Source: Chroococcidiopsis sp. CCMEE 29
GTDB lineage: Bacteria > Cyanobacteriota > Cyanobacteriia > Cyanobacteriales > Chroococcidiopsidaceae
Assembly: GCF_023558375.1 (NCBI RefSeq)
Contig: NZ_CP083761.1
Span: 5,349,001 to 5,413,000 of the forward strand
Direction: 5' to 3'
Length of the DNA: 64,000 nt
How positions within the stretch are numbered: position 1 is the first letter of the stretch; every line of letters begins with the position of its first letter. Positions 1-64,000 of this stretch are shown one piece after another. The notes beneath the pieces are model-generated. The model was not told where the DNA came from, did not search any database, and saw nothing but the letters and a program-made list of their open reading frames with translations. The translations under genes were made by a program, and so were the position numbers.

Positions 1-290
1 TCATAAATACCAGTGGTGTAGATCTGCCCTTGCAAGACTCGGCTGAGAGGGCGATCTGCCGAAGAAAGGTTTTGATCCCGTGATTGTAATGGTAGCAATT
101 CCAGCAGCTTAGCTCCCAAAACCTCAAAACCTTGCCGATTGATTAAACGATCAAATGCCGTGTTAGACCATTGAACCTTGCCATCACCATCGATCCAGGT
201 GATTGCTTCGCTGATTGCACCGAGGGCAACTTCCATTTTCCCCAGTGTTGCTTGCAACTGACTGATTAGATTAGCTGAAAGATCTGCCAT
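1..290 (-). CDS. PAS-domain sensor protein, N-terminal part (cut by window edge)
   Basis: An open frame reads leftward from an ATG at 288-290 and leaves the window without a stop, giving about 96 residues. The protein starts MADLSANLISQLQATLGKME and continues with a PAS-like core (AITWIDGDGKVQWSNTAFDR, then NRQGFEVLGAKLLELLPL). PAS domains bind small ligands or relay signals, and in cyanobacteria they usually sit in front of histidine kinase or diguanylate cyclase output domains. The output domain lies outside the window, so the final function cannot be given. The N-terminus has no membrane segment, so the start of the protein is cytoplasmic. There is only a weak ribosome site (GAG) upstream. 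The PAS call is from motif reading and is fairly secure. Confidence 0.7.
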   Translation of the reverse strand, partial: MADLSANLISQLQATLGKMEVALGAISEAITWIDGDGKVQWSNTAFDRLINRQGFEVLGAKLLELLPLQSRDQNLSSADRPLSRVLQGQIYTTGIY

Positions 291-655
291 TGCTCAAACT
301 CTGGTTTATAACAGCGTCTCTTGCCCCAGTGGACACAATATGGCTCCCAAAACCCACTGCCCTTTCTTCCTTTCTTCACTGTAACGAAATGCTCAGATTC
401 AATCTCTGTGCCATCTTTAGTGAGTGCCATTAGTCGCAGGGGTAGAAGATAAACCTAACGTAGTTTATTTACCCTTTGCTCTTTAGCGGGGAAAACACTG
501 AAGTACGTGTAAAGATTTGAATAATTTAGGTTGATCGTCTGAAGCAGTTCCAAAAAGCTCCTAATAACATGTAGCTATCTTGCAACATCAACTCAGTAGG
601 CAAGCACATGCGTTATTTTGATGATTAGACTGCCGAGGAGCGCTGATGGGTTGAT
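291..655. other. Intergenic region with divergent promoters, no gene seen
   Basis: This gap lies between the leftward PAS sensor and the rightward subtilase, so it should carry both promoters. I see no convincing gene. An imperfect hairpin is visible at 440-474: outer arms GGGTA/TACCC and inner arms ATAAAC/GTTTAT. It is followed by a T-rich stretch. I cannot place promoters with confidence. Confidence 0.5.
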
Positions 656-2425
656 ATGAGAAGGCTTTTATTACTGGTTTTGTTTGTTATTGGGCTAGCC
701 TTTGCCTTATCTAACTTTAAGGGGCTAGCCAATCAGGGCAAGTTTGAGTCAATTGTGCTGAACTTCCGGGAAGATATTCCCGCTGCCCAGATTTCGTCTC
801 AAGTGGGTGCGATCGCTCAGCAGTATAACGTTGCACCCCGACTAAACAGTGAATTTTCCGCGTCAGATAATCTATATATTTTTGAGGGCGATCGCAGTAC
901 ACTCAAGAGTCTCAAAAAGTCCAATTTAGCCAAATCCACAGAATTTATTGAGCCAAATTACATCTACCGTGCTTTTGAAGTTCCCAACGACCCCGACTAC
1001 AGCAAGCAGTGGAATCTGCGTAGTATCAACGTCGAATCGGCATGGGATGAAACCAAAGGCAGTGGTGTAACAGTTGCCGTAATTGACACTGGCATTAGTC
1101 GTGTCCCGGACTTGCAAAAGACCAAATTTGTTAAAGGCTATGACTTCGTTAATGACCGAGTAGAAGTTGAAGACGACAGTGGGCATGGCACCCATGTGGC
1201 TGGTACAGTCGCCCAATCCACTAATAATGGCTATGGCGTTGCTGGTGTTGCCTACGAAGCCAGTCTGATGCCTTTGAAAGTGCTAGATGGATATGGTGGT
1301 GGCACGGTGGCTGATATTGCTGAAGCTATTAAGTTTGCCGCTGACAATGGTGCAGATGTGATTAATATGAGCTTGGGCGGTGGCGGTGACAGCCAGCTAA
1401 TGCACGAAGCGATTAAATATGCCCATCACAAAGGCGTTGCGATCGTGGCAGCAGCAGGAAATGCCAATCAGAATGCTGCTGCTTACCCAGCCCGCTATCC
1501 CCAAGTAATCAGCGTTGCCGCCCTCGATGCATCGGGAGAAAAAGCGCCTTACTCCAACTTTGGTGCTGGGGTGGATATCTCCGCGCCCGGCGGTAGTGAG
1601 GCTGGTAAAATTCTGCAAAATACGATTGACCCTGAAACTGGCGAAGCAGTATTTGCTGGCTTCCAAGGTACCAGCATGGCAGCGCCCCATGTGGCTGGTG
1701 TCGCCGCTTTAGTGAAAGCATTAGGTGTACAAGAACCAGATCAAGTCTTTAGCGTTCTCCAGAAGTCTTCACGGGTGATTCAGGATGATGCGCTCAACTA
1801 CTTTGGTGCTGGGCAGTTGGATGCAGCAGGGGCAGTCAAACTGGCAATGCAGGGGCAACTTAGTTTCCGCGATTTCTTCCGCTGGTTACGGGAGAATGGC
1901 TATCTGAGTCTGCGCTTTTGGATTGATGGGGGTGCAGTTGCACTGTTGCCTAAGGTGGCGATGGTACTGGGTTCCTATCTGCTGGCGTGGTTTCTGCGGA
2001 ATTACTTCCCATTCAGCTGGAGTTGGTCTTTATCCAGTGGACTGATTGCTGGTAGTTCTGGGCTATTTTTCCTGCGCGGCTTTTATATCTTTGACCTTCC
2101 CCAGTGGCCTTTCCGCGTTTTGGGCAGTTCGATTCCTGAACTCGGTAACGCGATTCAGGGCAATAATGTGTTGAATCCATTGTTTGCCAGTGTGTTGATT
2201 CCCTTCGTGTTAATCGCTTTGTTGCTGGGACACCCCAGCTGGAAATGGTTTGCGGTCGGTTCAGCATTGGGTGTAGCCAGTTGTTTGCTAGTCAGTGCGG
2301 TGGTTACACCTGATATCTGGTGGCTGGGAGAGGGTGCGATCGCGCGGTTCTTCCTGATTGGCAACGCCTTACTATGTTATGGCATCGCTTGGTTAGCGAT
2401 GAAAGGAGAGACACAACCAGCATGA
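656..2425 (+). CDS. S8 family subtilisin-like serine protease with C-terminal membrane domain
   Basis: 589 residues. An N-terminal hydrophobic segment (about 3-20) should export or anchor the protein. A short propeptide-like region follows, then a complete peptidase S8 domain (about 115-400). The catalytic triad is visible: Asp144 in VAVIDTG, His177 in SGHGTHVAG and Ser340 in GTSMAAPHVAG; Asn269 in AAGNAN is the oxyanion residue. After the protease domain, residues about 425-585 contain several hydrophobic stretches, so the protein is probably tethered in a membrane with the protease on the outer face. That extended membrane tail is not part of a typical secreted subtilisin. A GAGGAG sequence lies about 16 bases before the ATG. 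The stop overlaps the start of the next gene (ATGA), which suggests translational coupling. Substrate unknown. Confidence 0.93.
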   Translation: MRRLLLLVLFVIGLAFALSNFKGLANQGKFESIVLNFREDIPAAQISSQVGAIAQQYNVAPRLNSEFSASDNLYIFEGDRSTLKSLKKSNLAKSTEFIEPNYIYRAFEVPNDPDYSKQWNLRSINVESAWDETKGSGVTVAVIDTGISRVPDLQKTKFVKGYDFVNDRVEVEDDSGHGTHVAGTVAQSTNNGYGVAGVAYEASLMPLKVLDGYGGGTVADIAEAIKFAADNGADVINMSLGGGGDSQLMHEAIKYAHHKGVAIVAAAGNANQNAAAYPARYPQVISVAALDASGEKAPYSNFGAGVDISAPGGSEAGKILQNTIDPETGEAVFAGFQGTSMAAPHVAGVAALVKALGVQEPDQVFSVLQKSSRVIQDDALNYFGAGQLDAAGAVKLAMQGQLSFRDFFRWLRENGYLSLRFWIDGGAVALLPKVAMVLGSYLLAWFLRNYFPFSWSWSLSSGLIAGSSGLFFLRGFYIFDLPQWPFRVLGSSIPELGNAIQGNNVLNPLFASVLIPFVLIALLLGHPSWKWFAVGSALGVASCLLVSAVVTPDIWWLGEGAIARFFLIGNALLCYGIAWLAMKGETQPA

Positions 2426-2655
2426 GCATTACAGTTACAGGTACAATCCAACGCAGTGACATGGGTGCAGGCACTTGGGCACTGGCTGCAGATGATGGCG
2501 TTACCTATGAAGTCTACAGAGGTGCTCCGAAGGAGTTACTGAAATCAGGACAAAAAGTCAAAGTTAAAGGACAGGTGCGAGAAGATGTCATGACAGCTGC
2601 CATGATTGGACCTGTCCTCGAAGTGCAGTCGTTTGAGGTAATTAGTTCTGACTAG
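2422..2655 (+). CDS. Small OB-fold-like protein, coupled to the subtilase
   Basis: 77 residues starting at ATG 2422, which overlaps the stop of the upstream protease gene (ATGA). GGAGAG lies upstream at about 2405. I prefer this start over the longer in-frame opening from 2320 because the upstream part only shadows the protease gene. The sequence (MSITVTGTIQRSDMGAGTWA, then WALAADDGVTYEVYRGAP and KVKVKGQVRED) has the alternating beta pattern of OB-fold proteins in which a short chain is read as SDLG-GTWxLxxDDGxxYEL. No signal peptide or membrane segment is present. The function is not known; coupling suggests it works with the protease or is just co-expressed. Its 3' end overlaps the convergent thioredoxin-like gene by 14 bases. 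Confidence 0.8.
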   Translation: MSITVTGTIQRSDMGAGTWALAADDGVTYEVYRGAPKELLKSGQKVKVKGQVREDVMTAAMIGPVLEVQSFEVISSD

Positions 2656-2977
2656 CAGCAGCTGAATTTAGCACATCTTGCAGCCGACTTCTAAACTCTC
2701 CCTTGGGATGACCCCCTTTCACCTCGCCCAAAATCTCAAATTCTCCTTCTGGAGAGTCACAGATCAGGTAGGTGGGCCATCCCATTTCTGCTTTATCAGG
2801 ATACTGGCTCAAAAGAATCTTGCGATACTTCCGGTAAGTAGCGGTGTCCTGCATTTTGACATCAACAAATTTTAAACCCAGTTCCTCGCTCACCTTCTGG
2901 TCGTAAAAAGACATCTTATGGCAGATACCGCAATCTTCTGAAGAAAACTTAATTACAGCTCGATCCATTACTTGCAT
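2642..2977 (-). CDS. Thioredoxin-like protein with CxxC motif
   Basis: 111 residues, or 108 if translation starts at the internal Met4 (MDRAVIKFSSEDCGICHK). The redox motif is Cys16-Gly-Ile-Cys19 near the N-terminus, followed by the usual thioredoxin order: a beta strand (LKFVDVKM), the cis-proline region (MGWPTYLIC) and a final strand (EILGEVKGGHP). It lacks a signal peptide, so it should act in the cytoplasm as a small thiol oxidoreductase. The motif CGIC differs from the CGPC of classical thioredoxins, so substrates may differ. It runs convergently to the OB-fold gene with a 14-base overlap. Family assignment is good; the partner is unknown. Confidence 0.85.
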   Translation of the reverse strand: MQVMDRAVIKFSSEDCGICHKMSFYDQKVSEELGLKFVDVKMQDTATYRKYRKILLSQYPDKAEMGWPTYLICDSPEGEFEILGEVKGGHPKGEFRSRLQDVLNSAAASQN

Positions 2978-3125
2978 CCTCTCTCAGTTTGGAAAATATA
3001 AATTTCTACTGCTGATAGCTCAGCCTCTGATAATTCTCCCCAATAGGATATGCAGCAGGCAAATTTTGTAGCTAGGTTGAAGCGCAGTATACCAATTTCG
3101 ATGACTACCAACAGGAGATTTCACG

Positions 3126-3794
3126 ATGGCTTTGCAAGGAGTGATTCTAGATGTCGATGGTACACTTGTTTTAAGCAACGATGCCCATGCTCAAGCCTGG
3201 GTTGATGCCTTTGCCGCATTTGGTTATGAGGTACCATTCGAGCAAGTTCGACCACTGATTGGCATGGGTGGCGATCAAGTCATACCCCAGATGGTTCCAG
3301 GACTCACCGATGAGGAAGGCGATGGCAAAGCTATTTCTGAGCGGCGCAAAGAACTGATTATCAACCACTATGGACCAAAGTTAGAGCCAGCTAATGGCTC
3401 GCGGCAATTAATCCTGAAGATGAAGGATGCTGGATTAAAGCTGATCATTGCTAGCTCAGCTACAAGCCAAGAATTGGAAGTATTGCTTAAAGCTGCCCAA
3501 GTTGACGACTTGCTTGATGAAGCGACTACATCGAGCGATGCTGAGGCTTCCAAACCTGCACCAGATATTGTGGAAGTAGCGTTAAGTAAATTACAGATAG
3601 AACCCAATCAGGTTTTGATGCTCGGTGATACGCCCTACGATATCAAATCTGCGGCAGCGGCTGGAGTCGGTGTGATTGCGGTGCGCTGTGGCGGCTTTGA
3701 CGATGCTCAGCTAGCCGGAGCTATAGCAATTTATGACGATCCTGCTGATTTGTTAGCGCACTACGCCGATTCTCCACCTAACAAAACTAGATAA
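3126..3794 (+). CDS. HAD-superfamily hydrolase (phosphatase-like)
   Basis: 222 residues with all haloacid-dehalogenase motifs: motif I with Asp9 and Asp11 (ILDVDGTL), motif II SSATS, motif III Lys in ASKPAPDI and motif IV MLGDTPYD. The insertion after motif I (about 18-90) is a small helical cap, as in phosphoglycolate phosphatase and beta-phosphoglucomutase relatives. These enzymes hydrolyse or isomerise small phosphorylated metabolites through an aspartyl-phosphate intermediate. The sequence does not identify the substrate, so the name stays general. Cytoplasmic. The start is preceded by CAACAGGAGATTTCACG, a good ribosome site. The gene appears monocistronic and is followed by a REP-like palindrome pair. 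Confidence 0.9.
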   Translation: MALQGVILDVDGTLVLSNDAHAQAWVDAFAAFGYEVPFEQVRPLIGMGGDQVIPQMVPGLTDEEGDGKAISERRKELIINHYGPKLEPANGSRQLILKMKDAGLKLIIASSATSQELEVLLKAAQVDDLLDEATTSSDAEASKPAPDIVEVALSKLQIEPNQVLMLGDTPYDIKSAAAAGVGVIAVRCGGFDDAQLAGAIAIYDDPADLLAHYADSPPNKTR

Positions 3795-4328
3795 ATCTCA
3801 AATCTTGCACCAGACTGATGACCCGCCTGCAAATTAATTTGCAGGCTAATAGCAGAAGTCCTCTCAAGAGGACTGGTAAAGGAATTGAAGGAAATTTATT
3901 CCCTTGCGGACGGAAGGCTGTTGGTACAGCAACTGGTTTACGCAGTACTTAAATACGACTGCTGTTGCTTTATTCTGCATATTAGTACACTTTTTGCAAG
4001 CGTAAATGTACTGAGCAAATTTGACAAGATTTATTGTTGCCGCTAAATCACTTCAGAAGATTTACGCTCACAATACATTAACTGAGTGGATATCTTTAGT
4101 TAGAGCCAATCTACCTAACTAAAGAAGGTTAAGAACATTGGCAACGGTTACATGGAATCTAAACGATTAGTGCACTCAAGCAGCCTGGATGGCTAAATTT
4201 CTGCACAATCTCTTTGCTATAGGTCAGTTTATTCTTCGCAAGCATTTCTACATCTAGCGGCGAGGATGGCATGGCTGCACGATCTGTCGGATTCACTCAA
4301 TACATAAACATACTCTTTAACTGGCAAG
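3795..4328. other. Intergenic region with palindromic repeats, no gene seen
   Basis: 534 bases without a convincing gene. The left third holds two strong palindromes (listed separately) that could end transcription of the HAD gene. The rest is AT-rich and probably carries the promoter for the kinase at 4329. I see no RNA gene. Confidence 0.5.
3825..3874. repeat. REP-like double palindrome
   Basis: A perfect 22-base palindrome at 3825-3846 (half GCCTGCAAATT, inverted to AATTTGCAGGC) is followed after ten bases by a second stem at 3857-3874 (AGTCCTCT, two-base loop, AGAGGACT). The paired arrangement is typical of repetitive extragenic palindromes spread by REP-associated transposases. It sits just after the HAD gene and may also act as a terminator, although no T-run follows. 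Confidence 0.7.
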
Positions 4329-6485
4329 ATGAACTTGATCGGCAGCTTGGCTAGGAAACGTTCTCAATGGTGGCGCTACGGTTTTGCTGTATTGACTGTA
4401 GCGATCGCGCTGCTGGTGAAGCTGCTGCTACAGGCTGTGATCCACAATGAGAGCCCTTTTCTGCTGTTTTTTGCTGCCGTGCTAGTCAGTGCCCGGTATG
4501 GTGGCATGGGAGCAGGTTTGCTGGCTACCATTTTGTCCGCTTTAGTCAGTGATTTCTTCTTTCTATATCCCGTTTATTCGTTTATCACCCCCGACTGGGG
4601 GCAAACCTTACGGCTGTTGTTGTTCGTGGGAGAAGGGATAGCCATCAGTGAGGTAGTAGTGTCCCTTAATTCTGCTAAGCGGCGAGCTGAACTGAGGAGG
4701 CTAGAGGCTTTGCAACATCAGGAAACCTTACACCAAAGTGAAGAGCGCTTCCGCTTATTGGTTGAGGGTGTGAAAGACTACGCAATCTTCATGCTAGATC
4801 CCAAGGGATACATTGTCAGTTGGAATACTGGAGCAGAAAGAATTAAGGGTTATCAAGCCAATGAGATTATTAATCAACATTTCTCCCGCTTTTATACCCT
4901 TGAAGATATTCAAAGTGACAAACCGAATCGAGAATTACAGGTAGCAGCAGCAGAAGGTCGAATTGAGGACGAAGGTTGGCGGGTGCGTAAGGACGGCTCA
5001 CACTTCTGGGCGAGTGTTGTGATTACAGCATTACAAGATGAAACCGGACTCAAAGGTTTCTCGAAAGTGGTGCGTAACATCAATGAGCGCAAACAGGCAG
5101 AAGAGGAGTTGCGGCAGAACGAGGAGTTCCTACGACGGTTAGTCGCAAGTAGCGTAGATTGTATCAAGGTGCTGGATTTAGACGGACACTTGTTGTTCAT
5201 GAGCGCGGGAGGGCAGTTAGTCCTGGAAATTGATGATTTCACACCCTACCGGAACTCGTGGTGGGTGCAATTTTGGCAGCAAGGCGATAGAGAAGCAGTT
5301 TGCTCTGCCCTAGCGACGGCGCGGCAGGGAGGCATCGGCAAGTTCCAGGGGTATTGCCCAACAGCAAAGGGGAAGCCGAAGTGGTGGGAGGTCGTGATTA
5401 CGCCTATTATGGACGCCGAGGGCAAACCGGAAAAACTTCTATCGGTTTCTCATGATATCACTGCTCGCAAGCGTACAGAGGAGGCGCTACAAGCATCACT
5501 AAAAGATCTGGCGGACATCAAGTTTGCCTTAGATCAATCTTGTATTGTGGCAATCACTGACCACCAAGGAAAGATTACCTACGTCAACGATAAGTTTTGC
5601 GATATCTCCAAATATTCTCAAGCCGAACTGCTGGGACAAAACCACCGCATCATCAATTCCGGTTACCACCCGCAGGAATTCTTTCAACAAATGTGGGCGA
5701 TGATCGCCAGTGGGCAAGTCTGGCAAGGCGAAATTAAAAACCGAGCCAAGGACGGAACTTTTTACTGGGTGGATACAACGATCGTACCATTCTTAAATGC
5801 TGAGGGAAAACCCTACCAGTATGTGGCAATTCGTAGTGACGTCACCGAGCGCAAACGAGCAGAGGAGCAGATCAAAGTATCGCTCAAAGAAAAAGAAGTG
5901 CTATTAAAAGAAATTCACCACCGGGTGAAAAACAATTTGCAAATTATTTCCAGTCTACTTAATCTGCAGGCAGGATACATTGAGGATGAAAAAACGCTTG
6001 AGATCTTTAAAGCAGGAGAGAACCGGGTTGCCTCAATGGCTATGATCCATGAACAACTCTATCTATCGGAAGATTTGGCGTGGATTGATTTTGCTGAATA
6101 TATCGAAAATTTAGCAGCTAATTTACTCAATTCATACAACGTTGATTCAGAGGCGATCGCGCTAAAGATAAATGTTGATAAAGTCAGCCTCGAACTTGAT
6201 GCTGCAATTCCTTGTGGCTTAATTATCAATGAGCTGATTTAAAATTCCCTCAAATATGCCTTTCCATCAGGTAAAGAAGGTGAAATTCGCGTTGACCTTT
6301 ATAGGAATGATAATAATCATTTCATTCTTACCGTCAGCGATAATGGAATTGGGTTTCCTAAAGATTTAGACTTTCATAATACAACTTCACTAGGTTTGCA
6401 AATAGTAATTGCCTTAATAAATCAGTTAGGAGGCACGATTGAGCTCAATCGGGAGGGTGGTACAGAATTTAAAATTTTATTTTAG
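4329..6485 (+). pseudogene. Membrane PAS sensor histidine kinase interrupted by an in-frame stop in the ATPase N-box
   Basis: The frame from ATG 4329 encodes 637 residues and then meets TAA at 6240-6242, but the same frame continues to a TAG at 6483-6485 with a clear kinase C-terminus. Domain order: a DUF4118-like membrane region with about four hydrophobic segments (20-110), three PAS domains (about 138-255, 265-375, 395-510), a HisKA_2 segment (EIHHRVKNNLQIISS, His530/531), then HATPase_c. The stop falls inside the N-box: GLIINELI, stop, NSLKYAFP; relatives read NEL(V/I)SNSLKYAFP, so a serine codon TCA could have become TAA. Beyond the stop, DNGIGFP and TSLGLQIV (G boxes) are intact. Without readthrough the protein cannot bind ATP. 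It may be a recent pseudogene, a sequencing error or a truncated sensor. Directly upstream of a response-regulator hybrid. Confidence 0.85.
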
Positions 6486-6524
6486 AAAATACATTAGCTA
6501 AAAATTATGAGTTAGTCCAAGACA

Positions 6525-8084
6525 ATGAATGACGCAAGCATACTAGTAGTTGAAGACGAAAGTCTCGTTGCTAAAGATATACAAAACAGGCTTAGAAAGT
6601 TTGGCTATAATGTACCTGCAATCGCAACTTCTGGAGAAGAAGCAATTAAGAAGGCATTAGAAATTTCTCCAGATTTAGTGCTAATGGATATTCGATTAAA
6701 AGGAAAGATGGACGGCGTAGAAGCCGCCCAAGCAATACATGCCAATTTAAATATTCCGATCATCTATCTGACTGCTAATGCAGATGACAGCACATTAGAG
6801 CGAGCAAAAGTAACAGGACCCTATGGTTACCTACTTAAACCTTTTAAAGAAAAAGAATTAAAAACTACCATTGAAATCACTCTGAATAAATACAGAATGG
6901 AGAAACAATTAAAACAGAGTGAGCAGTGGTTGACTACCGTACTTAAAAGTATTGGTGATGCTGTGATTACCAGCGATCGCACTGGAGCGGTAACTTTCAT
7001 GAATCCTATTGCCGAGGTGTTGACAGGCTGGAAACAGGAAGACGCTTTTGGTGCAGCTGTAACAACAGTATTCAATATTACCCACGAACAAACTCGTACC
7101 TTAATTGAGAGTCCCATAACGCAAGCGCTTCAGCAGGGAGTTACGGTCACCTTGCCAGAACGGACGATCCTTATTGCTAGAAATGGTGTAGAAATACCAA
7201 TTGATGATAGCGTTGCACCCATTAAAGATCAGCAAGGAAATGTCATGGGTGCGGTTTTAGTCTTTCGAGACGTTACCGAGCGCAAGCGAGCAGAAGAGGC
7301 ACGCCAAAAGCAAATTGAGCAGGAGCAGTTAGTGGCGCAGCTGGAAAAGGTTAATCAGCTCAAAGACGATTTCTTGAGCACCATTTCCCATGAATTGCGA
7401 ACTCCCATATCTAATATGAAAATGGCAATCCAAATGCTGAAATCTGCTCCCAGTGTTGAGCGAGGCCAGCTCTATTTAGATATCTTGCAATCTGAGTGCG
7501 CCCGTGAAATTGAGCTGATTAATAGCTTGCTAGACTTGCAGCGGCTAGAAACTGCATCTTATCTCACTGTGCTCGTCGAGGCTGTGAGCCTACAAGATTG
7601 TTTGCCTAGTATCATAGAACCGTTTCGAGCCCGTGCTCAGGAACGCGAACAAATTCTACAGATTAATCTTTCCCCCGATCTGCCTCAACTCAACTCAGAG
7701 CGTGCCAGCCTGGAACGAATCCTAGCAGAACTCCTAAATAATGCCTGCAAATACACTCGCGCTGGTGGTGAGATTATCTTGAGTGTTCGCCACAAATCCT
7801 CATTACCCGCGCCTTATCAACCTGGCTCAGATACAGTAACTATTTTTGCTGTCAGCAATCAAGCAGAAATTCCGGCAGTAGAGTTGCCACGGATCTTTGA
7901 AAAGTTTTATCGCGTTTCTGGTACCGATCGCTGGAAACAAGGTGGTACGGGGCTAGGATTAGCTCTAGTGAAGAAGTTAGTTGAATACCTGCAGGGAACA
8001 ATTCAGGTTGAAAGTAACAAGGGATGGACTACATTCACCGTCGAGTTACCCGATCTAGCTATAGCCCCTGAGCAGCAAATTTGA
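6525..8084 (+). CDS. Hybrid response regulator/histidine kinase (REC-PAS-HisKA-HATPase)
   Basis: 519 residues. An N-terminal receiver domain (1-120) carries Asp55 (DLVLMDIRL) as phosphoacceptor, the acidic pair in VVEDES, and the conserved Lys in LLKPFKEKE. A PAS domain follows (about 130-255, VITSDRTGAVTFMNPIAEVL), then a HisKA dimerisation domain with His289 (STISHELRTP) and a HATPase_c domain with NNACKY, IFEKFYR and GGTGLGLALVKKL. It has no membrane segment. This REC-first architecture takes a phosphate from another kinase and passes a signal on through its own kinase. The gene starts 39 bases after the final stop of the interrupted kinase, so that kinase would be the natural donor if it were intact. 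No DNA-binding output is present; the next partner is not evident here. Confidence 0.93.
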   Translation: MNDASILVVEDESLVAKDIQNRLRKFGYNVPAIATSGEEAIKKALEISPDLVLMDIRLKGKMDGVEAAQAIHANLNIPIIYLTANADDSTLERAKVTGPYGYLLKPFKEKELKTTIEITLNKYRMEKQLKQSEQWLTTVLKSIGDAVITSDRTGAVTFMNPIAEVLTGWKQEDAFGAAVTTVFNITHEQTRTLIESPITQALQQGVTVTLPERTILIARNGVEIPIDDSVAPIKDQQGNVMGAVLVFRDVTERKRAEEARQKQIEQEQLVAQLEKVNQLKDDFLSTISHELRTPISNMKMAIQMLKSAPSVERGQLYLDILQSECAREIELINSLLDLQRLETASYLTVLVEAVSLQDCLPSIIEPFRARAQEREQILQINLSPDLPQLNSERASLERILAELLNNACKYTRAGGEIILSVRHKSSLPAPYQPGSDTVTIFAVSNQAEIPAVELPRIFEKFYRVSGTDRWKQGGTGLGLALVKKLVEYLQGTIQVESNKGWTTFTVELPDLAIAPEQQI

Positions 8085-8169
8085 GCAGAAGGGCGAGCAA
8101 TTTTGACTTTTGGATTTCTCCCCTGCTCCCTACTCACCCTAACAACAAGCAGAAACTTTCAGAGAGTAG

Positions 8170-10575
8170 ATGGCATCTAAACTCTCAGAAGGGCAAACAG
8201 CTAAAACTAGATTAGGGACGCAACCAGGAGAAGTTGTGGCGCAGGAATTTAAAATCTCCGTGACTCCATTGGAGCAAGGCGACTATCTAATACGGACGGA
8301 AAAAGTTGCGCCTGGTGTACCAGTGGCACAAGAGCAAGTGACCTTACCGCTCAGGGATTGGTTAATTCAGGCGGATCAGCTGTTGAATAATTGTCTAAAT
8401 AATGTTGCTGAAAATTCACTCAATTTAGTCAACCTGGGTCAACAACTTTACAATGCACTGTTTCAAGGTAGCGTGCAAGCTAGCTGGATGAATGCTCAAA
8501 CAATTGCTCAGCAACAGCAAGAGGTATTGCAGCTACGCTTAGGAATAAAAGACCCCCAGTTGGCAAGTCTGCCTTGGGAAATTATTCATGCAGGCGACCG
8601 CTTCCTAGCCACTGACCCATCTATTGCATTTTCTCGCTATCAAGCCAATGCAGCACTAGTAGCACCAGACACCACAAGCACCCTGGCAATGTCAGTACAT
8701 TCCTTGCAGCCAGATGTGGTGAAAGTACTGACGGTAATCGCTTTACCTCACGAGCCAGCTAGTCTCACGCTCAAGCAAGAATTTACGAGACTACAAACAG
8801 AATGTCAAGCACAGCAATCATGTTTTGCCCCTGGTGGTAGCATGACTGCACTTCAAATTACTATCCTAGAGCAGCCAGGACGGGGACAATTGACACAAGC
8901 CTTAGGGCAGGAACAATATCAGGTTCTACACTATATTGGTTTTAGCAACTTAGGAGCTACCGAGGCAGAACTCTACCTAAGCAGTAGTAATGGCTTGACC
9001 GAAACGCTAACTGGAGATCAGCTAGCGGACATGTTAGTAAACAATGGTATCCAGATAGCCATATTTAACTTTATCCATAGAAACTCCCTGACTCCTAGTA
9101 GAATGCCACAGGCAAAGCTGATTGAGAGCCTGATTAAGTATGGCATTAACGGCGTGTTGACAATGGCGGAATGTATTCCCGATGAAGTGGTAGTAGTGAT
9201 TGCCCGGCTATTCTACCGCCACCTCAGCCAAGGGCATCCTGTGGCTCACAATCTTACTCAGGTGCGGCAGGAATTGATTTCTGTCTATGGATTGAACAAA
9301 CTGTACTGGGCTTTACCCATCCTTTACCTCCACCCCAAATATAACGGCTGTGGTGAACTAATAGACTTAGCAACTGGATTAGACGCGTTGGGCGAGGAAG
9401 AATGGGACGATCTAGTTGATGAAATTGAAGATGATGACCCTGGCTATGAAGAGGACGCTGCTTTAGTTGCGGATCTGTTTCGCCAACTCGCTAACCCAGC
9501 ACCAACCACAAATTCACCGATTTCTACTGACGCTCTCGACCATTTATCAGAAATCGCACAGACCAAGGATGAAAATCTCAGCGAGGTAAAAACTCCGGTT
9601 TCTGATACCGCATCGGGTCCCATGGTACAAAAAGATGTAAAGTCCTCCCCTACTTCCCCTGCTCCCCCTGCTCCCCCTGCTCTCCCTGCCTCCTCTGCTC
9701 TCTTTAAAACTCCTGGAATCCGAATTGCCTCAAGCTTGGTGGGAGTTGCCGCGATCGCCCTCCTGGGACTATGGTGGCAAAATCGGGAAACGATATTAGA
9801 GTATTTTTTACGGCCAATTCCCCAATCTTTCCTTGCCAAGATAGCTGACGTCAACTTGAAGACGGCTAGCACCTCCGATATCACTGCGATCGCCGTTGAA
9901 CATTTCCGCAAGGGAAACTTGAGTGCTGGCTATCTGGCTGTTGAAGAACTGTTGAACCGAGGAGCACTGCAAAACGCTAGTAAAGCTCTTGCCGCCTCCC
10001 CGCAGCAAACCAAAACAAGTGCCATCGCTTTTCTTTGGGGACGCTTAACGTGGCAGTTCGTTCAGGTTGGTTACAAAAATTACAGCTTAGATGATGCCCG
10101 CCGTTACTGGGAAGCTGCTGTTAAAGCTCAACCGGATTCCCCACACTACCGCAATGCTTTAGGCTTTGCCTACTACGCCGAAGACAAACTGCAACTAGCC
10201 TATCAAACATGGTTCGAGGCGTTGTACTTAGTGGAAGAACAGCAAGCAGCGAAAATAACCACCTTTACTATATCGACATCAACACTCAACCCATCTCTCA
10301 CCAAGGGGGAAGCAACCAATGCTTATGCTGGTTTAGCGTTGGTACTTCACAAAGCAGCACCAGATCAACCCAAAGATCAACGAGAAAAGTTTGTAAGTAC
10401 AGCAATTAAGCTACGTCAAAAGGTATTGACAGACGATCCAGTTAGTTTCCAGCCACAAAGTTTGGGCAAAAATTGGCTGTGGACAGAGAAGGCAATTCAA
10501 GACTGGCAATCTCTACTCCAACAAAAAAGCGACAACTATGACTTGCAAAAAGGTAGAATCTTTGTTGAGAATTGA
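8170..10575 (+). CDS. CHAT-domain-like membrane protein with TPR-like C-terminus; catalytic residues missing
   Basis: 801 residues. Residues about 90-395 match the CHAT (caspase HetF-associated TPR) fold: LPWEIIHAGDRFLATDPSIA, a VLHYIGFS strand, and a closing IKYGINGVLTMAE/YWALPILYLHP block. In active CHAT peptidases the His lies in a GHG-type motif and the Cys in an NAC-type motif. Here these positions read H254-Y-I-G-F258 and F-N-F-I302, so the dyad is absent and the domain is probably a scaffold. An acidic stretch (EEEWDDLVDEIEDDD) and a Ser/Pro/Ala linker (about 490-512) follow, then one membrane helix (about 517-537) and a helical TPR-like region to the end. The linker is encoded by an intergenic-type purine repeat. 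Downstream of two kinase genes, which suggests a signalling role; this is inference. Confidence 0.8.
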   Translation: MASKLSEGQTAKTRLGTQPGEVVAQEFKISVTPLEQGDYLIRTEKVAPGVPVAQEQVTLPLRDWLIQADQLLNNCLNNVAENSLNLVNLGQQLYNALFQGSVQASWMNAQTIAQQQQEVLQLRLGIKDPQLASLPWEIIHAGDRFLATDPSIAFSRYQANAALVAPDTTSTLAMSVHSLQPDVVKVLTVIALPHEPASLTLKQEFTRLQTECQAQQSCFAPGGSMTALQITILEQPGRGQLTQALGQEQYQVLHYIGFSNLGATEAELYLSSSNGLTETLTGDQLADMLVNNGIQIAIFNFIHRNSLTPSRMPQAKLIESLIKYGINGVLTMAECIPDEVVVVIARLFYRHLSQGHPVAHNLTQVRQELISVYGLNKLYWALPILYLHPKYNGCGELIDLATGLDALGEEEWDDLVDEIEDDDPGYEEDAALVADLFRQLANPAPTTNSPISTDALDHLSEIAQTKDENLSEVKTPVSDTASGPMVQKDVKSSPTSPAPPAPPALPASSALFKTPGIRIASSLVGVAAIALLGLWWQNRETILEYFLRPIPQSFLAKIADVNLKTASTSDITAIAVEHFRKGNLSAGYLAVEELLNRGALQNASKALAASPQQTKTSAIAFLWGRLTWQFVQVGYKNYSLDDARRYWEAAVKAQPDSPHYRNALGFAYYAEDKLQLAYQTWFEALYLVEEQQAAKITTFTISTSTLNPSLTKGEATNAYAGLALVLHKAAPDQPKDQREKFVSTAIKLRQKVLTDDPVSFQPQSLGKNWLWTEKAIQDWQSLLQQKSDNYDLQKGRIFVEN
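9651..9705. repeat. Short tandem repeat inside the CHAT-protein gene
   Basis: The strand reads repeats of CCCCTGCT and CCCCCTGCT, the complement of the GGGGAGCAG-type tandem repeat seen between genes elsewhere in the window (26111, 28127, 34261, 41563, 42961). It is translated in frame as a Ser/Pro/Ala linker just before the membrane helix, so the repeat appears to have been accommodated as a flexible spacer. Confidence 0.7.
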
Positions 10576-10850
10576 GAACTATTAACAAGAAATGACGCTC
10601 CGACGCGGGGACACGGAGACGCGGAGCGTAAAGTGTTCCGAAGCCGCGTCCGGATGCGGAGCATCCAGGGGTCACAGTCCCCCACTGAAAGAAAAGCTTT
10701 CAGTGGCTCCATTACAGGTGGAGCCAGAATCTCCATCTGTAATGTCACCGCGTCACCACGTCTCCCCGTCTGCGCGTCCTCTTCAATTACTTCCCAGGCG
10801 CGCTTTACCTATCCCTAGCTCTCAGAGTGATTTCCTATTTTCTTCTGCTT
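10576..10850. repeat. Cluster of hairpin-forming intergenic repeats
   Basis: The stretch between the CHAT gene and the IS5-type element has GC-rich direct repeats (GACGCGGGGACACGGAGACG, and CGTCACCACGTCTCCCCGTC near 10750) plus strong hairpins. One is at 10682-10706: CCACTGAAAG, loop AAAAG, CTTTCAGTGG. Another begins at about 10704: TGGCTCC paired with GGAGCCA. Open frames here (for example 10592-10852) are repeat-derived and have no protein-like content. I regard it as a non-coding REP-like cluster. Confidence 0.65.
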
Positions 10851-10956
10851 AGAGTAGACCTCCTGCATGAATAGTAGAGCAGTGTGACAGTTAGCAAGAG
10901 AAGACTTGGATAATGGGGTAGAGGCATGGCAGGAATGGAAAAAAGGAGGAGACATC

Positions 10957-11785
10957 GTGCCATACACCGACTTACAACATCTTTCAGCCGCCGAGTTTAA
11001 GCGCCTGTGCGGGGTGAGCCATGAAACCTTTAACGAAATGGTAGAGGTGTTGCGACCACATTTAGAGCGTCAAGGTCGGCGGGGAGGACAGAACAAGCTG
11101 AGTGTGGAAGACCAACTGTTGATGACATTAGAGTATTGGCGCGAATATCGTAGTCAGTTCCATATTGCCATCAGTTGGGGACTGCACGAGACCACGGTAG
11201 GGCGAACATCAAAAAAGTCGAAGACTTGTTGGTTAAGTGCGGCAAGTTTCGGCTGCCAAGTAAACGTCATCTGTATCAGCCAGGCTGTGAGTGGAAAGTT
11301 TTGGTGATAGATGCGAGTGAAATGGAGATTGAGCGCCCCCAAAAAAACAGAAACGCTATTACAGTGGCAAACACAAGTGCCATACGCGCTCAGTTACAAC
11401 TGGTGGTAGCATGGGAAACAGGGCAGATTGTTTGCGTATTAGTTGACAAGGGCAGAACCCACGACTTTAAGTTATTCAAGCGCAGTCGAATTCCATTCAG
11501 AGCGTCGCAGTTGTGTTTAGCTGACCGAGGCTATCAGGGGTTTAGCAAGCTACATAGGGGTGCTTGTACACCAACGAAAAAACCCAAAAAGCAGCCATTG
11601 CCAACGGCAGAAAAGCACCACATCGGGCACTAGCTAAGCTGCGTGTTCGCGTTGAACATGTGATTCGTCGCTTCAAGATTTTCCGCATTTTTGCTGGACG
11701 CTATCGAAATCGTAGAAAGCGGTTCGGTTTACGTTTGAATCTCATTGCTGGTCTGCTCAATTACGAACTGGCACATGCTGCTTGA
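10957..11785 (+). pseudogene. IS5-type DDE transposase with slippery site and a second frameshift
   Basis: The first frame starts best at GTG 10957 (AAGGAGGAGACATC upstream is a strong ribosome site) and reads MPYTDLQHLSAAEFKRLCGV, a typical IS5-type N-terminus. At 11211-11217 the sequence is A AAA AAG in the exact -1 slippery phase; slipping joins GRTSKK to VEDLLVKCGKFRLPS in the next frame, matching the expected protein. That frame carries the first catalytic Asp (VLVIDASEMEIERP) and the second (LCLADRGYQG) but stops at 11631-11633. The end of the protein (HRALAKLRVRVEHVIRRFKI, with the catalytic Glu, to LLNYELAHAA) is in a third frame. The junction near 11612-11630 has no good slippery site, so it looks like a single-base indel. 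The element is probably inactive on its own. Confidence 0.82.
11211..11217 (+). promoter_or_regulatory. Probable programmed -1 ribosomal frameshift site (A_AAA_AAG)
   Basis: The heptamer aligns with the upstream frame as tcA AAA AAG, the required phase for tandem slippage of two lysine tRNAs. Several IS families use exactly this heptamer to make the full transposase from two overlapping frames. Slippage here restores homology-consistent sequence on both sides. No stimulatory structure was verified. Confidence 0.7.
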
Positions 11786-11898
11786 TTCATGCAAGAGGTC
11801 TAGTGATTGAAGAGCGATATACAAACTACCAAATCGTTCCAAGGACGATAAGTAGAGGTAGTTGGAAAGCCTGATAAGTAATCAACCGTAGAAGGGTA

Positions 11899-12426
11899 TC
11901 AATTCTGCACTTCCACCGCTCCCCGAAACATATTCATGCCGCAGGTGAAAATGTACTTCCCTGGCTTTTCTGGGTTGAATTCAACCGTCGTGACTTCATC
12001 TAGTGCTAAGTCAGCAGCAATATGAAAATCAGGGAATAATACCTTTTCTAGACAGCTACTTGGATCGCGGCGCAAGAAGTTGAGCCGTACTAGTTGACCA
12101 ACTTTGACAATCACCCGATCTGGTTCATAGCCACCATCAACATTAATTGTTATCTCTTGTACTCCCTGATGAGATTCAGCCTGCTTCGCTTGCTTTTTAC
12201 TGAAGAGGAACCACCATAGTTCCGAACCAATCAAAATCAAACCGCCTAGAGTTACGCCAACTTTCAATCCTAAAGGTTGCTCAATCCGGCGGAACTGAGT
12301 AGTTACCTCCGCTGAAGCATGCGGTGACATTTTGTGTGACATTTGGGCTGTCGCTACATTTGAGGTCACGCCAAGCAAGAATCCCAAACCAATCAAGCCG
12401 CCAAAAATCTTTTTACTGAACAACAT
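11899..12426 (-). CDS. Cupredoxin-domain protein, membrane-anchored
   Basis: 175 residues. A signal-like hydrophobic stretch (about 8-27) is followed by a Met/His-rich spacer (MSHKMSPHAS), a second membrane segment (about 55-75) and a C-terminal cupredoxin-like beta sandwich (about 90-175). Metal ligand candidates are His in FPDFHI, Cys and Met in FTCGMNM, and Cys in DPSSCLEK. Such proteins bind copper outside the cytoplasmic membrane. The gene is 14 bases downstream of the copper-pump gene on the same strand, so it is almost surely in one operon with the pump and the MerR regulator. It could receive copper exported by the pump or buffer it; this role is inferred from context. Confidence 0.85.
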   Translation of the reverse strand: MLFSKKIFGGLIGLGFLLGVTSNVATAQMSHKMSPHASAEVTTQFRRIEQPLGLKVGVTLGGLILIGSELWWFLFSKKQAKQAESHQGVQEITINVDGGYEPDRVIVKVGQLVRLNFLRRDPSSCLEKVLFPDFHIAADLALDEVTTVEFNPEKPGKYIFTCGMNMFRGAVEVQN

Positions 12427-12440
12427 TGCCTGTAACTTCC

Positions 12441-14708
12441 TTATGGTTGTAAGGTGACTTTAGGTTGAAAGTTACGCAAGCGCAGGGCATTGGTGACAAC
12501 AGAGACCGAACTAAAAGCCATCGCTGCTCCAGCAATGATTGGATTGAGTAGCCAGCCAAAGATGGGGAACAAGATTCCAGCTGCAATCGGAATCCCAGCA
12601 ACGTTGTAAATAAAGGCAAAGAAGAGATTAAGGCGGATGTTGTGGATGGTAGCGCGGCTTAGCTGAATTGCTGTCAAAATCCCTTGGAGGTCGCCAGAAA
12701 TTAGGGTAATATCGCTAGCGGCGATCGCTACATCTGTTCCAGTACCAATTGCCATCCCTACATCTGCTTGAGCCAAGGCAGGCGCATCATTAATCCCATC
12801 GCCTACCATCGCTACAATTTTTCCTTCTTTTTGGAGTGCATATACTTGAGCTGCTTTTTGGTTGGGTCGGACTTCAGCAAAGACGCGCTTGATTCCAACT
12901 TGTTGAGCGATCGCCTCAGCGGTCTGGCGATTATCCCCGGTCAACATCACCACTTCTAGACCTAACTTGTGGAGTGCTCTGACAGCAGCGGCAGAGGAGG
13001 GTTTGAGGGCATCAGCAATTGCCATTAAGCCTTGCACTTGTCCATCTACAGCAATCCAGATAACGGTCTTACCATTAGCTTCCCAGGCATCTTTTTGCTG
13101 TCCAAGAGCGCGAGTGTTAATTCCCAATTCTTCCATCCAGCGTTGCGTACCAATCTGTACTAAATGACTTAAAACCAGACCCTGTACGCCGCTGCCAGCG
13201 ATCGCTTCAAAGTTCTGCACTTCAACTAAATTCACTTGCTGGGATTGAGCATACCTGACTACTGCTTCAGCCAAAGGATGCTCCGACTGACGCTCAACCG
13301 CTGCTGCTAGCTGCAACAGTTTTAACTCATTGCCATTAGCAGTGCCATCAACAGTAACAAAGTCAGTGACAGTCGGTTTTCCCTGCGTGATTGTGCCAGT
13401 TTTATCCAATACAATAGTGCGAATTTTGTGAGCGAGTTCTAGACTGTCCGCTCCCTTGATCAGAATCCCATTCTCTGCCCCTTTGCCCGTGCCAACCATA
13501 ATTGAAGTGGGAGTGGCTAATCCCAAAGCACAGGGACAAGCGATAATTAGCACCCCTACTGTAGTAATTAGGGCAAGGGTTAAGTTGCCCATGAAGTTGA
13601 ACCAAATGACGAAAGTGGCGATCGCAATGGCAATGACTGCGGGGACAAACCATCCTGTTACCCGATCTGCTAATTGCTGAATTGGTGCTTTGGAACCTTG
13701 AGCTTGTTGCACGAGTTTGACGATCTGAGCCAGGAACGTATCTTTTCCGACTCGCGTTGCTCGGAACTTGAAACTACCCGTTTTATTAATCGTGGCTCCA
13801 ATCACTTCATCACCTGGCTGCTTCTTGGCTGGTAAGCTCTCGCCTGTCACCATCGCTTCGTCTATAGTAGAAGTACCTTCAATCACTTCACCATCTACGG
13901 GAATTTTTTCACCCGGTCGCACTAAAATTACATCGTCGATTCTGACTTCTTGGATGGGAATATCCATCTCAATCCCATTGCGGATTACTCTGGCATCCCT
14001 GGCTTGCAGTCCAATTAGTTGGCGAATGGCTTCCGAGGTTTGTCCCTTGGCACGGTTTTCTAGCAGCCGTCCCAGCAGAATTAAAGTAATGACGATAGCA
14101 GAAATTTCATAGTAAACTGCTGGCTCAAGTCCCTGGGCGCGAAACCAGCCAGGGTAAAAGGTGGGAAATAGAGAGTAGAAATAGGCTGCGCTTGTCCCCA
14201 GTGCTACCAGGGTATCCATCGTTGCTGTGTGGCGTTTAAAAGCTTTCCAGGCTCCCTGATAAAAGGATTCTCCACTCCAGAATTGGATCGGGGTCGTCAG
14301 CACTAGCTGCAGCCAGGGGTTGTGTAGCCAAGCCGGAATCCAGGGCAGATGTAACCCTGTCATCATTGGCAGTCCTCCCACGACCAGGATAATACTGATC
14401 GCACCTGCGACCAGAAGCTTACGCTTGAGTTTCCGTGATTCCGCTAGCCGCGCTGCTTTTTCCGCATCATCTTCTCCAGTTATCATCTCCTGTTCCTGGA
14501 GCGAATAGGCGGAGTAGCCTGCTGCATCCACAGCGTTCTGGATTTCCTCTATGTTGGTTTTTCTGGGATCATACTTAACTGTGGCTTGCTCTGCACCAAA
14601 GTTAACGTTGCACTCGCTCACGCCTGGAACGGAGCTAATCACCTCTTCGATGCGGTTAGCACAGGAGGCACAACTCATGCCTCGAAGTTTGAGTGTAAGA
14701 TTATCCAT
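12441..14708 (-). CDS. copA: Heavy-metal P-type ATPase, copper type
   Basis: 755 residues, normal for a single-HMA P1B ATPase. The N-terminal metal-binding domain has Cys13 and Cys16 (GMSCASC). About eight membrane segments are present. Key motifs: TGES (actuator), [11 protein letters not shown] (ion-binding CPC), DKTGTIT (phosphorylated Asp), SEHPLAEA (HP locus) and [16 protein letters not shown]. The last two helices carry YNVAGIP and [15 protein letters not shown], the YN and MxxSS signatures of Cu(I) pumps. It exports copper (possibly silver) from the cytoplasm or across thylakoid membranes at the cost of ATP. It is followed by a cupredoxin gene and preceded by a MerR regulator on the same strand. 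The metal call rests on CPC plus YN/MSS, so it is well supported. Confidence 0.94.
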
Positions 14709-14777
14709 AATAACGAACTCCTTTACCAGCCATGGGACTGGCGATTGAGGATGTTAACGCTCAGGCAAGCTGCTCGA

Positions 14778-15275
14778 TCATTTTTTCTTTCCTAGCAACT
14801 TAGTCTGAGTGATGCTGTACTCAACATTGCTGCCTTCAATCAAGCCGCAGATATGTCCTTGTACTTCGCCTGTTTCATCCCACTTGGCAAGTGTGTGTGC
14901 CAATTCTTGGCGGTAGCGCTGCATCTGCTGCATGCGTTCGTCGAGTTCTTGCAGGCGCAGGCGCACGAGTTCGCGGACTTCAGCGCAGGGACTTTGTCCG
15001 GCACGCTTCTCGTCAATGATGCGCTTGATCTCTTCAAGTGAGAAGCCTAAGACCTGCGCTTGCTTGATGAAAGCAAGGCGTTCTAATACCCTGGCGTCGT
15101 ACATCCGGTAACCACTATCGGTACGCTCAGGTTTGTCTAATAAGCCGCTCTTTTCGTAAAACCTGAGCGCTTCAATGCCGATGCCACTGCGCTTCGACAC
15201 TTCGCCAATCTTCAGCATGTGGCGTTGCTGTTCCTCATTGGCAATCTGCACGCTCTTAAAGGCTGGTATTTGCAT
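14778..15275 (-). CDS. MerR-family metal-responsive regulator
   Basis: 165 residues. I keep the start at 15275 because AGAGGTG lies 6-7 bases before that ATG; an internal start at Met20 (MLKIGEVSKRSGIG) would give the usual family N-terminus but has a poorer site. Residues 20-88 are the winged helix-turn-helix, followed by a long dimerisation helix (about 98-132) and a short metal loop. Cys97 (GQSPCAEV) lies where ZntR has Cys79 and MerR has Cys82; Cys143 (GHICGLIEG) lies where the second loop Cys is found. CueR-type copper sensors carry Ser at the first position. So by family rules this looks like a divalent-metal sensor although it sits before a copper-type pump. It activates by untwisting a 20-base-spaced promoter, present just upstream. 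Confidence 0.9.
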   Translation of the reverse strand: MQIPAFKSVQIANEEQQRHMLKIGEVSKRSGIGIEALRFYEKSGLLDKPERTDSGYRMYDARVLERLAFIKQAQVLGFSLEEIKRIIDEKRAGQSPCAEVRELVRLRLQELDERMQQMQRYRQELAHTLAKWDETGEVQGHICGLIEGSNVEYSITQTKLLGKKK

Positions 15276-15307
15276 CTTTTCACCTCTTTCATCCAGCTGA
15301 TAGTCCT

Positions 15308-15339
15308 AGGATAAACTCTGGAGTTAACTCCAGAGTCAA
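15308..15339 (-). promoter_or_regulatory. MerR-type promoter and operator
   Basis: Read on the minus strand: -35 TTGACT (15334-15339), then 20 bases, then -10 TATCCT (15308-15313). The spacer lies inside a perfect 22-base palindrome at 15315-15336 with half ACTCTGGAGTT. An overlong spacer (19-20 bases) with a dyad between the boxes is the hallmark of MerR-activated promoters. Transcription would start near 15301, just upstream of the regulator gene, and run through regulator, pump and cupredoxin. Confidence 0.92.
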
Positions 15340-15442
15340 GAGGGCTGATAGCAAATTCACAATTCTCTACTCGAATACAAAGTTAAACAGTCATAGTTTC
15401 CAAATCTGTTGGATAGCGAAGCTTTGGCATTAACACAGCAAC

Positions 15443-16057
15443 CTAATATTTGCCGCGATCGCGCTCAAGGTCGTAGATTACTTTCTCAACATACCAATCG
15501 ATTGACCGATTGGGATTTTTCATCTTGGCTTGAGATAGCAGACGGTTCGCTGTATCTCGCTCATCATGTAAAAGTCTCAAGAGTTTCTTCTGAAGTTTAC
15601 GACTAGCTTGGCCGATGTGAATCGTACTTTCCTTGCTCTTGTTGCTGAGATTTGCAGAGTGATAAAGAGTTGAACTTGATTTGAAAGGGTTATTGGTCTT
15701 TCTTGAATTCAAAGCAATCCCGATAGCACCACCTACTACTGCTAGTCCTAAAATTATTCCGACTGGACCTACTTTTTCTACCTCTGTAGGAGTATTGGTA
15801 CTAGAACTTGAAGTAAATCCTGATGGATTGACATTACTAATATCATTAGCAGCAGTCAGGGTTGAGGCTGACATTACTAAGTTTGACTTACTCGCTTGTA
15901 CCAATTGATTGTCAATGGGTAAATGATTTCCTAGCTGTTCAATTCCCAGTAGATTTGTAGGCAGAAGTTGCTGTCCTAGAAGGCTTGCCCCAATGCCAAC
16001 CACCAGAAATGACAAAGAAGTTGCTGATTTTTGAAGGAAAAAACTAGAAGAAGACAT
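15443..16057 (-). CDS. Cyanobacterial conserved protein with two membrane segments
   Basis: 204 residues. An N-terminal hydrophobic segment (about 10-32) looks like a signal anchor. A Ser/Thr/Asn-rich spacer follows, then a Gly-rich membrane segment (about 95-115, VGPVGIILGLAVVGGAIGIA), and a basic helical C-terminus (KKLLRLLHDERDTANRLL, then SIDWYVEKVIYDLERDRG). The C-terminal segment resembles a short module found on many cyanobacterial proteins of unknown role, from memory and not checked by a search. I do not recognise a function. Neighbours (MerR operon and nagB) give no clue. Confidence 0.7.
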   Translation of the reverse strand: MSSSSFFLQKSATSLSFLVVGIGASLLGQQLLPTNLLGIEQLGNHLPIDNQLVQASKSNLVMSASTLTAANDISNVNPSGFTSSSSTNTPTEVEKVGPVGIILGLAVVGGAIGIALNSRKTNNPFKSSSTLYHSANLSNKSKESTIHIGQASRKLQKKLLRLLHDERDTANRLLSQAKMKNPNRSIDWYVEKVIYDLERDRGKY

Positions 16058-16273
16058 TGCAGTTTTACCAGCGTTGTGATGATCTACAGCACTACTTTTA
16101 GTGTGATAGAAAAATATGACAAAAAAGTGTCAATTATATTGCCATAATGTGTTGAACAACAGAGACTACCTTGATTGCTGCACTGCAACTAGTAGGTTCA
16201 AATGTAGGAAGGCGATCGCCGGCAAGTGAAGTTGTTGTTTTTTGGGGAAGCGACTTTGGGCTAGTATCAAACC

Positions 16274-17077
16274 ATGTCTAATTTATCCAATCCCTCACAA
16301 CTACATGCGCCCGCCAAAACCTTTCAGGTTGATTCCCTAGCGGTGCGTCTCTACAACCGGAAAGCCGAACTGACTCAGGACGCGGCAAAGATTGCACAAC
16401 ACTATTTGCAAAAACTCCTCACCCAACAAAGTACAGCTGCTGTAATTCTGGCAACCGGCAATTCACAAATCAAATTTCTCGAAGCCCTAATTGATTTGGG
16501 AGGTGTAGATTGGTCGCGGATCGCCCTTTTCCATCTCGATGAATATCTAGGGATTGAAGCCGATCATCCCGCTAGTTTCCGTTGCTACTTGCGCGAGCGA
16601 GTGGAGAAGTGGGTGAATCCAGGGGTGTTTCACTACATAGAAGGCGACGCGATGGAACCATTGGCTGAATGTGATCGCTACACCCAGCTTCTGTTGGCAC
16701 AGCCGATAGACCTTTGTTGCCTTGGTGTGGGAGAAAACGGACACCTAGCTTTTAATGAGCCTTCAGTGGCGGCTTTTGACGACCCCCACTATGTAAAACT
16801 GGTGAAACTGGAATTAGCAACACGCCAGCAACAGGTGAGTGAAGGTCATTTTCCTGTGCTCGAAGCTGTACCCCAATACGCTTTTACATTGACAATCCCG
16901 ATGATATGCTCCGCTCAAAAAATACTCTGCCTCGCGCCGGAAAAACGCAAAGCTGTAGCAGTGAAGGAGATGTTGCAAGGATCGATCTGCACTAATTCCC
17001 CTGCTTCAGCCCTGCGGACACAAGCTCAGGCAACGTTATTTCTGGATGCGGATTCAGCCAGCAGGCTCGATTTTTAG
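16274..17077 (+). CDS. nagB: Glucosamine-6-phosphate deaminase
   Basis: 267 residues, the family's usual size. It converts glucosamine-6-phosphate to fructose-6-phosphate and ammonia in amino-sugar catabolism. Visible motifs: the phosphate-binding ATGNSQIKFLEAL, the active-site FHLDEYLGI (Asp/Glu), GVGENGHLAFNEP with the catalytic His, and the C-terminal lid region. The first 30 residues include VRLYNRKAELTQDAAKIA. Cytoplasmic. It could be read as a 6-phosphogluconolactonase relative, but the GHLAFNEP motif favours the deaminase. The gene is monocistronic and convergent with the ABC permease. murQ, another amino-sugar recycling gene, lies 34 kb away. Confidence 0.92.
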   Translation: MSNLSNPSQLHAPAKTFQVDSLAVRLYNRKAELTQDAAKIAQHYLQKLLTQQSTAAVILATGNSQIKFLEALIDLGGVDWSRIALFHLDEYLGIEADHPASFRCYLRERVEKWVNPGVFHYIEGDAMEPLAECDRYTQLLLAQPIDLCCLGVGENGHLAFNEPSVAAFDDPHYVKLVKLELATRQQQVSEGHFPVLEAVPQYAFTLTIPMICSAQKILCLAPEKRKAVAVKEMLQGSICTNSPASALRTQAQATLFLDADSASRLDF

Positions 17078-17111
17078 CATTTCACTTGAAAAAGCGATCG
17101 CACTGGCAGAT

Positions 17112-17885
17112 TTAATATCCACCCAGTCTACCTCGCCGCTTAGTCTCGCGCTCAGCCCAACGGAACAAGAAAAGTCCCAAGGCAAAATAGGCTGCACCAT
17201 TTAATAAAGCAAGCATTAACTGAATTGGCTCGAGCATTTGCCCGCGTGCCATCAAGTCACGGAGTATTCCTGCCCCAGGTAGCATCGGCAGCAGAAACCT
17301 TAGCACCGAAAGTGGACCTACCTGAGTTTCAGCTGGCACGCTCAGCAGAAACAATAGGGCAAATTGGAAAATGCCGAGCAACTGCTGGACTCGTTTAAGC
17401 AACAAAGCTAAAGACCCCATCACAAATGCTAGACCGTAGGCACCTAGAATCACTGTTAGCAAAGGCAGCAGCAAACTAGGGGGAAAAGAAAGTTGACTCC
17501 TTGTCAGGGTGATAATAATCAGCAAAATGCTGAAGATTAAGGTCAACTGCAAAGTCAAGCTAGCTAACGCCCGCACCAAGAATACCTGCGGGGCGCTAAA
17601 TGGTGAGAGGAACAGTTGCTCTAGAGTTCCAGTTTGAGCTTCAGCTTGCAGGCCACCAGCGATATCCGTCATGATAAATAGTACTAGAGCCCAGAGGACA
17701 TATCCGATAATAATTGCATCCAGCCGATTGCCAAACTGCAAGCTTGGACCAGCAATGTAGCGAGCGCTGAGGAACAATCCATAAAAAACTGCTGTGGTGA
17801 CTATAACACCGCTGATCGCCTCAGTCGAGTAGCGGGTAAATTGAATCCAACTGCGTTTCAATTCAGCTAAGAATAGCTCAAACAT
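17112..17885 (-). CDS. ABC-2 type transporter permease
   Basis: 257 residues with six hydrophobic segments typical of ABC-2 permeases (for example about 24-46, 60-78, 107-125, 143-162, 170-190, 225-247). An EAQTGTLEQLFLSPF segment after the second helix is the coupling region seen in lipid, drug and polysaccharide exporters of this class. It overlaps the ATP-binding gene by 8 bases, so the two form one unit. The substrate cannot be read from the sequence. It sits in the cytoplasmic or thylakoid membrane. Confidence 0.9.
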   Translation of the reverse strand: MFELFLAELKRSWIQFTRYSTEAISGVIVTTAVFYGLFLSARYIAGPSLQFGNRLDAIIIGYVLWALVLFIMTDIAGGLQAEAQTGTLEQLFLSPFSAPQVFLVRALASLTLQLTLIFSILLIIITLTRSQLSFPPSLLLPLLTVILGAYGLAFVMGSLALLLKRVQQLLGIFQFALLFLLSVPAETQVGPLSVLRFLLPMLPGAGILRDLMARGQMLEPIQLMLALLNGAAYFALGLFLFRWAERETKRRGRLGGY

Positions 17886-18792
17886 TGCCTCGCACTAGTT
17901 TTAGGAAAATTTCAGTTAGGTTAGCTTGGTCTTTTTCCACCCGGACTAGGGGCAGAGGTTGGAGGATATTGAAGACTTGGTAGAGCATTTCTGGTTCTCT
18001 CAGGTAGATGGTTTTCGCCTGCACTACTCCGCCTAAAAGCTCAATTTTGCTGGTTCGATCTGGGTCCAGATAATTTTCCAACTCAATTGTGTAGGCTGTG
18101 CCAGAAAATTGCCGAATTAACTCGTCAGTTGGTTTTTCAGCAATGATTTCACCTCTATGAATAATTGCTACCCGGTCGGAGAGTTCCTCCGCAATATTTA
18201 GTTGATGAGTTGTCAGCAGGATGGCACATCCTTCCCGAGCAATTTCTCTGACTAGCAACTTCACACTCTCAGTCGCTTCGACATCGAGACCTAAAGTTGG
18301 CTCATCTAGCAGCAGGAGCCGAGGTTGATGCACCAGAGCAACAGCGATCGCCAGCTTCTGTTGCATCCCCCGTGAAAGAGTCTGAACGGTATTTCGGCGT
18401 TTTGGTAGCAGGTCAAACCGCTCTAAAAGTTCATTACCTCGCTTACGGGCAAATGAACGCGAGAGTCCCCGCAACACGCCAAAGTATTCTAGGTTTTCCT
18501 CTGGAGTTAGCCGCCAATAAAGGTTGCGGTTCCCTTCCAGCACTGCACCTAGCATTCTTAGCGCTTGTGTATCGCGATGAGGATTGCGACCAACAATTTT
18601 GACCTTGCCATCATCAGGCAAAATTAAACCAGCAATCATTTTGATCGTCGTTGTCTTGCCTGCTCCGTTGGGACCTAAGAAAGCCAGCACCTCTTTAGCT
18701 GCAATACTGAGCGATACGTCACGTACAGCTTCAATGACCTTACCCTGATAGCGGTATGTCTTTCTGAGATGATGCGCCTCCAGGACTTGCAT
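17878..18792 (-). CDS. ABC transporter ATP-binding protein
   Basis: I place the start at ATG 18790-18792 (MQVLEAHHLRKTYRYQGKVI); a TTG five codons upstream is also in frame but less likely. About 304 residues. Walker A is FLGPNGAGKTTTIKMIAG, the signature is LSRGMQQKLAIA, Walker B is LLLLDEPTLGLDVEA, and the switch His is in ILLTTHQL. The extra C-terminal region (about 220-304) is common in ABC-2 exporters of the CcmA/drug-resistance type. It powers the adjacent ABC-2 permease. Substrate unknown. Confidence 0.93.
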   Translation of the reverse strand: MQVLEAHHLRKTYRYQGKVIEAVRDVSLSIAAKEVLAFLGPNGAGKTTTIKMIAGLILPDDGKVKIVGRNPHRDTQALRMLGAVLEGNRNLYWRLTPEENLEYFGVLRGLSRSFARKRGNELLERFDLLPKRRNTVQTLSRGMQQKLAIAVALVHQPRLLLLDEPTLGLDVEATESVKLLVREIAREGCAILLTTHQLNIAEELSDRVAIIHRGEIIAEKPTDELIRQFSGTAYTIELENYLDPDRTSKIELLGGVVQAKTIYLREPEMLYQVFNILQPLPLVRVEKDQANLTEIFLKLVRGNV

Positions 18793-18916
18793 GAAATTTC
18801 CCGTCAATTAATTAATTCCTCTCTTGAGTGGTCACTGGACACACTTACTCTTTAATATCTCATTTGTGCAGTGGACATGGACAATCGACGCAGTTATGGT
18901 TCCTGGAGCGAGCTAC

Positions 18917-20188
18917 CTAATCACCGAGTTTTTTACAGAAGGAATTACTCCTCATTGCCAATAGCGCCGTACCATAAGCAGCTGTTGCGTGAAGTGAAAT
19001 AATTGGCACTTGCAAATGACGCTCGCGAATCCTAGCCCAAACCAAGTTTTTCGCCCCACCCCCAGACGTGTAAACGCAGGTTAAAGGAGTAGCACCTAGC
19101 TGTTGCAGGAGGTGGTACCCTCGCGCTTCTATCCGGGCGATACTTTCTAACAAACCATGCAGAAATTCCACTGGCTCATCTGGACGTGGTTCTAGGCGCG
19201 GTGGTAGCTGGGAATCATTAATCGGAAAGCGATCGCCTGGTTGCAGTAATGGATAATAATCCAGCTGACTTGCTTTCGAGCCATCAATTTGTTCACTCAG
19301 CTCTTCTAGCTGAGTCTGAGTGAAGAATTGCCGCAACACTGCTCCGCCAGTATTAGAAGCACCCCCAGTTAACCACAAATCCCCCAGCCGATGACTGTAA
19401 ATACCGTACTTAGCATCCTCTACACGAGTATGACTTAACAGCTTTAGTACCAGCGTAGAGCCAAGAGAAGTCACAGCTTCACCAGGCGATCGCGCTCCAC
19501 TGGCAAGAAACGCCGCAATACTATCAGTCGTGCCAGCACAGACAAGGCAGTCTCGCCGTAACCCAAACCGCTGGGCAATCTCTGCTGTGACCTCTCCAAT
19601 TGGAGTCCCAGGAACCAGGATTTTAGGCAACAAATCTGCCCAGGGCAACTGTGTCAACCAAGCAGGATAGCATAACTGCTCAATGTCATAACCCAGTTTC
19701 AAAGCATTGTGATAATCACTAATACCCAGTTGACCATGCAGCAGAAAAGCTATCCAGTCAGCTTGATGGAGAAAATATCGAGCTTTGTTAAACGAGGGTA
19801 GCTGGGTCATCCATAGCAGCTTAGCAAGGCTGGATGTTGCGCTCAATACCGTGTGGTTTGGCGGTGCTATTGCCCTTACTCTGTCCATTACTGCCACAGA
19901 GCGAGCATCGTTGTAAAGTAGGGGTGCATCTATCGGATTACCAACAGCATCGCACAGCAAGACAGTTGAGGAAGTCCCATCGATGGCGATCGCCCTGATT
20001 TCCTGGCGTACTTCTAAGGGAATTTGCTCAATTAGGCAAAATAAAGCTGTCTGCCAGCCAGTTGGCATAACTTCGGATTGTGACGCCTCAAAAGCATAAT
20101 CTGCCTTCGCTAGGATACTCGCTTCATTATTAATGACTACGGATCGGGCACCAGAGGTGCCAAAATCAAAGCCAAGATAGAGATTCAT
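18917..20188 (-). CDS. FGGY-family carbohydrate kinase
   Basis: 423 residues, somewhat short for the family (about 480-500). The N-terminus LGFDFGTSGARSVVINN is the phosphate-binding motif of actin-like sugar kinases. CAGTTDSIAAFLASGA and SLGSTLVLKLL mark the hinge, and YTSGGGAKNLVWARI is the C-terminal FGGY signature region. It phosphorylates a sugar or polyol with ATP. Relatives include xylulokinase and a plant/cyanobacterial group described as D-ribulose or xylulose kinases; the sequence alone does not choose between them. Cytoplasmic, apparently monocistronic, divergent from psaM. Confidence 0.88.
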   Translation of the reverse strand: MNLYLGFDFGTSGARSVVINNEASILAKADYAFEASQSEVMPTGWQTALFCLIEQIPLEVRQEIRAIAIDGTSSTVLLCDAVGNPIDAPLLYNDARSVAVMDRVRAIAPPNHTVLSATSSLAKLLWMTQLPSFNKARYFLHQADWIAFLLHGQLGISDYHNALKLGYDIEQLCYPAWLTQLPWADLLPKILVPGTPIGEVTAEIAQRFGLRRDCLVCAGTTDSIAAFLASGARSPGEAVTSLGSTLVLKLLSHTRVEDAKYGIYSHRLGDLWLTGGASNTGGAVLRQFFTQTQLEELSEQIDGSKASQLDYYPLLQPGDRFPINDSQLPPRLEPRPDEPVEFLHGLLESIARIEARGYHLLQQLGATPLTCVYTSGGGAKNLVWARIRERHLQVPIISLHATAAYGTALLAMRSNSFCKKLGD

Positions 20189-20291
20189 CTTTTGTTTAAT
20201 CTTGTAACAAGTTATGCTACTACTTAGGCAATTTAGTCGAAAGTAGTGAACGATCTGCTAAAAATACTTTGAGATTAGGAGGTTTCAAACC

Positions 20292-20387
20292 ATGTCTATA
20301 TCCGATGTTCAAGTGTATATTGCCCTCTTGGTAGCGCTGATTCCGGCCGTTTTTGCCTTTCGGCTTGCTACCGAACTTTATAAGTAA
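20292..20387 (+). CDS. psaM: Photosystem I reaction centre subunit XII (PsaM)
   Basis: 31 residues from ATG 20292 to TAA 20385-20387, too short for routine gene calling. The peptide MSISDVQVYIALLVALIPAV followed by FAFRLATELYK is a near-perfect PsaM: one membrane helix (about 7-24) with the conserved FRLATELY end. AGGAGG lies 9 bases upstream. PsaM helps trimer formation and stabilises PSI in the thylakoid membrane. Directly after the stop, an inverted repeat (GGCGATCGCG / CGCGATTGCC, one mismatch) at 20388-20410 may end transcription and includes a HIP1 octamer. Confidence 0.97.
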   Translation: MSISDVQVYIALLVALIPAVFAFRLATELYK

Positions 20388-20871
20388 GGCGATCGCGTAA
20401 CGCGATTGCCAACCTGTCCTGGCAGTGAACGGCGAAGTTTCCTGGCAATAACCACGGCTTGGACTGCAACGTAAGTAGTTTAATGCTGTAAATTGTCTGG
20501 TAGCAACGCCGTAAAACTGCCAGTATTAATTCTTAGTTGCCGCTAGCACAAACTACACAAATTTAGCAGTATCTAGCTGGGGGGTTGCAGCTAAATCTTC
20601 TCTGTGAAAATAAGCAAGTGCTATTTCATTTAGGATTAGGCTATTTGGCTGTCGTAGTAGATAAATATCCTAGTTGCAACAAATTAAATTTTGCGTAAAA
20701 TTACGGTTAGACACATAGGAGAGTAGCAGTAAGTTTTGTGTCGCGCTATCTTGAGATATCGGATGGTAAGGCATTTTATCTTTATAGCTGAAGTGTTTAC
20801 GCTAGTAATCTGCAACAATCCGAGTTTTGTAGCTTGCAACCAACTCTTTATCAAGCAGCTTTTCAGCATTT
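20388..20871. other. Intergenic region, no gene seen
   Basis: After the psaM hairpin the region is moderately AT-rich. The small frames on the minus strand (for example 20684-20869) look random: no ribosome site and unusual residue content. It should hold the promoter of the gene at 20872. Confidence 0.5.
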
Positions 20872-21288
20872 ATGAACGCCACTCAACCGTCTAAACCACC
20901 CATACGACCTTTAAAATCTCGTCAGGTCGCTACTCATAACAAGAAGCAGCGCCGCCTTAGCAAGAGCCCTTACCGGCTTATGGCACTTGAAACTACAGTA
21001 AAACTAACTGTTAATGTTGTCCTCTCAGCATTAGCAGTGTCTAATCTTATGCATCTCCTACCTTATTCCTGGTCACAGCAAGAAAAGTGGCAGGAAATAA
21101 GTACAGAAGTTAAGCACTCACAAGGACGTGTCAATAATCTTAGGACAGTCTTCAGCCGCTACTTTGATCCCCAGCAAGCAGAAACTATTATGAAAGAGCA
21201 AAGCAGTCGGCTTGAGCCAGGGCAGCGTCAGATTTTTTGGCAGGATAAGCCCGCCAAAGATGCCAAAAAAGTGATAAATGGCGAGTGA
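20872..21288 (+). CDS. Small membrane protein conserved in cyanobacteria (slr1601-like)
   Basis: 138 residues: a very basic N-terminus (about 1-45, rich in Lys/Arg/Ser/Pro), one hydrophobic segment (about 45-68, TVKLTVNVVLSALAVSNLMH), then a helical periplasmic or lumenal part (LPYSWSQQEKWQEISTEVKH, SRYFDPQQAE). It resembles, from memory, the slr1601 family of unknown role, whose layout recalls a bitopic FtsL-like protein. No enzymatic motif. It ends 27 bases before the convergent TPR gene, with a hairpin of heptamer repeats between. Confidence 0.75.
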   Translation: MNATQPSKPPIRPLKSRQVATHNKKQRRLSKSPYRLMALETTVKLTVNVVLSALAVSNLMHLLPYSWSQQEKWQEISTEVKHSQGRVNNLRTVFSRYFDPQQAETIMKEQSSRLEPGQRQIFWQDKPAKDAKKVINGE

Positions 21289-21294
21289 AAGTTA

Positions 21295-21330
21295 ATTTTG
21301 GATTTTGGATTAATCTAAAATCTAAAATCG
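21295..21330. terminator. Heptamer-repeat hairpin between convergent genes
   Basis: Copies of GGATTTT on one arm (GATTTTGGATT) and AATCCAAAA-type complement on the other (AATCTAAAATC) face each other, forming an AT-rich stem of about 11 bases around 21300-21329. It lies between two genes that converge, as expected for a two-way terminator, and is built from the dispersed heptamer repeat of this genome. The right end reaches into the last codons of the TPR gene. Confidence 0.55.
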
Positions 21331-22061
21331 CCCTGACCACTCTGTTGCAGAGGACTAAGTAGCTGTTTTAACCAGGTTTTGACTTGTAGTCGCAAGCGGA
21401 TAGCTGGGTCAAAACTTGATGCACTATTTTGAGGTAGTAGAGTTAAGGCACGACGATAATCTGCTACACAGCAGTTCCAGTCGCCCCAAAGATGATAAGT
21501 CCGACCTCTTTCGGCGTAAATGTGCCCTTCTAGTTGACCTAGCAACAGAGCAATATCAAAGTTTTCAATCGCTTCTTCGTACCGTTCCAGCTCGCGTAGT
21601 GTAATACCTCGGTTAAGCCACGCCCGTACATAGCTAGGATTAAGGTCAAGCGCCTGATTGTAGTCAGCGATCGCCGCTACCAAATTGCCGCAAGCCGCGT
21701 AATAATTAGCTCGATTGTTGTAAGCTTTAGCCAACTGGGGATTGAGTTCGATTGCTTTGTTGTAATCTGCAATCGCTTGGCTTAGTTGACCACTCTGGAA
21801 ATAAATCAGTCCCCGATTGTTGTAATCAATGGCATTTTGGGGATGACGCTCAATCAGGTGGCTCAACAGAGCGATCGCCTCTGAGTAACTCCCTTGTTTC
21901 GCTTTTTCCGAAGCTGAGGAGCGTAAATAGCTATCTGGCTTGATCGATTCTAGCTCCCAGTTAGCACTACGCTGTTGTCGCGGCAATTTGTTGACTGAAA
22001 CAACTGAGCATTGCCGGTGTTTTTGATGGTCTTGAGGTGCTTTTAACGATTGGCTATTCAT
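21315..22061 (-). CDS. Tetratricopeptide repeat protein
   Basis: 248 residues. Tandem 34-residue TPR units are clear: AKQGSYSEAIALLSHLIERH, NRGLIYFQSGQLSQAIADYN, NRANYYAACGNLVAAIADYN, NRGITLRELERYEEAIENFD and RGRTYHLWGDWNCCVADYRR. About five units occupy 48-230. TPRs make protein-protein scaffolds. No signal peptide is present and the N-terminus is basic. No enzyme domain. The partner is unknown. Confidence 0.9.
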   Translation of the reverse strand: MNSQSLKAPQDHQKHRQCSVVSVNKLPRQQRSANWELESIKPDSYLRSSASEKAKQGSYSEAIALLSHLIERHPQNAIDYNNRGLIYFQSGQLSQAIADYNKAIELNPQLAKAYNNRANYYAACGNLVAAIADYNQALDLNPSYVRAWLNRGITLRELERYEEAIENFDIALLLGQLEGHIYAERGRTYHLWGDWNCCVADYRRALTLLPQNSASSFDPAIRLRLQVKTWLKQLLSPLQQSGQGDFRF

Positions 22062-22438
22062 ATCACGCTGACCGAGCCGATAGCTCTATAAATTTAACTT
22101 ATAACTTTCTTTGCCCTAGCGGGTTAGCTTTTGTGTCACTTACGAAGGTGTCTGATAATCAGAATCGCTTTTAATCAGGATGCATAGAAGATAAAGGCAA
22201 TTAAGCTGAATCGATACTTATAATGTTTTACTCTTCACACCAAGTACTTCATCCTTCGCTGGTTAAATTCCAGAAAAGTAAAGTAAATTACATTTGTGTA
22301 TTGCAGTCCAAGAGAAGGGGTGAGGGGCGTAGACGCGCAAGCGGCTTCTCGAAGAGTGGGGCGAGGGAATCTCTGACAAGTTGGTACAATGCAACAACTA
22401 CCAACCCTAAGTTTTAAAAAGTTGACGAGCATACTTTT
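22062..22438. other. Intergenic region with a GC-rich repeat
   Basis: 377 bases between divergent genes. A GC-rich repeat-like block at about 22316-22371 (GGGCGTAGACGCGCAAG-like, then CTTCTCGAAGAG, a 12-base palindrome) is of a kind scattered in cyanobacterial genomes. Small frames here have no coding character. Promoters for both neighbours should lie here. Confidence 0.45.
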
Positions 22439-22903
22439 ATGACAACTGCAACGTCCTTCCCTAATGCCCCTGACCTGTCAGCAGATGACTATCTTGTGAT
22501 TGGCCTAGCAACCTGCTTCATTAAAGAAGAAGGAGAAGTTTACGAAGTCCAAGTTATAGAACCTATTCCCTCCGCTGCTTTGGAAGCAATTGTTAAAGGT
22601 ATTCCCACCTCCTACCAAATGGCTTGTGCCACAACTTTGGGAGCTGTACTTGCTGGTGATACACTCCAAAAGCCAGAGGGTTTTCCTGAGTCGGCTCAGT
22701 TTAGTGATGAATTTGGGCAACGAGCGATCGCCGCTGCCCGCACTTACAAGCGTCGTGAGGTTGCTAGATCCCACATTCCCCAAGGCACAACCCGCCAGGA
22801 CTTTAAATACTCCACAGAGCGCAAGCGGGTGCTAAATACCAAACGAGTTGTGACAAAAGAAGACAATGTGAAACAACACGCTTATACCCATAAAGTCCTT
22901 TAG
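22439..22903 (+). CDS. Conserved cyanobacterial protein of unknown function
   Basis: 154 residues, soluble, no signal. The core APDLSADDYLVIGLATCFIK / YEVQVIEPIPSAALEAIVKG / IPTSYQMACATTLGAVLAGD is compact and well formed; the last 50 residues are very basic (YKRREVARSHIPQGTTRQDF, KRKRVLNTKRV) and may bind nucleic acid or a membrane. I recall closely similar proteins throughout cyanobacteria but no assigned role. It is followed 22 bases later by the glutathione-transferase gene on the same strand, so co-transcription is likely. Confidence 0.78.
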   Translation: MTTATSFPNAPDLSADDYLVIGLATCFIKEEGEVYEVQVIEPIPSAALEAIVKGIPTSYQMACATTLGAVLAGDTLQKPEGFPESAQFSDEFGQRAIAAARTYKRREVARSHIPQGTTRQDFKYSTERKRVLNTKRVVTKEDNVKQHAYTHKVL

Positions 22904-22925
22904 AGCTAGCTACAGATTAGACAAA

Positions 22926-23546
22926 ATGTTGAAACTTTATGGTGGTGCGCTTAGCCGTGCCTCAATTGTCCAGTGGTATTTAGAGGAACTGCAAGTCCCC
23001 TACGAATTTGTCATGTTAGATATGCAGGCTGGTGAACACAGACAGCCTGAATTTATGGCAATTAATCCGATGGGCAAAGTCCCAGCAATTGTGGATGGGG
23101 ATTTCCAGCTCTGGGAGTCTGGGGCAATTTTACTATATCTCGCCGAGAAGTATGGCAAAGACCCCTTGTCTCTAGAGCAACGCGCTATTTTGACTCAATG
23201 GGTTTTGTTTGGCAATGCTACGCTCGGTCCAGCAATTTTTGTGAAAGAGAATCTGGAGCGTGAAGCGCCTGGGTTGTTGACTGCAATTAATCAAATTCTA
23301 GCGCGGCAACCTTTCTTGCTAGGCGATCAGTTCTGTGTAGCTGATGTGGCAGTGGGGTCTTTCTTGGCTTACATTCCCATCATGCAGAAGCTAGACGTGA
23401 GTGCGTATCCAGATGTCGTGAATGAAACTAAGCAAGTGATGAGTAAGATAGACCTGAACACTTACCCAGCTGTCTTGAACTACATCAAGCAGCTGTCTGC
23501 GCGACCAGCTTTCCAGAACAGCATCGGGTCACGCTACAAGGTCTAA
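22926..23546 (+). CDS. Glutathione S-transferase family protein
   Basis: 206 residues. The N-terminal thioredoxin-like domain (1-80) has GGALSRASIVQWYLEELQVP with Ser10 or Ser13 as candidate catalytic residue, the cis-proline motif GKVPAIV, and the glutathione-binding WESGAILLYLAEKYG. The C-terminal all-helical domain (90-206) has FLLGDQFCVADVAVGSF, the N-capping box region. It conjugates or reduces substrates using glutathione in the cytoplasm. The endogenous substrate is unknown. Confidence 0.92.
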   Translation: MLKLYGGALSRASIVQWYLEELQVPYEFVMLDMQAGEHRQPEFMAINPMGKVPAIVDGDFQLWESGAILLYLAEKYGKDPLSLEQRAILTQWVLFGNATLGPAIFVKENLEREAPGLLTAINQILARQPFLLGDQFCVADVAVGSFLAYIPIMQKLDVSAYPDVVNETKQVMSKIDLNTYPAVLNYIKQLSARPAFQNSIGSRYKV

Positions 23547-23555
23547 AGCTAAAAA

Positions 23556-23582
23556 TTAGGACAGGCATCGTGCCTGTCCTAA
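23556..23582 (-). terminator. Rho-independent terminator of psbK
   Basis: A perfect 10-base stem (AGGACAGGCA / TGCCTGTCCT) at 23558-23580 with a three-base loop. On the minus strand it is followed by TAATTTTTAG, a T-run, and it lies 35 bases after the psbK stop. On the plus strand no T-run follows, so its main role is for psbK, though it may also slow the GST transcript. Confidence 0.85.
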
Positions 23583-23616
23583 AAATCCATTTAAATTATT
23601 TTATTAATCAACTGGC

Positions 23617-23754
23617 TTATCTAAAACCGATAGCTGCTTGCCAAACGAAAGCCAGCAGCAAGAAAAAGAGTGGAATCAGGGGGAGAACGTCTACTAAGGG
23701 GTCAAGGATTGAATATGCTTCCGGCAGTTTTGCTAACAACAGTGCGGCTTCCAT
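23617..23754 (-). CDS. psbK: Photosystem II reaction centre protein K (PsbK)
   Basis: 45 residues from ATG 23752-23754. The sequence [20 protein letters not shown] and then [21 protein letters not shown]-type ending (positions 25-45) is characteristic of PsbK. The short leader (MEAALLLA) is removed after a Lys-Leu-Pro-Glu-Ala-Tyr start of the mature protein. One membrane helix (about 23-41). PsbK sits at the edge of PSII near CP43 and PsbZ. The frame is open upstream to 23913 but that part is not PsbK-like, so the start at 23754 is firm. Confidence 0.97.
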
Positions 23755-23825
23755 GTTTAACTTTACCTTCCTAAAACAGCTTTCAGAATTGACAAGTATC
23801 TTAACATGGTTTGTAACACTAGAAA

Positions 23826-26012
23826 TCAGTTGGTTGGTAGGGTTGGGTGAGCCTTTGAGTATTTTGCGACTATTTGGGAAATCTCTGGATTGTAAAGCCG
23901 CAAATAGTTCCAATAGTTGCCAAACACTTGCCTAACATAACCTTTGGTTTCCTCAAACGGAATCGCTTCGACAAACTCATCTGGATCGCTCTTATTCAAC
24001 TGCCTCAGCCATTTCGCTACATTTCCAGGACCAGCATTGTAACTAGCGATCGCTAACAGAGAGTGATTGTTGTACTCTTGGTGGGTGTGATCTAGATACC
24101 AAGTACCCAGCTGAATGTTGTCGTTAGGATTTTCCTTGTTGTATTGCTGCAAATTGATTTTTTCAGCTATCCATTTACCTGTACTGGGCATCACCTGCAT
24201 TAAGCCAACGGCACCAGCCACAGAACGAATCTCTGGCTCAAACCGAGACTCTTGCCGAATGAGAGCAGTCACAAGTAGGGGATTGAGCTGGCGCTGTTGT
24301 GACCAAGCTTCAATCTCCTGCAGAAAGGGAAACGGATAACGAGCTTGCCAGTAGCTCAATTGTTGGTTGAGAGCTTGATACTCGGCTTTCTCTGCTGGTG
24401 TTTCTCGGTCTTCCAAAGTAGAAATTTTCGCAATTCCTACTAGGTTTTTTCCTCTTGCTAAATGCATCAACCCATCAGTAAATTGCTCCGCCACTGTTGG
24501 TTGCATGTAGTTCTGAAATTCCGCTTGCCAAAGTGTCCAAGCATCTTGGTCTTGCCCCAACTGGTAGAGTTCTTGCAATGTGGTAGATCCAGCGGGTAGC
24601 GCTGCTCGCTGTGGCGGCACCACTTCAGGATTGAGCTGGCGCACAGTGTTGAAGTTGCCGACATCTAGACCCAAAATTGCCGCTGACCGCCAGGCATAAT
24701 AAGACTGTGGGAATTGGCTTAACACATATTCAAAGGCAGCTTTAGCATCATTCTTGCGCCCCAGTTGAGTCGCCCATTTGCCAATCCAAAAGCCAGCCCT
24801 AGGAGCGAGAATGTTTCTAGGGTTGCGGATGGGAATTGTCTGCGCCCATTGCCATGCTCCCTGGTAATCTTTAGCTGCTGCTTTAGCGAGCGCCATCTGC
24901 CAGCGGTATTCTGCTGCCGCATCGGAATCGCCATACTGATCTAGCAGTAATTGACGAGCCTCAGCTGCTGATTTTTTACTTTGGAGCGCTTCAAGAATTG
25001 CAGCTTTTTCTACGAGTGCGGCTCCCGCTTGATCTGGGAATCGGTTGATTACCTGATCGAGATAAGTGAGGGCTTCTTTTCTCTCTGCCATCTTTGCCAA
25101 CTGCATTAAGGCAGTGCCAGTTTCTTTGGCATTAGGGAAGGCACTTACCAGCTGTTGATAAGCGAGAATTGCCTGTAATCGTTTATTTCCCACTTGGAAT
25201 CCGCGACCCGTGCGGTAGAGGTTGAGGGGTGCCCGAGGAGCCTTGGCATAAGCAGCTCCACCTTTGTCATACACCTGGTTTTCCCAGTAGGCAAAGGCGA
25301 TCGCCTCCCAATCGGATGGCTGCAATTGAGCCGCATACTGATTTACCAGGCGGTCTAAAACTGAGACGATTCCCGGTTGGTCGTAGCCGTGTTTTGCCAA
25401 CAGCAACATTAATTGTGGCTGATTGGGATTCTGCTGCAACAACAAGCGAGCAATTTCGATTGTGCGGGGATGGGAGGGAAATTGGGCGATCGCTTGCTGC
25501 CAGTATTTCGGTTCATTCTGACCTAGGACAAATAGCGCTTCAGCTGATACTGGATTATTAGGATAGCTTTTTAGCAAATCCTGCCAAGCGGCAACAGTTT
25601 TTGCTTTGTCACCTGTCAGTGCGTAGGCTTGCGCGCGCTTCAAGGCAATGTGTGCTGCTAAATCGGGATAGTCTTGTTCTAAGCCTTGCAAAACGCTGAG
25701 TGCTGTTTCGCCCTGCCGTTGTTGAATCAAATCGCTAGCCAACAGATAACGGGCACGATTACGGTCTTCGGATACAGGTAGCTGAGCGATCGCTTGCAGT
25801 TGTACTTGCCGCTGTGTTGGGGAGAGTGACACAAGGGGGAGAACGGCTGATTTTGGGTTTTTTAAGCTTAGCTGCTCCTGGGTTTGACTCTGACTTGTCG
25901 ATTGTCCCAGCCAGGTACCAGACTGCGTCACTAACAGAGGAACCCCAATTAGTAGGACACACAGCCCGACACCAGCAGCCAAAGGACCTGGATTTTGCCG
26001 TCGCTGCAACAT
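23826..26012 (-). CDS. slt: Soluble lytic murein transglycosylase
   Basis: 728 residues. An N-terminal membrane anchor or signal (about 10-30) is followed by a long alpha-superhelical TPR-like region (about 65-560) as in Slt70, then the goose-lysozyme-like catalytic domain (about 575-700). The catalytic Glu is in [30 protein letters not shown] and [17 protein letters not shown] are the family motifs. It cuts peptidoglycan glycan strands to 1,6-anhydro-muropeptides in the periplasm for wall turnover. Length and order fit the family. The gene is alone. Confidence 0.95.
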
Positions 26013-26110
26013 AGATGTTCGCGCTCAAAGTTCAGGTGATTTCCTGCAACTCTAGCATTATTAACCGTTAGCTATCAGCTACTCCCTTTCCACCTAAAGA
26101 TTACCTATTG

Positions 26111-26170
26111 AGGCAGCAGGGGAGGCAGGGGAAGCAAGAGTGTAATCCAAAATCCAAAATCTAAAATCCC
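26111..26170. repeat. Short tandem repeats (GGGGAGGCA and AATCCAAAATC types)
   Basis: Tandem GGGGAGGCAGGGGAAGCA is followed by AATCCAAAATCCAAAATCTA, two of the dispersed heptamer-like families of this genome. It lies between the lytic transglycosylase and the metal sensor gene. Confidence 0.75.
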
Positions 26171-26194
26171 CTCACTTCTCGCTTAAGCAATTAG

Positions 26195-26596
26195 CTAGGG
26201 CAAGAATCGATCTAGTGCTGCTTTTAACTCTTTGATCTCAACTTCAATATTCCCTTCTTCAGCTGCTCTTGCAATACATTCAGTTAAATGTTCATCCAAG
26301 ATCATTCGCGCTACCCGATCCAGAGCGCCTCTGACTGCTGCGATCTGCACCAGCACATCTGGACAGGGGCGGCTTTCTTGCACCATTGTTTTAATACCGC
26401 GAATATGCCCCTCAATTCGAGACAGTCGATTGACAATGCTGCGGAGCGATTCTTCACTGTGGATGTGAGCATGAGCTAACTGGGCATCCCCATGAATATG
26501 ACCGCTGTAGCTATGACCGATATCTTGACTATGAGCCAGTTCATCTTGCCTGGAAATAGACAAAGGGTCTTCTGTTAATCCGTTTGAGCGATGCAT
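26195..26596 (-). CDS. CsoR/InrS-type metal-sensing repressor with His-rich N-terminus
   Basis: 133 residues. The helical CsoR core starts at about 50 (LRSIVNRLSRIEGHIRGIKT). Metal ligands fit the Cys-His-Cys fingerprint: Cys78 (SRPCPDV), His103 and Cys107 (DEHLTECIAR). The N-terminal 46 residues hold seven or more His (HSYSGHIHGDAQLAHAHIH), as in the nickel sensor InrS of Synechocystis, rather than in copper CsoR. Such proteins are tetrameric repressors that leave DNA when metal binds. No metal exporter lies next to it in this window, so its target is unknown. Nickel is a reasonable guess, copper or cobalt possible. Confidence 0.88.
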   Translation of the reverse strand: MHRSNGLTEDPLSISRQDELAHSQDIGHSYSGHIHGDAQLAHAHIHSEESLRSIVNRLSRIEGHIRGIKTMVQESRPCPDVLVQIAAVRGALDRVARMILDEHLTECIARAAEEGNIEVEIKELKAALDRFLP

Positions 26597-26901
26597 GGGT
26601 TACCAACTTGCTTGAGGATAAATTAGATCCTACCCTAGAGCAGTAAATCGTAGTTTTTGAAAAAGTACCAAGTTTCGCCAATGGAAGCTTGCCATTCCTC
26701 TAGGTATGTTGTTTTTAAACAGGTAGCTAGTTATATATCTATTTATAATAGTTCTGCTGCCACAAAAGTGAAACTTAAAAACGTAGCAAACGTCATCACC
26801 GATTGAATCTGAGTCAACGTAAATAACTGTGAAAATAGCTGTAGAGAGACTAAACACATTGCCAGTGTTCCCAAGTTTCTCTAAGAATCCAAGCGGGTTG
26901 A
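26597..26901. other. Intergenic region upstream of the HtrA gene, no gene seen
   Basis: AT-rich, divergent between the metal sensor and htrA. A 75-codon minus-strand frame (26630-26857) lacks a ribosome site and has no recognisable content. The region should contain the promoters of both flanking genes. Confidence 0.5.
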
Positions 26902-28122
26902 ATGATTAGTGTTATGCGATTTTCAAAATTTCATCGGTCTATACGCCAACTCAGTACCCATGTGTTGGCTGTCATTCTAGGAGTTGTTTTAACGGTTAGC
27001 ACACTGCGGGTGTCACCTTCGCAAGCTGAGACCCTTTCTCCCAATCTTATTTCTGCTACACCCCAGATTGTTGCTCAGCAAACAGAGAAGGCAACGATCG
27101 CGCCTAATAGCTTTGTCACTACAGCAGTCAATCGAGTTGGCTCTGCTGTGGTGCGAATTGATACGGAGCGCACGGTTACCCGTCGCCTCGATCCAATATT
27201 TGAAGACCCTTTCTTCCGACGCTTTTTTGGCGAAAACTTACCCCAGCAACTACCAGCTCAGCGTTTACAGGGTCTGGGATCGGGTGTAATCATTGACCGG
27301 AGTGGAGAGATTCTCACCAATGCCCATGTGGTTAATCAGGCTGATCGGGTGACTGTTAGCTTAAAAGATGGGCGCACCTTTGAAGGCAAGGTACAAGGTG
27401 CGGATGAAGTCACAGATTTAGCGGTGATCAAGATTAGTGCGGGTAGCGATTTGCCAGTAGCTCCCCTAGGAAACTCTAGCGCTGTACAGGTAGGAGACTG
27501 GGCGATCGCAGTTGGTAATCCCTTGGGATTCGATAATACAGTCACCCTGGGAATTGTTAGCACCCTCAAACGCTCCAGTGCCCAAGTCGGTATTCCTGAC
27601 AAACGGATTGATTTCATTCAAACTGACGCAGCGATCAACCCTGGTAATTCCGGTGGACCACTTTTGAACGATCGGGGTGAAGTCATTGGTATCAACACCG
27701 CCATTCGGGCAGACGCAATGGGAATCGGTTTTGCTATTCCCATTGACAAAGCCAAAGCAATTAAAGACCAGCTAATGCGTGGGGAAAAAATTTCCCATCC
27801 TTATGTCGGCGTGCAAACTCTAAGCTTGACACCTCAGCTGGCGCAGCAGAATAACAATGACCCCAATTCTCCCTTCCAAGTGCCGGAAGTTAACGGTGTA
27901 CTGGTAGTGCGAGTTTTACCTAACTCCCCAGCTGCTTCCGCCGGTTTGCGCCAAGGGGATGTAATTCTCCAAATTGACGGGCAACCGGTGACTAAGGCAG
28001 AGCAGTTACAGAGAATTGTTGACAGTACTCGTGTAGGTCAGGTACTACAGATGAAAGTTCAGCGTGGAAACCAAACCCAGCAACTAGCAGTGCGGACAGG
28101 AGAGCTGGAAAGCGCCTCATAA
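26902..28122 (+). CDS. HtrA/Deg family serine protease with PDZ domain
   Basis: 406 residues. An N-terminal signal anchor (about 18-38) is followed by a trypsin-like domain with the triad His142 (TNAHVV), Asp172 (TDLAVIK) and Ser250 (INPGNSGGP). One PDZ domain (about 300-395, [20 protein letters not shown]) binds C-termini of unfolded proteins. Size and single PDZ fit the cyanobacterial HhoA/HhoB/HtrA group, which degrade damaged proteins in the periplasm or thylakoid lumen. The exact paralogue cannot be decided. The stop is followed at once by a purine-rich tandem repeat. Confidence 0.95.
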
Positions 28123-28126
28123 AGAA

Positions 28127-28165
28127 AGCAGGGGAGGCAGGGGAAGCAGGGGAAGCAAGGGAGGC
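28127..28165. repeat. Purine-rich short tandem repeat
   Basis: Repeats of GGGGAGGCA and GGGGAAGCA immediately after the HtrA stop and before the convergent rpoC2 gene, the same family as at 26111 and 34261. Confidence 0.75.
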
Positions 28166-28214
28166 TTTCTCAACCATTCTCCTCCTGCACCCCTGCTACT
28201 CTTCTCCTCCTGCT

Positions 28215-31200
28215 CTATTCTTCGTCTTCATCATCCTCGTAGTCGTCGTCTTCTTCGTCCTCCATATCCTCGGCTTCATCATCAATCATCAAATCATCCT
28301 CTTCATCTAGGATGGCGGGACCGCGATCAAAGCTGAAACCGTCTCCTAGATTCCCTTCTAAATTGTAAGCACGGGCTGTGCGGTCATCTAGTACCACATC
28401 AAGCGAGTCATCTCCATCCTCAAAGACACTGCTTGAGAACGAGTCCGAATCGTCGTTCATTGTACTGACTTCCTCATAGGCATTGAAACCCGTACCAGCT
28501 GGAATCAATCGCCCAATAATCACGTTTTCTTTCAGACCTCGCAGCCAATCCGATTTTCCTTCGATCGCTGCTTCGGTTAATACTCGCGTGGTTTCCTGGA
28601 ACGATGCTGCAGAAATAAAGCTATCTGTATTCAACGATGCCTTGGTGATACCCAATAGCACTGGGGTATATTGCGCTCTTGCGCCCCCTGTGATGCTCAT
28701 CGCTTCATTCACTTGCTCAACTTGCCGCAATTCCACAAGTTCGCCTGGGAGCATGGTAGTGTCGCCACCATCATCGATTCGCACTTTAGAAGTCATTTGC
28801 CGCACAATTACCTCAATGTGCTTGTCGGCAATATCAATTCCTTGTGATTGATACACCAGCTGTACTTCATTCACTAAAAAGGTTTGTACTTGCTGTAACG
28901 CTTCCAAGGCATTAGGATATACTCCCTGATGAGCATTGAGATTAAAGAAAATCTCCAAAATTTCGTGTGGATTCGCTGGACCGTCAGTCAGTGGCATTCC
29001 TGCTTCCACGACAGTACCATCTGACACCACCACATTCTGACCTGGGCCAATCGGATACTCGGTAACTGTACCAGAATCCTCAACTACCTTAACCGCGACT
29101 GTTTCATCCTCTAACCTTGTTAGCTCAACAGTTCCAGGTTTGCGAGCCAGAATACAAGCTTCCTTTGGCTTACGCGCTTCCAATAGCTCCTCAATTCTGG
29201 GTAAACCTTGGATAATATCTCCGGTTTTAGCTCGCTCGAACACCAACAATACCAGGTTGTCGCCCCGCTGTACCAAATCTCCATCGTCTACCTGTAACAG
29301 CGCACCGTTACTGACGCGGTAGGGGCGACCGATACGTAGCGTAACCTCATAAGAGCTACTTGCTAGTGCCGTATCTCTGTCCTCTGCTGACTCCTTCTCT
29401 CCTGCCTCTCTCCTGATATTCAGCACTTGACCAGATTCTTGTGCAAAGACTCCTGGAGCAATTTCAGTGCCAGACACTACCAGGCTCCCCACCTTGACGT
29501 GGGGACGCTCTTTTGTTTTCAGGGTAAAGCTATCGGAATTTCTCAGGATTAAAATCCGCCGAATTGCTTCTGCTCCTTCTCTGACTCCACGCACTTCCCC
29601 TGCATCTTTACACTGAATTTCAGTCCGCGCTACTACTGCGCCTGGTGGAATTACTTGTCCGTCTTCCACTAACAACCCAGTCGTTGTACTGCCTTGAGTA
29701 GCATCTGCGGCAATGTCACGACGTAGCACTAATGATTCCAAAATCACTAGCTGTAGTCGCTGAATTTCAGGATTGTCTGCATCTGGAATCAACTCAATAT
29801 CTGCTACCATGGGCGAGCCACTGTGGTCGGCAACAGTATCTTGCTCAATCTCCAACACTAGTTGGGTGCGTAGCAGTTCCACACCTTCGATTGATTTCAC
29901 CCGTTCGGAGTCTTTATAAGGTACCCGCTGGGCTGCCCGCAATTCGATTCTACGCCCTGATTGGTTAACTGATTGCGTACTCGGTACTGGTGGAGAATCC
30001 GGCACAGGATATTCAATCACTGGTCTGAGCAACAAAGCTGGACCTTCTGGTGATTCCACATATTCGATGTAGCGCAGTTCCGAAAGGGTATGTCCTGGAA
30101 TAATTTCTTCCCCAGGTTGACCAAACGTACCGTCTCTTCCGAGCACTGCTTCTGGGTCATCCACCATCAGCAGTTCCCCTGGCTTAACCACCAGTTCCCG
30201 CAGAATGTCGTTCTTTTGGGTCACTGTCACTACCCCACTGTTCTGGCAGAAGATATCCTTCACCACTTCGGTTCCTGCCTCGACGTATTGACTGTCTTCT
30301 ACCATCAATAGCGAGATATCCTTATTAACTTCGTGGGTTTCTTCGGGAATCCACAATAATGTGCCTCCCTGTACCACTTCGTATCCTTGCTTCGCTTTGC
30401 CCTTTTTCGCTACTTCTATCCCTGCATACTTAATCAAGCCACCGGTAGTAGTGCGATATTGATCGTCAATTAGCTCCGCCACCACTTGGTTGTTTTGCAC
30501 CTTAGTTCCTGGCGTAGCTAAGAGGGAAAACTGCTGGTTGTTACTGGTTTCAATGACATAGTGATCGCGACCTTGGTAACTTTCTTCCCGCACGCTAGCA
30601 GTGTCTAAAACCACGGAAGCGGTAATAATTTCAATTTCCCGCTGCCGTCCACCGTCAGAACCCTGATGAGGCAGCCGCACCACACCCCCATGCAGGCTGG
30701 TTAGCTTCATTTGTGCTAACACACTTCCTTGCTCTACGCGATCGCCGTTGACTACAGACGGTTCTGCTCCTGGTGGTAGATTATAAACTTCCCCGGATAA
30801 AATCCACAGCAAGCCGCCCCGCGCTGCGGTTGTCGTCGTGTTGCCTTGACGGTCGGTTTTTTCTTCCGGCACTACGTCGGCAAATTTTACTTCGCCCGCC
30901 AAATCGGAAGCAACGTCTTTGGTTACTTTTTCTGTATGTGCTCTGGTTGTACGACTGCCGATCGCCACTTCGGCTAGCAGTTGTCCATTTTTGACAGCTT
31001 GACCGTCTACAATGTAGAGCGTTGAACCTTGGGTAACAGGAATTTTGACTTGTCCACTTCCCTTACTTGGCTCTAGAATCAGCGCTCCGTTCATTTCTAC
31101 AAACAGAGCATCTTCACCGTGGCGGGTTCTAAATGTTCGAGTCCGCAATTGGCGAGGAATTTGAATCGTACCATCTTGCTCTGCCCGTACTTGCCGAGCA

Positions 31201-32252
31201 ACTTCCCCAGTGAATACACCACCTGTATGGAAAGTCCTCATCGTTAACTGGGTTCCAGGCTCGCCAATACTTTGGGCGGCGATAATCCCCACAGCTTCGC
31301 CTAAATCCACCATTTCGGCATGAGCCAAGCTCCAACCATAGCAGTGTTGGCACACTGATCGTGCTGCTTCACAGGTGAGGGGCGATCGCGCTATGACTTC
31401 TTCTATGCCTGCTTTCTCGATGGCGATTGCTATATCATCGCAAATTGGCTGATTTTTGGGAATTATGACTTCTTTCGTTTCTGGATGAATCACGTCTTCG
31501 ACACTCAATCGCCCCAGCAAGCGGTTGCCGATCGGAATCATGACGCGATCGCCTTCTTTCATCGGTCTGATGGAAACCCCCCGCGTGGTGCCACAGTCAA
31601 TTTCCCGAATGATCACGTCCTGAGACACGTCTACCAAGCGCCGGGTGAGATAGCCAGAATCTGCCGTCCGTAAGGCTGTATCCACCAGTCCTTTCCTCGC
31701 TCCGTAGGACGAAATGATGTATTCAGTTACAGTCAATCCTTCCCGGAAGTTAGTTTTAATTGGCAGGTCAATAATTTCCCCTTGAGGGTCTGCCATTAGC
31801 CCTCGCATTCCCACCAACTGGCGTACCTGTGAAATATTTCCCCTAGCTCCAGAAAACGCCATCATGTAGACCGAATTTAGCGGGTTAGTCGCCCTAAAAT
31901 GCTGTACTACTTCATCTTTAAGCGCTTCACTGGTACTATTCCAGGTGTCAATCACTTTTTGGAAGCGTTCTACTTCTGTAATTTCGCCGCGTGTATAACG
32001 CTCTTCTGTAGAGCGGATTTCGCCTTCGGCAGCTTCCAACAGTGCTCTCTTGCTGGGTGGCACCATTAAGTCATCTACACTGATTGAAACCCCAGCTTTG
32101 GTAGCGTAGCGAAATCCCAGGTCTTTTAGCCGGTCAGCCATTGCTGCTGTGCGGGCAGTGCCATAGTGTGTAAATGCCCAGGCAATTAATTTCTTCAGCT
32201 GACCCTTGTCAACCATCCGATTCCGAAAAATCATTTCTTTGCCGTCTGCCAT
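28215..32252 (-). CDS. rpoC2: RNA polymerase beta'' subunit (RpoC2)
   Basis: 1345 residues, the C-terminal part of beta' that cyanobacteria encode as a separate gene. The N-terminal region has the trigger-loop and bridge-helix surroundings ([39 protein letters not shown]) and the second zinc site (Cys in [13 protein letters not shown]). The large middle part is the cyanobacterial sandwich-barrel hybrid insertion. The conserved C-terminal block ([20 protein letters not shown]) is present. The end is strongly acidic (about 1315-1345, Asp/Glu-rich). Near residue 950 a short charged segment ([20 protein letters not shown]) looks like an insertion made from a purine-rich repeat. Last gene of the rpoB-rpoC1-rpoC2 operon. 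Confidence 0.98.
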
Positions 32253-32351
32253 TGTTGCTTTCCAAATTGTTTTGCGACAAACTCTTGCTTGTTAGGGAAA
32301 GGGTCAGGGGACACGGAAGAATTAGCCCTCGCCCCTCGCCCCTCGTCCCTT

Positions 32352-34226
32352 CTAGTGGAGCGCTTCCTGAATTGCCTTGTTGTAAATAATCCGACCTGGG
32401 GTTGTCTTAATGAACTGAGAAATCAGATTGCCGGTTGCATCTTCCCGCACTCGCCGCTCTTTGTAACTTTTCGTGACCGTACCATCGTCAAGACGCTCCA
32501 CCTGCAACGGATCTATATCCGGCTCTGAAGTCTCCAACTGACCATCAAACCGCACCCAAACTTTGGCGTGTAAGTCAACTTGGTTTTGCTCGTATGCCAT
32601 AATCGCATCATCCAGTGAGGCAAAATATCGACCAGCTCCTTTATGACTGTTCGGATTTTCTGCTGTCAGATAATAGCAGCCCAAAACCATATCCTGACTT
32701 GGAGTCACAATGGGTCTACCCGTTGCTGGCGACAGAATATTATTGGAAGCCAACATCAATAACCTTGCCTCTGCTTGACTTTCCAAAGATAGTGGTACAT
32801 GCACCGCCATCTGGTCACCATCAAAATCGGCGTTAAATGCTGGACACACCAATGGATGCAGTTGGATAGCGCGACCTTCCACCAGAATCGGTTCAAAGGC
32901 TTGAATACCTAACCTATGTAGGGTGGGAGCGCGGTTTAGCAGCACTGGGTGTCCCTCAATCACTTCTTCCAGTACATCCCACACGCTGGGGTCACCGCGC
33001 TGGATCAGCTTTTTAGCAGCTTTAATGTTATTGACTACACCCCCACGAATTAGCCGATGAATAACAAACGGTTGGAATAGCTCAATCGCCATTTCTCGTG
33101 GCAAACCACATTGGTGGATGTGCAACTTTGGACCTACCACAATCACCGATCGTCCAGAGTAGTCAACTCGTTTTCCTAATAGGTTCTGCCGGAAGCGACC
33201 TTGCTTGCCCTCAATAATGTCAGACAGAGATTTCAGCGGGCGGTTATTTGCCCCCACCACAGTACGACCCCGACGTCCGTTATCAATTAGGGCATCCACA
33301 GCTTCTTGCAGCATCCGCTTCTCGTTGCGAACGATAATTTCTGGAGCCAAGATTTCTTGCAGCCGTGCCAAACGGTTATTGCGGTTAATCACCCGGCGGT
33401 AGAGGTCGTTTAGATCTGAAGTAGCAAAGCGACCGCCATCAAGTTGGACCATCGGTCGTAAATCTGGTGGAATGACAGGAATAACTGTCATGACCATCCA
33501 TTCTGGCTTGGAGCCAGTCGCAATGAAATTGTCAATCACTCGCAGTCGCTTAATCAGCTTGGCGCGCTTTTGACCTTTAGCGTTAGCGATTTCTTCTCGC
33601 AGTTGCTCGGCTTGTGTTTCTAAATTGATATCAGACAGCAGCCTTGCTAGTGCTTCGGCTCCTATACCAACTTCAACTCCAGCCAGCTGGGAGTCTTCGC
33701 TGTAAAGTTGGTCTTCTATCTCCAACCATTGGTCTTCACTGAGCAGCTGTTTATAGCTGAGGGTATCGGCATTACCTGGAGAGAGAACGACATAGGCATT
33801 AAAGTAAACAATTTGTTCTACATCCCGCAACGGCATATCCAGCAGAATTGAGATGTAGCTGGGAATGCCTTTGAGATACCAGACATGAGCGACCGGGGCA
33901 GCAAGTTTGATGTAGCCCATCCGATGCCGCCGCACGCGGGATTCAGTTACTTCCACGCCACAGCGCTCGCACACAATCCCCCGATGCCGCACCCGCTTAT
34001 ATTTACCACAGTGACATTCCCAATCTTTTGCCGGACCAAAGATGCGCTCACAAAATAGCCCATCCATTTCCGGTTTCAGCGTTCTGTAGTTAATTGTTTC
34101 CGGCTTCGTCACCTCACCAACTACCTGACCATTTGGTAAGGTTCTTTCTCCCCATTGCCGAATGCGTTCTGGTGAGGCTAAGCCAATTTTGACGTAGTCA
34201 AACTGAGTTGTTTGCTGAGTTCTCAT
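32352..34226 (-). CDS. rpoC1: RNA polymerase gamma subunit (RpoC1)
   Basis: 624 residues, the N-terminal part of beta', split off as in all cyanobacteria. Zinc-binding Cys cluster: [20 protein letters not shown]. The rudder and clamp region follows, and the catalytic magnesium site [17 protein letters not shown] is complete with its three Asp. Together with RpoC2 it makes the active centre of transcription. The gene lies 99 bases upstream of rpoC2 and 131 bases downstream of rpoB; the latter spacer contains tandem repeats. Confidence 0.98.
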
Positions 34227-34232
34227 AACTAA

Positions 34233-34350
34233 GGGATTAGGATTAGGGATTAGGGATTAGGGATTAGAGGGAGCAGGGGAGACAGGGGGAGGCAGGGGAG
34301 GCAGGGGAAGCAAGAATGTAATCCAAAATCCCCTAACCCCTAACCCCTCG
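34233..34350. repeat. Tandem GGGATTA heptamers and purine repeats inside the rpoB-rpoC1 spacer
   Basis: Five near-exact copies of GGGATTA (one lacks a G) at 34233-34267 run into GGGGAGACAGGGGGAGGCAG-type repeats to about 34315 and end with CCCCTAACCCC copies, which are the opposite orientation of the first unit. The ends can pair and form a long stem-loop in the operon mRNA. Confidence 0.8.
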
Positions 34351-34357
34351 CCCCTAT

Positions 34358-37300
34358 TTACACTTCCTCTTCTTCCAGGGATTCGCGGCTTAGCGACTCG
34401 TAGGTAGGCCGGGAGGGAGTACGACGACCAGCCGGATCTGCCATTAAATCTACCTCTACATCTAGGGCACTACCGTCTGCTTGAGTCTCCACCTTATGCA
34501 CTGCAATATCCAATCCCAGGGACTGGAGTTCTCGCATCAGCACTTTGAAGGACTCTGGAGTACCTGGTCGAGGAATCGCCTTACCTTTGACGATCGCATT
34601 TAGCGCTTCATTCCGCCCCTGCATATCGTCGGATTTCACTGTCAACAGCTCTTGCAATGTGTATGCCGCACCAAATGCTTCCAGTGCCCACACTTCCATT
34701 TCTCCAAACCGCTGACCTCCCTGCTGCGCTTTCCCGCCCAAGGGCTGCTGCGTCACCAATGAGTACGGTCCAGTTGAGCGGGCGTGGATCTTGTCATCCA
34801 CCAAATGCACCAGCTTCAGCATATAAGCCATTCCCACTGTTATTGGGCGGTCGAAGGGTTCCCCAGTGCGACCATCAAACACCTGGATCTTCCCAGGAGC
34901 CTCTGGGTCAAATAACCACTCCTTGTGATTGCGATCGCGGGCTTCAGTCAATTTGCCATGCACAATTGTACGTGATGATTCTTCCCCATACATCTCGTCA
35001 AACGGTGTCAGCTTAAATCGTAGACCCAAGTTTGTTGCTGCCCAGCCCAAGAGACATTCAAATACCTGACCGACGTTCATCCGCGAAGGTACACCCAAGG
35101 GATTAAGCACAATATCCACTGGCGTGCCATCTGGCAAATAGGGCATATCCTCCATTGGCAAGATCCGGGAAATGATTCCCTTATTACCGTGGCGTCCCGC
35201 CATTTTGTCGCCTACCTGGATCTTGCGCTTCTGGGCTACGTAAACCCGCACGACCATGTTGGCTCCCGGTGGCAGCTCGTCGCCTTGTTCGCGAGTAAAC
35301 ACCCGCACATCCACGACCCGCCCTTTTTCTCCATTGGGTACCCGCAAGGAATTGTCGCGCACATCTCGCGCCTTTTCCCCAAAAATCGCCCGCAACAGCT
35401 TTTCTTCCGGCGGTTGGTCAGATTCACCCTTAGGCGTCACCTTGCCGACTAGGATATCCCCAGACTCGACCCAAGCTCCAATGCGGATAATCCCTTGCTC
35501 GTCTAACTGCCGTAGAGAATCTTCCCCGACGTTGGGAATTTCTCGCGTGATTTCCTCGGGTCCTAGCTTGGTCTGTCTGGCTTCTATTTCATACTTCTCA
35601 ATATGGATTGAGGTGTAAAGGTCTTCCTGAACCAACCTTTCTGAGATCAAAATCGCGTCTTCATAGTTGTAGCCTTCCCAGGGCATGTAAGCCACTAGGA
35701 TATTTTGCCCCAGTGCTAATTCACCTCCCTCAGTAGAGGAGCCATCTGCCAACACTTGACCGGCAACAACTTTGTCACCCTTTTGCACCAAAGGTCGCTG
35801 GTTCAGACACGTATCTTGGTTTGAACGCTGGTATTTAGAGATTGGGTACTCGATTTCAGGGCTATTAGGATTTGGGCGGACTCGAATCCGGGTGGCATCG
35901 ACATAGCTAACTTCCCCATCAGTCCGGCTGACTACCACCATGCCTGAGTCTCGCGCTGCTTGAGCTTCTAAGCCGGTTCCGACCAAGGGTCGCTCTGGCC
36001 TCAGCAGCGGTACAGCTTGCCGCTGCATGTTCGATCCCATCAGTGCTCGGTTAGCATCGTCATGCTCCAAAAATGGAATCAAGCTCGTTGCGACTGAAAC
36101 AATTTGTACGGGGGATACTGCTACGTAGTCCACTTGATCTGGCGTGGTTGTAGTGAAATCCTGCCGATAGCGTACTGGCACTTGAGGTCCGATAATATAG
36201 CCATTTTCATCCACCGGAATGTCTCCCGGTGCCACGCGCTTATCATCTTCTTCATCCGCAGTCATGTATACCGGAGGTTGGTCAAACAGCACCCGCCCAT
36301 TTTCCACTGCTCTAAAAGGTGTTTCCAAGAAGCCGTACTGGTTTACTTTGGCATGAGTTGCTAAGGAGCCAATCAAACCAGCGTTTGGACCTTCTGGTGT
36401 TTCAATCGGACAAATTCGTCCATAGTGGGAGGGGTGAATATCCCGCACCGCAAACCCAGCTCGTTCTCTAGTTAGACCACCCGGACCAAGTGCAGACAAG
36501 CGGCGTTTGTGGGTCAACTCCGCTAACGGATTGGTTTGATCCATAAACTGGCTAAGCTGGCTGGAGCCAAAAAACTCTTTAATCGCCGCCACCAAAGGTT
36601 TCGGGTTTACCAATGAAGTCGGAATCAGGGCATCTGCATCCGAGACAGTCATCCGCTCTCGAATAATCCGCTCTAGTCGATTCAACCCAACACGTACCTG
36701 GTTTTGCAGCAATTCACCCACACTTCTCACCCGTCTGTTACCCAGGTGGTCAATGTCGTCGATGCTACCCATGTCAAACTCTAAGTTGATCAGGTAATCA
36801 ACTGCGGCTAAGATGTCAGTTGCGGTCAGCACCCGCGTTGTCTCAGGGATTGACAGGCGTAACTTCTTGTTGAGTTTGTATCGTCCTACACGCCCTAGGT
36901 CATAGCGCTTCGGGTCAAAAAAGCGCGAATCCAACAACTGTTGTCCTCCCAACACAGTGGGTGGCTCCCCAGGACGCAGTTTGCGATACAGCTCCATCAG
37001 GGCATCTTCTTCAGAAAACTGACCTTCTTTCTCAATCGTCTTTTGAAAATACTCTGGGTGGCGCAGGGCATCAAAAATTTCGTTGTCTGACAAACCAAGC
37101 GCCTTTAATAGTACCTGAGCTGACAGTTTCCGGGTTTTATCAATTCGTACCCAAACCAAGTCGTTACGGTCTGTTTCAAATTTCAGCCATGCACCCCGGT
37201 TTGGAATTAAGCTAGCGCTATAGGTACGGCGACCGTTTTTATCAATTTCCGACTTGTAGTAAACCCCTGGGGAACGGACAATTTGGTTAACAATTACACG

Positions 37301-37660
37301 CTCGGCACCGTTGATGATAAAGGTACCACGATCAGTCATCAACGGCAGATCGCCAATGAACACTTCTTGCTCTTTAATTTCGCCTGTTTCTTTATTAATT
37401 AAGCGTGTAGGCACGTACATCTGTACGGCGTAAGTGCTGTCTCGGCGCTTAGCTTCGTCTACATTGTATTTTGGTTGCTTCAGTTTGTAGTTTTGCCCTA
37501 AAAAGTGTAGCTCTAGCTTGCCTGTGTAGTCGGTGATCGGGGAGAAGCTATTGAGTTCTTCAATCAGTCCTTCTTCCAAGAACCAGCGAAAACTAGAGCG
37601 CTGGATTTCAATCAAATCGGGCAGCAGGAAAGCGGGTTCGATATAGGTTTCGGTTGTCAT
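34358..37660 (-). CDS. rpoB: RNA polymerase beta subunit (RpoB)
   Basis: 1100 residues, usual for cyanobacteria. Conserved blocks: the rifampicin region ([20 protein letters not shown] then [16 protein letters not shown]), [20 protein letters not shown], and the C-terminal [17 protein letters not shown] and [20 protein letters not shown]. It forms the other jaw of polymerase and the substrate path. First gene of the rpo operon. The region upstream (37661-38334) should contain its promoter. Nothing unusual. Confidence 0.98.
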
Positions 37661-38334
37661 GCGTCTATATTCTCGCTCTTAATAGTTAAGAAGGTATTGA
37701 TTTTCGGGAACGCCTCTCGCTACCGCCTGTTGCTGACAACAGGAACGGACAAGTGCCGGAAAAATTTTTACTTTGCTTTTCAGATTCACTGTTTGTACAA
37801 TAGTCTCAGCTCTACAACTAGCAGTTGGCGATATTACTCATCAGGCATCGGCATCCTAACTAGCCTTGTCTATACTTTAGGCTTATGGGACCATTGCTTC
37901 CCCTACCTGAATTCCGCCCAAATGCCAGCTGTTCTTTTATCATTTCACCACTCATTTTGTTTTAGAAACGGGCAATTAATCACTGCTGGAGGAATAATAC
38001 CTAGCCAGATTTGCTTCAAGGGGCATCGATCTGGATAAAGGTTTAAGTCAAGTTCTAACAATCTCCGTTGAGGAATTGTTTTTTGGCTGGCACATTAACG
38101 AAATTATTTAGGCAACCTACTTAGGATCAGAGATATGCACCTGTACCTCCCCTTGTCAAGGGGCAGAAATTTAAATTGATGAAGCGTGGGATAGTCCAAG
38201 GTCTGGCTGAAGAATAAGTTCATAGTTGCTCCTTAACCATTATGGCGCTTTTACCCCAACTTTGTAGGAGCAAGTTGAGCAGACAAAACTGTGTAAGCAC
38301 AGATAATCTGACCAAAGCTATCCCTACAAGTAAT
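37661..38334. other. Long leader/intergenic region upstream of rpoB, no gene seen
   Basis: 674 bases between tatD and rpoB on the minus strand. An open plus-strand frame (37697-38038, 113 codons) has Cys/Ser/Leu-rich random-like content and no ribosome site; I reject it. The region likely carries the rpoB promoter and a long leader. A short stem CTGTG/CACAG lies near 38290. No known leader RNA was recognised. Confidence 0.5.
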
Positions 38335-39117
38335 TCATGTTGCAAACCCAAACAGTTCACAGGCATTTTTGGTTGTTTGGGCAGCGATCGCTTCTAGAGT
38401 TTCGCCCCGCAAGTTGGCGATCGCTTCAGCTACGTAGCGGACGTAGGCTGGTTCGTTACGCCGTTCACCCCGCTTAGGCACGGGAGCCAAAAAGGGGCAG
38501 TCGGTTTCGATTAACAGGCGATCGCTTTTGACTATCTGTGCTGATGCCTGAATTTGCTTAGCATTTTTAAACGTAACTGTGCCGCTAAAGCTAATATATA
38601 AGCCCAAGTCAAGGAACCATGCAGTTTCTTCTGCTGTTCCTCCCCAACAGTGCATCACGCCCTTTATAGAACCGTTACGCTGCTTCCATTTCTGCAAAAT
38701 TTCTCGCACCGATGCCGCCGCCTCACGACAATGGATAATCACTGGTAAGTCAAGTTCGGTCGCGATCGCCAACTGAGCCTCAAATACCATGCGTTGCTGC
38801 TGATAATTATCAGCCTTGTAAAAATCCAACCCAGTTTCACCAATCGCCACTACTTGGGAGCCAGAACGAGCCAAAGACAAAATTTGCTGGTTCATTTCTG
38901 CCGTCCACTTGTCAGCGTCTAACGGGTGCAAGCCAACCGCGAAGCCGATTTCAGGGAACCGATGTGCCAAGCCTTGAATGCTGGCAAATTCTTCGGGTTC
39001 AACACAGGAGTGAACTAAACGAACTACCCCTGCTTCTTGCCACCGGGAGCGTACAGCTTCTATATCCGGCTCAAAGACATCAAAGTTGAGATGAACGTGA
39101 GAGTCAATCAACTGCAT
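38335..39117 (-). CDS. tatD: TatD-family metal-dependent deoxyribonuclease
   Basis: 260 residues. The metallo-hydrolase motifs are present: [12 protein letters not shown] (two His), [10 protein letters not shown] (Glu), VIIHCREA (His), [10 protein letters not shown] (His) and [11 protein letters not shown] (Asp). TatD enzymes trim DNA or RNA 3' ends and act in repair and turnover in the cytoplasm. Between rpsT and rpoB, an arrangement found in many cyanobacteria, so the three may share regulation. Confidence 0.94.
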
Positions 39118-39187
39118 TTTTTATTGGTTGTCCGTTGTCGATTGCCCGTTGTTTGTTACTACTGACGACTGACTACTGACCACTGCA

Positions 39188-39247
39188 TAGGCGGGTTTAA
39201 CCGGATTAATTCTTGGGTATTCAGACTCCGTTAAACCCACCCCCTAC
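39188..39247. terminator. Inverted repeat after rpsT (GGCGGGTTTAA family)
   Basis: Left arm TAGGCGGGTTTAACCGGA and right arm TCCGTTAAACCCACCCCCTA pair with a few mismatches over about 18 bases around a 21-base loop. It is downstream of rpsT on the minus strand and may end its transcript. A related structure follows truB at 42562-42627. Confidence 0.6.
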
Positions 39248-39256
39248 ACCTTCTGG

Positions 39257-39562
39257 CTACTCAGCCGTCGATGTAGCTGTTTCAAACTGTTTCAATTTTT
39301 TGGCTAGGCGAGATTTTTTCCTTGCCCCATTATTGCGATGTAGCACCCCAGTTTTTACAGCTTTGTCAATTTTGCTGTAAGCAGCAGCCATATGCTGTTG
39401 CACTTCCTGCTGTAATTCTGGAGTAGGATTAGCAGTGTAGGTCTCTACAGCGCTGAGGTATTTCTTCATCAGCGTCTTGACCGCCGACTTGTATGATTTG
39501 TTACGCAACCGATTGCGTTCGGCAATTTTGACACGTTTGATAGCAGACTTTGTATTTGCCAC
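39257..39562 (-). CDS. rpsT: 30S ribosomal protein S20
   Basis: 101 residues, basic: [20 protein letters not shown] opens as in S20, and the C-terminal [18 protein letters not shown] is the family signature. It binds 16S rRNA and helps early 30S assembly. Located before tatD and the rpo operon on the minus strand. Nothing unusual. Confidence 0.98.
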
Positions 39563-39765
39563 AGTTAGGTTTAGGAGAACAATCGTTATATAGACAAAAT
39601 CCTAGATGTACTAATATAGCATCTACTTTGTCAATGTTGCGATTCTCCTAAAAAACCAGGTTAAGCTAGAGAGAAGAGTACAAGTAGGCTTTGCATCCCC
39701 AGGGCAAGGATATTAGAATATTTGTTCTCACAGTAGGCAATTCCTAGATTGGCATCCCGAACTCC

Positions 39766-41109
39766 ATGCTGCGAATCATTACTCAGCAGGCTGAGGTACG
39801 AGCAGAACTACAACGGATCTGTGATCGCACCCACGACGACCAAGTGGTTCATAAAGAGGCTACGGTTCGGGAGGTGCTTCAAGCAGTGAAGCGCCAAGGA
39901 GACCGAGCCGTATTGCACTATACAACAGAATTTGATCGGCAAACTCTAAAGCCGGAGGATCTGCGCGTGAGCGGTTCTGAGTTGGATGCAGCTTATCAGC
40001 AGGTATCTAAAGAGTTACTCAGCGCAATTCAACTGGCTTGCCGCCAAATAGAAGCTTTTCATCGCCAGCGGGTACCCAAATCTTGGGTTCAGTTTGGAGA
40101 TGATGACGTAGTGCTAGGCAAGCGTTACACACCCGTAGACCGAGCGGGGCTGTATGTTCCTGGTGGTCGAGCAGCCTATCCTAGTACAGTATTAATGAAT
40201 GCGATTCCAGCCAAAGTAGCTGGGGTGCCGCGCCGGGTGATGGTAACTCCGCCAGGACCCGGCAAGACGATTAGCCCCGCTGTACTGGTTGCTGCTCAAG
40301 AAGCTGGGGTAGAAGAAATTTATCGCGTGGGGGGTGCTCAGGCGATCGCTGCTTTAGCCTACGGGACAGAAACGATTCCCAAGGTCAATGTGATCGCAGG
40401 TCCGGGTAACATCTACGTGACTCTGGCAAAAAAACTGGTTTACGGCACAGTTGGCATTGACTCTCTGGCAGGACCTTCAGAGGTGCTAGTTATTGCCGAT
40501 GAAACGGCTAATCCTGTGTATGTAGCCGCTGACTTATTGGCGCAAGCTGAACACGATCCAATGGCGGCAGCAATTTTATTGACGACGGATGCCGGTTTAG
40601 CCAAGAATGTGCAAGCTGCGGTCGAGAGACAACTGGTGGATCATCCACGTCGGACTTTAACCGAGAAAGCGATCGCCCACTACGGCTTGATTGTCGTTGT
40701 CGAATCTCTTGCCGCCGCTGCCGAACTCTCAAATGAGTTTGCCCCGGAACACCTAGAACTAGAAGTCGCTGACCCTTGGGCGCTACTTGAGCAGATTCGT
40801 CATGCCGGTGCCATCTTCCTGGGTTACTCTACGCCTGAAGCGGTGGGAGATTATTTAGCTGGACCTAACCACACATTGCCCACTTCTGGTGCCGCCCGCT
40901 ACGCCTCCGCTCTAGGGGTGGAAACTTTCCTCAAACATTCTAGTTTAATCCAGTACTCACCAACAGCACTCCAGAAAGTAGCTGGGGCAATTGATGTGCT
41001 AGCAAAAGCTGAGGGTTTGCCTTCCCATGCCGACTCAGTGCGACTGCGGGTACAAAGAAAGGGAACTGAGGACTGGGAACTGAGAGATGGGGATAACACC
41101 AACCCCTAA
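39766..41109 (+). CDS. hisD: Histidinol dehydrogenase
   Basis: 447 residues. It oxidises histidinol to histidine in two NAD-dependent steps, the last steps of histidine synthesis. Motifs: GLYVPGGRAAYPSTVLMNAI, VGGAQAIAALAYGTETIPKV, AGPGNIYVTLAKKLVYG, and AQAEHDPMAAAILLTTD with Gln/His zinc ligands; FAPEHLEL carries the catalytic Glu-His pair and SGAARYASALGV follows. The last 20 residues are encoded by GGGAACTGAGGACTGGGAAC-type tandem repeat and are not conserved, so the repeat has extended the C-terminus. Confidence 0.96.
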   Translation: MLRIITQQAEVRAELQRICDRTHDDQVVHKEATVREVLQAVKRQGDRAVLHYTTEFDRQTLKPEDLRVSGSELDAAYQQVSKELLSAIQLACRQIEAFHRQRVPKSWVQFGDDDVVLGKRYTPVDRAGLYVPGGRAAYPSTVLMNAIPAKVAGVPRRVMVTPPGPGKTISPAVLVAAQEAGVEEIYRVGGAQAIAALAYGTETIPKVNVIAGPGNIYVTLAKKLVYGTVGIDSLAGPSEVLVIADETANPVYVAADLLAQAEHDPMAAAILLTTDAGLAKNVQAAVERQLVDHPRRTLTEKAIAHYGLIVVVESLAAAAELSNEFAPEHLELEVADPWALLEQIRHAGAIFLGYSTPEAVGDYLAGPNHTLPTSGAARYASALGVETFLKHSSLIQYSPTALQKVAGAIDVLAKAEGLPSHADSVRLRVQRKGTEDWELRDGDNTNP

Positions 41110-41138
41110 CCCGGGCGAAGCAAAAAGGAGGTTTGGCG

Positions 41139-41564
41139 GTGCTAAAAACAATTGTGGTAGCTCTCGACGGCTCAGATCTGTCGGAGCAGGTGATTCAGGC
41201 TCTACAAGAACTGCAACTGCAACCAGCGACAAAAATTATTCTCTCCCATGTCGTGCCCCCGCCAGAGTCAAGCCTGGAACTAGTTGCCGATCGTCCTCAA
41301 ACGGATTTCGAGGGGCTTCCTTATCTGCACCTTGAAAAACAGCTGCAATCTTACCAGGCTCAGTTGCCTGGAGAAAGCGAAATTGAGATTGTGACTGGCG
41401 ACCCCTCGGAAGAAATTATCCGCCTCGCCAATATTTACCAAGCCGATCTGATTGTAATTGGCAGTCGGGGTTTGACTGGTGTTAAGCGGATTATCCAGGG
41501 TTCTGTTAGTAGCCAAGTGGTAGAAAATGCCCATTGCTCGGTTCTGGTGGTGAAGCCTGCGTAG
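41139..41564 (+). CDS. Universal stress protein (UspA family)
   Basis: 141 residues from GTG 41139, chosen because AGGAGG at 41126-41131 is 7 bases before it; a TTG at 41133 would be only one base from the site. The protein begins MLKTIVVALDGSDLSEQVIQ and ends IVIGSRGLTGVKRIIQGSVS / QVVENAHCSVLVVKPA, with the ATP-binding G-2x-G-9x-G-(S/T) motif. USPs of this kind bind ATP and help survival under stress; the precise role is unknown. It lies 29 bases after hisD and may be co-transcribed. Confidence 0.92.
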   Translation: MLKTIVVALDGSDLSEQVIQALQELQLQPATKIILSHVVPPPESSLELVADRPQTDFEGLPYLHLEKQLQSYQAQLPGESEIEIVTGDPSEEIIRLANIYQADLIVIGSRGLTGVKRIIQGSVSSQVVENAHCSVLVVKPA

Positions 41565-41592
41565 GAGGGAGCAGGGGGAGCAGGGGGAGATG
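41563..41592. repeat. Purine-rich tandem repeat (GGGAGCAGGG)
   Basis: Copies of GGGAGCAGGG after the universal stress protein gene and just before a truncated four-helix-bundle coding fragment. Confidence 0.7.
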
Positions 41593-41690
41593 ATTAAAGC
41601 AGGAATTAAAGCTCATCAGGATTTAGAAATCTACAAAGACACAACTTGGTATCACACCCGCCTGTGCAAGGTTTCCTCAATTTGAACAAA
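41590..41690 (+). pseudogene. Possible remnant of a four-helix-bundle (23S rRNA intervening-sequence type) protein
   Basis: A short frame from ATG 41590 reads [17 protein letters not shown] and ends soon after, in a frame that overlaps the start of truB. Proteins of the four-helix-bundle/IVP family usually begin with a similar (K)SHQDLEVY motif and are about 120 residues long; the rest is absent here. Either the gene was truncated by the repeat or the similarity is chance. Low confidence. Confidence 0.3.
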
Positions 41691-42563
41691 CCAGCTGGAT
41701 TCACTTCTCACGACTGCGTAGCGCGGGTGAGAAGAATGTTGCGCTTGAAGCGTGTAGGACATGGGGGAACTTTAGACCCCGCTGCTACCGGCGTTTTACC
41801 CATTGCTTTGGGTAAGGCAACTCGGCTGTTGCAATTTCTCCACCAGGATAAGGCTTACCGAGCAACAATACGACTAGGTATTGTTACTAGCACGGATGAC
41901 TTAGAAGGAGAAATTATTGCCTCCGCTCCAGTGTCTGGATTGAGCCTAGAAGCGATTGGAGCAGCACTGTCAATGTTTCAAGGTAAGATTCAACAGGTGC
42001 CGCCCAACTACAGCGCGATTCAGGTACAGGGGAAACGTCTGTATGACTTGGCGCGAACTGGAGAGAAAATAGAAGTTCCGGCGCGTGTAGTTGAAGTGTT
42101 CAAAATTGAAATTTTGGACTGGCGACCGGGTGATTTTCCTGAATTGGATGTTGAGATTGCCTGTAGTTCTGGAACTTATATTCGGGCGATCGCCCGCGAT
42201 CTGGGTGCAGCGTTACAAACGGGTGGTACCCTTGCAGGATTAATTCGCACCCAAAGTAGTGGCTTTTGTTTAGTAGATAGCCTCAGCTTGGATGAACTAG
42301 CAACCCAGTTAGAACAAGGAACCTTTCAGCCAATTCCACCAACAGATGCGTTGCAGCATCTAGGTGCTCTCACCTTACCAGTAACAGCTGCCCAGAGATG
42401 GTGTCAAGGCCAGCGTATTCCCTGGGATAAACCAGATGGCGGAGTAATAAACTCTCCCTTACGGGTTGATGATGAAAGCGATCGCTTTTTAGGCATTGGT
42501 CATTTAGTGGAGTCAGATGACGCTCACCTGCTGATTCCTCAAATGGTGTTTGAACCAATTTAG
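41664..42563 (+). CDS. truB: tRNA pseudouridine-55 synthase
   Basis: About 299 residues from GTG 41664 ([20 protein letters not shown]), which matches usual family starts; a TTG at 41646 adds six residues and is less likely. The catalytic Asp is Asp38 in [32 protein letters not shown] and [14 protein letters not shown] are family motifs. The C-terminal part folds as a PUA-like domain. It makes pseudouridine 55 in the T-loop of tRNAs. The stop codon is part of a hairpin repeat at 42562. Confidence 0.95.
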
Positions 42564-42627
42564 TAGGGGCGGGTTTATTGGACATACCTGTAGGAATACA
42601 AACAATTTAGGTGAACCCGCCCCTACT
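42562..42627. terminator. Inverted repeat after truB (GTAGGGGCGGGTT family)
   Basis: A perfect 14-base inverted repeat: AGTAGGGGCGGGTT at 42562-42575 and AACCCGCCCCTACT at 42614-42627. The left arm overlaps the truB stop codon. It belongs to a repeat family seen also after rpsT (39188-39247). It can serve as terminator for truB and for the convergent small gene. Confidence 0.7.
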
Positions 42628-42919
42628 CCCAGGTTGAAACGGGTCGAAGCACCTCTGGAATTTCTAGTTGCGATCGCGGAAATTCCAAAATTGTTTCTTT
42701 AAGACCAAGATAGCCAGACTCACTAAAGGACAAAAGCATTCTAGAAAGCGCTAGCCAAATCTCTGATTCGTATTCCCAGTCACGACAACGAGAAGCTTGA
42801 CCTGCGATTGAGCGCAGTGCCCAGAAATAACTGTTCCTGACCACAGAGCCACCTTTTTTGAACTCTGGCACATCCTCATGGTTAAGGAAAACAATCATGT
42901 TCTCAATTCTGGCTCTCAT
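42623..42919 (-). CDS. Small protein of unknown function
   Basis: 98 residues, MRARIENMIVFLNHEDVPEF then GSVVRNSYFWALRSIAGQAS and EIWLALSRMLLSFSESGYLG. The content looks protein-like and the start has in-frame stops just upstream, but no strong ribosome site is present; Met8 is another possible start. No domain recognised. It could be a decayed gene fragment. Flanked by repeats. Confidence 0.4.
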   Translation of the reverse strand: MRARIENMIVFLNHEDVPEFKKGGSVVRNSYFWALRSIAGQASRCRDWEYESEIWLALSRMLLSFSESGYLGLKETILEFPRSQLEIPEVLRPVSTWE

Positions 42920-42960
42920 ATGCTTTTAAACATCTAATTTGCCGGTTTTGGCACGGCGAG

Positions 42961-42995
42961 GAGCGAGGGAGCAGGGGGAGCAGGGGAGGGCAAGG
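42961..42995. repeat. Purine-rich tandem repeat
   Basis: GGGAGCAGGGGGAGCAGGGG-type repeat upstream of the sugar permease gene, the same family as at 41563. Confidence 0.7.
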
Positions 42996-43090
42996 AGAAG
43001 ATTAAATATATATTCATCCTTCAGCCTTCATCCTTATTCTGGTAGACTATGGGCACTTAAAGCGGACTGAGAGACAAACAGCGAGTCAAT

Positions 43091-44002
43091 ATGCAAAAAC
43101 TAATTCCTGCAAATTGGGGATTAATTCAACGGCAACTGACCCCATACCTGTTTTTGCTGCCAGCTCTCCTGATTTTGGGGCTGACTGTCTTTTGGCCGGC
43201 GCTGCAAGCGTTCTACCTGAGCTTTACCCAATACGAATACGATCTCACTCAGCCACCGCAATGGGTTGGCTTGGCAAACTTTCGCCGCTTGTGGGTTGAC
43301 CCGGTTTTTTGGCAGACTCTGAGGAACACTGTGCTTTACCTCGTTGTTGTCGTACCGATTTTAGTAGTTGTTCCCTTAGCACTAGCAATTTTAGTCAACC
43401 AGAAACTACGCGCCATGCACTGGTTTAGAGCTGCCTATTATACGCCCGTTGTGATTTCAATGGTAGTTGCTGGCATCGCTTGGAAATGGCTCTATGCCCA
43501 AAACGGTCTACTCAATCAGCTGCTCAAACAACTAGGTATATCAGCCACAGGTGGAATTCCCTGGTTGACTAGCCCCAAATTGGCAATTTTCAGTGTTATG
43601 GCAGTGACTGTGTGGAAAGGATTGGGTTATTACATGGTCATCTACTTGGCTGGCTTGCAATCTATCCCGCCTGACTTGTATGAAGCAGCAGCAATAGACG
43701 GTTCAGATGGGATCTCTAAACACTGGGACATCACAGTACCGTTGATGAAACCCTATCTAGTGCTGGTAGCAGTGATTTCTGCTATTTCTGCTACCAAGGT
43801 GTTTGAAGAGGTCTACATTATGACTCAGGGAGGACCACGCAATAGCTCCAAGACGATTGTTTATTACCTTTATGAACAAGCTTTTCAGAACTTGGAGATG
43901 AGCTATGCCTGCACGATTGGATTGGTGCTGTTTTTGGTAATTTTGGGCTTGTCAATTTTGAATCTCAAGCTGACCAAAAAGGGGTTAGGGGCTAGGGGCT
44001 AG
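43091..44002 (+). CDS. ABC sugar transporter permease (MalF/GgtC type)
   Basis: 303 residues with six membrane segments. The cytoplasmic EAA loop for docking the ATPase is EAAAIDGSDGISKHWDITVP. The N-terminal PYLFLLPALLILGLTVFWPA is typical of MalF/UgpA permeases. It would import a sugar or glucosylglycerol-type solute with a second permease, a binding protein and an ATPase, none of which is next to it, so it depends on genes elsewhere. The last residues (KKGLGARG) are encoded by a GGGGTTAGGGGCTAGGGG-like repeat, which supplies the stop. Convergent with the PEP-CTERM gene, only 3 bases apart. Confidence 0.9.
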   Translation: MQKLIPANWGLIQRQLTPYLFLLPALLILGLTVFWPALQAFYLSFTQYEYDLTQPPQWVGLANFRRLWVDPVFWQTLRNTVLYLVVVVPILVVVPLALAILVNQKLRAMHWFRAAYYTPVVISMVVAGIAWKWLYAQNGLLNQLLKQLGISATGGIPWLTSPKLAIFSVMAVTVWKGLGYYMVIYLAGLQSIPPDLYEAAAIDGSDGISKHWDITVPLMKPYLVLVAVISAISATKVFEEVYIMTQGGPRNSSKTIVYYLYEQAFQNLEMSYACTIGLVLFLVILGLSILNLKLTKKGLGARG

Positions 44003-44005
44003 GGA

Positions 44006-45166
44006 TTAGTTTTCTGACACTTTTTTCTGTTGCTGCTTGCGTTTCAGCCATGAACCCAAACCAAAAGCACCAAAACCCAATATCCCTAAGATAGAACCAG
44101 GTTCGGGGACGGGGGTGAGAACAAAGCCACGTTCTTGACCATTGAGAGAACCAGCACCCACTATCTGCCCTTGATTGTTAATCTTGACTGCTGAGGTGAT
44201 TTCCCAGCCAGCATCAGCGGCAATTAAGTTGTTCAGGTCGATCATTTCGCCCTCCCACAAGAAGGCGCGCTGTGTGCCAATAGCGGTATCTGAAGACCCA
44301 ACCACCTGAAGAGCGTTGTTAATGCCAGTAGCTCGACTTGTATTGCCACCAAGGGCACCTAAATCAGTTCCGACGTTATTAGTCTGAGGGTCGTTCCACA
44401 AGAGGGCGTGAACAGGCGCGGTAGAGGCTGGAGGGCTTATAGGTCCAGTGCCAACCACCTGAGCGCGATCGTTGATATCTGTGGCGGTCGTAGAGGCAGA
44501 AAAGCAGGGGCCACTAAAGGGGGAGCAGTAACCCGGACCAATCAGTCGAGTCAAATTACCATCGTCAGATAAAACCCCAGTACCAGGACCACTACGACCT
44601 GTGGCAGGAGTGGAGCCGATTACTTTGTTATTGTTGTTGATGGCAGCGACATCCACACCAGGGTTGCCAAAACTAAATGCTAGAGCCGTGGTACCGTCTG
44701 GCTGCTGCACATAGGCGCTACGGTTATCGACAAGCAAAGCCACTGTACCTGTATCGTTAATGTCCTCCGCCGTGGTGGGAAGGCAAAGATTAGTAGAAGT
44801 GGCACAATAAGGCAGCCGAGGCAAGGCTGTTATGGTGGTGCCGTCTGATTTAAAAGCTTGACCATAATCAGAATTATCAACTGTCAAACCGCCACCAACA
44901 ATCAAGCCATTATTATTGATAGCAGTAGCAAAGAGTGGACTACCGTTAGCACCACTGAGGGTACTTAAGTCAGTTAAACTGCCGTTGTTCCAAAAAAAAT
45001 TTTCACCGACTATTTGACCTTGGTCATTAATATCTGAAGGATTAAAGGTTAACTCAGTGATTGAGTAAAAACCAGCTGCAGCAGCAGGTCCAATCGTTGC
45101 AAAACTGATTATGGAAGATCCGGCAGCAGTTGTTAAAAACTTTTGCACACTAAGCACGGCTTTCAC
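44006..45166 (-). CDS. Exported HAF-repeat protein with PEP-CTERM sorting signal
   Basis: 386 residues. An N-terminal signal peptide (about 8-32) is followed by repeated HAF-type units: AINNNGLIVGGG, DINDTGTVALLV, AINNNNKVIGST, DINDRAQVVGTG, GINNALQVVGSS and KINNQGQIVGAG, each around a tryptophan or LWND/LWEG strand, as in beta-propeller-like extracellular repeats. The end is a textbook PEP-CTERM: TPVPEPGSILGILGFGAFGL, then basic LKRKQQQKK, which is recognised by an exosortase and links the protein to the outer surface. The exosortase is not in this window. Function unknown, presumably outer envelope or matrix. Confidence 0.9.
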   Translation of the reverse strand: MKAVLSVQKFLTTAAGSSIISFATIGPAAAAGFYSITELTFNPSDINDQGQIVGENFFWNNGSLTDLSTLSGANGSPLFATAINNNGLIVGGGLTVDNSDYGQAFKSDGTTITALPRLPYCATSTNLCLPTTAEDINDTGTVALLVDNRSAYVQQPDGTTALAFSFGNPGVDVAAINNNNKVIGSTPATGRSGPGTGVLSDDGNLTRLIGPGYCSPFSGPCFSASTTATDINDRAQVVGTGPISPPASTAPVHALLWNDPQTNNVGTDLGALGGNTSRATGINNALQVVGSSDTAIGTQRAFLWEGEMIDLNNLIAADAGWEITSAVKINNQGQIVGAGSLNGQERGFVLTPVPEPGSILGILGFGAFGLGSWLKRKQQQKKVSEN

Positions 45167-45283
45167 ACCTTAGATAGATGGTTAAGAATCTTTATCTTGT
45201 TAAGAAAAAGCTCAAAAATTTGTGCTAACTTTCCTATGCTACCAATTTTCATTCACATAAATTGATGAGTTGAAAATTAGTTG

Positions 45284-48200
45284 TTAAAACTGGTTTTCAT
45301 ATTCAACTACTGCACGACTATCACCGGAAAGATCTGTTGAAGTACGCAGACGAACTTGTTGATTTACTCGATAACTGAGACCGAATTGAGTGGGTTGGTC
45401 AGCTGTTAAAACCCTGAGTACAGATAAATAAATATTGGGAGAAATATCAACACCAGCTTCAGCTGCTAACCCTAGAGTTGAAGAGCGCGCGCGCTGTTCG
45501 TCGGTGATGACTGTTGGGAACAAACGCAGTTCACTCAAACCAAATGCATTGCCAATATTGGTAACAGTTCCTTGATAAGTGCTAAGCAGAGCTTGACCTG
45601 CTATGTTAGCAATCCCTAGCGCCGTGTCGCCGCGTCCTAGCGTATTGATAAAGGTACCTCCTAGCAGGGCAACGATTTCTGACTCACTGCGTGATGGATC
45701 GCTCGTCAATTCCAGGTTATCAAAGAGTTGGCTAGCGGGTCCTTCTACCGTTGCTTGGACTCGAACCGTTTGTAAACCTCCCACATCCGTAGACAGCGTT
45801 TCCACGATCTCACTAGATGCTGCTGTGGTGGGAACCCCCCTTTGGGTTACTTCTGGGACCGCTGCGACAAGCCGGATATCCAAAGTCGGATCGATCTCTT
45901 GCTTCGGCGTAAAGGTTGCTGTGTGTTCATAGCCACGGGCAAGGACAAATTGAGTGGTAAATAAATTGACACCACCGCGACGCAGGCGGATTGTACCATC
46001 AGGACGCAGATCATTTAGGGTGCCGTTGAGATTGAGAGTGCCGGTTGCCTGAATGTTGAGAATGGGTGGACGAACGACTTCTACTGCGTCACCCAGAGTT
46101 AGCCGGAAGTCATTAAACTCTGGCTCTGTTCCACCTCCGGGAGCTCCAGTGGCTGGAGCAACTTGTCTAGATGGGGTACCATCGGTAGTCTCTGGTAGCA
46201 ACACTTGACCTTGTGCCAGCAACACCTCACCGCCAACTAAGGGACTAAGCGCCGTCCCAGTAACTACCACATTGCCGCTTGCACCACCCTGATATAGCTC
46301 TTCCAGATTCAGCGCTAGCTGGTCTAAACTGACAGTGAGGGGATTGTTCAAGTCTGGGTCGTTCGGTTGCAGGCGGGCAAAGATGGGAATTACCCCCTGA
46401 GCTACTACCCTTCCCCTAGAAAAATCGCCCTGGAGCCCTTCGACCAAAATCCGGTCATTGTTAAACCTTACTGTTCCCGTCACATTGGTCAGCGGTGCCG
46501 GTAAAGCCTGAGCGCTAATAGTGGCATTGTTTACAGTAGCTATTCCCGTTGCCACTGGCTGTTCTAGAGTTCCGCGTACTTCTAGTTGGACTTGACCTTG
46601 ACCACCTTGCCAGGCAAGCTGATCGGTTAACAGATTTAACAGCGCCAATCCCTCATTTTCCACATTCAAATCTAGGCTGACCAGATTGCTGTCTGGTGTG
46701 ACCTCAGCAAAAGGTAACTGTAAGGGGATGCTGCCAGTAATTTCAATCGGTTCTGGTCCAGCAACCATCACGTTACTGCCAAAGTTAAAGCGGGCATTGT
46801 TATAGCTGAAACTTGCAGTTGCTGACTCTACCCGATTCTGATTTAGAGTTCCTTCGAGCAGCTGCAATTCCCCTACGGCTTGAGGGTTCTCAATGCTGCC
46901 TGCCAAAGTCGCTGTAGCATTCAAATTGCCTGTGATTTCCACTGGCAGCTGGGCAAAATTATTCAATAAACCCACGGGAAAATTAATCACCCGCAGCTGA
47001 CCGGATTGTTCTGTACCTCCAATCTGACCGTTGAAGGCTAGTAGTGTTTCATCAGACTCAACCCGCAAAGGTAGCAGAGTTAAGACACCGTTTTCAAAGC
47101 TGCCCTGAGCAATGATCTGATTGGCAGTGTAATCATCCCATTGCCAGTTACTACCCTCCAGATCAAAGTTTGCTGTCACTCCATTTTGGAGAGAACCATT
47201 GACAGTAATTTCTCCGCCGAAAGTTCCGGTTAAATCAGCGATGGCTGGCATTGGGGAAGAATCCTGGCGCTGTTGGCGCTGTTGTTGCAGTAACACTTCA
47301 ATTTCAGAAAAGCGGCGCAGTTGCGTGAGTAGGGCAGCATCTGGTAAACCTACCTCTAAGGTGCCGATCGCGTCTGCCTCGGCGTAAGTTGGGGGTTCCA
47401 AACCTCGTTGGAAGTCTTGAAGATCAAAGAACTGTAGTGCAGTTAAAACGTCTTGAATTTGTCCTTGCGTGATGTTGACTTGACCTTTGAATTGAGGTCC
47501 TTGGGGAGTTTGGTTCAAGCTCCCAGCGAGGGCATAACGGCTTTCTCCCTTGATGAATTGGCTGCTTGTGAGAGTGGCATCACCATCGGCATAGCGGAAT
47601 TGAGCGAGGAATTGGTCGCCTTGGATGCGACCGATCGCCGGTCGGGCGATCGCTAAATCCCCCACGACTGCAAATGTCTGCTGATTGATTTCAAAGTTCC
47701 CCGTTAACACTCCCGCCACCGGACCAAGACCTAAGGCAGCATTAGGAGGGGTGAGATTGAGCGCAGGTAAGGGGAAGTTATCTACATTAACCAGCAGGTT
47801 CTCTCCTTCGGTTCTACCCGTTGCCACTGCCTGATCGCGCCGAACTAAGAAAGAGGTTGGGCGATTATTCGGGTCTAAGTTAAGGGCAATCCGGTCTTGA
47901 TTGCCTGTTAACTCCAAGTTCAAGCCTTGTCCTTCTGCCAACTGGAGGTTTCCAGATAAGACCGGATCAAAAGCCAGGTTATTAACAACCAAATCTTGCA
48001 GCTGCAACGAACCTACAACATTTGGCGTTGGCAAGGTGCCCGTGAGACTTCCAGTAAAATTCGCTCGTCCCGCTAAAGCCACCGGGTCGGGAAGCGGCAA
48101 GTCTAGGTCTTGCAGATTGTAATTCTGCGCTTGGACGTTAAGATTCAGCCTGGTAATTTCTGGCCCACCTGGTCCTTGAAGGTTGGCAAAGATCAAACCA

Positions 48201-50482
48201 CTGGCTTGCAAGTTGGGAGCCGTTGCTCGCTGTACGATGATCTTTTCCCCATCCCAATTCACTGCAGCCGTCAGGGGTTCTTGAATTAAGCCAACTCCTT
48301 GAGAAAAGCGTACATCTCCTGCAGCGCTAATGGTTGCTGGGTCGAAAGAGTCTAACGTTCCTGATACGTTTAACTGACCACCGAACTGCCCCCGCAACTC
48401 CTCGGAGAAACGATTCAACTGCACTTGTGAGGCGTTGACTAATGCCTGCCACCTGCCTGCAGCCACCTGGATGTTTGAAGCTGTGACAGTACCACCAGCA
48501 ACATTCAAACGTCCCTGACCAGTTCCACGCAGCGTTTCCGGTTGGAAAGCTGTGGTTCCCGCTAGATTGAGTGTACCCGTCAAGCTTCCCTGCAACTGCG
48601 GCGGCACTTCGGTTAGACGCTGCAATTGAACGCCAGATGCCTGGAGTTGAGCCTGCCAACGTTCTCCAGCCAACTGGATGTTTGAGGCTGTAACGGTGCC
48701 ACCAGCAATTCCTGTTACCCTTCCAGAACCAGTCGCTTGAATCGTTCCCCCTTCTGTAGCAGGGAGAGTACCTGAGAAGTTGAACGTGCCAGCCACCGGA
48801 GTCTGTAGCGTTGGGGGAACTTCTGCTAAACGTCCCAACTGAATACCAGCAGCACGAATTGATCCCTGCCAGCGATTATCCTCTAGTTCCCCAGTTGCCC
48901 GCACAGTTCCACCAGCCACGCGCAGGACAGTATCGCGGAACAACAAGTTGGTTGGATTGTTAATGATGATTTGACCGCTACCGGGATAGGTGGCTTGCGG
49001 TGCCTGCCAGTTTACCACTGTTTGAGGGTTAGCAGCGGTACCAGAAACCTGGGATTTAGCTGAGACGTTGCCAATTTTAATTTCGGGTGAGACACCATAA
49101 AGGCGAGCGATCGCATCTCCGGGGACAGTTTGTGCCACTGCATTAAACGCTAATCCTGGTTGTTCTGCTAGCTTGATGCTGCCAGAGCCAGTGATTCTAC
49201 CGCCGACGCTTGGTGTTGCCTGAATGTCTTTGAACGTGATTAGAGAGTCAGCGGTGGATAACACAAAGCTCGCGCGGACGTTACTGAAATTAACTCGGTC
49301 AACCTGAACTGTTTGCGTATTGGAAACGGTGCCAGACAGGACCGGCTTCTCGATTGCTCCCGTTACCTTCACGTCGGCTTGGGCAACTCCCTTTACAGGG
49401 ACCGGCAGTTCAATTGCCAGAGTATCCCGGGCATCAGCTACACTCACCGTTGGCACACGGGCAGAGATATTGTATCCAGCTTCTGTATCGAGGACACCGT
49501 TGGCAATTCCTGGAATCTTGCCGTAGCGACTAGAAACATTATCTAGATGGATTTGTGTTCCCTTGAAACGTAGCGTTCCGTGTGAATTGATAAACGGTTG
49601 TACCAGTTCTTTGACCTGAGCTGTTACTGCCTTCAGGTCAGCAGTGCCATCCAAACCAGTTACCCGCTCTGGGGTCAGCTGGACTTTTAAGTTACTATTG
49701 ACTCGACCTGCCTGGAGTTCAAGCGGTAACTCGATAAACCGGGTTAGATCGGATGCGAGGAAGTCCTGTGTTTGGACTTGTAAGTTAGCTTGTCCTGTGC
49801 TGGGGCGAAAATCTCCTTGCAGCGCCAGGCTACCACCTCTTTTGAGTTGACCATTTAGGTCAAATTGAACCAGCTGGTTGTTCTCCCGAATTTCAGCTAC
49901 ACCGTTGACTTGAGCGATCGCTACTGTGTTTTGCGGCGAGGGTTGATCGATCCTCGCCACATTTGACACCAAAACTACATCAGCATTGCGTAGCCGAATT
50001 GTATCCAACTCGGTTCTAATTGGTCCTTCCCCTTCTTCTGCCTGGATGGTTGTAGTAACCCAGCGCCCCTCTTGATCCTGCTGGACGTATACGTTTGGGT
50101 TGACTAGGGTGACATCCAGCTTGAGGGTGCGAGTAAATAAGAGCCGCAACGGGTCAAAAGCCACATGTACAGCGTCCATCGATACGCGGTCTGGATCGGT
50201 TAGTGTTGCCGGGACGGAGGAGGCACCAAACCGCAACCCAGTGGGAGAAAACCGTTCTACTTGCCCTAGTTGAACTGGTCTATTAAGCGTCTGAGCAAGA
50301 TTTTTTTCGACCAACGGCGCTAACTGCTGATAGACAAAATTCCGTGTCCACCAAGCAGCCGCTGCCAGTCCAAGCAGTAATGGGATACCCAGGGCAATCG
50401 CAGTACGACTAAACAAAAAAGACCGTAACCGCTGGCTAGCACTTGGTTTGGGTTGATTATTAGGATTGGGAGAGTTAGTCAT
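45284..50482 (-). CDS. tamB: TamB-like translocation/assembly module protein (DUF490)
   Basis: 1732 residues. One N-terminal signal anchor (about 28-50, AIALGIPLLLGLAAAAWWTR), then a very long series of beta-rich repeats of the AsmA/TamB type, and the C-terminal DUF490 domain (about 1450-1732, GVNLFTTQFVLARGYEHTAT ... LTSDPSRSESEIVALLGGTF). These proteins form periplasm-spanning beta-taco bridges that carry phospholipids from inner to outer membrane and help insert outer-membrane proteins. Length fits cyanobacterial members. Near-duplicate segments (GGTVTASNIQLAGERWQAQL and GGTVTASNIQVAAGRWQALV) suggest recent internal duplication at about residues 590-680. Monocistronic. Confidence 0.93.
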   Translation of the reverse strand: MTNSPNPNNQPKPSASQRLRSFLFSRTAIALGIPLLLGLAAAAWWTRNFVYQQLAPLVEKNLAQTLNRPVQLGQVERFSPTGLRFGASSVPATLTDPDRVSMDAVHVAFDPLRLLFTRTLKLDVTLVNPNVYVQQDQEGRWVTTTIQAEEGEGPIRTELDTIRLRNADVVLVSNVARIDQPSPQNTVAIAQVNGVAEIRENNQLVQFDLNGQLKRGGSLALQGDFRPSTGQANLQVQTQDFLASDLTRFIELPLELQAGRVNSNLKVQLTPERVTGLDGTADLKAVTAQVKELVQPFINSHGTLRFKGTQIHLDNVSSRYGKIPGIANGVLDTEAGYNISARVPTVSVADARDTLAIELPVPVKGVAQADVKVTGAIEKPVLSGTVSNTQTVQVDRVNFSNVRASFVLSTADSLITFKDIQATPSVGGRITGSGSIKLAEQPGLAFNAVAQTVPGDAIARLYGVSPEIKIGNVSAKSQVSGTAANPQTVVNWQAPQATYPGSGQIIINNPTNLLFRDTVLRVAGGTVRATGELEDNRWQGSIRAAGIQLGRLAEVPPTLQTPVAGTFNFSGTLPATEGGTIQATGSGRVTGIAGGTVTASNIQLAGERWQAQLQASGVQLQRLTEVPPQLQGSLTGTLNLAGTTAFQPETLRGTGQGRLNVAGGTVTASNIQVAAGRWQALVNASQVQLNRFSEELRGQFGGQLNVSGTLDSFDPATISAAGDVRFSQGVGLIQEPLTAAVNWDGEKIIVQRATAPNLQASGLIFANLQGPGGPEITRLNLNVQAQNYNLQDLDLPLPDPVALAGRANFTGSLTGTLPTPNVVGSLQLQDLVVNNLAFDPVLSGNLQLAEGQGLNLELTGNQDRIALNLDPNNRPTSFLVRRDQAVATGRTEGENLLVNVDNFPLPALNLTPPNAALGLGPVAGVLTGNFEINQQTFAVVGDLAIARPAIGRIQGDQFLAQFRYADGDATLTSSQFIKGESRYALAGSLNQTPQGPQFKGQVNITQGQIQDVLTALQFFDLQDFQRGLEPPTYAEADAIGTLEVGLPDAALLTQLRRFSEIEVLLQQQRQQRQDSSPMPAIADLTGTFGGEITVNGSLQNGVTANFDLEGSNWQWDDYTANQIIAQGSFENGVLTLLPLRVESDETLLAFNGQIGGTEQSGQLRVINFPVGLLNNFAQLPVEITGNLNATATLAGSIENPQAVGELQLLEGTLNQNRVESATASFSYNNARFNFGSNVMVAGPEPIEITGSIPLQLPFAEVTPDSNLVSLDLNVENEGLALLNLLTDQLAWQGGQGQVQLEVRGTLEQPVATGIATVNNATISAQALPAPLTNVTGTVRFNNDRILVEGLQGDFSRGRVVAQGVIPIFARLQPNDPDLNNPLTVSLDQLALNLEELYQGGASGNVVVTGTALSPLVGGEVLLAQGQVLLPETTDGTPSRQVAPATGAPGGGTEPEFNDFRLTLGDAVEVVRPPILNIQATGTLNLNGTLNDLRPDGTIRLRRGGVNLFTTQFVLARGYEHTATFTPKQEIDPTLDIRLVAAVPEVTQRGVPTTAASSEIVETLSTDVGGLQTVRVQATVEGPASQLFDNLELTSDPSRSESEIVALLGGTFINTLGRGDTALGIANIAGQALLSTYQGTVTNIGNAFGLSELRLFPTVITDEQRARSSTLGLAAEAGVDISPNIYLSVLRVLTADQPTQFGLSYRVNQQVRLRTSTDLSGDSRAVVEYENQF

Positions 50483-50658
50483 TTCGCCTCACGGCTGAAA
50501 TACAGGATGCACCTACTTTACGTAACTGGCATTGAGTATTGCCAATTTTAGGATACGTCAACTATTTAAATCTAAAGTTGTGGTTACAGTGTTCATTAAC
50601 AACTGTTTGCATGAGGAAGCAAGAACCTTAGTATGGTTAACAAAGCAAGGAAGGAAAG

Positions 50659-51033
50659 ATGATCACACCTATGCGAGTGTTCGTTTTACTATTTAATGCT
50701 CGAACTGAGAATGAGGGAATTCATACAATTCAGGTTGGCGATCGCAATAAAATTTTGATGTTTGAGTCTGAAGACGACGCCACCCGCTTTGCTGTGATGC
50801 TGGAAGCGCAAGATTTTCCTACGCCCACAGTAGAAGCAATGGATGCCGAGGAAATCAAGGAATTTTGTGAAAGTGCCGACTATGACTGGGAAGTTATCCC
50901 AGAAGGTGCCTTAGCACTGCCACCAGAAACTAACTTAGAACAAACTGACTGGGAATTGGATGAGTCAGAACCAGAAGACCTTGCTGATTCCGATCTAGAT
51001 AGCATTCGGCGTAAACTCGAAGGACTGTTATGA
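50659..51033 (+). CDS. DUF3110 domain protein
   Basis: 124 residues, very acidic C-terminus. The N-terminal RVFVLLFNARTENEGIHTIQ and MFESEDDATRFAVMLEAQDF are the DUF3110 core, conserved in cyanobacteria and plastids; function not known. The end (PEDLADSDLDSIRRKLEGLL) is a short helical motif. It lies 18 bases before murQ on the same strand, so they may be co-transcribed. GGAAAG is the ribosome site. Confidence 0.85.
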   Translation: MITPMRVFVLLFNARTENEGIHTIQVGDRNKILMFESEDDATRFAVMLEAQDFPTPTVEAMDAEEIKEFCESADYDWEVIPEGALALPPETNLEQTDWELDESEPEDLADSDLDSIRRKLEGLL

Positions 51034-51051
51034 AAGAGGCGAGGGGCGAGG

Positions 51052-51981
51052 ATGAAGAATTTGGTGGAGCGGGGTCATTTATTAACTGAGCAGGTCAATC
51101 CTAATAGTCATAACTTAGACCAATTAAGTTCCCTAGAGTTGGTAGAATTATTTAATCGAGAAGATGCCCAAGCGATCGCTGCCGTTGCTGGGGCTAAAAC
51201 TCAACTAGCTCAGGCAATTAACTGCACTGCCACTGCTTTACGCCATGGAGGACGCCTCTTTTACATTGGGGCTGGAACGAGTGGGCGGCTGGGCGTTTTA
51301 GATGCTGCTGAATGTCCGCCCACTTTTTGTACTTCCCCGGATTTAGTCCAGGGAATTATTGCTGGTGGGGCAGGTGCTTTAGTGCGGAGTTCGGAAGATT
51401 TAGAAGACCGGGCAGAAGATGGTGATGCCGCGATCGCCCAACGACACATTACCCAACTTGATGTCGTAGTAGGGATTACAGCTGGGGGAACAACGCCCTT
51501 TGTCCACGGTGCACTGCAAGCAGCCCGAAAACGAGGAGCAACGACTGTTTTTATTGCCTGTGTCCCAGTTGAACAGGTCAGTGCTGAGGTGGATATCGAT
51601 ATTCGCCTATTGGTGGGACCGGAAGTGCTAGCCGGATCGACTCGTCTCAAAGCTGGGACAGCGACGAAGCTAGCGTTAAATATTCTCTCCACTGGGGTGA
51701 TGGTGCAGTTGGGCAAAGTTTATGGCAATCGCATGGTGGATGTGGCAGTGACGAATCAGAAGCTGCGCGATCGCGCTTTGCGGATTCTGCAAAATCTTAC
51801 AGGTTTGGAACGTGAACTAGCTGGAGCATTACTGGAACGTAGTGGAAACTGGGTAAAGTTGGCGCTGTTGATGCATTGGACGGGTTTAGAGCCAGAAGAG
51901 GGCGATCGGCTTTTGACAGAACATAAAGGTAACCTCCGGGCAGCTGTTGCAAGTTCTAACCACCAACAGACTATTCAATAA
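51052..51981 (+). CDS. murQ: N-acetylmuramic acid 6-phosphate etherase
   Basis: 309 residues. SIS-domain enzyme that removes the lactyl ether of MurNAc-6-phosphate in wall recycling, giving GlcNAc-6-phosphate. Motifs: LFYIGAGTSGRLGVLDAAEC (with the catalytic Glu), GGAGALVRSSEDLEDRAEDG, GITAGGTTPFVHGALQAARK and EVLAGSTRLKAGTATKLALN. Cytoplasmic. Together with nagB and slt in this window it fits a muropeptide recycling pathway. Confidence 0.96.
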   Translation: MKNLVERGHLLTEQVNPNSHNLDQLSSLELVELFNREDAQAIAAVAGAKTQLAQAINCTATALRHGGRLFYIGAGTSGRLGVLDAAECPPTFCTSPDLVQGIIAGGAGALVRSSEDLEDRAEDGDAAIAQRHITQLDVVVGITAGGTTPFVHGALQAARKRGATTVFIACVPVEQVSAEVDIDIRLLVGPEVLAGSTRLKAGTATKLALNILSTGVMVQLGKVYGNRMVDVAVTNQKLRDRALRILQNLTGLERELAGALLERSGNWVKLALLMHWTGLEPEEGDRLLTEHKGNLRAAVASSNHQQTIQ

Positions 51982-52112
51982 TCTACATCTGTAGGCAACG
52001 CTAATCAGGTAGTACTTCCGGCTCATCGTCGATTGAGAGAAATTGGCTCAGGTCAGTCTGATCTTGAGTTGTGAACCCAGTTTAGGCTATTTGGAGGTTT
52101 TCATTATGTTGC

Positions 52113-53115
52113 CTAAAAGATTGTCAATTTCGGGGGTATCGAACCCCACTCAATTGAGAAGGCGGTTCGGCGGACAGAGTATTCTTCAGTTGCCTGGAAC
52201 TGTGCCAGCTTCTTCAAAGCATCACGGGCAAGACCTGGGTGGACAATCATGTTTTGTAAGCTAATCGTTAAACTGTCCCGCCCGAAGAGAGTCACGAACT
52301 TCGGCACACCAGCAGCAGGTAGCCAGATATCGGGACTGAAGTCGTAATCGTAAAGCCGGAATGCGCCTATGTCTTCAGCAGATTGACGGTACAGTCGCTT
52401 CACATTGTCATTTGAAAGCTCGATATTAGTGACCCTGTTAATCCACTGACAATGCAGTCGTTCAATTTCTGTATTAACAACGGTTAAATCAACTGCTGAT
52501 TCATAGGATAAATTTGCTGGTTTGCGGATGTGTTGATTGTCAGCTAGGATGTAGTTGCAGTTGGCTTTCCACTTCTCACCCGGCTCCAACTTCACCTCGA
52601 AGGTAATCGCGACCGTTAGCATAGTGAGGTGAGGATGAACAATTCATCCGGCTTATAGATCAGGCAGCGATAAAAATCACCGTTGGTGTAGGTCGTACTT
52701 AGCTCTTTATGCTCCGCATCCCATGATATCAGCAAAGTCTGAGCGTAAAGCAATTTCTAAATTGAAGCTAACTGGTTTAAGACCATAATTTGTCAGGTCG
52801 AGTTCTTCATGAATGCCTTCTTCAACAGTACGGCTAATCATTAAGCAACAGGGAATTTTCGGGAATTGTGCCGTCTCTGGAGGTAAACTCTGGATTTCTT
52901 AAATAAACCCGCGCGGCATAATAAGTTGTTGTCGTAGAACTCAGACGCAGCCACGAGTGTCCGTCTGCATAGCAGGCATAGTAGCTTAAAAAACGAGTAT
53001 CGTCAGAAAAAATACCTAGGTGTCCATCCGGGTTAATTTGTCCATCTAGGTCAGTGACCATAAAGGTGCTGCCATGATTAATTGTCAAAATTGGTGCACC
53101 AACGCTTATTCTCAT
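52113..53115 (-). pseudogene. Amylo-alpha-1,6-glucosidase (glycogen-debranching-like) pseudogene
   Basis: The gene reads leftward from ATG 53115 (MRISVGAPILTINHGSTFMV) but is split among frames. Part A (53115-52834) ends at NSLLLND with a stop; the expected continuation MISRTVEEGIHEELDLTNYG is in another frame (about 52845-52722). At about 52721 the sequence jumps from DFADIMG to WDAEHKELSTTYTNGDFYRC, skipping about 20 residues, and again shifts frame near 52645-52660 (YANGR to ITFEV). The last part (52622-52113) has VKLEPGEKWKANCNYILA and FGRDSLTISLQNM, then ends at FQATE plus unrelated residues. The bulk of the catalytic domain is missing. So at least four lesions and a truncation; not functional. 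Confidence 0.85.
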
Positions 53116-53175
53116 AATTCGTTCCGCCGGAAAGAGAGAACTTATGGTTCACATTACGGGTAATTAATTTAGCAC

Positions 53176-54378
53176 CTACAGCAGCAGCTGATGAAGTTCT
53201 TTAAGAATCAGTTCTGCACCAATTGGTCCGTTTAATCCGTTCCAGAGATAGTAAGTAACGAAATATACGCGACCTTCTTGACTCGCTGGTAGGGATTGTG
53301 CTAATGCATTCTTGCTCCACTCCTGCTTAAGGTTTTTCAGTTGGTTTTCGAGGACATTTCCCTGGTGAGCTTTGGGGTCAAGAGCATATCCTAAAACAAT
53401 GATTGTGTCAGCAGCCTTTAGAGATGGCAGTACCTCTAATGAGATGAAAGTGGCTCGCTCTGTGTTCTCTTGACCAGGCAAAGCCACAATTTGAAAACCA
53501 ACATCTGCCAACAACCCACCGACGTATTCATTTCGGTCAAATAGCCGAATGTTCTGATTTAGTTGGTCACCACCTAACAACAGCAGGTGCGGATGAGCAG
53601 CAACGACAGGTGCAAGTTCAGCCCGCGCAGCAGCAAGAAGTTGGTTGTGTGACGCGATCACTCTTGGTACTTGTTCAGAGCGTCCGAGTGCTTGAGCGAT
53701 CGCCTGAATACTTTGCTGCCAGCGATCTTTGATAATACGATGCTCGAAGAACAGTGTCGGGGCAATTTGGGAGAGCAAGGGATACCTACTCTCCATCCCA
53801 CCAGCTTCACTCAGGATCAAGTCCGGCTTGAGTTGAGAAAGTGCCTCCAATGAAGGTGCGTCACGGAGTCCTAGATTCAGCGGTTTGCTCGTCACTCGAT
53901 TGCCAAGATATGGGATTTGTTGGCTGGGGCGATCAAAATAAGTGCCACGATGCCAGGGAAAAACATCGGCGTAACCAGCAGGCTGCACACCTAGCGACAG
54001 CAGCAAATCCAGCATATACGGACCAAAGGCAACAACTTTCTTTGGTTGACCGCAAACTTTGGTTTCACCTAGCTCGTGCTTGACTACTCGGCATTCGGAT
54101 GCATTTGCAGCCAAATCTGTGTTGGCTGCACCACCAATCGTTGCTTTATTAGCAGTATCACCGCCACAGGCAACAATTAACAGAGCCGTACAAATCCCCA
54201 GCAACGGTAACTTGATAGCGGGGCTCCATCCATGGCTGATACCATTTTGAATTTTAGATTTTGGATTTTGGATTGGGAAATGGCTGTTTGTAAAGAGTTG
54301 CAGAACTCCAACTGTAGCAGCCATAAAACAAAATGGTATCAGCGCCCAGAGAATCAGATGTAATAAAGCTTGTTGCAT
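53176..54378 (-). CDS. Iron-siderophore ABC transporter substrate-binding lipoprotein (FecB/FhuD type)
   Basis: 400 residues as an open frame. The lipoprotein signal is internal: KLPLLGICTALLIVACGGDT with lipobox Cys at about residue 71. The mature part is a two-lobed class III periplasmic binding domain (CRVVKHELGETKVCGQPKKV, VVAFGPYMLDLLLSLGVQPA, DLILSEAGGM). It binds ferric siderophore and hands it to an ABC permease not seen here. The first about 55 residues are odd: a hydrophobic helix (MQQALLHLILWALIPFCFM) followed by IQNPKSKIQNG, encoded by the genome's heptamer repeat. They may be a separate small membrane protein fused by the repeat. The true start may lie downstream, though no good codon with a ribosome site is evident. 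Downstream of the TonB receptor. Confidence 0.82.
   Translation of the reverse strand: MQQALLHLILWALIPFCFMAATVGVLQLFTNSHFPIQNPKSKIQNGISHGWSPAIKLPLLGICTALLIVACGGDTANKATIGGAANTDLAANASECRVVKHELGETKVCGQPKKVVAFGPYMLDLLLSLGVQPAGYADVFPWHRGTYFDRPSQQIPYLGNRVTSKPLNLGLRDAPSLEALSQLKPDLILSEAGGMESRYPLLSQIAPTLFFEHRIIKDRWQQSIQAIAQALGRSEQVPRVIASHNQLLAAARAELAPVVAAHPHLLLLGGDQLNQNIRLFDRNEYVGGLLADVGFQIVALPGQENTERATFISLEVLPSLKAADTIIVLGYALDPKAHQGNVLENQLKNLKQEWSKNALAQSLPASQEGRVYFVTYYLWNGLNGPIGAELILKELHQLLL
54247..54276. repeat. Heptamer repeat inside the FecB-type coding frame
   Basis: Copies of GGATTTT (GATTTTGGATTTTGGATT) of the dispersed family. The repeat is read in frame on the minus strand as IQNPKSKIQN, joining a hydrophobic N-terminal helix to the lipoprotein signal. 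Confidence 0.75.
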
Positions 54379-54475
54379 ATTGAGCTAGAGATTGTAACTA
54401 TCTGCGTACATCTGCAGTTTCAAATCCCAGATCGGGTTTTTGCCAAAAGTCCATCGTTCTAGTTTCAACCTGCCC

Positions 54476-57055
54476 TCAAAATTCCACCGATAATGAACCT
54501 ACAACTGTAAAAGGTGCGCCAGGTTTGATGTCTTGTCTACCAAACGCATGCACGTAGTAATCAATGTCGAACAGGTTTTTGAAGTTGAGTGCGGCTCTCC
54601 AATTGTCTTGTTGGTAATAAATGGCAGCATTGGTGAGGAAGTAACTTGGCACCTCATAGGAATTCTCAAGATCTCCCGCCCTTTCTCCAACGTAATTAAA
54701 TCCAATCCCAAAGCCTAAACCCTGTAGATCGCCGCTTTGGATTTCATAGGTTGTCCACAGACTGGCACTGTGTTTAGGAACGTTGTACAGTCTGTTGCCA
54801 ACTTCGTATTCGTTGTCCTCTGTGATTTCGGCATCATTGTAGGCGTAACCAGCAATAATGTTCCATCCAGGCAGGATTTCCCCAATAATATCGAGTTCAA
54901 TCCCCTGACTCCTTTGTTCACCCACTGCGATTGAAGCGCCAAGATTATCAAGATCAGATGTGGCAACATTCGACCTGGTAAGGTGGTAGAAAGCCAAAGT
55001 TGTGAAAAGTCTGCCATCGAGTAAATCAGCTTTGACACCAACTTCATACTGTGTGCCGCGTTCGGGTTCCAGAAATTCTCCACTAGCTGTAGTCCCGCTG
55101 TTGGGTTCAAACGAACGGCTGTAACTAGCGTAGAGCGAAATCGGTTCAATCGGTTTGTAAACAATACCCACTTGGGGACTAAAGGCATCATTAGTGGGAT
55201 TTGCCTCAGAACTAGTTGGGTCAGAAGCAGTAGGACTATTTCTTAATGCTTGATCTATATAATCAAAACGTCCGCCCAACAATAACTGCACATTAGGGGC
55301 AAAGGCAATCTGATCTTGCAAATAGATACCCAGCCTGTCTGTCCTGAGATCGGTATTCAAAAACGTAGACAAATCATCCACATCCGGTCTAGGCAAAACT
55401 CCGTAAACTGGGTTGAAAATATTGAGAGATGCGGGAAATAACGGTGGCTGGCTCACCCGAGCGATTTGTTCAAATGAGTTGCGTACCAAATCAACACCAA
55501 ATGTGAGTGTGTGCCCAACTGAACCCGTAGCAAACTCACCTACTACATTCGTTTGTAAGCTATAAGCTTCGTCAAATTCATTGAGACTAGCGTACTCGCG
55601 CTGTAATATCCCTGCTCCACTCAATCCTTCTGGTCCTTCACCGTATGCCGCCGCTTGAGTAGCAAATAGTGACACATCTCGTCTTTGGTAACGAAAAGCG
55701 TTACGCAGGTTCCAGTTATCGCTGAAACGATGCTCTAGTCGATAGCTGACACTTAAATCTTCCGAATTGACATAATCGTCTGGTTCGCCAATGATGCGGT
55801 TGATGGGTAGATCGATAACTCCGTCACCAAGGGCAATAATGCCGCGATCAAACGGTCGCTCGTCATTTAGATACTCTAATTCAACTGTGAGATTGGTGCG
55901 ATCGCTAATATTCCAAGTTAGAACTGGCGCAATGAAAAAGCGATTGATGTCTTGGTCGAAGTCGCGAAAATTACCTCCGCTCTCGGAAACTGTATTCAGT
56001 CGGTAAAGCAATCTTCCGTCTGAGGTTAACGGTCCAGTCGCATCAATCTGGGGTCGAAAGAAATCGTAGCTACCAACTTGCAATTGGGGTTCGACAAAAG
56101 GCTCTGGCAAGGGTTTTTTAGTTACTAAGTTGATCGTACCCCCCGGTTCAGTATTGCCGTAGAAAATAGAAGCCGGACCTTTGAGAACTTCGATGCGCTC
56201 AAGATTTGCTGTTTCAGCAAATCCTGCCTGCCCAAACTGTCTAAAACCATCTCGCAGGACATTGGTAGTGCGAAAACCTCGAATCGTAAACCTTTCAGTT
56301 CTGTCTCCGCCAGTATTTTCTTGAAAAACGTTACTGACATTACGCAGAGCCTCTTCTAGTCGGATCACTTGTTGATCTTCGATAACTTGTTCGGGAACGA
56401 CTTGAATTGAGCGCGGGATATTGAGGATTGAGATGTTTGTCCTTGTTACATTTGCTGTTTCCGGCATTGTATATCCGGTTTCTTGCTCACCTGTCACTAG
56501 GATTTCGATTTCCTCTTCCTCTTCCGCGGTAATGTCCCCCTCTCCTTCTTCCTCTAGCTGAGTTGCTGGTGTCTCTGGCGCTAGTGCAGAAGGACTTTCA
56601 CCTGTTTGGAAAGCAGGAGTCAAACTGAGAAGCAGCCCTTGCTTACTCTCAGACACTTTAACCTGGGGCAACCCCGTCTCACTTTTTACCCTGATTTGAA
56701 TACTGTTGGCATTCAGATTCTTAACTGTAACTAACGTAATGCCCTCCACTGGGTTGTTTTTACGCAACTCATTACCTGATGGTAACGTCAACTGGGCATT
56801 GCTAATGTCCAAAATCAGAGTTTGGTTAGTGCTGGAAGTGAAAACCCGAGGTAAAGCGCCGTCTGCTGTCTGTAAAATTACTTCTAAACCACTAGCAGTT
56901 GGTTGGAATTGTACTTCTGTTACTTGAATCGCCTGTGCCCAGACAGGCTGAACCACTACCACTGATATTGCTCCAGCCAGCCATAGGCTATTTAGTAATT
57001 GTTGTTGCCACATGAATCTCCGCACACTAGAAAAATTAATCAGACTTGACAGCAA
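54476..57055 (-). CDS. TonB-dependent siderophore receptor with N-terminal AMIN domain
   Basis: 859 residues. The signal peptide is residues about 15-40. An AMIN domain follows (about 43-150, VTEVQFQPTASGLEVILQTA), a peptidoglycan-associating module that cyanobacteria attach to many envelope proteins. After an acidic linker (EEEEEIEILVTGEQE, possible TonB box) comes the plug (about 200-310, IRLEEALRNVSNVFQENTGG, GPASIFYGNTEPGGTINLVT) and a 22-stranded barrel ending in FTVVGSLSVEF with terminal Phe. It imports ferric siderophores through the outer membrane using TonB energy. Followed by the binding lipoprotein on the same strand. A short inverted repeat upstream (57111-57127) may be an iron or AraC control site. 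Confidence 0.94.
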   Translation of the reverse strand: MLSSLINFSSVRRFMWQQQLLNSLWLAGAISVVVVQPVWAQAIQVTEVQFQPTASGLEVILQTADGALPRVFTSSTNQTLILDISNAQLTLPSGNELRKNNPVEGITLVTVKNLNANSIQIRVKSETGLPQVKVSESKQGLLLSLTPAFQTGESPSALAPETPATQLEEEGEGDITAEEEEEIEILVTGEQETGYTMPETANVTRTNISILNIPRSIQVVPEQVIEDQQVIRLEEALRNVSNVFQENTGGDRTERFTIRGFRTTNVLRDGFRQFGQAGFAETANLERIEVLKGPASIFYGNTEPGGTINLVTKKPLPEPFVEPQLQVGSYDFFRPQIDATGPLTSDGRLLYRLNTVSESGGNFRDFDQDINRFFIAPVLTWNISDRTNLTVELEYLNDERPFDRGIIALGDGVIDLPINRIIGEPDDYVNSEDLSVSYRLEHRFSDNWNLRNAFRYQRRDVSLFATQAAAYGEGPEGLSGAGILQREYASLNEFDEAYSLQTNVVGEFATGSVGHTLTFGVDLVRNSFEQIARVSQPPLFPASLNIFNPVYGVLPRPDVDDLSTFLNTDLRTDRLGIYLQDQIAFAPNVQLLLGGRFDYIDQALRNSPTASDPTSSEANPTNDAFSPQVGIVYKPIEPISLYASYSRSFEPNSGTTASGEFLEPERGTQYEVGVKADLLDGRLFTTLAFYHLTRSNVATSDLDNLGASIAVGEQRSQGIELDIIGEILPGWNIIAGYAYNDAEITEDNEYEVGNRLYNVPKHSASLWTTYEIQSGDLQGLGFGIGFNYVGERAGDLENSYEVPSYFLTNAAIYYQQDNWRAALNFKNLFDIDYYVHAFGRQDIKPGAPFTVVGSLSVEF

Positions 57056-57110
57056 GCTCTAGCGCGACAGCAAGCACCTTAGCTGTGGCTTAGCTGCACT
57101 GCTTATCGTA

Positions 57111-57127
57111 TTAAGAAAACTTCTCAA
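57111..57127. promoter_or_regulatory. Possible operator upstream of the siderophore receptor
   Basis: TTAAGAA, three bases, TTCTCAA: a 7-3-7 inverted repeat with one mismatch, about 56-72 bases upstream of the receptor start. It is AT-rich and only partly resembles a Fur box, so it could bind Fur or the AraC protein, or mean nothing. Low confidence. Confidence 0.3.
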
Positions 57128-57171
57128 TTATGCTACCTCAAAGGCTGATTGTTTTAGTGCTTTTTTGTCTT

Positions 57172-57636
57172 CTAGACCGAATTATTCTGTCTTCCAGACG
57201 GAATTTTTTTTTGTTCGAAAATGAGTGTACTTATTTTTTTAGAGTTTTTCCTAACAAGGTAAGCACTGGGACTCACGCCAAATTTCTTATTAAAAGCAGC
57301 AATGAAAGAACTGCGGCTGGCGTAGCCTACAGCGTGCGCTACTTCCTCAACTTTCATTTTTCGCTCCAGCAGCAATTGTTGCACCTGCTGCATCCGGTAA
57401 TCGTGTAAATACCCAAATGCACTCGTGCCAAAGACCTGACGAAAGCCTTTTTTAAGCGTACAGTCATTCAAACCAACTTGCCGGGCTAAGGCTAGTAGTG
57501 ACGGTGGGTTATTCGAGTTGCGGATTAAAATGTCCTTGGTGTAATGAATGCGTTCAACAGACTGAACAAAGTGTAGTTGCTCTTGAGCAGTGGAATGAAA
57601 TGTGCCTTGTGCAGTCATGACAAACCACATAAGCAT
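57172..57636 (-). pseudogene. AraC-family regulator, N-terminal domain missing
   Basis: 154 residues. From about residue 27 (SVERIHYTKDIL) the sequence matches the C-terminal DNA-binding half of cyanobacterial AraC regulators for siderophore genes (PchR-like): PSLLALARQVGLNDCTLKKG, FGYLHDYRMQQVQQLLLE, VEEVAHAVGYASRSSFIAAF, with two helix-turn-helix motifs intact. A normal member is about 320 residues with an N-terminal ligand domain; here that domain is absent and an IS1 fragment lies directly upstream. Probably truncated by that insertion. It could still bind DNA if expressed. Same strand as the receptor it would control. Confidence 0.8.
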
Positions 57637-57646
57637 GGCTTGATGA

Positions 57647-57843
57647 GTAAACGGGAGTCAACGCTACTTCTGTCCAAAATGCAAGCAAACCTTCAGTGAT
57701 ACCTTTGATACGCTGTATTACCGACGGCAAGTGAGCGAAGAAGATGTGCGGATTATACTATAATCTCATGCCGAAGGCAGCAGTTTACGAGGCATTAGTC
57801 GCAGAGCGCGGTTGAGCCTCAGTTGTCAGCATTGTGCAAGTAG
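57647..57843 (+). pseudogene. IS1-family transposase fragment
   Basis: Reading plus strand: NGSQRYFCPKCKQTFSDTFD, then TLYYRRQVSEEDVRIIL, an in-frame stop, then SHAEGSSLRGISRRARLSLS. The zinc-finger (CPKC) and the following HTH (SHAEGSSLRGIS) are typical of the N-terminal part of cyanobacterial IS1 transposases. The catalytic part is missing. It is a scrap wedged between the truncated AraC gene and the BrnT-like scrap, both of which it may have broken. Confidence 0.75.
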
Positions 57844-57845
57844 CT

Positions 57846-57959
57846 CTAATTTTGCCTGTTGAACCAGAGAACTCCAAAACATGTTTCTTCAACTTCCTCA
57901 GGGTTAACTCTATGTCGGGCAATATGGTCAATCCGAATCCTGACTTCAAATGAACTCAT
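57846..57959 (-). pseudogene. BrnT-like toxin fragment
   Basis: A strong ribosome site (AGGAGG at 57963-57968) precedes ATG 57957-57959. The first residues MSSFEVRIRIDHIARHRVNP and EEVEETCF follow the BrnT pattern (xFEWD...HIARHGVTPEEVEE), but after Phe the expected sequence stops and GVLWFNRQN leads to a stop codon at the edge of the IS1 scrap. A BrnT toxin is about 90 residues. No BrnA antitoxin was seen. The same frame is open upstream to a TTG at 58073 that overlaps the LLM gene stop; that part (INSYAALASSLLQGQHFEIV) is not recognised. Confidence 0.55.
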
Positions 57960-58069
57960 AGATCCTCCTGCACTCATCTGATCGAAATATTGAGTATTAC
58001 CCGTCACACCGACAATCTCAAAATGCTGCCCTTGTAACAAACTTGAGGCTAACGCTGCATAGCTGTTGA

Positions 58070-59035
58070 TCAAATATCCTTTAATGTAGGAAGAACCTGT
58101 TCGCCAAAGACTTCAATAAACTCTTGCTGCTCTCGGTTGACGTTGTGCAGATAAAGTTCGCCAAATCCCAGTTCTATATATTTTTGCAACCACTCGATGT
58201 GTTGCTCTGGCTCGGCTGAGATCCTTACATGTTCGTGCATATCCTCTGGTTTAACGAACTCTGCCGCTGCATCAAACTGTTTAGGATACCGCAAATCTGA
58301 TAAAACGAAGCTTTTAAAGATGTTTGTGCGCCACTGATCGTAGGCTCCCTGTAGAGCTTTCTCCTCATCTGCGGCGTAGGAGAGCTGAACTTTAAGACAC
58401 ATAGGTTTACCTTCTCCTCCACCTTGACGGAACGCCTCTACCACTTCCCTCAGTTTTTCATAAGGGTGGGAAATGGTAATTAGTCCGTCTGCCCATCCTC
58501 CTACCCACTCTGCTGTTTTAGGAGTAATTGCTGCACCAATAATCCGGGGTGGAACTTCAGACCGGGTGTAGAGCTTAGCATCTTCCACTTCCACTAGACC
58601 GTAATGAGTCACAGTTTCTCCTGCCCACAGAGCACGGATGATGTCAACGCATTCGATCAGCCGCTCGTTTCGCTCGTCCTTCGGAGGCCAGCCTTCTCCC
58701 GTAATCTGCTCGTTCAGTGCCTGACCACTTCCTAGTGCTACCCAGAAGCGGTTGGGGAACATCTCAGCCAGGGTTGCCGCAGCCTGGGCGATAATTGCCG
58801 GGTGGTACCGCTGTCCAGGAGCGCAAACAACACCAAAGGATAGAGAAGTTGCCTGTAGGGCTGCACCCAACCATGACCAGGCGAAGCCGCTTTCTCCTTG
58901 CCGTTCGCTCCAAGGGTAGAAGTGGTCAGAGGATAGTCCAGCATTAAATCCAGCTTTTTCAGCAGCTTGAGCATAATCTAATAGAGCACTCGGCTTGAAC
59001 TGCTCGTGGGAGGCGTGATATCCAAACTTTGCCAT
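58070..59035 (-). CDS. FMN-dependent luciferase-like monooxygenase (LLM) family oxidoreductase
   Basis: 321 residues. TIM-barrel flavin enzyme; from the start MAKFGYHASHEQFKPSALLD and the motifs GFNAGLSSDHFYPWSERQGE, VVCAPGQRYHPAIIAQAAAT and FWVALGSGQALNEQITGEGW it belongs to the TIGR03885-type group, which lacks cofactor F420. The reaction and substrate are unknown. Cytoplasmic. It has a possible downstream partner frame overlapping by four bases. Next gene is a CAP lipoprotein on the same strand, 28 bases upstream. Confidence 0.9.
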   Translation of the reverse strand: MAKFGYHASHEQFKPSALLDYAQAAEKAGFNAGLSSDHFYPWSERQGESGFAWSWLGAALQATSLSFGVVCAPGQRYHPAIIAQAAATLAEMFPNRFWVALGSGQALNEQITGEGWPPKDERNERLIECVDIIRALWAGETVTHYGLVEVEDAKLYTRSEVPPRIIGAAITPKTAEWVGGWADGLITISHPYEKLREVVEAFRQGGGEGKPMCLKVQLSYAADEEKALQGAYDQWRTNIFKSFVLSDLRYPKQFDAAAEFVKPEDMHEHVRISAEPEQHIEWLQKYIELGFGELYLHNVNREQQEFIEVFGEQVLPTLKDI

Positions 59036-59063
59036 AACAGTTCCTCTCTTTTAAAACAGTTTG

Positions 59064-59636
59064 TTAAAACAGCGATCGCAGGAATAACTGCGTAATGTAG
59101 TAGGTATTGCCTTGCCGCCAGATCCCAATCCCCGTCTGATTGAAGACAGGACGCAGAATATTTTCCCGATGTCCTGGGCTATTCATCCAGCCTTTCACTG
59201 ATACTGACACTGGGTTAGGAATGTTCCTACCCCTGAAGAGGTTCTCACCTACCACTAAGTAGTTTATTCCCCCAGCACGCACTCGTTGAGCTGGAGTACT
59301 GCCATCTGGACCTGTGTGGCTGAAAAAGTTTTTCCGCGCCATTGTTTGGCTGTAGTCACGTGCTATCTGCGCTAACCTTTCATTATTTTGCAGGTCATTC
59401 AAGCCATGCTGCTGCCGGATTTCGTTGATCCGCTGCCAGATTTCTGCTTCCATCTCAGCAATGGCAGGTGATTGGGCTGCGACACGAGGGTCTGGCGGTT
59501 CAGCTACAGGCGCATCCAGTCCGGGCAAGCGCGGCAGAAACTCTACTAGCTGTCCACAGCCGGACAACAGAAGAATAAGTGCTGTCCATCCTACCCAAAA
59601 TGCCGGAAATCTTCGTTTACTTTTATTCTTGCTCAT
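59064..59636 (-). CDS. CAP (SCP/PR1) domain lipoprotein
   Basis: 190 residues. Lipoprotein signal with lipobox LLLSGC (Cys about 27), a Pro-rich spacer, then a CAP domain (about 60-190): INEIRQQHGLNDLQNNERLA, DYSQTMARKNFFSHTGPDGS, PAQRVRAGGINYLVVGENLF, WMNSPGHRENILRPVFNQTG. The His residues in FFSHTG and SPGHRENIL are the metal-binding pair. CAP proteins in bacteria are secreted; activity varies and is mostly unknown. Anchored on the periplasmic side. Confidence 0.92.
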   Translation of the reverse strand: MSKNKSKRRFPAFWVGWTALILLLSGCGQLVEFLPRLPGLDAPVAEPPDPRVAAQSPAIAEMEAEIWQRINEIRQQHGLNDLQNNERLAQIARDYSQTMARKNFFSHTGPDGSTPAQRVRAGGINYLVVGENLFRGRNIPNPVSVSVKGWMNSPGHRENILRPVFNQTGIGIWRQGNTYYITQLFLRSLF

Positions 59637-60125
59637 TAAATCTTCAGATCAACTATCCCCAGGTTAAGATTGAGTGGTGCGTTACACTCTCTGCAGCCAC
59701 TGAGTCTATCCGTTCCAACGATAACGCAGGAGGCAGTTTGTATTTTCTCTCTCACCAAGAGAACTGAGCAAGGTACACGTTCAGCCGTCGCATCCGTTGC
59801 AGCAACTTCACCCAAGCTGGGGCGCGGTTGTCTTGCATGTTGGAGGGTAAAGCAGTTTTAAGCTAAATGCCAACCCTGGGGAAACAGAAATAGCCAGTGC
59901 CGATCTGTCGCATTGGACGACCCGAGGTGATTTGTATCAGCAGATGATCGACACAGCAAAAAACAGCAATAATAAACTCTTTGAAAGAAAACAAGTTTCC
60001 ACTGAGGCTAGATAGCCTTCTATCTTCTAGCAGCTTACAGTGAGACTTTTCTTGCAACGAGCTTAGTTGCACATCGCGTAATATTAGAACAACTAAGGAC
60101 TTCGCACCCTAGAGTTGAGCCAAGC
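59637..60125. other. Intergenic region, no gene seen
   Basis: 489 bases between divergent genes. Small plus frames (59425-59667, 59579-59767, 59670-59861) have no coding character. An imperfect hairpin (GCTAGATAG / CTATCTTCTAGC) lies at about 60007-60032. Promoters of both flanking genes are expected here. Confidence 0.5.
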
Positions 60126-61436
60126 ATGCTGGAATTATTGGGATCAGGGCTAATTTCTGTATGGCTAAACATGGTTGGGATACGCACTAAGCCGCTGGAT
60201 GTACGAGAACTCTTGGCGGCGCAAGGTAGCCCAGCATTAGTGCTTGCTTCCGATCCAAACCCAGATGCGCTCCCCACAATTGAGCAATATCTAAAGGGAC
60301 TGGAAGCCTTGGGACTAGCAAGGGCAAATCAGGGAATCTGGATGCAGTCGGGACCACTTCTACTAGCTAACAACAATGGGACAGTTCCCTTGCCTGCTGC
60401 CTCATTAACTAAAATTGCCACATCTTTAGCCGCTTTGAAAACTTGGGGACCTGATCGCCAGTTCGAGACCTTGATTAGTGCCACGGGTCCGGTGAAAGAT
60501 GGGGTATTACAGGGAGATTTAATTATCCAAGGGAATGGCGATCCTTTTTTTGTTTGGGAGGAAGCGATCGCCCTGGGTAACAGCCTTAACCAATTGGGGA
60601 TTAACCGAGTTACAGGAAACTTGGTGATCGCTGGCAATTTCGCTATGAACTACCAATCCAATCCCTACATGGCAGGTGAATTGTTGAAGCAAGCATTAAA
60701 CGCTGCCAGCTGGTCTCCAGCAGCAACTGCCCAGTACTTCAGACTGCCTCCAGGTACTCCCCGCCCCCAAGTTACGATTTCTGGTACTGTGCAAGTGGCA
60801 TCACTGCCAAACCCTAAACAATTCTTGCTGCTGCGTCACCGCTCTTTGCCCCTGTCCCAAATTCTCAAGGAAATGAACATTTACAGCAACAACGAGATGG
60901 CGGAAATGCTGGCTCAGTTGTTAGGGGGAGCGCAGGTAGTGCAACAGCAGGCGGCATTAGCAGCTGGGGTGCCTCAGTCAGAAATTCAGCTGGTTAATGG
61001 TTCTGGACTAGGAGTGGAAAATCGAATTTCGCCCAGAGCTGTATGTGCGATGTTTGTGGCGCTTCAACGCGAATTGCTGCCTCATCAAATGAATGTAGCT
61101 GACTTGTTTCCTGTTGCCGGACGCGATCGCCGAGGAACGCTAGAAGCTCGCCACATTCCCGCTACTACGGTAGTTAAAACTGGCACTTTGAACGATGTGA
61201 GTGCCTTAGCAGGTGTAATGCCAACCCGCGATCATGGTCTAGTTTGGTTTGTCATTATTAACCGGGGTTGGCAGGTGGAACGCTTTCGTGGTGGGCAAGA
61301 CCAGCTACTCCAAAGTCTGTTGCAGCAATGGCAAGCTGCACCAGAAATCCCTGCTGCATTAACTCCACATCCAATCGGCAACACGCCTACTCCCCTGGGT
61401 GCAGCAAGCCGGAATGAAATTTTGTATAAGACTTAA
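60126..61436 (+). CDS. dacB: D-alanyl-D-alanine carboxypeptidase (PBP4, peptidase S13)
   Basis: 436 residues. The penicillin-binding triads are Ser93-x-x-Lys96 (PAASLTKIATS), SNN in NIYSNNEMAEML and KTG in VVKTGTLNDVSA. An inserted domain between motif 1 and 2 (about 115-255) is typical of class C low-molecular-mass PBPs. The N-terminus has a weak hydrophobic stretch only, so export is not obvious; the start could be elsewhere. It removes D-Ala from peptidoglycan stems or cuts cross-links. No neighbour relation seen. Confidence 0.93.
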   Translation: MLELLGSGLISVWLNMVGIRTKPLDVRELLAAQGSPALVLASDPNPDALPTIEQYLKGLEALGLARANQGIWMQSGPLLLANNNGTVPLPAASLTKIATSLAALKTWGPDRQFETLISATGPVKDGVLQGDLIIQGNGDPFFVWEEAIALGNSLNQLGINRVTGNLVIAGNFAMNYQSNPYMAGELLKQALNAASWSPAATAQYFRLPPGTPRPQVTISGTVQVASLPNPKQFLLLRHRSLPLSQILKEMNIYSNNEMAEMLAQLLGGAQVVQQQAALAAGVPQSEIQLVNGSGLGVENRISPRAVCAMFVALQRELLPHQMNVADLFPVAGRDRRGTLEARHIPATTVVKTGTLNDVSALAGVMPTRDHGLVWFVIINRGWQVERFRGGQDQLLQSLLQQWQAAPEIPAALTPHPIGNTPTPLGAASRNEILYKT

Positions 61437-61510
61437 CTCTACAATTGGCTAATTTTCAATTGCCTCTGTTAATCTTCAACTCAACCCTTTTTTTACTAAT
61501 CACAATGGTG

Positions 61511-62362
61511 CTATTCGGGTTTTAAATGCTTTGCTAGTTGGGCTTTAGCTTGCTGCCACAGCGTTTCTAACTGATCGAGTGTGTAATCTGACAGGGGGCG
61601 GTCAGCTACTGCCTCCATTTTTTCTAAGCGCTGGATGAATCGCTGATTAGTTCCCTGTAAACCCTCAGCTGGGTCGAGGTTATACCACCGACCCAGATTA
61701 ATTAGGATAAATAACAAATCTCCCAGTTCTGCTTGTTGTTGTTCGGGTGATTCATGGGCGATCGCCTGTTGGAATTCTGCCAACTCCTCATGAAATTTTT
61801 CCCACACACCATCAATGTTTTCCCACTCGAATCCAGCGGCGGCTGCTTTTTGAGAAATCTTCATTCCTGCCATCAACGGCGGAAGGGTACGGGCGTAGCG
61901 ACTCAGTTTGCGGCTCACTGGTTGAGTATCAGGAGAGGATTCTCCTTTTTCTGCTGCTTTGATTTGTTCCCAGTTTTGGCGTACTTGCTCGACGTTTTGA
62001 ACTTCGACATCGCCAAATACATGAGGATGACGGCGAATCAATTTTTGAGTAATGCCTTGGGTTACTTCCGTGAGGCTGAATGTACCTGATTCTGAGGCAA
62101 TCTGCGCCTGTAGCACAACTTGTAATAGTAGATCTCCCAATTCTTCAGCGATCGCACGTGTATCTCCACTGCGAATCGCATCTACCACTTCATAAGCTTC
62201 TTCAATTACATAGGGAGTTAGGGTTTGGAGCGTTTGAGCCAGATCCCAGGGACAACCGCCTTCAGGCGATCGCAATTGGGCAACCACATCAATCAGCTGT
62301 TGCAGTGCTGCTAACATGGCGGTACGAGACTCGCTTTGGTTTGATTCTTCAAGGTCAGTCAT
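61511..62362 (-). CDS. mazG: Nucleoside triphosphate pyrophosphohydrolase (MazG)
   Basis: 283 residues with two MazG domains. The first (about 15-125) has QTLQTLTPYVIEEAYEVVDA with the ExxE metal site and ELGDLLLQVVLQAQIA; the second (about 165-280) has FEWENIDGVWEKFHEELAEF and ELGDLLFILINLGRW. It hydrolyses NTPs to NMPs, cleaning damaged nucleotides. RRHPHVFGDV is the classic linker motif. Housekeeping; start overlaps nothing. Confidence 0.95.
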   Translation of the reverse strand: MTDLEESNQSESRTAMLAALQQLIDVVAQLRSPEGGCPWDLAQTLQTLTPYVIEEAYEVVDAIRSGDTRAIAEELGDLLLQVVLQAQIASESGTFSLTEVTQGITQKLIRRHPHVFGDVEVQNVEQVRQNWEQIKAAEKGESSPDTQPVSRKLSRYARTLPPLMAGMKISQKAAAAGFEWENIDGVWEKFHEELAEFQQAIAHESPEQQQAELGDLLFILINLGRWYNLDPAEGLQGTNQRFIQRLEKMEAVADRPLSDYTLDQLETLWQQAKAQLAKHLKPE

Positions 62363-62391
62363 TCTGGAAAACTGCTAAACAACTGCTGCAA

Positions 62392-63003
62392 TCAATGCTT
62401 GGGGCGCCTTTTAACAACTGCCGATCTGGAGCGGCGGGTGCTGCGAGGAGGTAATTTACGTTTCTTCATTTTGCCACGAGGCAGCAAGCCCCGGCTGCCC
62501 TGCTTCTGAAAACGTTTATATACAGAACTGCCCCAGTCACTTACTGCATGGCTCATTGCACCTAGTTCCAGTCCTAGATAAAGAGCGAGCCATTCGCCAG
62601 TGTGTTGAGTTAGCGATTGCTGAACCGACTTAACTAACAACTGCCAACTCCACCCCACATCCCACACTAACTGGGCTATCCCCAATAAGAAAATCCCTAA
62701 TATTCCTAGCCAGCAACCTAGATACAGTATCCGCAGTGTTGTCCCTATAATTAGTCCGTGAGACAGCAGTGAACGATGCCGCAGAGTTTTTTGGTAGGGT
62801 ATCCAAACCCACCGCAAGTAACCCCAACGCTTGTATTGAACCGAATAAATATCTAAATCAGGACCAAACATCAGCCCGCTGAATAAGAATGCTCCCGAAA
62901 CGATTAAAGTGATATTGCCACTTTGAGTGTGTCCAAAGGTAAGAGCAGTTAGAAAGGGCAAACCCCATAGAGTAATGCGATCGTGTGTCCGACCAGAGGG
63001 CAT
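62392..63003 (-). CDS. DUF2227 family putative metal-binding membrane protein
   Basis: 203 residues. Begins MPSGRTHDRITLWGLPFLTA. Hydrophobic segments at about 14-45 and 95-120. His/Asp motifs typical of metal-dependent membrane hydrolases of the YdjM type: GRTHDRIT, GPDLDIYS, HRSLLSHGLIIGT and SHAVSDWGSS. The C-terminus is very basic (RGKMKKRKLPPRSTRRSRSA). DUF2227 proteins are predicted hydrolases with no known substrate. It lies 30 bases from mazG, same strand, so probably one transcript. Confidence 0.88.
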   Translation of the reverse strand: MPSGRTHDRITLWGLPFLTALTFGHTQSGNITLIVSGAFLFSGLMFGPDLDIYSVQYKRWGYLRWVWIPYQKTLRHRSLLSHGLIIGTTLRILYLGCWLGILGIFLLGIAQLVWDVGWSWQLLVKSVQQSLTQHTGEWLALYLGLELGAMSHAVSDWGSSVYKRFQKQGSRGLLPRGKMKKRKLPPRSTRRSRSAVVKRRPKH

Positions 63004-63320
63004 TAAGTTTAAGTATCTTCAGCAGACTATTCCCAAAGAATCGTAGCTCTTTTCGTTAAAACTTGCAGCGAAGGATACTCTGTTTCAGCGTGACCAAAGC
63101 TCTAACCGGATTTTAGATTTTAGATTGGGGGTGATTTGAGCGATTTTGGATTTTGGATTTTAGATTTTAGATTGGGGGTGGTTTATTTGAATCCAAAATC
63201 ATCCGAGTCCTTACTTAATTGTTCATGGTTAATCGCTAGTAGTAAATCAACTATTAACTTTCTTTTATCACTCTGGAGAGATTATAATAGGAACAAAGCT
63301 CTCAAACCTTTGTGCTAGCT
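63004..63320. other. Intergenic region with heptamer repeats upstream of the transposase
   Basis: Holds the repeats at 63109-63200 and probably the left end of the IS701-type element (roughly 63210-63320, AT-rich), but I could not identify the inverted-repeat end because the right end is outside the window. No gene seen. Confidence 0.5.
63109..63200. repeat. Tandem heptamer repeats (GGATTTT, AGATTTT)
   Basis: Copies of GGATTTT/AGATTTT with a longer unit TTTTAGATTGGGGGTG repeated at about 63113 and 63166, and the inverted AATCCAAAATC at 63191. This is the longest example of the dispersed family in the window and lies just upstream of the IS701-type transposase. Confidence 0.75.
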
Positions 63321-64000
63321 ATGGTAGAGCCTCGCACACCACATCCTACAGTACAATTTGTCGATACTTACTGTCAGATGTATCGACATTTATTTCCAGA
63401 AGTGAGAAGTTTTGAGGCATTTAAGTATCTTCATGTTGGACTAATTTCCGATATCAAACGCAAAACTCTACCCGCAATTGCAAAAGTTGTTGGATTGGAG
63501 AACGAACAATCCTTACATCATTTTCTGACCGAGTCGCCTTGGAAAGCAAAGGATTTAAAACAGCAGAGATTAGAAATCATTTTGAGAGTTTTGTCAGGAC
63601 GCTCAATCATCATGATTATTGATGATACCGGCGATAAAAAGCAGGGACATACGACTGATTACGTTAAACGACAATATATTGGAAACTTAGGCAAGACTGA
63701 AAATGGCATAGTAGCAGTTACTGCTTATGGATATGTAAAAGGCATAACGTTACCGCTGACATTTGAAGTTTATAAACCAAAAGAAAGACTGAAAGAGGAT
63801 AAGTATCTAACGCGCACCAGAAATAGCAGCTTGCTGTTGCTATTCGGAGTAACCATGCAGTCCTACTACTCCCAGGGCAAAAAGTTAGAAGCAATAGATG
63901 GCGAAAATTTGAACGAGTTTTTAGCAACGGAAGCAAGGAGGTTAGATATGTAAAAGAAATTATCTTTGGTAATCGTTGCTTGGAACAGTATTGGCAAGTT
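63321..64000 (+). pseudogene. IS701-type transposase with internal deletion (runs off window edge)
   Basis: From ATG 63321 the protein reads MVEPRTPHPTVQFVDTYCQM and keeps the IS701 pattern through the first catalytic Asp (IIMIIDDTGDKKQGHTTDYV), GYVKGITLPLTFEVYKPKER and KEDKYL at about 63809. Then the frame is lost (TRTRNSSLLLL, random). Family-like sequence resumes in another frame at 63827: QLAVAIRSNHAVLLLPGQKV, FERVFSNGSKEVRYVKEII, still open at the edge. About 45 residues are missing between, including the region with the second catalytic Asp (usually LADSLYGE). So an internal deletion with a frame change destroyed the gene. Confidence 0.85.

What the first reader, a model, noticed from the sequence alone, without database searches (positions are those of the whole stretch)
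6237..6485. Nonsense codon inside the ATPase N-box of an otherwise intact membrane histidine kinase
The frame stops at TAA 6240-6242 exactly within NELI(stop)NSLKYAFP, then continues with intact G-boxes to 6485. A single C-to-A change of a serine codon explains it. Because all post-stop motifs remain, the lesion is recent, or the stop is read through, or the truncated sensor is used as a non-kinase PAS/dimerisation module that still carries the phosphoacceptor His. Adjacent REC-first hybrid kinase may have lost its natural donor.
Basis: partly seen in the sequence, partly recalled or inferred. Interest (0 to 1): 0.6.

Follow-up and report, generated by a model that had tools for sequence, protein, structure and literature searches.

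The report
Nonsense-broken sensor histidine kinase gene
A membrane sensor gene in a bacterium, probably a desert cyanobacterium, carries a single stop codon that cuts off the ATP-using part of the protein, while the copies we could compare are open there, so it is most likely a recently broken but otherwise ordinary gene.

Summary
The frame 4329-6485 encodes a DUF4118-PAS-PAS-PAS-HisKA_2-HATPase_c sensor kinase with one in-frame TAA, at 6240-6242, inside NELI*NSLKYAFP. The 80 codons after it alone match HATPase_c (E 2e-11). The gene sits in an order (HAD, this kinase, REC-PAS-kinase, CHAT protein) shared by 7 other genomes of its family; all 7 kinases are open, with Ser at the site. Both HisKA_2 paralogues of the same genome also have Ser, TCA. 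The part after the stop shows no consistent excess of amino-acid change and, if unused, is young: under about 0.05 substitutions per site in a simple simulation. No usable restart codon; no stop-reading anticodon among 41 tRNAs called. Best reading: a recent nonsense loss of kinase activity in one of three HisKA_2 kinases. Constraint on the locus may be weak: in G017, of the same family, the same kinase is open but has Pro for the phosphoacceptor His. A retained truncated pseudokinase and an assembly error remain live rivals. The closest strains (CCMEE 057 and 064) were not in the collections searched.

The parts
4329..6242 (+). Truncated sensor kinase ORF as it stands: 637 aa then TAA
4377..4691 (+). 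DUF4118 (membrane sensor region), residues 17-121
   Evidence: Pfam PF13493, E 1.5e-22
5145..5474 (+). PAS_4 domain, residues 273-382 (best of three PAS_4 stretches; a further PAS region lies N-terminal of it)
   Evidence: Pfam PF08448
5541..5849 (+). PAS_9 domain, residues 405-507; best solved match 3ewk_A
   Evidence: Pfam, PDB E 7.2e-52
5910..6137 (+). HisKA_2 dimerisation/phosphoacceptor domain, residues 528-603
   Evidence: Pfam PF07568, E 1.9e-30
5919..5921 (+). Phosphoacceptor His codon CAC (His before Arg in HHRVKNN), intact
   Evidence: alignment; aligns with the His of EL346; that this His is the phosphorylated one is recalled
6228..6266 (+). N-box NELI*NSLKYAFP
   Evidence: box name recalled
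6240..6242 (+). Premature TAA
6243..6485 (+). Remainder of the ATPase domain, 80 codons plus terminal TAG, in frame and open
   Evidence: HATPase_c E 2e-11 on its own
6339..6359 (+). G1-box DNGIGFP (after the stop)
   Evidence: box name recalled
6387..6401 (+). G2-box SLGLQ (after the stop)
   Evidence: box name recalled
6525..8084 (+). Partner gene REC-PAS-HisKA-HATPase_c, 519 aa, open
   Evidence: Pfam; neighbour in G010-G015 and G017
3126..3794 (+). HAD-like hydrolase, syntenic marker upstream
   Evidence: name by eye, not searched in Pfam
8170..10575 (+). CHAT-domain protein, syntenic marker downstream
   Evidence: Pfam PF12770 E 1.1e-17

Best explanation
This is a recent nonsense allele of an ordinary cyanobacterial-type sensor histidine kinase. 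Translation ends inside the ATP-binding domain, so the product keeps the membrane region, the PAS sensors, the dimerisation helices and the phosphoacceptor His but lacks the second half of the N-box, G1 and G2, and should not bind ATP or phosphorylate itself (the ending is shown; the loss of activity follows from the known fold of HATPase_c and was not tested). The partner REC-PAS-kinase downstream is open and would depend on other donors, for example the two open HisKA_2 paralogues, or act alone (inferred).
For: Single in-frame TAA, rest of the frame open. Ten relatives' kinases (G010-G015 and G017 in the full gene order; G009 with the protease, kinase and REC-kinase; G007 and G008, order not checked) are open through the site. 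Site residue in 41 distinct homologues: Ser 31, Thr 7, Leu 2, Ala 1, no stop. Both own-genome paralogues open with TCA. Ratio of amino-acid change after to before the stop: median 1.47 for the window against 1.40-1.87 for 16 comparators. Under neutrality 4.9% of simulated segments stay as clean as this one at 0.05 substitutions per site. Only in-frame restart: a TTG at 6396 leaving 29 aa. Of 89 HATPase_c matches in the genome two rows carry a stop; the other one is the gene's own end.
Against: The base is not confirmed on reads. An open, conserved remainder is also what readthrough or selection would give. Against G010-G015 alone the window's after/before ratio is the highest of 11 genes, 2.24 against 1.34-1.94; its change after the stop is mid-range (0.413, others 0.34-0.51) and its change before the stop the lowest (0.18), so I read it as a slow front half rather than decay, but it is not a clean result. 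The comparisons are distant (synonymous sites near saturation), so only fairly old decay would show.
Confidence: 0.7

Rival explanations
1. Functional truncation: the shortened protein is kept as a pseudokinase that senses, dimerises with a paralogue or receives phosphate in trans on its intact His, and so modulates the neighbouring REC-PAS-kinase.
For: Sensor, dimerisation helices and phosphoacceptor are present before the stop. Precedent: in an evolved Corynebacterium glutamicum a CA-domain frameshift in ChrS (a nonsense change in the same gene is also tabulated) gave a pseudokinase with more effect than deletion, acting through the paralogous kinase HrrS, with heterodimers in a two-hybrid test (PMC9491836, passages). 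G017's positional orthologue lost the His instead (Pro) while its ATPase domain is open. A group of EL346-like kinases lacking the phosphoacceptor is reported (PMC10359499, passage).
Against: No sign that the truncated form is old: the removed part has not visibly decayed. The paralogues share only 60-63% identity in the kinase part. In the ChrS case the pseudokinase's own His was found not to be involved, which speaks against phosphate in trans. No expression or interaction data here.
Confidence: 0.14
2. Assembly or sequencing error at 6240-6242; the gene is intact.
For: [quoted passage not shown] these could include reference errors, about 3 per 100,000 bases.
Against: That assembly is a hybrid of Illumina and Nanopore reads (PMC9120168, passages); at that rate an error would explain few broken genes (inference). 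A substitution, not the homopolymer indel typical of long-read error (recalled).
Confidence: 0.11
3. Programmed or suppressed readthrough of TAA gives some full-length kinase.
For: The part after the stop is conserved.
Against: 42 tRNA matches in the genome, 41 called by ARAGORN, none with anticodon TTA, CTA or TCA. The search scored 150 of 364 first-look candidates and a published count is 44 (PMC13308351), so a few tRNAs were not seen. No stop at this site in 41 homologues, so nothing programmed is conserved.
Confidence: 0.03

Closest known systems
Open DUF4118-PAS-HisKA_2-HATPase_c kinase paired with a REC-PAS-HisKA kinase (e.g. G017:C63 in L088; G013:C28 in L096)
   Same: Gene order, DUF4118 start and HisKA_2/HATPase_c end, kinase part 63-67% identical in the 7 syntenic genomes
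   Different: Open through the N-box; the middle sensor domains differ (PAS_3, or PAS_3 and GAF). G017's has Pro for the phosphoacceptor His
ChrS CA-domain frameshift pseudokinase of Corynebacterium glutamicum (PMC9491836)
   Same: Histidine kinase cut within the ATPase domain, front part kept, paralogous kinase present
   Different: Arose in laboratory evolution with a shown benefit and heterodimers; nothing of that is shown here. An analogue, no homology was tested
EL346 blue-light HWE/HisKA2 kinase (PDB 4r3a, 4r39)
   Same: Best solved match that covers PAS, HisKA_2 and ATPase parts, E 1.5e-22
   Different: Soluble and with a LOV sensor (PMC10359499, passages), intact; the window protein has a DUF4118 membrane region and is cut

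Membership tests
HisKA_2-type sensor histidine kinase | HisKA_2 domain with phosphoacceptor His | tested here: met
   PF07568 E 1.9e-30; HHRVKNN kept
HisKA_2-type sensor histidine kinase | HATPase_c domain whole in the translated product | tested here: not met
   TAA at 6240-6242 removes the last 80 residues; the domain is whole only if the stop is read as X. So the gene descends from this family, but its product as it stands is not a working member
Recent nonsense pseudogene | Disabling change absent from orthologues | tested here: met
   7 of 7 fully syntenic orthologues open; nearest strains not available
Recent nonsense pseudogene | Remainder as little changed as a young age requires | tested here: met
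   against one reference set of three the ratio is high
Recent nonsense pseudogene | Loss of function shown | not testable with these tools
   needs expression or an assay
Pseudokinase in use | Truncated protein made and of effect | not testable with these tools
   no expression or interaction data
Programmed stop readthrough | Stop conserved at the same site in relatives | tested here: not met
   0 of 41 distinct homologues
Programmed stop readthrough | Suppressor tRNA for UAA | tested here: inconclusive
   none among the 41 called; the set seen is slightly short of the published 44

The most novel reading that the evidence does not exclude
Kinase activity at this conserved two-gene locus has been lost more than once within the family by different routes (ATPase part cut in the window genome, phosphoacceptor His to Pro in G017, frameshifts in the kinase beside the REC-PAS-kinase in G018), and the sensor is kept as a membrane PAS pseudokinase that steers the still open REC-PAS-kinase through dimers with, or phosphate from, paralogues.
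Probability: 0.1. Interest if true: 0.5.

Novelty: new member of a known kind. Interest (0 to 1): 0.2.

Why it matters
As a broken gene it is ordinary, but it should be annotated as such: calling the product an active histidine kinase would be wrong. If the truncated form is in use, it would be a natural counterpart of the laboratory-evolved ChrS pseudokinase, at a locus where a relative lost the phosphoacceptor instead, and it could be tested in what is probably a well-studied desert cyanobacterium.

Tried and rejected
Split gene or internal restart: rejected, no in-frame ATG or GTG after the stop and only a TTG at 6396 with 29 aa left; the out-of-frame ATG at 6256 gives 37 aa. Promoter or terminator in 3750-6600: 3 promoter-like sites against 4.5 in shuffles and 3 terminator-like against 2.6 (sd 1.7), so nothing beyond chance. 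Many broken kinases in this genome: not so; of 89 HATPase_c matches the one other row with TAA is a terminal stop, and one other kinase is split by a frameshift (L054). A scan of genome contigs with the truncated protein gave 14 distant loci, none a close strain; the tool says that records of the window's own or a very near genome may be left out. G018 as a clean orthologue: rejected; its contig C14 holds two tandem kinases, an open one that groups with G017:C172 (98/95) and a frameshifted one with an ETR1_N sensor, and on another contig (C39) a homologue of the upstream protease is also broken in frame, so assembly quality is in doubt. Trees do not resolve the place of the window kinase. Paper searches for pseudogene kinases in cyanobacteria, degenerate or truncated kinases and bacterial UAA readthrough gave one useful analogue (listings only, except PMC9491836, of which I saw passages). 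No structure was predicted.

Full report
Observation. The frame that starts at ATG 4329 reaches TAA at 6240-6242 and then stays open to TAG 6483-6485. Read with X at the stop, the 718 residues hold DUF4118, three PAS stretches, HisKA_2 and HATPase_c; the 80 residues after the stop match HATPase_c by themselves at E 2e-11. Aligned to EL346 (PDB 4r3a), the stop stands where that protein has a Thr.

Genome. The window lies at 5,349,001-5,413,000 of a 5,716,410-base contig in a two-contig genome of 6,389,772 bases. The sizes fit the 5.7-Mbp chromosome and 673-kbp plasmid of Chroococcidiopsis sp. CCMEE 029 (PMC9120168, passages; PMC13308351 gives 5.72 Mbp, passage). That identity is my inference from size; no tool named the genome. 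The paper's assembly is hybrid Illumina and Nanopore. Its totals imply 210-212 variants per sample with one genotype in all four samples, set aside by the authors (section 7); if these were reference errors they would come to about 3 per 100,000 bases. Supplements could not be read.

Relatives. The genus set held only this genome. In the family (19 genomes, own included) the order HAD, kinase, REC-PAS-kinase, CHAT protein is found in G010-G015 and G017 (the CHAT matches of G010-G015 are weak, 33-42% identity, but in place). In G009 the protease found upstream in the window (called S8 by eye), the kinase and the REC-kinase are together, with no HAD match. Sixteen comparison kinases (these 8, G007, G008, the two own paralogues, G017:C172, two of G016, one of G006) are all open from the kinase start to the end. 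At the stop site they have TCT, TCA, TCC, ACA, GCA, TTG or TTA. Over 41 distinct homologues, the two own paralogues included: Ser 31, Thr 7, Leu 2, Ala 1. That count rests on fetched loci only: of the long list of matches in 81 of 148 genomes of the order, the 30 loci fetched were used, one of them the window itself. Left out of it: repeated copies of the same loci, the frameshifted G018 kinase, which has two stops in its aligned piece but a gapped, misframed alignment at the site, and the 14 distant loci, of which 11 aligned over the site with no stop there. Ser TCA is the likeliest ancestor, since both own paralogues and the nearest homologue (G018 copy 1) have it; Leu TTA is possible.

Age and constraint. 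Amino-acid change after the stop relative to before it has a median of 1.47 for the window against 1.40-1.87 for the 16 others taken in turn; all 14 positions after the stop that are invariant in the others are kept. Split by reference set: against G007-G009 the window has 1.25 (others 1.10-2.29), against the mixed rest 1.42 (others 1.16-1.84), but against G010-G015 it has the highest value, 2.24 (others 1.34-1.94). There its change after the stop is mid-range (0.413, others 0.34-0.51) and its change before the stop the lowest (0.18, others 0.21-0.28), so I see no decay, but the result is not wholly clean. In a simple neutral simulation (equal transitions and transversions, indels at a tenth of the substitution rate, my choice), a segment with no stop, no indel and the 14 residues kept remains in 29% of runs at 0.02 substitutions per site, 4.9% at 0.05 and 0.7% at 0.08. 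So if unused, it was broken recently. The strains CCMEE 029, 057 and 064 have ANI of 93.57-94.44 among them (PMC13308351, passage), so the sister strains may or may not share the stop.

Ways round the stop. No in-frame ATG or GTG follows; the first TTG leaves 29 aa. tRNA genes: 42 Rfam matches (150 of 364 first-look candidates scored), 41 called by ARAGORN, none with a stop-reading anticodon.

Rest of the genome. Of 89 HATPase_c matches two rows carry TAA: this one, and one at 4,754,923 whose stop is the gene's own end. A second kinase near the latter is split by a frameshift between its G1 and G2 boxes. The two other HisKA_2 kinases of the genome (3 matches in all) are open and each is followed by a REC gene.

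Mechanism. The product should end in the ATP-binding domain without G1 and G2 and so be unable to autophosphorylate; this is inferred from the family fold. The membrane and PAS sensors, dimerisation helices and phosphoacceptor His remain. The downstream REC-PAS-HisKA kinase is open. Whether it is now without a donor, served by the paralogues, or modulated by the truncated sensor cannot be told from sequence. ChrS of C. glutamicum shows that such a truncation can be gainful, though there the pseudokinase's own His was not involved (PMC9491836, passages).

A turn worth telling. G017's positional orthologue is open but has CCC (Pro) where 40 of 41 homologues have the phosphoacceptor His, and its branch is long (0.42 against 0.24 for the window). 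In G018 the kinase next to the REC-PAS-kinase is frameshifted, though that assembly may be poor and this copy is not a clean orthologue. This hints at weak constraint on kinase activity at the locus in part of the family; it was seen after the fact, rests on unnamed draft genomes, and the kinases of G007-G015 show no such change.

Verdict. Confirmed lesion, most likely a recent nonsense pseudogene of an ordinary family; low interest unless the truncated form is shown to work.

Noticed in passing
L088 (G017:C63), kinase at 2538-4745: Positional orthologue with Pro (CCC) for the phosphoacceptor His (HPRVKNN) though its ATPase domain is open; 1 of 41 homologues.
   Followed up: partly
L054 (G000:C1:4748000-4762000), about 7741-9242: Another kinase of the same genome (REC-PAS-kinase by eye) is split by a frameshift between its G1 and G2 boxes.
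   Followed up: partly
window 10855-11802: Insertion-sequence-like element with 18-base inverted ends (94% complementary) and a transposase split over two frames, 10906-11307 (HTH_Tnp_4) and 11175-11633 (DDE_Tnp).
   Followed up: partly
L089 (G018:C14:1-9000): Two tandem HisKA_2 kinases beside the REC-PAS-kinase: the first open with a REC remnant after it (by eye), the second with an ETR1_N sensor and several frameshifts.
   Followed up: partly
window 5541-5849: Third PAS region matches the solved chain 3ewk_A at E 7.2e-52, the best match, with Aer and NifL PAS chains also on the list; this suggests a flavin redox sensor (family role recalled).
   Followed up: no
window 6525-8084: The partner REC-PAS-kinase has SNQAEIP where a G1 box DxGxG is usual (recalled); the G017 and G013 orthologues have the same SNQAEI by eye.
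   Followed up: no
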